Source of the DNA: an uncultured Butyrivibrio sp.
GTDB taxonomy: Bacteria > Bacillota > Clostridia > Lachnospirales > Lachnospiraceae
Direction: 5' to 3'
DNA length: 35,085 bases
Assembly: GCA_947168335.1 (NCBI GenBank)
Contig: CAMVLM010000026.1
Span: 1-35,085, forward strand
Notes under the pieces: generated by a model
What the model saw: the letters and a program-made list of their open reading frames with translations, nothing else
What the model was told of the DNA's origin: nothing
Database searches by the model: none
In this document: in pieces, positions 1 through 35,085 of the stretch
Numbering within the stretch: the first letter of the stretch is position 1
Layout: every line of letters begins with the position of its first letter
Position numbers and translations under genes: made by a program

Positions 1-294
1 ACTTGCTGCCATACCGATACAGATTGTGCTTACATCACACTTGATGTAATGCATTGTATCGTATATTGCCATACCGGATGTAATCTCGCCACCGGGGCTG
101 TTGATATACATATGGATATCCTTGCTGGGATCCTCAGCTTCAAGGAAAAGAAGCTGTGCAACTACAACGCTTGCAGATACAGAATTAACTTCCTCACCAA
201 GGAATACGATTCTCTCCTTTAAAAGTCTTGAATAAATATCATAAGAGCGCTCGCCGCGGCTTGTTTGTTCAATGACGTAAGGTATTAAACTCAT
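1..294 (-). CDS. clpP: ATP-dependent Clp protease proteolytic subunit, N-terminal part (cut by window edge)
   Basis: Serine protease subunit that forms the tetradecameric barrel degrading unfolded or tagged proteins with ClpX/ClpC ATPases in the cytoplasm. Only the first 98 codons are present. The translation begins [20 protein letters not shown], as usual for ClpP, and runs through the INSPGG oxyanion/handle segment. It ends on GMAAS, whose last residue is the catalytic serine (residue 98); the His and Asp of the triad lie off the left edge. The ATG at 294 follows GAGAGGAT. The gene lies downstream of tig on the same strand, the usual tig-clpP(-clpX) order, but a hairpin terminator separates them, so clpP probably has its own promoter in the 55 bases before its start (a weak TTGTTA-17-TTTATA match). 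No CtsR heptad repeats were seen there. The family call is very secure. Confidence 0.97.
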
Positions 295-349
295 GCTTTT
301 ATCCTCTCTTAAACTAGTAAAATATAAACATACCACATTATTATATAAC

Positions 350-387
350 AAAAGATGCAATCTATGCAAACTTGCACAGACTGCATC
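350..387 (-). terminator. Hairpin terminator between tig and clpP
   Basis: Read on the minus strand, 373-387 pairs with 354-368 as an uninterrupted 15-bp stem (two G-U wobbles) around a 4-base loop, followed by UUUUGUUAUAUAA. Read on the plus strand the two wobbles become A-C mismatches, so the structure is tuned for the minus-strand transcript. It should end or attenuate tig transcription before clpP. Confidence 0.75.
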
Positions 388-412
388 CTTTTTTATCATT
401 CAAAAAGCTGTA

Positions 413-1864
413 TTATTCAGCGTCTTCCTTCTTCTTGCGAGTACGCTTCGGCTTCTCTTCAGCTGTCTCGTCAGCCTTCTTAGCTGCTGTCTTACGTGTG
501 CGCTTCGGCTTCTCCTCAGCTGCATCGTCAGCCTTCTCAGCTGCCTTCTTTGTTGTCTTCTTAGCTGTCTTCTTTGCGCCAACTTCCTTAGCGTTATCTA
601 CAAGGAACTTAGCTGCCTTCTGAACTGCAAGGTCTTCCTTCATGCTCTTAAGCTCACGGTCACCCATAAGCTCCTTAACCTTATCAAGTTCCATCTTGTA
701 AGTATCAGCCATCTTCTTAAGCTCTTCTTCTACTTCTTCATCAGTAGCTTCAAGCTTCTCAGCTGCTGCAACTGCTTCAAGAACAAGTCTTGACTGGATA
801 CGCTCGATTGCCTGAGGCTTAACCTGCTCAAGGAGCTGCTCTACAGTATTGCCTGTGTACTGCATGTACTGCTTCATATCCATGCCCTGATACTGAAGTC
901 TCTGTGCAAAGTCATTAACGATCTGACGCTGCTGAGTTTCAACCATCTTCTCAGGAAGTTCCATCTCAGAATCTTCGATAACAGCCTTAACTGCTGCATC
1001 CTCACGCTGAGCCTTAGCTTCGTTCTCCTTGCGCTCAGCAAGCTTCTTCTTAACATCCTCTTTGTACTCAGCAACTGTCTCAAATTCAGAAACATCGCTT
1101 GCAAACTCGTCGTTAAGCTCAGGAAGCTCTCTTGCCTTGATAGCCTTAACTGTGCACTTGAAAGTAGCATCCTTACCAGCAAGATCCTCTGAGTGATACT
1201 CTTCAGGGAATGTTACGTTAACTTCACCCTCTTTGCCGATCTCAAATCCGATAAGCTGATCCTCGAATCCGGGGATGAATGAACCTGAACCGATTGTAAG
1301 AGGATAATCTGTTCCCTTACCGCCTTCGAAAGCTACACCATCAACAAATCCCTCGAAGTCAAGAGTTACGATATCGTTCTTCTCAACCTTACGATCTGTA
1401 ACTTCGAATATTCTTGAGGATCTGTTTCTCCGCAAATAGATGTCACCATCATCTGCTTCGTCAGTAACGTCCAGGTCCATCTTCTCAACCTCAACACCCT
1501 TGTACTTACCAAGCTTTACTTCAGGCTTAAGTGCAACTGTAGCTGTGAAGATGAAAGGCTTACCAGCCTCAAGCTGTGTAACGTCGATATCAGGATTTGA
1601 TACAACGTCCTCACCGCACTCCTCAACTGCCTTGGGATACTCTTCATTGATAACTTCGTTAGCAGCATCTTCAAAGAATACTTCCTTACCATACATTCTC
1701 TCGATCATGTGGCGAGGAGCCTTACCCTTACGGAATCCAGGGATCTGGATCTTATTCTTCTGCTTGTTGTAAACCTTGTCGATTGCTTTGTTAAAGTTCT
1801 CTGCTGCAACTTCGATTGTAAGCTTTGCCATGCTCTTCTCGAGCTTTTCTACTGATACGCTCAT
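413..1864 (-). CDS. tig: Trigger factor (ribosome-bound chaperone/peptidyl-prolyl isomerase) with long basic C-terminal tail
   Basis: Binds ribosomal protein L23 at the exit tunnel and chaperones nascent chains. The protein has 483 residues; typical homologues have about 430. Domains seen: N-terminal ribosome-binding domain with the signature GFRKGKAP at residues 43-50, an FKBP-type PPIase domain at about 160-245, and a helical C-terminal chaperone domain to about 425. The remaining 58 residues are an extra Lys/Ala/Glu-rich tail with two copies of AEEKPKRTRK, resembling histone H1-like tails. The segment DEADDGDIYLRRNRSSRIFEV (about 135-155) is less typical than its flanks, but the frame is continuous. 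The ATG follows ATAGGAGGATAGAAACTTA, a strong SD. It is transcribed from a predicted promoter at 2019-2047 and precedes clpP. Confidence 0.97.
   Translation of the reverse strand: MSVSVEKLEKSMAKLTIEVAAENFNKAIDKVYNKQKNKIQIPGFRKGKAPRHMIERMYGKEVFFEDAANEVINEEYPKAVEECGEDVVSNPDIDVTQLEAGKPFIFTATVALKPEVKLGKYKGVEVEKMDLDVTDEADDGDIYLRRNRSSRIFEVTDRKVEKNDIVTLDFEGFVDGVAFEGGKGTDYPLTIGSGSFIPGFEDQLIGFEIGKEGEVNVTFPEEYHSEDLAGKDATFKCTVKAIKARELPELNDEFASDVSEFETVAEYKEDVKKKLAERKENEAKAQREDAAVKAVIEDSEMELPEKMVETQQRQIVNDFAQRLQYQGMDMKQYMQYTGNTVEQLLEQVKPQAIERIQSRLVLEAVAAAEKLEATDEEVEEELKKMADTYKMELDKVKELMGDRELKSMKEDLAVQKAAKFLVDNAKEVGAKKTAKKTTKKAAEKADDAAEEKPKRTRKTAAKKADETAEEKPKRTRKKKEDAE
416..529 (-). repeat. Tandem 57-bp coding duplication in tig tail
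   Basis: Two adjacent 57-base (19-codon) units at 473-529 and 416-472 encode residues 446-464 and 465-483. Both contain D(D/E)xAEEKPKRTRK. The DNA copies differ at a modest number of sites, mostly at the outer end of the second copy, as expected after an in-frame tandem duplication followed by drift. Confidence 0.8.
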
Positions 1865-1999
1865 TAAGTTTCTATCCTCCTATTTAACTACACTTCTTTA
1901 GCGTCTATTTTATAGATTCCGGAATTCATAAAAAGCCGAAATCTATGCATTTACAATGCAATTTTTATCTATAATAAAGCAACCTGCACCAAATCTACC

Positions 2000-2047
2000 T
2001 AGGCGCAGTCGCCTAACGATTATAGCACAGGTTTATTTGTTTTTCCA
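2000..2047 (-). promoter_or_regulatory. tig promoter with inverted repeat at the transcription start; rest of the 314-base gap has no gene
   Basis: On the minus strand, TGGAAA (2042-2047), a 17-base spacer and TATAAT (2019-2024) preceded by TGC form an extended -10 promoter. The expected start near 2012 falls inside a 6-4-6 inverted repeat, TAGGCG/CGCCTA, at 2000-2015, which could be an operator or a 5'-end RNA hairpin. The remaining leader to tig (about 145 bases) holds two more small palindromes: TGCATT-TAC-AATGCA at 1946-1960 and ATTCCGGAAT at 1916-1925. Between 2048 and 2178 I see only weak hairpins and no clear terminator for the CYTH gene. Confidence 0.65.
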
Positions 2048-2178
2048 CATCTTTTTATATTCTCGTTATTAAATATTCCCCGATGTTACAAGCATTTCTT
2101 CTTTTTGCTCATTTGCTGCAGATTACCGCAAATGCAACAAGTTCTTACTTTCAAGCCGATTTTGTTGCTTTTCCAGGT

Positions 2179-2733
2179 TCACATGCTGCTCATATGTGCA
2201 TTGCTATATTTGTAGTCTCCGGTAACATCCTCCAGAAACCAGCTGGCGGGATGATACTCCGCAGCAGTATCTTCATCAGGGAATTCCACTTCTGCAATTA
2301 TTGTCCCTTCAAATGCCCCTTCAAATACATCAAGTTCAATAACCAGCTTCTTCATGATATCAGCCGCTTCTGTATTTGCCGATAAAAAAGCAGAAGTAAA
2401 AGCATCATCATTTATTGGCAGAAGATACCTTTTCTTCTTAATAACCTTACCATCCGCCTTAGCCACAAGATGTTCATAGGATTCCTTATCAAGCGGAAGG
2501 TTATACTCCGTCTTACCTATTTCTCCGTTTCCATCCGGAACATTCGCACTATTATTATCACTTCCAAAGCCCTTCCTGCTTTTATAGGTCATATAGTAGT
2601 GGTCATCTTCCCGCCTTACACGTATAGCAGGCACCACATTCAGATACCCCTGTTCTATTATTCTGCAGGGAAAATCAGACAGGTTTTCCGGAAGGCTTTT
2701 AACAGTAAACTTTCTTTCTATCTCTACGCCCAT
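2179..2733 (-). CDS. CYTH-domain protein (triphosphate tunnel metalloenzyme fold)
   Basis: 184 residues. The N-terminus has the CYTH hallmark ExExK as EIERK (residues 4-8), followed by IRVRREDD, KSRKG and, near the C-terminus, IELDVFEG and IIAEVEFPDE, the alternating charged strands of the tunnel fold. Members hydrolyse triphosphates such as PPPi, or act as adenylate cyclases or thiamine triphosphatases; substrate cannot be told from sequence, and simple bacterial CYTH proteins are most often tripolyphosphatases. A Ser/Asn/Gly-rich insertion (about residues 54-70) sits between two strands. The ATG has only a weak upstream AGGG. It starts 22 bases after the DJ-1-like gene and is the last gene of the malQ unit. 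Confidence 0.88.
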   Translation of the reverse strand: MGVEIERKFTVKSLPENLSDFPCRIIEQGYLNVVPAIRVRREDDHYYMTYKSRKGFGSDNNSANVPDGNGEIGKTEYNLPLDKESYEHLVAKADGKVIKKKRYLLPINDDAFTSAFLSANTEAADIMKKLVIELDVFEGAFEGTIIAEVEFPDEDTAAEYHPASWFLEDVTGDYKYSNAHMSSM

Positions 2734-2755
2734 TCTAATATCACAACCCTATGTT

Positions 2756-3307
2756 TTATACTCTGAAAACTATCTTCTTTCCAAGCTCATCTGCAGCTTC
2801 TTTTCCGCAGAAACGCTCAACAATTGCAAGTCCGAAAGGAATCGCTGTTCCCATACCGCGGCTTGTGAGAATATGTCCATCCACAGTTGTCTCAGTCATC
2901 TGCACATCCGCTCCCTTGAGTTCTCCTTCAAGTCCGGGGAAAACACAGGCTTTCCTTCCCTGAAGAATTCCGGCTCTTCCAAACACTCCCGGAGCTGCAC
3001 AGATTGCACTTATGAACTTTCCTGCTGCATCAAATTCTCTGACCTTTTCCATAAGAGCTTCTGTTTTTTCAAGATTGGTTGTGCCCGGCATTCCACCCGG
3101 AAGTACAAGCATATCCATTTCATCAAACTTCACTTCGGAAATAAGCTTATCAGCCTTGACCTCAATTCCATGTGAACCTGTAACTGAAATTCTTTCCATA
3201 ACAGATACCATGTCAATATTCAGTCCTGCACGCCTGCACAGGTCAACCACTGTAAGCGCCTCTATCTCTTCAAATCCATCCGCAAGAAAAATTGCAATAT
3301 TTGCCAT
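2756..3307 (-). CDS. DJ-1/PfpI family protein
   Basis: 183 residues counted from the ATG at 3307, which follows AAAGGAGGAAGGT; upstream in-frame codons lie inside the end of the neighbouring gene and are not the start. It is a single Rossmann-like DJ-1/PfpI domain. E14 (ADGFEEIEA) and the nucleophile-elbow Cys103 (ISAICAAPG) match Glu18 and Cys106 of human DJ-1, and the PGG loop is at 70-72. Family members act as glyoxalase/deglycase-like enzymes, chaperones or redox sensors; closely similar bacterial forms include YajL and ThiJ. Placement behind sugar-uptake and malQ genes would fit protection from reactive sugar-derived carbonyls, but this is inference. Its gaps to both neighbours are 22 bases. 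Confidence 0.92.
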   Translation of the reverse strand: MANIAIFLADGFEEIEALTVVDLCRRAGLNIDMVSVMERISVTGSHGIEVKADKLISEVKFDEMDMLVLPGGMPGTTNLEKTEALMEKVREFDAAGKFISAICAAPGVFGRAGILQGRKACVFPGLEGELKGADVQMTETTVDGHILTSRGMGTAIPFGLAIVERFCGKEAADELGKKIVFRV

Positions 3308-3329
3308 ACCTTCCTCCTTTAATAAAACA

Positions 3330-4907
3330 TTACTTTCCGTTTTTAAATTCACCACTGTCATAGAACTGTGCTCTTTCTTCAAGGACCTCATCAAGTCCTG
3401 CATCCTGAAGAGCTCTGTATTCCATATCTTTGACAGTATCGAATTTCGTCTTCGGGCAGCATATCAGATTGTAATTGTACTCAACTATCCTCTTATCAAG
3501 ATCCGTTCTGTACTTGGTTTCAGCGCCACCTACCAGACTGTTCACAGGGAAAACAAACTGCCCTGTAGTACAGACATCATAGTATTTCTCAAGCCACTCT
3601 CTGTCAGCGAAGCTCAGCTCCTCAACATTGGCAGATACCCACTGCTCCTTATTATCTACATAATCAAAATGTTCATTGACTATACAATAATCATCGGGTA
3701 TTGTGCTGTATCCCTTCTCCAGAAGTTCATCATCTGAAAGACCAACCGGGGCTCCATCAGCAGTTTCCCTATGATCAGGTGTAAAACATACGTTGATCGC
3801 ATTCTCCTGATCTGCCAGCCAGTTGAGATATTTCATTACAGAATCAACCTTGTTTTTGCTGGTGCTGGGAACCATTATATACAGGCCGTAAACAGGTTCA
3901 CATATATTTCTGTAGCCTCCGTCCGGAAGATCAAAACACATAACCGGATCAATTTCAGCTGCGGGATCACTTTCCTTTATCTTCGCTATTGCACCAAAAA
4001 GTGCAGTATTATCATCGATAAAAAATCCGGCCTTTCCCTCTTCAACATCCTTATAATATTGCTCATTGTCTTTATCCGCCGCAAAATCAAGAGAGATTAT
4101 TCCGTCATTATAAAGAGTATTGAGTACCTTAAGACCATCAGATGCACCATCCGCCAGGGAAACAAATCTTTCTGAATAGATATAGGAATCCCTTTCAGAA
4201 AGTTCGCCAACATAGGACGAAACAAAATTCTGATAGTACTTCTCACTGCTTAAAGTACCTCCCATAGCCCAGGGCACCAGTCCATCTACATTGCCGGGAT
4301 TATTTTTCTTAAGAGCATAGAGATAATCTATCAGTTCAGCCTTGGTTGAAGGAATTTCCATTCCCATGGCTCTGCACCAGTCACTTCTGATAAACGCCAC
4401 ATGCCTCGGCATCTGAAATCCGCGGCGCTTCATTATGGCAACCTGCTGATCCTTATATTGACCCATGTACTGTATATCAGAAATATTCTTTGTGATATTT
4501 TCACCATATTGTTTCAGGGAATCCGTAAGATCAGCAACCTTATCCTGTTCCGTCAGATATCCGAACAAAGAAGGGGAGTAGGTAATGACGATATCAGGAG
4601 CATTTCCATCCTCTACCAACCTTCTTACAACCTCATCCGAATCATTTCTTTTTATGCTGGCAAAATGGACTTCAACCCCACAGTCGTTAAGAACTTCCTG
4701 TCTTATCCATTCAGCAAGCGTATTGTCATCAAATGTCCTGCCTTCAGGCAGATTGTCCCTGTCCCAGACCATGCAGGTGATATAATTCTCATCATCTTCA
4801 TGGGCGTCCCATTCCTGCCTTCTGTGAAAGCCACAGGCAGCACAGGAAACTGTCATGATCACGGATATAAAAACTGCCGTTAGTTTCTTTAATTTCGTAC
4901 CCCTCAT
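3330..4907 (-). CDS. Extracellular sugar-binding lipoprotein of an ABC importer (family 1, LipO/LplA-like), without its permeases
   Basis: 525 residues from the ATG at 4907 (SD GAGGT). The N-terminus MRGTKLKKLTAVFISVIMTV is a signal peptide followed by two candidate lipidation cysteines, SC and AAC, about 4 residues apart; SCAACG replaces the usual LxxC box. The mature part has the fold signature of large carbohydrate-binding proteins (APDIVITY, LVPWAMGG, GKAGFFIDDN, YLNWLADQEN). Its size suits the subgroup that binds oligosaccharides for CUT1 importers. No permease or ATPase gene is nearby, so it must share a transporter encoded elsewhere or act as a sensor. The gene follows the LacI regulator by 26 bases and precedes the DJ-1 gene by 22. 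With malQ in the unit, maltodextrins are the likeliest ligand, by inference. Confidence 0.88.
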   Translation of the reverse strand: MRGTKLKKLTAVFISVIMTVSCAACGFHRRQEWDAHEDDENYITCMVWDRDNLPEGRTFDDNTLAEWIRQEVLNDCGVEVHFASIKRNDSDEVVRRLVEDGNAPDIVITYSPSLFGYLTEQDKVADLTDSLKQYGENITKNISDIQYMGQYKDQQVAIMKRRGFQMPRHVAFIRSDWCRAMGMEIPSTKAELIDYLYALKKNNPGNVDGLVPWAMGGTLSSEKYYQNFVSSYVGELSERDSYIYSERFVSLADGASDGLKVLNTLYNDGIISLDFAADKDNEQYYKDVEEGKAGFFIDDNTALFGAIAKIKESDPAAEIDPVMCFDLPDGGYRNICEPVYGLYIMVPSTSKNKVDSVMKYLNWLADQENAINVCFTPDHRETADGAPVGLSDDELLEKGYSTIPDDYCIVNEHFDYVDNKEQWVSANVEELSFADREWLEKYYDVCTTGQFVFPVNSLVGGAETKYRTDLDKRIVEYNYNLICCPKTKFDTVKDMEYRALQDAGLDEVLEERAQFYDSGEFKNGK

Positions 4908-4933
4908 AAATACCTCATTAAAAAAACGCCGCC

Positions 4934-5974
4934 TCAGGTAAGGCACTTCATGGTGGACTCACCAATTATCAATTCTCCCGGAAAAACAATATGTCTGTGG
5001 CTGCTTCTCGATTCAATAAGATCAAACAAGAGTTTTACCGTCTCTCTGGAAATCTGGTCCAGAGGCTGACTTATGGTGGTTAATCTGGGGTTGGAATACC
5101 TTCCAATCTCCATTCCATCAAAGCCGCAGACACTTATGTCCTCAGGCACTCTGAGCCCTGCATCCGCGATCGCCCTCATTGCGCCTATGGCAAGGAGGTC
5201 AGTTACACAGAATATCGCGGTAATATCCTTACCGGAAGCAAGTATTCTCTGAGTGGTTCTGTAACCATTTTCTATGGAAAAGTGTTCCATATTCTGTTCT
5301 ACATAAAATACCAGTTCATCATTCACCGGTTGTCTTTTTATGGCAAAGGCGTCCTTGTATCCTTCAAGTCTTAAGTGTCCGACAGAACGTCTTCCCATTG
5401 CCTCGGTAATGATAGCAATATTTTTATGTCCAAGATTCATCAGATACTGGGTTATATGACGGGCCTCAAGTCTGTCGTCAACAGAAACCGTGGAATACTC
5501 CGCATTTCCGTCTCTGTCAAGGATCGTAGCTCCAATCGTGGAAAAAACAGCAGGTATCTTCAGATCCCTGAGCTTTTCCTTGGACTGTTCGGAACCGCCT
5601 CCCAGAAAAATAATTCCTCTTAATCTTTTCTCATTTTCAAGCTCAAGTGCGACATCCGCCTCATCCTCTTCAGGACCTGCATGACGAAGCACGAGCGCAT
5701 AATTCTGCCTGTCTATCTCACTTTCTATGATATCAATCATAGGTGAAAAGAAAGGATTTGTTATTCCCTTTATAAGAACGCCGATGCACTTGGCATCGGT
5801 GCGCTTAAGGTTTCTTGCACTGTCATTGGGGACATATCCCGTTTCATTTATGACAGCAAGAACTTTCTCTCTTGTTTTGGCACTTACATCCACGTGCCCA
5901 TTAATAACCCTTGAAACCGTGCTGACGCCGACACCGCTTATGCGGGCGACGTCAACAATAGTAATTTTAGACAT
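4934..5974 (-). CDS. LacI-family transcriptional regulator
   Basis: 346 residues. The ATG at 5974 was chosen because MSKITIVDVARISGVGVSTV begins the standard LacI helix-turn-helix directly; an extended reading would run further into malQ. HTH and hinge (VSRVINGHVDVS, NDSARNLKR) occupy residues 1-60. A periplasmic-binding-protein-like sensor domain follows (VLIKGITNPFFSPM, ICGFDGMEIGRY-type C-terminal half with FCVTDLLAIGAMRA). The start codon overlaps the malQ stop by 8 bases, so translation is probably coupled. Its effector should be a sugar from the MalQ/binding-protein pathway. The best candidate operator in the window is the CG-centred palindrome at 9098-9111 at the head of the same operon, which would make it autoregulatory. 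Confidence 0.95.
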   Translation of the reverse strand: MSKITIVDVARISGVGVSTVSRVINGHVDVSAKTREKVLAVINETGYVPNDSARNLKRTDAKCIGVLIKGITNPFFSPMIDIIESEIDRQNYALVLRHAGPEEDEADVALELENEKRLRGIIFLGGGSEQSKEKLRDLKIPAVFSTIGATILDRDGNAEYSTVSVDDRLEARHITQYLMNLGHKNIAIITEAMGRRSVGHLRLEGYKDAFAIKRQPVNDELVFYVEQNMEHFSIENGYRTTQRILASGKDITAIFCVTDLLAIGAMRAIADAGLRVPEDISVCGFDGMEIGRYSNPRLTTISQPLDQISRETVKLLFDLIESRSSHRHIVFPGELIIGESTMKCLT

Positions 5975-7502
5975 TAGCTTTTCTTCCGTATGTGGCTGCC
6001 ATATCAAGCATCTTCTCAGCAAGCTCCTTGGTGCAGGCATCACTCTTCATACGCCAGGTCCAGTTGCCACCGAGAGTAGAAGGTGTGTTGATTCTTGCTT
6101 CCTTTCCAAGTTCCAGATAATCCTGCATAGGAATGATAGCAGTATCGGAAACACTTGCAAAGCATGCTCTGATGAACTCCCAGACCACATTTTTATTTGA
6201 CTTGATATTTAAATACTTCTTGGCAAAAGCTTTGTCAGCTCTGGGAATTGTATTAAACCAGCCAAGAGTAGTTTCATTATCATGTGTTCCTGTGTAAACT
6301 ATGCTGTTTTTAACATAGTTGTGAGGCAGATAATCGCTCTCTTCTCTTGCATCAAACGCAAACTGGAGAATCTTCATTCCCGGGAAACCTGTCTTTTTAA
6401 CAAGTGCGATAACGGAAGGAGTAAGATATCCAAGATCTTCTGCGATAACCCTGAGGTTTCCGAGTTCCTTCTTCATCACATCAAACAGATCATATCCGGG
6501 TCCCTTCTGCCATGAACCGTTCTCTGCTGTAGGTTCGCCATAGGGAATTGCGTAGTACTCATCAAAACCGCGGAAGTGATCGATACGAACCACATCATAA
6601 AGCTTGTAGCAGCTGCGGATTCTGTTCATCCACCACTTGTAGCCGGTCTTCTTGTGATAATCCCATCTGTAAAGAGGATTACCCCAAAGCTGCCCTGTCT
6701 TACTGAAAGCATCCGGAGGGCATCCTGCAACGGCTGTTGGCATATTCTTTTTATCCAGCTGGAAAAGTTCGGGATTAGCCCATGTGTCAGCCGAATCAAA
6801 GGCAACATAGATCGGAATATCACCGATGATGTCTATACCCTTGCTGTTTGCATAAGCCTTAAGTGCAAACCACTGCTTCATAAACAAAAACTGAATGAAC
6901 TTATAAAGTCCTGCTCTCTCAGCATGCTTTTTCTTTGCTTCCTCAAGATCAGCCTTTTTTCTGAGGCGAATTCCTTCAGGCCACTCTACCCAGCTGAGAC
7001 CGCCATAGCGCTTTTTAAGTGCCATGTAAAGTGCATAATCCTCAAGCCAGTCGGCATTTTCTTTCACAAAAGCATCGAATTCCTTCTTCAGTTCAGGATC
7101 AGGCTTCTTTGTGCTGTTTTCAGATAATCCGCTGTTTACATAAGCCTTGTAGAGAACTTCAAAACGTGATTTGAAAAGCTTGGCATAATCAACCTGCTCC
7201 TCATTCTTGCCAAAGTCTACCTTATCAACATCAGCTTTATCAAGAAGTCCATCCTCTATGAGCTTTTCAAGATCAACAAAGTAGGGGTTGCCTGCATATG
7301 TTGAGAAAGACTGATAAGGAGAGTCTCCGTAGCTTGTGGGGCCAAGGGGCAGAAGCTGCCAGTATGTCTGACCTGCCTCATGGAGAAAATCCACAAATTC
7401 ATATGCTTCTTTTGAAAAAGTTCCGATTCCATACTTTGAAGGAAGACTTGATATGGGCATTAATACGCCGCATTTCCTACGTTTTACTACTTTTTTAGCC
7501 AT
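5967..7502 (-). CDS. malQ: 4-alpha-glucanotransferase (amylomaltase)
   Basis: 511 residues from the ATG at 7502, preceded by AAGGTGA at good spacing. GH77 enzyme that disproportionates maltodextrins in the cytoplasm, transferring glucan segments and releasing glucose. Visible motifs: substrate loop SYGDSPYQSFSTYAGNP (about 57-73), GDIPIYVA (227-234), nucleophile Asp308 in RIDHFRGF, acid/base Glu355 in AEDLG and Asp408 in GTHDNE. Length is normal for the type without extra N-terminal domains. It lies 45 bases after the PfkB-like gene and overlaps the LacI gene by 8 bases, so it is inside the same operon. The lysine-rich start (MAKKVVKRRK) is a little unusual but harmless. Confidence 0.96.
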   Translation of the reverse strand: MAKKVVKRRKCGVLMPISSLPSKYGIGTFSKEAYEFVDFLHEAGQTYWQLLPLGPTSYGDSPYQSFSTYAGNPYFVDLEKLIEDGLLDKADVDKVDFGKNEEQVDYAKLFKSRFEVLYKAYVNSGLSENSTKKPDPELKKEFDAFVKENADWLEDYALYMALKKRYGGLSWVEWPEGIRLRKKADLEEAKKKHAERAGLYKFIQFLFMKQWFALKAYANSKGIDIIGDIPIYVAFDSADTWANPELFQLDKKNMPTAVAGCPPDAFSKTGQLWGNPLYRWDYHKKTGYKWWMNRIRSCYKLYDVVRIDHFRGFDEYYAIPYGEPTAENGSWQKGPGYDLFDVMKKELGNLRVIAEDLGYLTPSVIALVKKTGFPGMKILQFAFDAREESDYLPHNYVKNSIVYTGTHDNETTLGWFNTIPRADKAFAKKYLNIKSNKNVVWEFIRACFASVSDTAIIPMQDYLELGKEARINTPSTLGGNWTWRMKSDACTKELAEKMLDMAATYGRKANV

Positions 7503-7547
7503 TTTATTCACCTTTATAAATTTATTTGAACACATTAAAAATTGTGT

Positions 7548-8474
7548 TTACAGCCCGTCAGGACGTATTCCCCAGATCAGATTACGCCACTGCTCCATCT
7601 GCTGGGTGGTCATGAAGCCCTTGGATGTTCCCATATATCCGATCTTGTAGGATGAGAAGAGAAGGGCATTCTTAATTGAGTTAACTGAATCTCCGGTTTC
7701 CTGATAGTAATGCAGGAAGCATGAGAAAAGTGCATTACCGGCACCTACCGTGTTGACGATCTCATTTGTCTTAACCGTCTTGTAATCAGCAAGGAATCCG
7801 CCTGCTTTATCAAACAGGATAACGCCCTTGGCACCAAGACCCATGATGATGATCTCTGTTCCGTAGGTCTTACTGATTCCCCTAATGAAATCATAGGGAT
7901 CCTCTTCCAGCTGATCATCTGAGAAATACAGGATTGATGCAGCATCAAGGAAATCTCTGTTATACTTTTCTTTCTCTCTGGAGAAGTTACGGATGTTTAC
8001 CGCAACCTTCTTGCCATGCTCCGCAGCTGCTATCGCAAAAGGTCTGCAGAAATTCGCATTGGCAAGGACAACCATGTCTGCCCAGCCTGCAAGAGGCGCG
8101 AACATGGACATATCATAAACCTTGTCACGAAGATCCTTGATATCCTCAAAGATCTGCTTTTTGCGTTCCTTGTCATAAAGGATAACGCAGTTAGGAGTTT
8201 CTTCCATCATCTGTACAACATACTGTGTGGAAAGGTGAATATCATTTCCGGGAGGATTAAGTTCATCAACGGATCTGTCACGACCGATAATGGACATAAA
8301 CTCAACTTCATTCCCAAGCCAGCGCAGAGCCAGTGCTTCATTGTACGCATCTCCGCCAAGACCCGTATAAATAGAGTTGATCTCAGTTGTAAGAGGTGTG
8401 TAAGTGATCGGCACTTTATCCACTCTGACAATAGTCTCAAGCTGTGTAATACCTGCAACCACAAATTTTCCCAT
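7548..8474 (-). CDS. PfkB/ribokinase-fold protein with altered catalytic motif
   Basis: 308 residues with a strong SD (AAGGAGG). The PfkB sugar-kinase fold is clear: GLGGDAYNEALALRWLG (38-54) matches the family's N-terminal GG...N.A signature, with GRD near 64-66 and the ATP-side MGLGAKGVIL at 211-220. The C-terminal signature, normally DTxGAGD, reads NTVGAGN (241-247). Asn replaces both aspartates, including the catalytic base at 247; the codons at 7752-7754 and 7734-7736 read AAC and AAT. The GAG anion hole is kept. In known PfkB kinases loss of this Asp abolishes or greatly reduces phosphoryl transfer, so this may be a sugar- or nucleotide-binding sensor or an impaired kinase. It lies between a TetR gene (20 bases upstream) and malQ (45 bases downstream). 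Confidence 0.9.
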   Translation of the reverse strand: MGKFVVAGITQLETIVRVDKVPITYTPLTTEINSIYTGLGGDAYNEALALRWLGNEVEFMSIIGRDRSVDELNPPGNDIHLSTQYVVQMMEETPNCVILYDKERKKQIFEDIKDLRDKVYDMSMFAPLAGWADMVVLANANFCRPFAIAAAEHGKKVAVNIRNFSREKEKYNRDFLDAASILYFSDDQLEEDPYDFIRGISKTYGTEIIIMGLGAKGVILFDKAGGFLADYKTVKTNEIVNTVGAGNALFSCFLHYYQETGDSVNSIKNALLFSSYKIGYMGTSKGFMTTQQMEQWRNLIWGIRPDGL

Positions 8475-8494
8475 GTTGTAGCCTCCTTATCTGA

Positions 8495-9097
8495 CTAGTT
8501 GTATGTAAGTTCTCGAAGCATCTCCAAATACTTCAAGACTTCATCATAATAATCATCCGCCAGGATATTCCCTTCCTTGAATTTTTTCTCCAGGATTCCT
8601 GTACAGGTCATTTTTACTATATTCCCGATAAGCTCATAATTTGCGCCCGACTTAAACCTTGTGATATCTCCTCTTGCAAGTAAATCATTTATTGTCTGTT
8701 CATATTTCTCTCTGGATGAAAGGATAGCCGTTGCAGCCTCCGGAGTGTCCTCATTTGCAGCCCTCTCCAGAAAAAGCTCAATATATGGGTACTGCTTCAT
8801 ACAGGTTGACAGTACCTTTTCCATTTCTTCTCTTATTGTGAAAAAATCGGTGACATCCCTTGATATTCCTGTTGCCAGCTCAATATTTATAACTCGGGTG
8901 CTGTAATTATATACAAACTGATACAGCCCCAGTTTTGTCTCAAAATAATGAAAAATAAGTCCCTTACTGATACCGGCCATACGAACAATATCATCCGTGC
9001 TGGCATGCATATAACCGCTGGTAGCAAAGGCTTTCAGCGCTGCATTGATGATACGGTCCTGCTTTTCTTTCTTGAGATCAAAAAACTTTTCATTCAT
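8495..9097 (-). CDS. TetR-family transcriptional regulator
   Basis: 200 residues. The N-terminal helix-turn-helix is typical: KEKQDRIINAALKAFATSGY, then STDDIVRMAGISKGLIFHYFETKLGLYQ (residues about 10-60). The remaining helices are a variable ligand domain that gives no ligand. The start follows AAAGGAG, but the spacing of about 12 bases is long because a 14-base palindromic element (9098-9111) sits between SD and ATG. It is the first gene of the malQ unit and 20 bases upstream of the PfkB-like gene, so the operon carries two regulators of different families, one at its head and one in its middle. Confidence 0.93.
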   Translation of the reverse strand: MNEKFFDLKKEKQDRIINAALKAFATSGYMHASTDDIVRMAGISKGLIFHYFETKLGLYQFVYNYSTRVINIELATGISRDVTDFFTIREEMEKVLSTCMKQYPYIELFLERAANEDTPEAATAILSSREKYEQTINDLLARGDITRFKSGANYELIGNIVKMTCTGILEKKFKEGNILADDYYDEVLKYLEMLRELTYN

Positions 9098-9111
9098 TGA
9101 AAACGTTTTCT
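9098..9111. promoter_or_regulatory. CG-centred palindrome (LacI-family/CcpA-like operator) between SD and start of the TetR gene
   Basis: TGAAAACGTTTTCT contains the perfect 12-bp palindrome GAAAACGTTTTC. It fits the cre consensus TGNAANCGNWNNCW except at position 13, where the palindrome extends as C with only the last base off the symmetric form. A central CG flanked by A and T tracts is the hallmark of LacI-family sites. It lies about 22-35 bases downstream of the predicted start of transcription, where a bound repressor would act as a roadblock, and it also stretches the SD-to-ATG distance. Either the operon's own LacI regulator or a CcpA homologue could bind it. Confidence 0.7.
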
Positions 9112-9139
9112 CCTTTGATTGACCGGATTAGTCCATTTA

Positions 9140-9168
9140 ACTATAGCATTCTATTTTGTTTTTTTCAA
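9140..9168 (-). promoter_or_regulatory. Promoter of the TetR-PfkB-malQ-LacI-SBP-DJ1-CYTH unit
   Basis: On the minus strand, TTGAAA (9163-9168), a 17-base spacer and TATAGT (9140-9145) preceded by TGC give an extended -10, near-consensus vegetative promoter. The intergenic region also has to serve the plus-strand gene at 9258; for that I see only poor candidates such as TTATCT-17-TATATT ending near 9217. Confidence 0.75.
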
Positions 9169-9257
9169 CGACTTAACTCCAAATGCTTCCCTTATCTGAC
9201 AATTTGTACTAAAATATATTTTGCAACATGAAATTCTCTTTCGAGGAGGGCTTTTTA

Positions 9258-9584
9258 ATGGCTAAGCACTTAGGAAAAATAGTACTTTTTGCAGCCGCTG
9301 CAGGCGCTGCCGCAGCAGGTGTTTATTATTACCTGGCTCAGAAGGATTCTGAATTTGATGATGAATTCGATGAGTTTGAGGATTTTGATGATTTTGAGGA
9401 CAGCGATGACGAGCCTCATACATCAAAGGGTCGTCACTATGTAAACCTTGATAATTCATCTGATGATCTGGATGATGATTCTGCATCCGAGGATGAGACT
9501 CCTGTTCCCGATAAGACAGAAGAGTTTTTTGATGACGAGGATGATGACATAAACGACCTCAAGAAGATGGACGGCGCACTTTAA
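9258..9584 (+). CDS. Small acidic single-pass membrane protein, unknown function
   Basis: 108 residues. The ATG at 9258 was chosen because it follows GAGGAGGG at normal spacing; an in-frame ATG 30 bases upstream has no SD. Residues 7-25 (IVLFAAAAGAAAAGVYYYL) form one Ala/Gly-rich membrane segment. The rest is dominated by Asp and Glu in runs such as DDEFDEFEDFDDFEDSDDE, with almost no hydrophobic core, so it is probably disordered and may bind cations or basic partners. A short basic patch, SKGRHYVNL, interrupts the acid region near residues 57-66. I know of similar unnamed proteins in Lachnospiraceae, but no characterised family. It is monocistronic, divergent from the malQ unit, and ends at a bidirectional terminator. 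Confidence 0.85.
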   Translation: MAKHLGKIVLFAAAAGAAAAGVYYYLAQKDSEFDDEFDEFEDFDDFEDSDDEPHTSKGRHYVNLDNSSDDLDDDSASEDETPVPDKTEEFFDDEDDDINDLKKMDGAL

Positions 9585-9604
9585 TCGCCTGCCTTTTAAA
9601 GAAA

Positions 9605-9650
9605 AAATAAAAGCTGCTATCGGTTTTAATCTGATAGCAGCTTGTTTTTT
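9605..9650. terminator. Bidirectional terminator
   Basis: An 11-bp perfect stem, AAGCTGCTATC (9611-9621) with GATAGCAGCTT (9633-9643), is followed by GTTTTTTG on the plus strand and by TTTATTTTTTC on the minus strand. It ends both the acidic-protein gene and the convergent DUF2225 gene. Confidence 0.93.
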
Positions 9651-9657
9651 GTTTTAA

Positions 9658-10521
9658 TCATTCCTGCGGAGAATTCTTCTTGGCCTCAGCAGAAACCATA
9701 TCCTTCAGGTCTTTTGCTTTCTCCTTAAGTCTGGAGCTGGCAGTTCTGGATGTAATGATATTTCCGACCATCTTGTAGGAAAGCTCGTAATCTCCTGTCT
9801 CAAGTCCCAGCGCAGCCATGAGATAATCAAGTGTAAGTTCATCCATTCCTGCAATGGGCGGAGTCTCACTCTGTCTTGCAATTACAAATCCATCAAGTGA
9901 TTTCTTAAGAAGCTCTTTCTCCTGTTCATCGTTCTCTTTTTTCTTAGCCTCATAACCCTCGGCATCAGGATCAAGATGCTCAGTCTCGCCTCTTATAAGC
10001 CATGCCATCTTAAGGCACAGATAAGCTTTCTCGGAATTCTTGGTCTTCTTAACCATGGCTGTTGCAATAGCCAGCTCGTATCTGACCTTGGCCTCGTCAT
10101 AGGTATAAATCTTGCCGGAGAAATCCTGCTTCTTGTAGTTTGCACTTATTCTGCTCTTGATCTCATCCTTCTGGAACTTTGTGAGATTTCCATAATACTT
10201 GGCAAGAGTGGAATAGCCGCAGTGAGGGCATGTAACCACATCATACTTACTGGGATCAATCTCAGTATAAGTATTTCTGAGATCAATGTCCTGACTCTTA
10301 ACTCTTACCTTACCGGATCTGATCGTCTTTGAAGAAAACTCCAGATCGCAGATCGGGCAGGTGTATTTCTTATCAAAAAGAAGTGTCTCTTCATTGATCT
10401 GAACCGCCGATTTCTTGGGTTCCTGCTTTACTTCGACTACCTTCTTTTTGGGGTCCTCATAGAGTTCCTCTTCTTCCAAACCACCGAGTCCAAATTTCTT
10501 AAGTCCATCCAAAAATCCCAT
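9658..10521 (-). CDS. DUF2225 family protein with paired zinc-type cysteines
   Basis: 287 residues. Two CxxC knuckles, CPIC (55-58) and CPHC (98-101), should bind one zinc ion. The stretch between them, DLEFSSKTIRSGKVRVKSQD, and the YSTLAKYY after it are hallmarks of DUF2225. The C-terminal half is helical and rich in Tyr/Leu/Glu repeats, consistent with TPR-like helices. The first 45 residues are charged and likely flexible. Function of the family is unknown. The SD is GAGGTGG. It lies 29 bases after glnS and is the last gene before the bidirectional terminator, so it is probably co-transcribed with glnS and the genes above it. Confidence 0.9.
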   Translation of the reverse strand: MGFLDGLKKFGLGGLEEEELYEDPKKKVVEVKQEPKKSAVQINEETLLFDKKYTCPICDLEFSSKTIRSGKVRVKSQDIDLRNTYTEIDPSKYDVVTCPHCGYSTLAKYYGNLTKFQKDEIKSRISANYKKQDFSGKIYTYDEAKVRYELAIATAMVKKTKNSEKAYLCLKMAWLIRGETEHLDPDAEGYEAKKKENDEQEKELLKKSLDGFVIARQSETPPIAGMDELTLDYLMAALGLETGDYELSYKMVGNIITSRTASSRLKEKAKDLKDMVSAEAKKNSPQE

Positions 10522-10550
10522 TTTTCCACCTCACAAGAAACAAGTTAATG

Positions 10551-12209
10551 TTACTTTGGTAAAACAAAAGAACTCTTAAGTGAAACAACGCGGTTAAATA
10601 CAGGTGCGCCGTCCTTGGAATCCTTACTGTCTGCGCAGAAGAATCCGTTTCTTACAAACTGGAACTTATCAAAAGCCTGTGCCTTCATAAGCTCCGGTTC
10701 CAGCTTTGCATCCTTTATAACAGTGATAGAATTGGGGTTTAAGTTCAGCGAACCATCTTCGTTATAAACGCCCTTTTCTTCATCAATGATATTCTCATAT
10801 AATCTGACTTCAGCATTACCACACTTTGCAGCTGATACCCAGTGGATTGTGCCCTTGACCTTACGGCCGTCCGCACTGTCTCCGCCCTTTGTCTCAGGAT
10901 CATAAGTGCAGTGGATAACTGTAACATTTCCGTCTGCATCCTTCTCGCAGCCTGTGCAGGTTACAAAGTAAGCATTCATAAGACGTACTTCGTTACCCGG
11001 GAAAAGTCTGAAGTATTTCTTCGGAGGCTCTTCCATGAAATCCTCTCTCTCGATCCAGAGTTCCTTGCCAAAAGGAACTTCTCTGCTTCCAAGTTCAGGA
11101 TTTTCCTTATTGTTTTCAACAGGAAGCATCTCTATCTGATCATCCGGATAGTTATCTATAACAAGCTTAACCGGATCAAGAATAGCCATCATTCTCTTAG
11201 CCTTGGGCTTTAAGTCCTCTCTTATGCAGTACTCAAGCATTGCATAATCAGCTGTTGAATTAGCCTTGCTCACTCCGCAAAGCTCAACGAACTTCTGAAT
11301 TGATTCAGGTGTATAACCGCGGCGTCTAAGAGCTGCGATTGAAACAAGTCTGGGATCATCCCATCCGTCAACAATTCCGTCTTCAACCAGCTTCTTGATA
11401 TATCTTTTACCTGTGACAACGTTCTTAAGGTAAAGCTTTGCAAACTCGATCTGGCGCGGGGGATTTTCATATCCGCACTCGATCTTAACCCAGTCATACA
11501 GAGGACGATGATCCTCAAACTCAAGAGTACAGATTGAATGTGTGATTCCCTCGATTGCATCCTCAATGGGATGAGCAAAATCATACATGGGATAAATGCA
11601 CCACTTATCACCTGTTCTTGCATGAGACATATGGGCAACTCTGTAGATGATCGGATCACGCATGTTGATGTTGGCTGAAGCCATATCAATCTTGGCTCTG
11701 AGTGTCATGGAGCCATCCTCGTATTTTCCATCCTTCATCTCTTCAAAGAGTCGTAAGTTTTCCTCAATGCTTCTGTCTCTGTTGGGGTCGTTCTTTCCGG
11801 GTTCTGTAAGAGTACCTCTGTACTCTCTCATCTCCTCGGCAGAAAGCTCTGATACGTAAGCCTTGCCCTTCTTAATAAGCTTGACAGCATCCTCGTACAT
11901 CTCATCAAAATAATCAGATGCGTGGAAAAGTCTGTCCTCATAATCTGCACCAAGCCACTTAACATCCTCGATTATGGCATCCATAAACTCGGATTTTTCC
12001 TTGGTGGGGTTTGTATCATCAAATCTCATGTTAAACTTGCCGCCGTACTCCTTGGCAAGTCCGTAATTCAAAAGTATGCTCTTTGCATGACCTATATGTA
12101 AAAAGCCATTAGGCTCAGGTGGAAATCTTGTCTGAACGTGATCGTAAACTCCCTCCTTCAGATCCTTGTCGATTTCCTGTTCAATAAAATTTCTTGATTC
12201 TTCTGACAT
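10551..12209 (-). CDS. glnS: Glutaminyl-tRNA synthetase
   Basis: Charges tRNA-Gln with glutamine; class I synthetase. 552 residues from the ATG at 12209 (SD TTAGGAAAG); the E. coli enzyme has 554. Seen: [15 protein letters not shown] (HIGH at 38-41), RFDDTNP, the acceptor-binding and catalytic segments [24 protein letters not shown], and the C-terminal anticodon-binding beta barrels. The second class I signature, MSK in E. coli VMSKRK, reads VVTGKR (264-269), keeping the Lys-Arg. Most Gram-positive bacteria lack this enzyme and amidate Glu-tRNA-Gln with GatCAB; its presence reflects the patchy acquisition seen in clostridia. It lies 56 bases after the GGDEF-EAL gene; that gap holds only AT-rich ATGATAAT repeats. 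Confidence 0.97.
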
Positions 12210-12265
12210 CTTTCCTAATTCCAATCTAAATATTATTTCATTATTATCATATTATCATAAATTGT

Positions 12266-14926
12266 CTATTTAATGTACTTTTTCTCAAACTCATCCACAG
12301 GAAGAGCGCAGTCAAAGTATGATCCCTGACCCAGCGGAACTCCCATCTCCTTGAGAAGATTAAGTTGTTTCTTCTGCTCTATTCCCTCTACGCACACCTT
12401 GCCGCCAAGCGCACCTGACAGATCCATAACTGAAACGATAAGAGATCTGGCATACGCTTCCCTGGTAAGTTCAACAGCAATAGTTCTGTCAACTTTGACA
12501 ACAGCGAAGGGATAAGCCCTCAGTCCGCTGATGGAACTGTAACCCGTTCCGAAATCATCAAGGGAAAGTTTGACTCCCATTGAACAGATCTTATCCATTG
12601 CTCCTTTGGTTCGCTCTGTATTGTTCATGGTAAGAGCTTCTCCAATATCAAGGATAAGCTGCTCAGGCTTGATTCCCGCCTGGGCTATTGCATCATTTAT
12701 CTTGTCAGCGATGTCCGGCTGCATAAGCTGTACAACTGACATATTTACATGAACACTGAGTTTTCTCTTAACCTTTTTACTCCAGATACCACAGTATCTT
12801 GTGGCCTCGCGGAGTACGTATTCTCCGATCGGATTGATAAGGCCAAGGTATTCTGCCAGTGAAATAAATTCAGAAGGGCTTACTGTACCGAGCATTCTGC
12901 TGTTCCATCTGACAAGAGCTTCCGCTGCAACAACTGTAGGCTTTTCAGAGGTCAGATCCATAATGGGCTGGAAATGCACCAGGAACTCGCTGCAGTTGTC
13001 CTCAACCGCCCTGTACATAGCCTTCTCCATATCAAGTCTTCTGATGGTGGAAGCATCTATGCTCTCAGAGTACTGTGAAATCCTGTTCTTTCCGGACTTC
13101 TTTGCCTCATACATTGCTATATCGGACTTGCGAATAAGCTCCTCAACGGTATCACCTGCAGTGGGGAACTCTACCACACCCATACTCATTGTGCAGTAGT
13201 AATCGCCATCCTTGAGATACCAGGGCGTAGCAAATGCCCTCTTTATCTCTTCAAGAATGTTGTCGGTCTTATCATAACTTTCCGGGGGAACAATGATTAC
13301 AAACTCATCTCCGCCCATTCTGTAACAGGAATTGCTGATTCCATCTATCGATCTGAGTGTTGAAGAAATGTCCTGCAAAAGAACATCACCATACTGATGG
13401 CCCAGACCGTCATTTATCTTCTTGAAATCGTCAAGATCCAGATACATGAGCATACCCTTGGAGTTGCTCTTCTTTGCTTTTTCAACATAGGTCACAAGAT
13501 CTCTCTCACAGCACATTCTGTTGAAAAGTCCTGTCAAAAAGTCTGTATAAGCCTGCTGTTCTATACGCTTCTGATAAATCTTTTTCTCAGTTATCTCATA
13601 GATGGCGCAGAGCGATACCTCTCTTCCATCCACCCACTTGATGCGGGTGTAGTAAAGGTCGTACCATCTGTCCTTCTCTTCGTAGTAGATTTCGTAATTG
13701 CCGCTGTGGCTCCTTGCCGGAATATTTGCTTCAAACAGTTCTTTCAATATATTCTTCTGCAGCTCATCTGAAAAATGCTTCTTGAGGCTTCTGTTAGCAA
13801 ACAAAAGCTCATTTGTCTCAATGCATCTTACATAGATCGAACTTCCCACATTATCAAGCACAGCTTCCAAAGAATTGAAAGAGCTTGCAAGTGAATTCCT
13901 CTGTATTCTCTTGGTAATGATGTTCTGCAGGATTCTGATGGAATCGTTGATGAACTTGATGTCATTTACAAGCCACTCACGATCATCACCGGTCTCGGCA
14001 AAGCATGCATAAAAAGGAATCTGTTCAGCTATTACGATAGGAACCGTAACAACAGCATTGATTCCCATATCCTCCAGCTGTTCCTTCTCTCCGGAATTCA
14101 TCGCTGTCGAACCAGAAACAGCAACCATCTGACTGCTTCCGATGAACCAGAATCTCTCAAGATCTTTTGTCTCTGTAAAGATTTCCTCCGCCCCGATGCC
14201 GTTCCACTGAACTATAACATCCAGTAGTTCATCATCAGTGTGCATACGGCAGATAAATGCATTGCTGATTTTGAGATAATCGCAGATTTTGGTGAGAATC
14301 TGAGCCATTATATCTTCAATCTCATCATCACTATCCAAAAGAGAGACGATCTCAGTCATGATTTCAGCCCTGTGGAAGGATACTTTGAAATCCTCCTGGC
14401 GCTTAAAACTCTCAGCACTTGTGGCATCTACATCATTCTGGGCTTTCATGGCGCGAACCATGGAAATACTCGTAATTCTGAGGAAATCCAATGAATTATA
14501 AAATCTGTTTTCAGTTGTCTTATAGGTGAAATCTTCGATTGGCTGCTCAGTGTAAAGATCCGGCTCGAACTCCACGTCCTTAAGAACGGCGCAAGCTATC
14601 CAGACAAGCTGCGTTTTTCCGTCCACCTTGGCAGCAACAGCAGCAACCCTGAGATTGGGGATCATAGTCCGTTCAACAGCCTGATCCTCCAATTCTCCTT
14701 CGGTTACTCTCTGAAAAATATTTTGAATATGAACCTCATCAACAGCCTTTTTAATAGTGGCAATTTCGAGAGGGTTTCCTGTGAAATCAGAAACCTTCTC
14801 TCCCCTGTTGTTGAGACAACACAAGTATACCCCCGACATGGCAGAAAAGCTTTCCTGCCATCTCTGAAGTTCCCTGCTATGAAGCTTTATTAAATTTGCA
14901 GAGTTTTTATGGACGCCCGTCACCAA
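12266..14926 (-). CDS. PocR-like/GAF/PAS-GGDEF-EAL protein (c-di-GMP turnover)
   Basis: 886 residues. Order: a PocR-like sensory domain (about 12-118, inferred from its opening LQRWQESFSAMSGVYLCCLN), GAF (about 185-340), PAS (about 345-450), GGDEF (about 455-615) and EAL (about 635-886). No membrane segments, so cytoplasmic. The cyclase motif GGDEF is intact at 538-542. An RSID lies upstream but 9 rather than 5 residues away, so the product-inhibition site is doubtful. EAL keeps Glu669, Asn728, DDFGTGYSS (790-798), Lys811, Glu847 and Gln867; the metal-binding Glu of the LEITE strand is Asp760 (LILDIGEA). Both activities remain possible. There is no ATG: TTG at 14926 is 8 bases after AGGAGG, and the next codon, GTG, is the alternative. 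It starts 19 bases after guaB. Confidence 0.93.
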   Translation of the reverse strand: MVTGVHKNSANLIKLHSRELQRWQESFSAMSGVYLCCLNNRGEKVSDFTGNPLEIATIKKAVDEVHIQNIFQRVTEGELEDQAVERTMIPNLRVAAVAAKVDGKTQLVWIACAVLKDVEFEPDLYTEQPIEDFTYKTTENRFYNSLDFLRITSISMVRAMKAQNDVDATSAESFKRQEDFKVSFHRAEIMTEIVSLLDSDDEIEDIMAQILTKICDYLKISNAFICRMHTDDELLDVIVQWNGIGAEEIFTETKDLERFWFIGSSQMVAVSGSTAMNSGEKEQLEDMGINAVVTVPIVIAEQIPFYACFAETGDDREWLVNDIKFINDSIRILQNIITKRIQRNSLASSFNSLEAVLDNVGSSIYVRCIETNELLFANRSLKKHFSDELQKNILKELFEANIPARSHSGNYEIYYEEKDRWYDLYYTRIKWVDGREVSLCAIYEITEKKIYQKRIEQQAYTDFLTGLFNRMCCERDLVTYVEKAKKSNSKGMLMYLDLDDFKKINDGLGHQYGDVLLQDISSTLRSIDGISNSCYRMGGDEFVIIVPPESYDKTDNILEEIKRAFATPWYLKDGDYYCTMSMGVVEFPTAGDTVEELIRKSDIAMYEAKKSGKNRISQYSESIDASTIRRLDMEKAMYRAVEDNCSEFLVHFQPIMDLTSEKPTVVAAEALVRWNSRMLGTVSPSEFISLAEYLGLINPIGEYVLREATRYCGIWSKKVKRKLSVHVNMSVVQLMQPDIADKINDAIAQAGIKPEQLILDIGEALTMNNTERTKGAMDKICSMGVKLSLDDFGTGYSSISGLRAYPFAVVKVDRTIAVELTREAYARSLIVSVMDLSGALGGKVCVEGIEQKKQLNLLKEMGVPLGQGSYFDCALPVDEFEKKYIK

Positions 14927-14945
14927 AAAACCTGCCTCCTTAAAT

Positions 14946-16924
<1,979 letters not shown>

Positions 16925-17002
16925 GAGACTATTCCTTCCATTTTCATTTTTAATGGATATGATATATTAACATCCGAAAAGATGCAATAAAAACTTACAA
17001 TA

Positions 17003-17142
17003 ATTATACTCCAATATTTCGAGAACGTCTTCGTAAAAGACTTTTTTGAAATAAATAAAAAAATAACTTCATAGATAAAACACAATTTTAGGATATAACA
17101 TAATAATAATTTTGTTTAAAAATAAATTTTCTCAGGTATAAT
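17003..17142. promoter_or_regulatory. Divergent promoter region (302-base gap 16925-17226)
   Basis: On the minus strand TATAAT at 17003-17008 (seen as ATTATA) is a perfect -10 for the 168-residue protein and guaB, with no good -35. On the plus strand TATAAT at 17137-17142 serves the gene at 17227, with TTTAAA (16-base spacer) or TTGTTT (19-base spacer) as the -35. The rest is AT-rich with no gene; a 5-bp hairpin at about 17028-17042 followed by T6 is too weak to call. Confidence 0.6.
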
Positions 17143-17226
17143 GTTTTTTGTTTCTGTAAATTATGTGAAAATATTCTTCAACCAAGGCAGAAAAAAGAAG
17201 TTTTTTAATTCAGGAGTAGTAGGTAA

Positions 17227-18006
17227 ATGAATATCAATGAAGAAAAGAGAAATCAGTGGCAGGCACTGAAGGGAATGGGATTTAAAGCCCATTGGGATTA
17301 TTTTTGGGATTATTATAAGATTCATGTTATCGTAGTGGTCTTCGGTGTTGTCATGCTGGGGATGCTTATCCATGATATTGCAGATAATAAGCCTTATGCA
17401 CTCAATGCGATTTTCGTAAATGCAAATTCGCTTGTCGGTGCTGACAGTCTGGTGGAAGGTTTTACTGAGTATGAGAATATAAATACAGAAGAAACCGCAG
17501 TATTTATCGACACAAATACAACTCTTTCATCCGGAACAGGCGGTATGGACGTATCCGCCATGGAAAAAATATATGCAATGATCGCAGCAAAAGAGCTGGA
17601 TACTTTCCTTGCTGACGCTGAAACCTTTGAAGGTTATGCTCACAACGAGATGTATCTTGACCTGAGGGATTATTTTACAGCAGACGAGCTTTCAGCTCTC
17701 GGTGATAAGGTCTTCTATGTTGATCACGCCGAGATTGTAAGAGAGCAGGAAGAAAAACAGCAGAAGCTTGAAAGCGGCGAGCTTTATTCCGAAGAAGAAA
17801 CAGAAAGTACACCCTATACTTTTGAAAGAAAGGATCCAAGTCAGATGGAGGATCCGGTTCCTTACGGTATTATCCTTGAAAACAACGAACTGCTTAATCA
17901 GTGTGAATGCTATCCCGGAACAATTCCAATCGCCGGAATATCAGCAAGTACAGAAAGAGGAGAAACCTCAGCAGATTTCATCAGATATCTTCTTGGAAAT
18001 AAATAA
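17227..18006 (+). CDS. Single-pass membrane protein, unknown function
   Basis: 259 residues starting after CAGGAGTAGTAGGTAA. The N-terminal 31 residues are aromatic and amphipathic (WQALKGMGFKAHWDYFWDYYKIH), followed by one membrane segment at 32-49 (IHVIVVVFGVVMLGMLIH). The large remainder should be outside the cell: no lipobox, no repeats, acidic, with a Glu-rich segment EQEEKQQKLESGELYSEEETE near 170-195. I do not recognise a named family; proteins of this layout, with a Tyr/Trp-rich lead into one TM, are common and uncharacterised in Lachnospiraceae. It is monocistronic on the plus strand between two minus-strand units and ends at a bidirectional terminator. Confidence 0.85.
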   Translation: MNINEEKRNQWQALKGMGFKAHWDYFWDYYKIHVIVVVFGVVMLGMLIHDIADNKPYALNAIFVNANSLVGADSLVEGFTEYENINTEETAVFIDTNTTLSSGTGGMDVSAMEKIYAMIAAKELDTFLADAETFEGYAHNEMYLDLRDYFTADELSALGDKVFYVDHAEIVREQEEKQQKLESGELYSEEETESTPYTFERKDPSQMEDPVPYGIILENNELLNQCECYPGTIPIAGISASTERGETSADFIRYLLGNK

Positions 18007-18014
18007 TAAAAAGC

Positions 18015-18049
18015 AAAAATGCTATGCCACAAACGGCATAGCATTTTTT
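18015..18049. terminator. Bidirectional terminator
   Basis: AAAAATGCTATGCC (18015-18028) pairs perfectly with GGCATAGCATTTTT (18036-18049) around a short loop, giving T-tracts in both directions. It serves the plus-strand membrane-protein gene and the convergent lysC. Confidence 0.95.
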
Positions 18050-18069
18050 ATATCTTTATAACTTTTTCA

Positions 18070-19389
18070 TTATAACTGAGTAACTACGAAAATATCATAG
18101 ATAGCTTTGATTGCTTTTTCAAAGTCGCGGTTCTCAACGCCGATGATAATGTTAAGCTCGGAAGAACCCTGGTCGATCATTCGGCAGTTAACGCTTACAT
18201 GCGCAAGTGCTGAGAAAATTCTTGCAGCTGTTCCTCTCTGTCTCTTCATACCGCGTCCAACGACTGCGATAAGTGCAAGATCTGATTCGATCTCAAGAAG
18301 ATCGGGCTTGGCAAGGCGGTGAATCTCGGAAACAACTGCCTGCTCCTTATCGATAAACTCATCCTGCGCAACGAACACTGTCATTGTATCGATTCCTGAA
18401 GGAACATGCTCGATAGAAATGTTCTGATCCTCGAATGCCTGAAGAATTCTTCTTACATATCCAACCTCTGAGTTCATCATATCCTTACTGATATTTACAC
18501 AGCAGAAGCCCTTCTTACCTGCGATACCTGTGATTGTGTACTTTGACTTCTTGGCAGTTGATTCAACGATCCATGTTCCTGAATCCTGAGGTCTGTTTGT
18601 ATTTCTGATATTGATCGGAATACCTTCTTTTCTTACAGGGAAAATAGCATCCTCGTGAAGAACGGAAGCACCCATGTATGCAAGCTCTCGAAGCTCTGTA
18701 TAAGTGATTGTCTCGATGGGCTGAGGTCTGTCTATAATTCTGGGATCAGCTACAAGGAATCCTGATACATCTGTCCAGTTCTCGTATACATCAGCGTGTA
18801 TTGCTCTTGCCACAATAGAACCTGTGATATCTGAACCACCTCTTGAGAAGGTCTTGATTGTTCCATTTTCATAAGCGCCGTAGAAACCGGAGATAACAGC
18901 ATTGGCTACACCCTTAAGTCTCTTTGCAACTCTTCTGTTGGTAATCTCAGCATCGAAGGATCCGTCATCATCAAAAAGAACAACTTCAGCAGGATCTATA
19001 AATTCGAATCCGAGGTAGTTGGACATTACGATTCCGTTTAAGTACTCACCTCTTGATGCAGCATAGTCGCTTCCTGCCTTAGCCTTGAAGTTTTCTGCAA
19101 TTGTCTCGAACTCTTCTTTAAGAGAAAGCTTAAGCTTGAGGCCTTTGATGATCTCGTTGTATCTTGCCTCGATAGCTGCAAGTTCTTTTCCGAACTCCTT
19201 ACCTTCTTCTGCAAGGGCATAAGTCTGATAAAGCATATCAGTTACCTTTGTGTCCTTGTCATTTCTTTTGCCGGGCGCGGACACTACTACAAAATGTCTC
19301 TCCTCATCAGCCTTAATGATGTCTGCAACCTTCTGAAACTGTTTAGCATCTGCAAGTGAACTACCGCCAAATTTAACTACCTTACTCAT
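18070..19389 (-). CDS. lysC: Aspartate kinase
   Basis: Phosphorylates aspartate, the first step to lysine/DAP, threonine and methionine. 439 residues. The amino-acid kinase domain (1-~290) has VVKFGGSSLAD at the start, the Asp-binding SRGEYLNG, and RGGSDITGSIVARAI. Two C-terminal ACT domains (about 300-439; GKKGFCCVNISKDMM and LIAVVGRGMKRQRGTAARIF) bind regulatory amino acids. Length and layout are normal for the monofunctional clostridial form without an internal beta-subunit start. The SD is GAGGAGAT. It is the last gene of the ACT-hom-lysC unit, 102 bases after hom; that gap holds a hairpin over the hom stop and a weaker one at about 19425-19465, with no lysine-riboswitch-sized leader. Confidence 0.97.
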   Translation of the reverse strand: MSKVVKFGGSSLADAKQFQKVADIIKADEERHFVVVSAPGKRNDKDTKVTDMLYQTYALAEEGKEFGKELAAIEARYNEIIKGLKLKLSLKEEFETIAENFKAKAGSDYAASRGEYLNGIVMSNYLGFEFIDPAEVVLFDDDGSFDAEITNRRVAKRLKGVANAVISGFYGAYENGTIKTFSRGGSDITGSIVARAIHADVYENWTDVSGFLVADPRIIDRPQPIETITYTELRELAYMGASVLHEDAIFPVRKEGIPINIRNTNRPQDSGTWIVESTAKKSKYTITGIAGKKGFCCVNISKDMMNSEVGYVRRILQAFEDQNISIEHVPSGIDTMTVFVAQDEFIDKEQAVVSEIHRLAKPDLLEIESDLALIAVVGRGMKRQRGTAARIFSALAHVSVNCRMIDQGSSELNIIIGVENRDFEKAIKAIYDIFVVTQL

Positions 19390-19476
19390 TATTCCATAAT
19401 CTCCTCAAAATGTTTTGAACAACCATTTTATATCAACCAGGTCATTTTTACCTGATATGATTCTTATTAAATCTCT

Positions 19477-19501
19477 AATGCTTTATCTGCATTAAAGCAT
19501 T
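19477..19501 (-). other. Hairpin over the hom stop codon
   Basis: AATGCTTTA (19477-19485) and TAAAGCATT (19493-19501) form a perfect 9-bp stem with a 7-base loop that covers the hom stop codon at 19492-19494. No T-run follows, so it is not a standard terminator; it may stabilise or mark a processing point in the hom-lysC message. Confidence 0.5.
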
Positions 19502-20697
19502 CTCAGATAGCTCTTTGCACCTGCAAGCTTTGCGTATGTTTCAGCGAATTCCTTCTCTGAAATCTCAGGTGTAACAAAAGCAAATTCACCACTTACGTTT
19601 TCAGCCTTAACTTCAGTAACATCACCAAAAAGTTTTTTTGCATTCTCAGCATCTGAAGCTTCGCATCTTACGAAGAATTTTCTTACAGCATTGTCATTGG
19701 ATTCAACAGTAGCAGGAACGTTTCTGAGGTTCCAGTCGATATGCTTTCCTTTGTGACGGACAATATCTATTACATCTGCCACAACTGCTGAAGCGGTTGC
19801 ATCCTTACCTGCTCCCTTACCATAGTACATAACATCGCCGAGCATGTTTCCATGAACATTAACTGCATTGAATACTCCGTTTACAGTTGCAAGTGCACTC
19901 TCTGATGAAACAAGGAAAGGTGCCACCATTGCGAAGAATTTTCCATTTTTTCTCTCGCAGCTTCCAAGAAGCTTGATGGATCTTCCAAGAGTTTTCGCAT
20001 ATTCGAAATCCTCACCTGTGATTTTGGTAATTCCTTCTGTATAAATATCCTCGTGCTTTACGAACTGTCCGCTCATAAGAGATGCAAGGATTGCTGTCTT
20101 TCTGCATGCATCATGACCTTCGATGTCTGCTTCGGGATTGCGCTCTGCATAACCCTTTTCCTGTGCAACCTTAAGGACGCTGTCAAAATCTGCGCCTTCC
20201 TGTCCCATTTTGGTCAGGATGTAATTGGTTGTTCCGTTCAGAATACCTCTGATTGAATCAAGCTGTTCGTGTCTGATGGAATCATTCATTGAACGAAGAA
20301 CCGGTATTCCGCCGCCAACACTTGCCTCGAAAAGATAGCTGACATTGTTTTTCTCAGCAAGCTCAACCAATTCAGGTCCGTGTGCCGCAACCAGTTCCTT
20401 GTTGGATGTGCATACGCTCTTTCCTGCCTCAAGTGCTCTCTTCTCAAAAGTAAAAGCAGGCTCGATTCCTCCCATGGTCTCGCAGATAACCTCAACTTCA
20501 GGGTCATTAAGAATAACCTCGATATCATGCACAACCTGTGCCTCATGCTTATCTCCCGGGAAATCACGAAGATCGAGTATATACTTAATCTCTATGCTGT
20601 CCCCGGCACTGTCTGCGACCTGTGCCCCATTTGTGTCAAGAACATGTGCAACTCCGCTTCCTACTGTGCCATATCCAAGTACTGCGATCTTTGTCAT
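19492..20697 (-). CDS. hom: Homoserine dehydrogenase
   Basis: Reduces aspartate semialdehyde to homoserine for threonine and methionine. 401 residues. The NAD(P)-binding N-terminus has VLGYGTVGSGVAHVL; the catalytic part has TSNKELVAAHG, EASVGGGIPVLRSM, GILNGTTNYILTKM and GYAERNPEADIEGHDACRKTAIL with the active-site Asp and Lys. The C-terminal region after about 335 is a shortened ACT-like domain, making the protein about 30 residues shorter than B. subtilis Hom. It starts 31 bases after the ACT/HTH gene and precedes lysC, so the branch-point enzyme and the first kinase are co-expressed. Confidence 0.97.
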   Translation of the reverse strand: MTKIAVLGYGTVGSGVAHVLDTNGAQVADSAGDSIEIKYILDLRDFPGDKHEAQVVHDIEVILNDPEVEVICETMGGIEPAFTFEKRALEAGKSVCTSNKELVAAHGPELVELAEKNNVSYLFEASVGGGIPVLRSMNDSIRHEQLDSIRGILNGTTNYILTKMGQEGADFDSVLKVAQEKGYAERNPEADIEGHDACRKTAILASLMSGQFVKHEDIYTEGITKITGEDFEYAKTLGRSIKLLGSCERKNGKFFAMVAPFLVSSESALATVNGVFNAVNVHGNMLGDVMYYGKGAGKDATASAVVADVIDIVRHKGKHIDWNLRNVPATVESNDNAVRKFFVRCEASDAENAKKLFGDVTEVKAENVSGEFAFVTPEISEKEFAETYAKLAGAKSYLRML

Positions 20698-20728
20698 TTT
20701 TCACTTCCTCCTCGTTATCTGCAATATA

Positions 20729-21181
20729 TTAAATCTCTGCACTTCTGCCAATTATCTGAACTTTGTGAACTCCGCCCAGAGCCTCAAGTCTTCCCAAAAG
20801 CTCCGCTATATCTTTTGTTGTAGGTAAAACCTGAATACCGACGGATAAAGATGCGACTCCGTTGTATGGAATTGCCTGGTGGATTGTAAGAATGTTTGCT
20901 CCGCAATCTGCAATGATTTTCAGAACATCAGATAACAGTCCCAGCTCATCATCTACCTGAAGATTAAGCGTAAGAGTGGTTCCCTGAAGACTGTCATGGA
21001 ACTCATATATATCATCTTTGTATTTGTAAAAAGAACTACGGCTGATATTCAGTTTCTCAGCTGCCTCATTCACAGTTTTGCATTTACCTGAATCGATTAG
21101 CTTTTTCGCTTCAAGTACCTTAAGCAAAACTTCCGGCACTGCCTGTTTTTTCAGCACGTAGTATCCCGTTTCTTCTTTCAT
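20729..21181 (-). CDS. HTH/ACT-domain protein (UPF0735, PheB-like)
   Basis: 150 residues. The N-terminal half has a helix-turn-helix-like segment, TVNEAAEKLNISRSSFYKYKDDI (about 37-59). The C-terminal half is an ACT domain (LNLQVDDELGLLSDVLKIIADCGANILTIHQAIP), the amino-acid-binding module also present in LysC and Hom. The order matches UPF0735, whose Bacillus member PheB is encoded beside aromatic amino-acid genes. Leading the hom-lysC transcript, it is a reasonable candidate regulator of aspartate-family genes that senses an end product; this is inference. Its own promoter carries a palindrome at the start of transcription that it could bind. Confidence 0.92.
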   Translation of the reverse strand: MKEETGYYVLKKQAVPEVLLKVLEAKKLIDSGKCKTVNEAAEKLNISRSSFYKYKDDIYEFHDSLQGTTLTLNLQVDDELGLLSDVLKIIADCGANILTIHQAIPYNGVASLSVGIQVLPTTKDIAELLGRLEALGGVHKVQIIGRSAEI

Positions 21182-21223
21182 TTTCTATCCTCATGAAATG
21201 TTTTTCTGACGCGGACATTTGTG

Positions 21224-21266
21224 CGCTCATGAGCGATATTCTATCACAACCCTCGTGGCTGTGCAA
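21224..21266 (-). promoter_or_regulatory. Promoter of ACT-hom-lysC with palindrome at the start site
   Basis: On the minus strand TTGCAC (21261-21266), a 17-base spacer and TAGAAT (21238-21243) make a good promoter. The start, expected near 21231, lies within the perfect 12-bp palindrome CGCTCATGAGCG at 21224-21235, placed like a repressor operator. About 45 bases of leader separate it from the ATG at 21181. Confidence 0.7.
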
Positions 21267-21310
21267 CCCCTGAAAATGAATTTTTATACATTATCATTAA
21301 AACATCCGGC

Positions 21311-22177
21311 TCAGATGTCGCCTTCAAAAACTGTTGTAGCAGGACCTGTCATATAAACAACGTTCTGCTCTCTGTCCCATCTGCAGACGATATCTCCGCC
21401 TCTTACATGAACAGTAATGTTATCGGAAGTATGGTCGTTAAGCACACATGCAACAACAGTAGCACAGCATCCTGTGCCACAGGCAAGTGTCTCTCCTGTT
21501 CCTCTCTCCCAAACACGCATATGAACATTTTCTCTGTCATCTATGGTCACAAATTCCGTATTTATGCCATTGGGGAAAAATGTGTGATGTTCAAATCTGG
21601 GTCCGATCTTTTCAAGGTCAAGATCATCCAGACTCTCTCCTCTGTTCAGGAAAACAACCGCATGGGGATTGCCCATGGAAACACAGGTAACCAGGTATTC
21701 CTTATTCATCACGGTTATGGGATAATTGATCACATTTTCCCTGCTCATTGCTTTTTCATCAGGCAGAGCTACCGGTATATCAGCAGGTGTAAGTACAGGC
21801 GCACCCATATTAACCCTGACACTTGTAACAAGGCCATCTTCAGTCTTAAGGTCAAGGAGTCTTACCCTTCCACCTGAAACAATCTTAAGCTTCTTTTTAT
21901 CTGTGAGATGCTTGTCGTATACAAACTTTGCAACACAGCGGATTCCATTTCCGCACATCTCTGAATAAGAGCCGTCTGCGTTGTACATTTCCATCTCAAA
22001 ATCAGCAAGATCGCCATCCATTTTATTTATGAAAATGACACCGTCGCCTCCGATTCCGAAATGTCTGTCGCTTAAAAGCCTTATAAGCTCCGGCTTGTCC
22101 TCATCTGAAACATATTCTTTGCTGCTGTCGATATAGATGTAATCATTACCACAGCCGTGCATCTTGGTAAAATGCAT
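21311..22177 (-). CDS. dapF: Diaminopimelate epimerase
   Basis: Converts LL-DAP to meso-DAP for lysine and peptidoglycan. 288 residues, close to the normal 275. Both catalytic cysteines are present: Cys75 in EMCGNGIRC and Cys233 in LACGTGCC, with MHGCGNDYIYID at the N-terminus and RVWERGTGET before the second cysteine. The SD is AGGAGGAG. It is the last gene of the hisC-nadE unit, 68 bases after nadE, and is followed by the separate promoter for the ACT-hom-lysC unit. A 5-bp hairpin after its stop (ACATC/GATGT plus TTTTAATG) is at best a weak terminator. Confidence 0.98.
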   Translation of the reverse strand: MHFTKMHGCGNDYIYIDSSKEYVSDEDKPELIRLLSDRHFGIGGDGVIFINKMDGDLADFEMEMYNADGSYSEMCGNGIRCVAKFVYDKHLTDKKKLKIVSGGRVRLLDLKTEDGLVTSVRVNMGAPVLTPADIPVALPDEKAMSRENVINYPITVMNKEYLVTCVSMGNPHAVVFLNRGESLDDLDLEKIGPRFEHHTFFPNGINTEFVTIDDRENVHMRVWERGTGETLACGTGCCATVVACVLNDHTSDNITVHVRGGDIVCRWDREQNVVYMTGPATTVFEGDI

Positions 22178-22245
22178 AAATACTCCTCCTATGTATAATT
22201 AAAACTTCTTTATTCATTCCCCAACAAGGGTTTTTATCTGAAAAA

Positions 22246-24261
22246 TCACATCCAAAGTATGCTGCTTGCATCTGATGGCATTCGCAGATCACCTCTTGGA
22301 GAAACAGCAACAGATCCCACCTTGGGGCCATCCGGCAGACAGCTTCTCTTAAACTGCTGTGAGAAAAATCTTCTGCAGAAGGTATCAAGCCATTTATCTA
22401 TGGTCTCACGGTCATAGACCTGCTCATCTTCGCTGAATGTCTTATACGCGATCCTTCTGATCTTTTCCTTGGGATATCCCCAGCGAAGCATATAGTATAA
22501 AAAGAAATCATGCAGCTCATAAGGGCCCACAATCGATTCTGTTTCCTGTGAAATAACTCCATCTGTGGGCGGCAGAAGTTCAGGGCTTACAGGTGTATCC
22601 AGCACATCCAGAAGTATGGTTCTTACTTCACTGCTGCTTAAGTTTCCTTTTCCTGTGACATTTTCTGCACCCACGCAGCATTCATCTGCATAGTATTTAA
22701 CAAGGTGTCTTACAAGAGTCTTGGGCACTCCGGAATTAACGCCGTACATAGACATATGATCTCCGTTATAAGTTGCCCATCCAAGTGCCAGCTCTGAAAG
22801 ATCTCCTGTGCCTATTACCATTCCATTCATCTTGTTGGCAATATCCATAAGCACCTGGGTTCTCTCCCTGGCCTGACTGTTCTCGTAAGTTACGTCATGC
22901 GTCTCGGAATCCTGACCTATATCGGAAAAGTGCTGCATGACTGCTGCCTTGATATCAACCTCTTTCAGGGTAGCTCCTAATGCCCTGGCAAGATTGCAGG
23001 CATTCTGATATGTTCTGTCCGTGGTTCCAAAACATGGCATCGTAACTGCCATTATTCCGCTCTTATCAAGCCCCAGATAATCGAAAGCTCTTACAGTGAC
23101 AAGAAGTGCCAGCGTGGAATCAAGTCCGCCCGAAACGCCTATTACGGCGCATTTACAGCCTGTATGCTCAAGTCTCTTTTTAAGTCCCATAGCCTGAATG
23201 GACAAAATCTGCTCGCATCTCTTCTGTCTCTCCATAGGATTGGAGGGAACGAAAGGCCTTCTGGGGAAAGATCTTCCAAGCCCGGTATCGGACTTTTTAA
23301 TATCCAGTGATTCTGTCTCATAGCCATCGCTAACATTCTCAGCATTTACCACGAAGGTGTTCATCTTACGTCTTTCATGGCAAAGTCTCTGGATATCCAG
23401 ATCAGCATATGTAATACCGCTTTCAAAAAGTGTCTGTTCTGCAAGTATACTGCCGTTTTCAGCAATGATGTTGTGTCCGCCGAAAACCAGATCCTGTGTG
23501 GATTCTCCCTCTCCTGCAGAAGCATAGACATAACCTGCAACCAGTCTTCCACTGGTGGATTTAACCAGCTCTCTTCTGTAATTATCTTTTCCCACAAGAT
23601 CGTTTGAAGCTGACAGATTCACAATTAGTGTTGCCCCGTTCATGGCATAACCTGTGCTTGGCGGATTGGGAACCCAGAGATCTTCGCAGATTTCACAGGC
23701 AACCTTAAGTCCTTTCACAGCATTACCAAGATCAAGAATATATCTTCCGAAGGTTACATACTCGCAATCCTCTTCATCATCCTGAATATCATCTTCCTCA
23801 TCATTGTCATAGAAGAAACTTATTCCGGGTATTTTTATCAATCTCGTCTCTTTAATATCAAGACCGCTCGCAAAATATCTCTGCTCATAAAACTCCCCGT
23901 GATTAGGGATATGACACTTGGGAATAATGGCATTTATCTGACCGTTATGAATAACAGCCGCACAATTATACAGTTTTCCATTGTGTTCAAAAGGGAAGCC
24001 CACAAAAGAAATGACATCACTTCCAAAGCTATGCTCAACAACAAGCATAAGCGCATCCATGGAAGCACTTATCAGTGTTTCCTGTAAAAACAGATCATTA
24101 CAGGTATAGCCGGTGATCACCAGCTCGGGAAAAACAATAATCTTTGCTCCGTTTTTAGCAGCCTCATCGATCTGCTCTATTACCCTTTCAGCGTTATAGA
24201 AAGGATCTGCAACCTTTATCTTAGGGGTCGCTGCAGCAACCTTGATAAATCCATCCTTCAT
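22246..24261 (-). CDS. nadE: Glutamine-dependent NAD+ synthetase
   Basis: Final step of NAD+ synthesis: amidates nicotinic acid adenine dinucleotide with ammonia from glutamine. 671 residues, two domains. The N-terminal CN-hydrolase (glutaminase) domain has Glu46 (VFPELVITGY), Lys115 (PKCHIPN) and Cys192 (CEICEDLW); the synthetase domain has the P-loop SGGLDST (377-383). Residues 151-168 are a very acidic insert (DNDEEDDIQDDEEDCE) just before the nucleophile strand, which makes the protein slightly longer than the usual 640. Its start overlaps the methyltransferase stop by 4 bases (ATGA), so translation is coupled. Confidence 0.97.
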   Translation of the reverse strand: MKDGFIKVAAATPKIKVADPFYNAERVIEQIDEAAKNGAKIIVFPELVITGYTCNDLFLQETLISASMDALMLVVEHSFGSDVISFVGFPFEHNGKLYNCAAVIHNGQINAIIPKCHIPNHGEFYEQRYFASGLDIKETRLIKIPGISFFYDNDEEDDIQDDEEDCEYVTFGRYILDLGNAVKGLKVACEICEDLWVPNPPSTGYAMNGATLIVNLSASNDLVGKDNYRRELVKSTSGRLVAGYVYASAGEGESTQDLVFGGHNIIAENGSILAEQTLFESGITYADLDIQRLCHERRKMNTFVVNAENVSDGYETESLDIKKSDTGLGRSFPRRPFVPSNPMERQKRCEQILSIQAMGLKKRLEHTGCKCAVIGVSGGLDSTLALLVTVRAFDYLGLDKSGIMAVTMPCFGTTDRTYQNACNLARALGATLKEVDIKAAVMQHFSDIGQDSETHDVTYENSQARERTQVLMDIANKMNGMVIGTGDLSELALGWATYNGDHMSMYGVNSGVPKTLVRHLVKYYADECCVGAENVTGKGNLSSSEVRTILLDVLDTPVSPELLPPTDGVISQETESIVGPYELHDFFLYYMLRWGYPKEKIRRIAYKTFSEDEQVYDRETIDKWLDTFCRRFFSQQFKRSCLPDGPKVGSVAVSPRGDLRMPSDASSILWM

Positions 24262-25121
24262 ACTATCTCTCCTATATTTTTCCCGTGCTCTCTTGCAAGG
24301 ACATATATTCTTTCGCTGTCAGATGTAGGCTCCTCATGGGTATCAGCATCTATAGCGGTAATAAAACGCATCCCTGTCTCTTCTATGAATTTTTTCATCT
24401 CATCAAGAGTATAACCTCTCTGAAGATGCGTCTCCACTGAGCGTTCAAAAAGATCACTTCCGGACTGGCTTTCCTTTTTCCTGAAGATAGTCAGATCATA
24501 CTCGTTTATGTTGGTATCAACGTCGAAGAAGTTTTCCCAGATAAAACTGCAATCCTCCCGGTTCTCCGCTATGGTGGAGTCTCCTATCACATCTCTGTAT
24601 TTATGAAGAGTATTAAAATCAAATACAAAAAGGCCGCCCGGATACAGATAGTTATTTACCTTTGTAAACGCCTTTCTCACCTGTTCATCCTCAATAAGGT
24701 AATTTATGCTGTCACAGACGCTCACAATGGTTCCTGCGGTACAGAAAAGATCCAGGTCACACATATCCTGTTCAAGGTACATTATGTCCATGCCTGTTTT
24801 TTCCAGTTTCTGTCTGGCTATGCCAAGCATATCTCCGGAATTATCCACTCCGATCATATCATAGCCAAGGCGCGCCATCTCCTCAGTAAAAGCACCCGTG
24901 CCGCAGCCAAGCTCAACTACCAGATTCTGCTCCTGTAAAAGAAGCTCTTCCTTGCTTGGCTCCTCTTCTGAAAATGCTTCTTTATCTTCGCTGTCATTTT
25001 TGCATGGCCTGGAAATACCGTAGCACTCAATAAGGTGAGATACATATCCGGCCCAATCCCTGTATGGAGTTTCATCCATAAACTCATCATATACTTTTGC
25101 AAAATCCGTATACTGTTCCAT
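24258..25121 (-). CDS. Class I SAM-dependent methyltransferase (YqeM-like)
   Basis: 287 residues. The N-terminus YTDFAKVYDEFMDETPYRDWAGYV is typical of the YqeM-like group; SAM motif I VELGCGTGAF is at 69-78, IGVDNSGDML follows, then SVCDSINYL and GGLFVFDFNT. Between helix 1 and motif I is an acidic insert of about 28 residues (40-66). The substrate is unknown; the group is related to enzymes acting on small molecules or tRNA. The SD is AAAGGAA. It lies 47 bases after the small-multidrug-export gene and overlaps nadE by 4 bases. Confidence 0.9.
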   Translation of the reverse strand: MEQYTDFAKVYDEFMDETPYRDWAGYVSHLIECYGISRPCKNDSEDKEAFSEEEPSKEELLLQEQNLVVELGCGTGAFTEEMARLGYDMIGVDNSGDMLGIARQKLEKTGMDIMYLEQDMCDLDLFCTAGTIVSVCDSINYLIEDEQVRKAFTKVNNYLYPGGLFVFDFNTLHKYRDVIGDSTIAENREDCSFIWENFFDVDTNINEYDLTIFRKKESQSGSDLFERSVETHLQRGYTLDEMKKFIEETGMRFITAIDADTHEEPTSDSERIYVLAREHGKNIGEIV

Positions 25122-25168
25122 AGCATTTTCCTTTGCATAAATACAAATTTCAGTAAGGCTTCTTTCTA

Positions 25169-25663
25169 TCAGCCAAGGATACCTGATATTCCACCAACCA
25201 GAACAAAGCTGAGGATACCCATTATGGTTCCTGCGAGAGCAATTCCTCCGATAACTGCAAGAACACTCTTCTTAAAGTCCATATCCAGAATGCTGGCTGC
25301 CAGTGTTCCTGTCCATGCTCCGGTTCCCGGTACAGGTATTCCTACAAATAAAAGAAGTGCCAGATAGAGTCCGCCGCCGGCTTTCTCCTGAAGCTTCTTT
25401 CCGCCCTTCTCTCCTTTATCCAGGCAGAAGGTGAAAAACTTTCCAATTACAGGCTTGTCCTTTCCCCAGAGCAGAACCTTTCTTGCAAAAAAGAAGATAA
25501 ATGGCATGGGGATCATATTTCCGATTGCGATAACTACATATGCAAGTCGAAGATTAAAATCAGGATTAAGCGCATTTATTCCGTGTGCAATGGGGATAGC
25601 TCCTCTGAGCTCCACAAGAGGAACCATACTCCAAAAAAATACGATCAGATAATTCTTAAGCAT
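25169..25663 (-). CDS. Small multidrug export family membrane protein (COG2426)
   Basis: 164 residues, mostly membrane. The ends have WSMVPLVELRGAIPIAHGI and VGIPVPGTGAWTGTLAAS, the two inverted motifs (PxxELRGAIP and PxPGTGAW) that mark this family and suggest two related hairpin halves, like the DedA fold. The middle loop (about 65-98) is Lys/Gly-rich and cytosolic. The drug-export label comes from annotation history and is weakly supported; a lipid or small-molecule carrier role is equally possible. It is 15 bases after hisC in the same unit. Confidence 0.9.
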   Translation of the reverse strand: MLKNYLIVFFWSMVPLVELRGAIPIAHGINALNPDFNLRLAYVVIAIGNMIPMPFIFFFARKVLLWGKDKPVIGKFFTFCLDKGEKGGKKLQEKAGGGLYLALLLFVGIPVPGTGAWTGTLAASILDMDFKKSVLAVIGGIALAGTIMGILSFVLVGGISGILG

Positions 25664-25678
25664 TAAAAAAACCTACTT

Positions 25679-26752
25679 TCATTTATTTTTTTCGATATAT
25701 TCTTTAAGGAATGCTATGAGTTTGTCCATCTCCCCGTCAGTACCAATGGTGATACGGAGATACTCTGATATTCTGTCTGCATTCCAATGTCTTACATAGA
25801 TACCTGCAGCCTTAAGGGCATTAAAAAGCTCATCTCCAGAGATTTTCTCATGTTTTGCAAAAATAAAGTTAGCTCTGGACTCAGGGAAAGTGAATCCCAG
25901 TTCCTTAAGCTCACCCTTAACACGTTCTCTTGTTTTAATGATCCTGCCACATATGTCCTTGAAATATGCATCATCCTCAATAGCTGCAGCACCAAGTTCG
26001 ATTGACGGCCTGTTCATTGTATATGAATTGAAGGAAAACTTCACGTCCTGCATATACCTGATAAGCTTTTTACTTCCAAAAGCATATCCAATTCTCATAC
26101 CTGCCATAGCTCTTGACTTGGAGAAAGTCTGAACGACCAGGAGATTGTCGTACTTCTCAATAAGAGGAAGCGCACTCTCCCCGCCAAAATCAATATATGC
26201 CTCATCCACAATAACGATGGAATCTCTGTTGTGCTCTATTACCTTTTCAATTTCCGAAACCGGCTCAAAGATACCAACAGGCGCATTTGGATTTGCGATT
26301 ATCACACCGCCGTTAGGTGTGTTTTCTGCATAGTAATCCTCAAAGTGGATTTTGAAATCATCATCCAGCGGAAGTCTCTTGTAGGGGACTCTGTACAGAT
26401 CAGCCCATACATCATAGAACGAATATGTGATATCAGGGAAAAGAACCGGCTTATCTGAATTGAAAAAAGTAAGAAAAGCCATGGACAGCACATCATCTGA
26501 TCCCACACCGACAAAAATCTGATCCTCCGGTACCTTGTAGTACTTTGAAAGAGCATTAACCAGTGCGTGTGCTTCAGGATCCGAGTACAATCTGAAATCC
26601 TCATATTTCAGTTTATTCTCAAGAATATCTCTTACACCCGGTGCCGGCGGATAAGGGCACTCATTTGTATTGAGTTTGATGATATTCTTATCCTTAGGCT
26701 GCTCCCCGGGTACATAGGGGACAACTTTTCTTACATTCTCTTCCCAGCTCAT
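25679..26752 (-). CDS. hisC: Histidinol-phosphate aminotransferase-like enzyme
   Basis: PLP enzyme of class I/II that makes histidinol phosphate from imidazole-acetol phosphate. 357 residues from the ATG at 26752, which follows GAGGAGAG; codons further upstream are not needed. Seen: KLNTNECPYPPAPGV, VGVGSDDVL, NPNAPVG, VDEAYIDFGG and the Schiff-base Lys212 in VQTFSKSRAMAGMRIGYA, then NFIFAKH and the C-terminal RITIGTDGEMDKLI. No other his genes are near, so activity on an aromatic amino acid is an alternative. Confidence 0.93.
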   Translation of the reverse strand: MSWEENVRKVVPYVPGEQPKDKNIIKLNTNECPYPPAPGVRDILENKLKYEDFRLYSDPEAHALVNALSKYYKVPEDQIFVGVGSDDVLSMAFLTFFNSDKPVLFPDITYSFYDVWADLYRVPYKRLPLDDDFKIHFEDYYAENTPNGGVIIANPNAPVGIFEPVSEIEKVIEHNRDSIVIVDEAYIDFGGESALPLIEKYDNLLVVQTFSKSRAMAGMRIGYAFGSKKLIRYMQDVKFSFNSYTMNRPSIELGAAAIEDDAYFKDICGRIIKTRERVKGELKELGFTFPESRANFIFAKHEKISGDELFNALKAAGIYVRHWNADRISEYLRITIGTDGEMDKLIAFLKEYIEKNK

Positions 26753-26771
26753 TTTTTCTCTCCTCTTTTGC

Positions 26772-26800
26772 AAAACAAAGAATTTCCATTGAAATTCCTT
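26772..26800 (-). terminator. Hairpin between the GT-C gene and hisC
   Basis: On the minus strand GAATTTC-AATG-GAAATTC (26780-26797), extended by AAA/TTT with one bulge, is followed by TTTGTTTTGC. The stem is short and AT-rich, so it would be a partial terminator or attenuator ahead of hisC. No separate hisC promoter is obvious in the 60-base gap. Confidence 0.5.
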
Positions 26801-26812
26801 TTATATACATAC

Positions 26813-28468
26813 TTATGCTATATCCCAGAACATATAAACTATAAGCGATCCTGCAAGGCATGCTGCCATACAGAAATTTGTAACAGGCACTACATACTTT
26901 GATATTCCTTCTTTTCCCAGCTTCTGACAATTGATAAAGCCAAGCGAAGTGAAAACAAGGCATGCTGTCATATATCTGAAATCACTGCTGCAGGTGTATG
27001 GATATTTGAATACATACAATGAAAAACTAAGCAGCATGAAAATATATGTGAAAAGTAAAAATGTTGTTCTCTCTACTTTATTAACAGCATCTTTTGTGCT
27101 TACAACGCCCTTTTTAGTCTCTTCCTTTGTGGGATAAGGAAGAGCGAATTTTACGGATTTTGCCTCCGTGATAAGTTTTTTGAAATATGTTGCAATGAAA
27201 ACAACAGTTGTTACAAGCGCCACGATAATTGAAGCCACATAAGCTATCTGTGCAAAAGACAAAAGATAGTCATTTATCTCAGCAGGAAATGCCTCCGCAA
27301 ATAGCCCTGTCTGAAACAGTATAACCCATGTATTGTGAATCGCCCTGGCACTTATCGGATGGAACGGAAACTCTATATGCAGGTCAAAAATTGACGGTAT
27401 TCCAATTATTGACCATACAGAATACTCCCCTGTATACATCACCGATTCGTTAGGTATTATTGCCGGTGAAGGTATACCGGGCTTTTCTCCGAACAGTATC
27501 ATATTCCTGATGATATAAGATAATCCAATCGGAATAGCGATAACTCCAAAAACCAGGTACTGAAGAAGAATGTTCTTACGGCTGAGAATATTGCCGTCCT
27601 TGAAAGCATCTATCAGTGCAATAAGGAAAACCAGCGCCAGCGAAAATGCGCAGATTGCCGTATTCAGCTTGCTTATCATTCCAAATCCCAGTGCCAGTGC
27701 TATAAGAATGATGTTCTTAAAGCTCTTTTCCCTGATCCAGACAAGAGCTCTCCAGATTGTACAAAGGAGCAGCAAAAGTGCCAGTATATCATTATTAACA
27801 GAGCCTCCCAAAACCATCATTCTTGGATGGAAAGCAAAGAGGATCATTCCGGGTATTATGTACTTATCTTCAATATCAGCTTCTTTAAGTATAAGAAGCA
27901 TGACCACCATGCAAAGTCCCGAATAGATAAGTGTGGGAATCTGAAGATTCTCAAAAGCAAGCACCTCAGGTACTCCCAGAAACCTCTGAACGGTCAGCCA
28001 TACAGCCTCTATAACATGATGAAGCGGCGGATGATAATAACCGAAGTATTCATACGGATCCATGCTGGGCAGGTGGAAGAATTTATAGATATACTCTATA
28101 TATCCAATATGACCGTTATTTATGTCAGGAGTGCCAAAGCCTGAAAATGTGCCGCCGTCGTTCTGCAATGTGGTTATATCATAGAACAGCACATATCCGG
28201 CACGCATAAGCATCCCAAACCATACAGTCCACAATATACCTCTGTCCCCGTTTATCTCTCTTTTTATAATCTCTTTTATCAAAATAAACAGGCTGACAGA
28301 ACCTATAAGAAATACCATTGCTATCTGAGGCTGCTTTGCTGCTCCTCCTGCGATTGAGGTGTAATAATTCCCCTGCAGAACAGCAGTGATCAGAGCTACT
28401 GCCAGAATTATCAAAACAGCTTTAACCTGAGTTGTTTTATTTTTCTTATTACTTTTTTGTGACTGCAT
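26813..28468 (-). CDS. GT-C-type membrane glycosyltransferase (PMT/ArnT/DUF2142-like)
   Basis: 551 residues with about 10-12 membrane segments. Features of the GT-C superfamily: an acidic residue in the first outer loop region (YDITTLQNDGGTFSG), YYHPPLHHVIEAVW, the FAFHPRMMVLGGSVNNDILALLLLL segment and MISKLNTAICA. Such enzymes use polyprenyl-phosphate sugars outside the membrane to modify lipids, wall polymers or proteins; donor and acceptor cannot be told here. The cytosolic-looking loop KKLITEAKSVKFALPYPTKEETKKG precedes the last TM group. It lies 16 bases after the lipoprotein gene at 28485, so the two probably act on the same surface process. Confidence 0.82.
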   Translation of the reverse strand: MQSQKSNKKNKTTQVKAVLIILAVALITAVLQGNYYTSIAGGAAKQPQIAMVFLIGSVSLFILIKEIIKREINGDRGILWTVWFGMLMRAGYVLFYDITTLQNDGGTFSGFGTPDINNGHIGYIEYIYKFFHLPSMDPYEYFGYYHPPLHHVIEAVWLTVQRFLGVPEVLAFENLQIPTLIYSGLCMVVMLLILKEADIEDKYIIPGMILFAFHPRMMVLGGSVNNDILALLLLLCTIWRALVWIREKSFKNIILIALALGFGMISKLNTAICAFSLALVFLIALIDAFKDGNILSRKNILLQYLVFGVIAIPIGLSYIIRNMILFGEKPGIPSPAIIPNESVMYTGEYSVWSIIGIPSIFDLHIEFPFHPISARAIHNTWVILFQTGLFAEAFPAEINDYLLSFAQIAYVASIIVALVTTVVFIATYFKKLITEAKSVKFALPYPTKEETKKGVVSTKDAVNKVERTTFLLFTYIFMLLSFSLYVFKYPYTCSSDFRYMTACLVFTSLGFINCQKLGKEGISKYVVPVTNFCMAACLAGSLIVYMFWDIA

Positions 28469-28484
28469 AAAAACCTTTCCAAAC

Positions 28485-29639
28485 CTAAAACACTGTATTT
28501 ACATCGGATATCTCACCGTTTTCATCTATTTTGTAGCTCCAGATCGCATGTCCCGGAAGCCTGTGTTCTGTAAGATATCTTGTTCCGTCCACTTCGAAAA
28601 TATTGTAAGGCGTTCCTCCGCCTACAAAGTATTTGTCATAAATAATCTCATAATCCCCGGATGAAAGACCGGCCAAGTCCTTAGTCCTTAGCATTGTTGC
28701 TGCGTCCTGGCTGCCTGTTACATCCGTAGAAACAGTAATGTAATAATATGGTGCATCATAACGCATAGACGCCATACCTGCAAGCGCATCCGCAACCGGA
28801 ATCTGCTCCTTTATCTCAAATGTATATTTGTCGCATTTGATTATACCTGAGGCAGAACCCTTCGCCGTTATCCCGGAAACAAAATAAATGTCATTTCCAT
28901 CCATATAAAAAGAGCGGATATATGTGCCGTCAAGACTCTCCACTTTTCTTATCTCAGTAAGATACAATTTGGCAGAGTCTGCTTCTCTTCTGAAAATATA
29001 CATCTCTCCCGTGGTCGAGCTCCACACATAAAAGGCTTTGTCTTCCTCATCATATACAGTGTAGTGGGGGCGTTTTCCTATATCATTAAAAACCTGTGTA
29101 TTTACATAAACAGCGCCGCGTATCTCAAACACCAGCACTCTGTTATTCTCAGTATCATCCACCAGGAAAACTGTTCCATCTCCTGCCATTGTATGCGGCT
29201 GATTGGCATCCTTAGTCAATACCTTCCACTCATTCAGCGGAGTAGTGAGATTATCACTGTATATTACCTGATTATGATAACAATCCACAATGAACCAGTC
29301 ATCCCCTATTTTATTAATATATGTTGGAACGCTCAGGGTGTATTCCGTATTTTGAACCGGGTTCTTGCTTTCATCAGAACCGATATCGGAAACAGCTTCA
29401 GATGCCTTAATGTAGCCATCAGCCACAGTCCATGGGGTATCCTTGTACTGGCTTTCACTTTCCTTTGGCACTTCTGCTTCACTGTTATCAGAGCCTTTAC
29501 AGCCTGCAAATGAAAAGATACCTGCAGTTGCCAGGATCAGCGCAAGGCTTTTTGTGGCAATTACAGCTGCGCTTATTTTACATATTCTTTTTTCCCCGAA
29601 ATGGATTTCCCTGTTATTTATAAGCCGCATACCTTTCAC
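28485..29639 (-). CDS. Surface lipoprotein with probable beta-propeller fold, unknown function
   Basis: 384 residues from GTG at 29639; the in-frame ATG at 29630 is equally possible and neither has an ideal SD. The signal sequence is long: a basic stretch to about residue 30, then KSLALILATAGIFSFAGC with a clear lipobox (FAGC). A Ser/Glu/Asp linker follows. The mature part is built of short repeated beta-strand units (YINKIGDDWFIVDCYHNQVIYSD, MAGDGTVFLVDDTENNRVLVFEI, HYTVYDEEDKAFYVWSS, FYMDGNDIYFVSG), an NHL/YVTN-like propeller pattern. No enzymatic motif is visible. It is directly upstream of the GT-C transferase and could present or recognise the glycan that enzyme makes. Confidence 0.82.
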   Translation of the reverse strand: MKGMRLINNREIHFGEKRICKISAAVIATKSLALILATAGIFSFAGCKGSDNSEAEVPKESESQYKDTPWTVADGYIKASEAVSDIGSDESKNPVQNTEYTLSVPTYINKIGDDWFIVDCYHNQVIYSDNLTTPLNEWKVLTKDANQPHTMAGDGTVFLVDDTENNRVLVFEIRGAVYVNTQVFNDIGKRPHYTVYDEEDKAFYVWSSTTGEMYIFRREADSAKLYLTEIRKVESLDGTYIRSFYMDGNDIYFVSGITAKGSASGIIKCDKYTFEIKEQIPVADALAGMASMRYDAPYYYITVSTDVTGSQDAATMLRTKDLAGLSSGDYEIIYDKYFVGGGTPYNIFEVDGTRYLTEHRLPGHAIWSYKIDENGEISDVNTVF

Positions 29640-29673
29640 TTCTTACAATAAGATTTTGAGATAAAACATAATC

Positions 29674-29702
29674 ATTATATACATTCTTCTTAATAAAAGA
29701 AA
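29674..29702 (-). promoter_or_regulatory. Probable promoter for lipoprotein-GT-C-hisC unit
   Basis: A perfect -10 TATAAT (minus strand, 29674-29679) lies just after the terminator hairpin of the preceding gene. The -35 at 29697-29702 (TTTCTT) is poor and overlaps the terminator T-tract. The -10 sits about 40 bases from the lipoprotein start. Confidence 0.5.
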
Positions 29703-29731
29703 GGCTTTGGTGCATTACGCTCCAAAGCCTT
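29697..29731 (-). terminator. Terminator of the GT2/TPR gene
   Basis: AAGGCTTTGG...GC pairs with GC...CCAAAGCCTT (29701-29731), an 11- to 13-bp stem with one mismatch and a 5-base loop, followed on the minus strand by TTTCTTTTATT. It separates the GT2 gene from the lipoprotein gene. Confidence 0.88.
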
Positions 29732-29744
29732 CATGTATTGCATT

Positions 29745-30773
29745 TTATTCATTTGATGGCATTTCCCATTTATTGGCTTCGTTCTCATAATCCTGAGCCT
29801 GTTCCAGATTACCGAGTTCACGATAGCACTCTGAAATTTTCTTCATCGCCATATCTCCGCCTCTGTGAGCATCAATTATAGGAGAAGTCTCATATGCTGC
29901 ATTGAAATACCATACGATAGCTTCATCAAGATCTCCCTTATTCCTGTAGAAATTACCAAGTTCGAAGCACATCTCACTTGAAGGAATTGTAGTAAGATCC
30001 TTGAGTGAATACTTTAAAAGTTCCTCTGAACTTCCATCAAGAACTGCTATATGTGCAAGTACGCATGCAGCTTCCTTAATCTGGTCCAGATCCCTGTTAT
30101 TATCAACAATGGACTCTTCAAAAAACTCTTTGGCCAGCATGAAATCTTCATCTGTGCCGACCATAAACAGTTCCTTGGCATACATTCTGTGAAGCCTCTT
30201 GGAAATATATGCACCCTCTCTGACAGCTCTTCTGAAAGCCGTAAGGTCACGCTCACCATGATCCTCAGTGGGATTGTGCTGTATCTCCACTTCACTGTTG
30301 CAAACTGTAGGATCCAGTTTTATTGTCTCATGAATAGGATCCTGCCAGATGAAATTCCTGACTCTTCTGAAAAGCTTGGGCCTAAGCTCCTTGTCATAGT
30401 TATAGATTGTATTATGACTGAGCTGATTGCAGTAATACATCTGCACCACATCTATATCAAGCTCATCAATGTCTTCCTTAAGCTTCTTAAAGCGCTCTCT
30501 GTTCTCTTCATCAATATACTCGTCAGCATCAGCGGTATATATGAATTCACAGGTTGCCTGTTCAAAGGAATAATTCCTTGCATCAGAAAAGCTTCCCGTC
30601 CACTTAAAGTCAAACACCTTTGCCCCATAAGATTTGGCAATCTCTTTCGTTTTGTCCGTAGATCCTGTATCCACAATGATCATCTCATCCACAAGATCCT
30701 TAACACAGTCAAGACAGGTTCCCAGCTTATCTTCTTCGTTCTTAACTATCATACAAAGACTAACTGTAATCAT
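29745..30773 (-). CDS. Family 2 glycosyltransferase with C-terminal TPR-like helices
   Basis: 342 residues from the ATG at 30773 (SD GAGGGG); MITVSLCMIVKNEEDKL is the classic GT2 start. GT-A motifs: IIVDTGSTDKT (33-42), WTGSFSDARN and the metal-binding DxD as DAD at 82-84 (ADADEY). HETIKLDP near 160 is the acceptor-side HE motif. After about residue 190 the protein is helical, with a TPR-like run (FELGNFYRNKGDLDEAIVWYFNAAY, ISECYRELGNLEQAQDYENEA). Architectures like this occur in protein- or peptide-modifying and surface-glycan transferases; the substrate is unknown. It has its own strong promoter at 30854-30882 and its own terminator, so it forms a single-gene unit. Confidence 0.92.
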   Translation of the reverse strand: MITVSLCMIVKNEEDKLGTCLDCVKDLVDEMIIVDTGSTDKTKEIAKSYGAKVFDFKWTGSFSDARNYSFEQATCEFIYTADADEYIDEENRERFKKLKEDIDELDIDVVQMYYCNQLSHNTIYNYDKELRPKLFRRVRNFIWQDPIHETIKLDPTVCNSEVEIQHNPTEDHGERDLTAFRRAVREGAYISKRLHRMYAKELFMVGTDEDFMLAKEFFEESIVDNNRDLDQIKEAACVLAHIAVLDGSSEELLKYSLKDLTTIPSSEMCFELGNFYRNKGDLDEAIVWYFNAAYETSPIIDAHRGGDMAMKKISECYRELGNLEQAQDYENEANKWEMPSNE

Positions 30774-30824
30774 AGCAATACCCCTCATAATGCACCAAAC
30801 GATTAACACTCATCAGTCCATATC

Positions 30825-30840
30825 TGTCGAAATATCGACA
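30825..30840. promoter_or_regulatory. 6-4-6 inverted repeat in the GT2 leader
   Basis: TGTCGA-AATA-TCGACA is a perfect inverted repeat with a 4-base centre, 7 to 22 bases after the predicted transcription start and 52 bases before the ATG. It could be an operator or a small RNA hairpin. It does not match the SOS box or other operators I know. Confidence 0.6.
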
Positions 30841-30853
30841 ATTACTTATTTAT

Positions 30854-30882
30854 ATCTTACTAGGCAACCTAATTTATGTCAA
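30854..30882 (-). promoter_or_regulatory. Promoter of the GT2/TPR gene
   Basis: A perfect TTGACA (minus strand, 30877-30882), a 17-base spacer and TAAGAT (30854-30859). The -35 starts one base after the prfB stop codon (30884-30886), and no terminator lies between, so prfB read-through also reaches this gene. Confidence 0.78.
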
Positions 30883-30883
30883 T

Positions 30884-32026
30884 TTACTCTTCTTCTGTGT
30901 CTCCGACGGGCTTGCCACCTGTTGCGAGCCACTTGAGGTATGCATTGATGAAGGGATCAAGATCACCGTCAAGTACTCCGTCTGCATTGGAACTCTTCTC
31001 ACCTGTTCTGGTATCATTAACCATTGTGTAAGGCTGAAGAACGTAAGATCTTATCTGGTTACCCCAGGCAATATCCTTAACTTCTCCTCTGATACCATCA
31101 ATCTTTGCCTGCTGCTCTTCAAGCTTGAGCATATAAAGCTTGGCCTTGAGCATCTGCATAGCCTTATCCTTATTCTGGAACTGAGATCTCTCGTTCTGAC
31201 ATGTTACTACTATATTAGTAGGAAGATGAGTGATACGGATAGCTGATGAAGTCTTATTGATATGCTGTCCACCTGCACCACTTGAACGATATGTATCAAT
31301 TCTCAGATCCTCAGGGTTGATCTCAACGTCAAGATCATCCTCGATATCAGGCATAACATCCAGTGATACGAAAGATGTCTGTCTCTTGCCCTGTGCATTG
31401 AAGGGGCTGATACGAACAAGTCTGTGTACACCCTTCTCAGACTTAAGAAGACCGTATGCATTTGTACCGTCAATCTGGAACTGTACGTACTTAAGACCAG
31501 CCTCATCTCCGTCGAGGATATCAAGAACCTCAATCTTGAAGCCCTTTCTCTCAGCCCATCTTGTGTACATACGGTAAAGCATATTACACCAGTCACAAGC
31601 CTCTGTTCCGCCTGCACCTGCAGCAAGTCTCAAAATAGCGTTACATCCGTCATACTCGCCGCTCAAAAGATTATTGATACGGATCTCCTCAAGAGTATCC
31701 TTAAATGAATCAAGCTCGCCTCTGATCTCCGCAGCCATGTCATCATCATCTACACCTTCTGCATTCTGAAGATCGATGAGATCCATGATATCGTCATACT
31801 GCTTATGCAAAGCTTCTACCTGTGCAACAAGATCCTGCATGTTCTTAAGATTTCTTGTCTTCTTATTAGCCTTGTCAGCATCATCCCAAAAGGTGGGCTC
31901 TTCCATTTCACGGGAAAGCTCTTCTATGATCTTCTTCTTGGAATCAAGATCCAAAGAACCTGTTACCTCGTCCAAAGTACCTCTGAGGCCGGAAAGCTCA
32001 ACCTTCATCTGATCAAGTATTACCAT
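30884..32026 (-). CDS. prfB: Peptide chain release factor 2, without the programmed frameshift
   Basis: Releases peptides at UGA and UAA. 380 residues from the ATG at 32026 (SD GGAAGGA). It has the UGA-specific tripeptide SPF at 207-209 and the catalytic GGQ at 252-254 (RSSGAGGQHINKTS). Most prfB genes need a +1 shift at a UGA in codon 26 (CUU UGA C). Here codons 24-26 read TCT TTG GAT (Ser-Leu-Asp) and the frame is open throughout, so UGA autoregulation is absent. It follows secA, a conserved order in Gram-positives. A strong hairpin lies in its leader at 32051-32079. Confidence 0.97.
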   Translation of the reverse strand: MVILDQMKVELSGLRGTLDEVTGSLDLDSKKKIIEELSREMEEPTFWDDADKANKKTRNLKNMQDLVAQVEALHKQYDDIMDLIDLQNAEGVDDDDMAAEIRGELDSFKDTLEEIRINNLLSGEYDGCNAILRLAAGAGGTEACDWCNMLYRMYTRWAERKGFKIEVLDILDGDEAGLKYVQFQIDGTNAYGLLKSEKGVHRLVRISPFNAQGKRQTSFVSLDVMPDIEDDLDVEINPEDLRIDTYRSSGAGGQHINKTSSAIRITHLPTNIVVTCQNERSQFQNKDKAMQMLKAKLYMLKLEEQQAKIDGIRGEVKDIAWGNQIRSYVLQPYTMVNDTRTGEKSSNADGVLDGDLDPFINAYLKWLATGGKPVGDTEEE

Positions 32027-32050
32027 ATTTATTCCTTCCAATTCTCATGG

Positions 32051-32079
32051 GAAATGCAGAGCTCATCACTCTGCATTTC
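32051..32079 (-). other. Strong hairpin in the secA-prfB intergenic region
   Basis: GAAATGCAGAG (32051-32061) and CTCTGCATTTC (32069-32079) form a perfect 11-bp stem with a 7-base loop. The 3' flank on the minus strand is CCCATGAGAATTGGAAGGA, the prfB SD region, with no T-run. It is therefore not a terminator; it more likely shields or processes the prfB leader about 25 bases before the start codon. Confidence 0.7.
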
Positions 32080-32132
32080 GTGTAAACGTTCATTAGTAAA
32101 GCAACTTATATTATCAATTAAATGTTACCAGG

Positions 32133-34703
32133 TCAACCCTTGCCTTTACCGTGGCAGTTCTTGTACTTCTTACCACTTCCGCACGGGCAGGGATCATTGG
32201 GATAAACCTTGGCTTCCATACGCTTAACAGGTTCCTTTGCTGCGGAATCATCCTTGTTTGTACCTGTAACTTTAGCAACCTGCTCACGCTCAACCTTCTC
32301 CTCGATATGAACATTGAAGAGCAGACGAACTGTATCCTCTTTGATGTTGCGTGTCATCTCATCGAACATCTCAAAGCCGGCAAGCTTGTACTCAATCTTA
32401 GGATCTCTCTGGGCAAAAGCCTGAAGGCCGATACCCTGACGAAGCTGATCCATGTCATCGATGTGATCCATCCATTTTCTGTCGATAACCTTAAGAAGGA
32501 TAACTCGCTCAATCTCACGGATTGTCTCGGGTTCAGGGAATTCTGCTTCCTTCTCCTCATAAAGTTTGACAGCTTCTTCCTTGAGCTGCTGCTTAAGGCC
32601 GTTCTTTGTAAGCTTGTTGATGCGTCCTCTGTTTATCTTCTTAAGAGGAATGATGGGAAGTAACAGCTCATTGAGCTCATTAAGATTCCAGTCATCTGCA
32701 TCTGTAACTTCACCTACAACAGTCTCAACAGACTCCTCAACTATATCAGTGATCATCTTATATACGGTGTCACGCATGCTGTCACCGTTAAGAACTCTCT
32801 TACGCTCATCATAGATGATCTCACGCTGTTCATTATTAACCTGGTCGTACTCAAGAAGGTTTTTACGGATACCGAAGTTGTTATCCTCGATCTTCTTCTG
32901 AGCTGACTCAATTGCCTTGGAAAGTGCCTTGTGTTCGATTTCCTGTCCTTCCGGAATTCCAAGAGAGTTAAACATGGAAATAAGTCTCTCTGAACCGAAA
33001 AGTCTGAGCAGGTTATCCTCAAGTGAAAGAAAGAACTTGGATTCACCGGGATCTCCCTGACGTCCGGAACGTCCACGCAGCTGATTATCAATTCGTCTAC
33101 TCTCATGACGCTCAGTACCGATGATCTTAAGACCACCAACTGCAACAGCTTCATCATCGAGCTTAATATCTGTACCACGGCCTGCCATGTTTGTTGCGAT
33201 TGTAACTGCACCGTGTTTTCCGGCCTCAGCAACTATCTGAGCTTCCATCTCATGGAACTTGGCATTAAGTACGTTATGAGGAATACCGCGCTTCTTAAGA
33301 AGCTTACTAACTTCCTCTGATGATTCGATTGTAATAGTACCTACAAGTACGGGCTGTCCCTTATCGTGAGCTTCCTGAACAGCATCAGCTACAGCGTGAA
33401 GCTTCTCCTTCTTGGTCTTGTAAACAGCATCCTGATGATCGATACGGATTACCGGCTTGTTGGTAGGAATCTCGATAACGTCCATTCCGTAAATATCACG
33501 GAACTCTCTCTCCTCGGTAAGAGCTGTACCTGTCATACCGCACTTCTTCTCAAATTTATTGAAGAAGTTCTGGAAAGTGATTGTAGCAAGAGTCTTGGAC
33601 TCGCGCTTAACCTTAACATGCTCTTTAGCCTCGATTGCCTGATGAAGACCATCTGAATAACGGCGTCCCGGCATAACACGTCCGGTAAACTCATCAACGA
33701 TAAGTACCTCATCATCCTTAACGATATAGTCATGATCCTTGGCCATAAGGTTGTTAGCTCTAAGAGCAAGAATGATATTGTGCTGAATCTCAAGGTTATC
33801 AGGATCTGCAAGGTTATCTATACGGAAGAAATTCTCAACCTTGGAAACACCCTGTGCAGTAAGGTTAACCAGCTTATCCTTCTCATTTACTATGAAGTCA
33901 CCGGTCTCCTCCTGCTCGATACCCATGATGGCATCCATCTTGGAGAAATCCTCCATATCCTCACCTCTTGTCATCTGCTTGGCAAGGATATCGCAAGCCT
34001 CGTAAAGCTTTGTTGATTTATCACTCTGTCCTGAAATAATAAGAGGGGTACGTGCTTCATCAATAAGGATTGAGTCAATCTCATCGATGATGGCGTAATG
34101 AAGGCCTCTGAGTACGCACTGCTCTTTGTAGATTGCCATGTTATCACGAAGGTAATCGAAACCAAGTTCATTATTTGTAACGTAGGTAATATCACAGTTG
34201 TAAGCCTGCTTACGCTCCTCACTGGACATGTCATTAAGAACAACACCTACTGTAAGTCCGAGGAATTCGTGAACCTTACCCATCCACTCAGCGTCACGCT
34301 TTGCCAGATAGTCATTGACGGTAACAACGTGAACGCCCTTACCTTCAAGTGCATCAAGGTATGAAGGAAGTGTAGCAACAAGTGTCTTACCTTCACCGGT
34401 ACGCATTTCTGCGATACGGCCCTGATGCAGGATAACTCCACCTATGAGCTGCACTCTGAAATGCTCCATTCCTAGAACTCTGCATGCGGCCTCTCTGACA
34501 GTTGCATATGCTTCAGGCAAAATATCATCGATAGTCTCGCCGCCCTCCAGTCTTTTTTTGAACTCTTCTGTTTTGGCCTTAAGTTCATCATCGGAGAGCT
34601 TTTTCATCTCAGGCTGCAGACTCTCAATCTTATCCACAGTGCCCTGGATTCTTTTAAGCTCACGCTCACTATGTGTACCAATAATCTTGTCAATAATACT
34701 CAT
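32133..34703 (-). CDS. secA: Protein translocase ATPase SecA
   Basis: Motor that pushes preproteins through SecYEG at the membrane. 856 residues, normal for Gram-positive SecA1. Seen: N-terminal amphipathic helix, Walker A MRTGEGKT (about 100-107), [18 protein letters not shown]-box form [21 protein letters not shown], preprotein cross-linking domain, [11 protein letters not shown] and [13 protein letters not shown] in the second nucleotide-binding fold, helical scaffold and wing domain. The C-terminus has the zinc tail [14 protein letters not shown] for SecB or ribosome contact. The SD is GGAG. It precedes prfB by about 105 bases. Confidence 0.99.
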
Positions 34704-34797
34704 TTGTTACACTCCATAAAAATCTATTTTCTCATCAAAAATGATGCGTCGGTCTTATGTAATCGATTCTATAAATTCAGACAAAACCGCAACTGTC

Positions 34798-34826
34798 ATT
34801 TTACCAAATTACATAAACATTATCAA
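34798..34826 (-). promoter_or_regulatory. Promoter of secA-prfB
   Basis: On the minus strand TTGATA (34821-34826), 17 bases, TAAAAT (34798-34803): each hexamer has five of six consensus bases. About 95 bases of leader precede the secA ATG. It lies directly after the terminator of the upstream peptidase gene. Confidence 0.72.
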
Positions 34827-34845
34827 CCACAACAAAAATGCTATT

Positions 34846-34893
34846 AAAACGCCTCAGAGAACCCATTTTTACTGAATTCCCTGAGGCATTATT
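34846..34893. terminator. Terminator after the S41 peptidase gene
   Basis: GCCTCAG (34851-34857) pairs with CTGAGGC (34881-34887); on the minus strand the stem continues through a G-U pair and GAA/TTC. GTTTTAATAG follows on the minus strand and ATTATTTTTCG on the plus strand, so it could act both ways. Confidence 0.82.
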
Positions 34894-34907
34894 TTTCGCT
34901 GTTCAGA

Positions 34908-35060
34908 TTACTTAAGCTTCTCTTTAAGTATCTCTTTTGCCTTGTCCACCTGATTGTCCGAACCATCTTTAGAATATGCTTCAGCATCAAGGGCTATCTC
35001 AACATCAGGTGATATACCGGTTCCGTTTATCCCGAGTTCAGAAGTTAAATAGATTATAAA
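34908..35060 (-). pseudogene. 3' end of an S41 (CtpA-like) processing peptidase, frame broken near the window edge
   Basis: The minus-strand frame ending at TAA 34908-34910 reads YLTSELGINGTGISPDVEI, then DNQVDKAKEILKEKLK. This is the conserved C-terminal tail of carboxyl-terminal processing peptidases (S41), where the strand before GxGIxPDV follows the catalytic Ser/Lys domain. About 50 codons are visible. Reading upstream, family-like sequence stops at Tyr near 35051-35054 and the frame meets TGA at 35061-35063, inside a GC-rich half-palindrome that continues to the window end. Either an element has inserted into the gene or the assembly joins a repeat here. The gene is upstream of secA and has its own terminator. 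Confidence 0.65.
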
Positions 35061-35085
35061 TCATCCGCAAGCCCTTGTGGCATGC
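35061..35085. repeat. Half of a palindromic element at the right edge
   Basis: GCAAGCC (35067-35073) and GGCATGC (35079-35085) pair with one mismatch around CTTGT. The bases before it, ATCATCC, would extend the stem if the next bases off the edge were GGATGAT. Its composition differs from the flanking peptidase DNA. It looks like the start of a palindromic interspersed repeat or an element end, but only one arm is visible. Confidence 0.45.

Follow-up and report, generated by a model that had tools for sequence, protein, structure and literature searches.

In Lactococcus, the inactive kinase paralogue DhaQ is encoded beside the TetR-type regulator DhaS and serves as its ligand-bound co-activator, the interaction between the two proteins having been demonstrated. 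Within the PfkB fold, some HMP kinases use a cysteine as catalytic base. Acarbose is a mimic of maltooligosaccharides. It is phosphorylated by Mak1 (PMC9053282). As far as the available part of PMC5405513 goes, replacement of Asp by Asn in E. coli Pfk-2, at the residue equivalent to position 247 of the protein described here, significantly abrogated activity and mildly affected substrate binding, and no kinase activity was detected for the plant proteins FLN1 and FLN2. The accessible portions of two sources (PMC5405513, PMC3409070) describe both FLN proteins as PfkB-type members of the plastid transcription machinery. Yeast Gal3p, according to the same portion of PMC3409070, has no catalytic activity; its ligands are ATP and galactose, and its target is the transcription inhibitor Gal80p. 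Sugar-sensing kinase look-alikes are known from few cases, of which Gal3p is one, and the FLN proteins are relatives of PfkB that lack catalysis (PMC3409070, in the part available). Titles and abstract openings, with most subscription journals outside the scope, contained nothing relevant on PfkB pseudokinases of bacteria, whether or not linked to TetR; the relevant items in the related literature were plant FLN and fructokinase papers only.

The window analyzed here is the whole stretch of 35,085 nucleotides from an uncultured Butyrivibrio sp. On its minus strand the gene order is tetR, a PfkB-like gene, malQ, lacI and the gene for a solute-binding protein, with 20 bp between the first two genes and 12 bp between the PfkB-like gene and malQ. 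The features are as follows.

3330..4946, minus strand: extracellular solute-binding protein of the sugar ABC type (Pfam SBP_bac_1), at the operon end
4934..6043, minus strand: LacI-family regulator (Pfam; GTG start as listed)
5967..7535, minus strand: MalQ, 4-alpha-glucanotransferase (TIGR00217, 387.5 bits, cut-off 205.65)
7548..8474, minus strand: candidate PfkB-fold pseudokinase of 308 aa (ORF, Pfam, fold model, fold matches)
7734..7754, minus strand: NTVGAGN motif, residues 241-247, with Asn247 at the catalytic-base position
8343..8357, minus strand: N-terminal glycine signature GGDAY, residues 40-44 (position from residue numbers)
8495..9097, minus strand: TetR-family regulator of 200 aa (Pfam TetR_N, 43.9 bits)
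9118..9136, minus strand: imperfect palindrome ATGGACTAATCCGGTCAAT, candidate operator just upstream of tetR

Because the listed GTG of the LacI gene overlaps malQ by 77 bp, translation probably starts at a Met farther downstream. No permease partner of the solute-binding protein was present among the ten window ORFs scanned together. A 118-aa protein, hydrophobic over a stretch close to its N-terminus and very acidic in its C-terminal part, is encoded on the plus strand at 9228-9584; it is mostly divergent from tetR, is conserved there (a cluster of 44 neighbours) and had no Pfam match. Of ten upstream regions in an alignment that included the window, nine conserve the palindrome. Allowing two mismatches at most, it occurred at the tetR promoter in 7/7 close genomes and twice elsewhere, and a backward control pattern occurred twice, the palindrome pattern having been derived from the same sequences it was tested on. 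It was not found in L089, and inspection by eye showed none in the wider genus, only in the close relatives of the window. This candidate operator suggests that the operon may be locally autoregulated.

The PfkB-like ORF starts with ATG, directly preceded on its 5' side by AAGGAGG. Its product matched Pfam PfkB (PF00294) with 61.2 bits (cut-off 25.8), the sole Pfam match of the protein at E 0.001, and reached none of the NCBIfam kinase equivalogs, the top one being ribokinase (51.6 bits, cut-off 299.65). Profile match, fold and N-terminal glycine signature are those of the PfkB/ribokinase fold family (PF00294); the catalytic-base Asp of GxGD, the mark of a competent PfkB kinase, is missing and is replaced by Asn247. 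The original prediction had described a motif with two Asn codons and an intact GG signature and GAG loop. All of this was borne out at codon level: Asn241 is encoded by AAC (7752-7754) and Asn247 by AAT (7734-7736), and G40-G41 and G244-A245-G246 are intact. Both glycines of the N-terminal signature were present in 95/95 rows of the clade to which the protein belongs (see below), and in 41/41 of a wider alignment.

The structure model of the protein had a pLDDT of 89.7, and its C-terminal helix, with W296 and W301, is conserved. Its top fold matches were the acarbose kinases Mak1 and AcbK (PDB 6wb5, 6wb7) at 17-18% identity, with small Z margins over YihV (33.6) and ribokinase (32.3). A mixed-profile search also gave the acarbose kinases as top match over the full length, and the window sequence alone gave a tie between MJ0406 (28.9 bits) and Mak1 (28.6 bits). 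The fold is retained, and so are most residues of the sugar pocket and the nucleotide loop; N141 and R144 were each found in 37 of the 41 clade rows, the pocket being less uniform in this wider set. The acarbose-kinase match and the adjoining malQ point, as a weak best guess, to a ligand of the alpha-glucan or maltodextrin type, the weakness being due to the tie between MJ0406 and Mak1 and to the small Z margins.

Relatives were collected in three protein searches, and the best 120 of 721, the best 120 of 4673 (seeded with a 35% relative) and the best 120 of 354 matches (seeded with the deep-branching clade member L168) were aligned jointly. Asn247 was found in 120/120 of the best 120 of 721, window protein counted, and in 120/120 of the best 120 of 354. 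The best 120 of 4673 form a sister group with Asp at position 247 in 120/120, and their first motif position is Asn in 116 and Ser in four. The idea that both Asp had changed as a paired event therefore fell away: the first Asn is older and common to the sister group, so that the two supposed changes become one clade-defining change, Asp247Asn, on an older background. Paired selection on both motif Asp is ruled out.

GAGD in close relatives of the same context had been named as the finding that would refute the original reading, and it did not turn up: GAGN stands in all 80 genome loci (kept from 182 confirmed relatives), and the TetR-MalQ context was seen with none of the GAGD relatives in the genome-locus listing. 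In a family-level sample, 34 of 397 genomes had a match. Its 22 loci (L203-L224; L222 and L174 are one and the same locus, and five match rows without a locus stand outside the counts) comprised 12 in the clade and 10 with GAGD. Asn247 was present in 11 of the 12, one of them in a broken GSDN loop, and Glu in one. The rare variants at the active loop were NTVGAGE in L208 and NMAGSDN, read by alignment, in L209. Nine of 391 genomes in a coarse sample of the class matched, and the two outside Lachnospiraceae (L249, L250) were GAGD. The window genome has six other PfkB matches; GxGD was read in five (L227, L230, L234, L237, L240), the count covering these five paralogues and the sixth being L246. 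The PfkB-like gene was present in 34 of 37 genomes of the same genus, those without it being G008 and the incomplete assemblies G009 (84%) and G017 (66%).

In a tree of 61 proteins, thinned from 144 at 82% identity, one Asp/Asn change suffices (SH-aLRT 99). A second tree was built without the seven motif columns from 77 of 87 rows, ten sister-group proteins being excluded; here 40/40 Asn rows and the one Glu row formed a single clade (SH-aLRT 100), no row placed inside it had Asp at 247, and its nearest sister was the GAGD protein L218. Both trees come from quick searches and have long outgroup branches. Asp247 has been replaced in every clade member read, by Asn and once by Glu, through a single inferred change.

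The PfkB-like gene is under strong purifying selection. Median dN/dS (Nei-Gojobori) was 0.039, with a range of 0.016-0.076 over 25 close pairs, and 0.053 for malQ (15 pairs), only pairs of 80-98.5% DNA identity and dS of 0.1-1.0 being used. Over 37 loci with all five genes, out of 51 records, median tree distances were 0.19 for GlnS, 0.24 for the PfkB-like protein, 0.50 for DUF2225, 0.66 for MalQ and 0.70 for TetR. Low dN/dS and a distance close to that of GlnS indicate a slowly evolving protein without decay, and the prediction of selection rather than decay agrees with these values and with Asn247 in 240/240 of the listed proteins.

The neighbourhood of the gene was surveyed (90 of 100 loci were kept after the gene-picking step) and counted over 104 clade loci. 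In 68/104 a TetR homologue was encoded on the same strand no more than 2.5 kb upstream, 63 of these lying within 192 bp, and malQ lay downstream in 59/104. Three loci of the 104 had tetR and the PfkB-like gene together with malQ in the opposite direction. No TetR was seen within 2.5 kb up- or downstream in 31/104, some of which have short flanks. These counts contain some flanks of only 1.5 kb and a few repeated genomes or near copies (the proteins of L102/L103 and of L134/L160 are identical along most of their length), include the split copy L175, and score L156, with TetR 3.7 kb upstream, as lacking it. TetR occurs on separate branches of the clade, adjoining the gene in L168 and Butyrivibrio and separated from it by one gene in the Kineothrix group, which in L155 is a reversed DUF6062 gene. 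With GlnS and DUF2225 removed, the distances of TetR and the PfkB-like protein correlated at 0.545, and those of MalQ with either at 0.14, pairs of neighbouring genes being non-independent. A sugar regulator of TrmB type adjoins the GAGD relatives in 5/19 loci (L047, 6846-8567; L169, 5225-7037; L219; and L223 and L224, which are near copies), two being confirmed by Pfam and three assigned by similarity. More could be missed, since the flanks of 11 of the 19 loci reach no farther than about 1.5 kb. With TrmB beside the sister group and TetR beside the clade, the wider subfamily lies repeatedly beside regulators that differ by group. As a separate observation, L171 encodes at 7254-9170 (+) an iron-only hydrogenase large-subunit domain joined to a chemotaxis-receptor signalling domain.

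We take the protein to be a Lachnospiraceae PfkB pseudokinase that works as a sugar- and nucleotide-binding regulatory subunit, perhaps of the adjoining TetR, and give this reading a probability of roughly 45%. Its parts differ in strength. There is good support for the loss of the standard catalytic base, binding of sugar and nucleotide can reasonably be inferred, and a co-effector role for TetR is no more than plausible. Since the catalytic acid is replaced and the gene often stands beside a regulator, the kinase look-alike of Butyrivibrio and its gut and rumen relatives is probably the sensor of a sugar and not its kinase. Asn at 247 suggests a binder, because in Pfk-2 the same replacement cost activity and affected binding mildly (PMC5405513, available part). 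The pseudokinase would bind a sugar, by best guess of the alpha-glucan or maltodextrin type, together with ATP or ADP; phosphate transfer would be very slow at best, although residual or altered catalysis is possible, and the ligand-bound closed state would be the signal. In the many genomes that pair its gene with tetR, it might further act as a sugar-reading co-effector of TetR, which might control the operon from the 9118-9136 site, on the model of DhaQ and DhaS.

A partnership with TetR cannot be the whole function. A whole-genome check found no full-length TetR match in five of 11 chosen genomes (G420, G236, G409, G261, G392), the loci of four of the five being read with more than 5.9 kb upstream, and G008 retains DUF2225, TetR, MalQ and LacI with the PfkB-like gene cleanly absent, so that TetR can exist alone. 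TetR as obligatory partner was rejected as the sole function on these grounds. The G008 locus (L248, 6326-8520) is a natural gene loss, in which MalQ and LacI come straight after TetR in an otherwise collinear region. Of the predicted role as a sensor and partner of a local regulator, the TetR part would fit the adjacency and TrmB in the sister group, and is limited by the TetR-less genomes and G008. LacI as partner fares worst: it was found at 13/20 loci in one locus set, was the best match at 0/29 loci with titles other than Butyrivibrio, and its linkage cluster includes a 634-aa opposite-strand ORF in L144.

The strongest rival is a regulatory or scaffold role of the pseudokinase independent of TetR, for example as a sugar- or nucleotide-bound modulator of MalQ or another enzyme. 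It is a serious, if tentative, alternative. The gene occurs in varied contexts without TetR, G008 has TetR without the protein, and the lower tree distance of the PfkB-like protein than of TetR and MalQ fits a function beyond one local regulator; against this, TetR lies beside or near the gene on separate branches, and the sister group also stands beside a sugar regulator.

That the protein is still an enzyme is improbable. The base would have moved, to Asp186-Asp187 or to Asp42 and Glu46, or the substrate would have an acidic hydroxyl without need of an Asp. D186-D187 is found in 240/240 of the listed clade proteins (best 120 of 721 and best 120 of 354) and is untypical of the sister group, L208 has Glu at 247, and a non-Asp base is found in the same fold in the HMP kinases with Cys. 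However, the wider set of 41 clade rows has D186 in 40 and D187 in only 35, and the loop itself is broken in L209. Position 42, Asp in the window protein, is Ala or Thr in 120/120 of the L168 set (best 120 of 354), and GGDALNE occurs also in L230, a DSTGAGD paralogue of the window genome; relocation to D42 or E46 was judged unlikely. The available part of PMC5405513 also weighs against an enzyme, Pfk-2 losing activity on the change from Asp to Asn.

Recent loss, a pseudogene or a sequencing error, to which the absence of the gene from G008 and its split copy in G358 would be favourable, is so improbable as to be dismissed: with Asn247 throughout the listed proteins, GAGN in all 80 loci, the low dN/dS and the distance near that of GlnS, the loss of Asp247 is neither recent nor an artefact. 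In G358 (L175) the gene is broken into two frames of 175 and 113 aa, by decay or assembly error.

Lachnospiraceae proteins annotated as 'ribokinase' or 'carbohydrate kinase family protein' should be checked at residue 247 before being counted as kinases. Given an Asp-less clade, an Asp-retaining sister group and a strain that has lost the gene naturally, the passage from enzyme to sensor can be put to the test in rumen bacteria that grow in culture. The more specific proposal is doubtful as a whole, namely that a PfkB pseudokinase family arose once in Lachnospiraceae by base loss, from a TrmB-linked sister group of apparently active kinases, and reads sugar and nucleotide as a TetR co-effector. 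If true, a metabolic kinase would have been turned into a transcriptional sensor subunit.

Among the known systems, Mak1 and AcbK are closest in fold and mixed-profile match, and their acarbose substrate is matched here by the adjoining malQ; Mak1 retains GAGD, whereas the window protein has Asn for the catalytic Asp. FLN1 and FLN2, as far as the sources available in part describe them, are likewise PfkB-type, without detected kinase activity and tied to transcription, but they are plant proteins of the plastid-encoded RNA polymerase complex, without TetR, and the likeness is one of description. Gal3p follows the logic proposed for the PfkB-like protein, that of a non-catalytic kinase look-alike, and belongs to the galactokinase family, which is unrelated to PfkB (PMC3409070, part available). 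Whether a gene pair like that of DhaQ and DhaS is conserved is equivocal: TetR accompanies the gene at 68/104 loci, against five genomes with the protein and no TetR match and TetR alone in G008. In Lactococcus an inactive kinase paralogue, and here a candidate one, adjoins a TetR-family regulator; DhaQ has the dihydroxyacetone-kinase fold and an interaction that was demonstrated, whereas the interaction proposed here is inferred.
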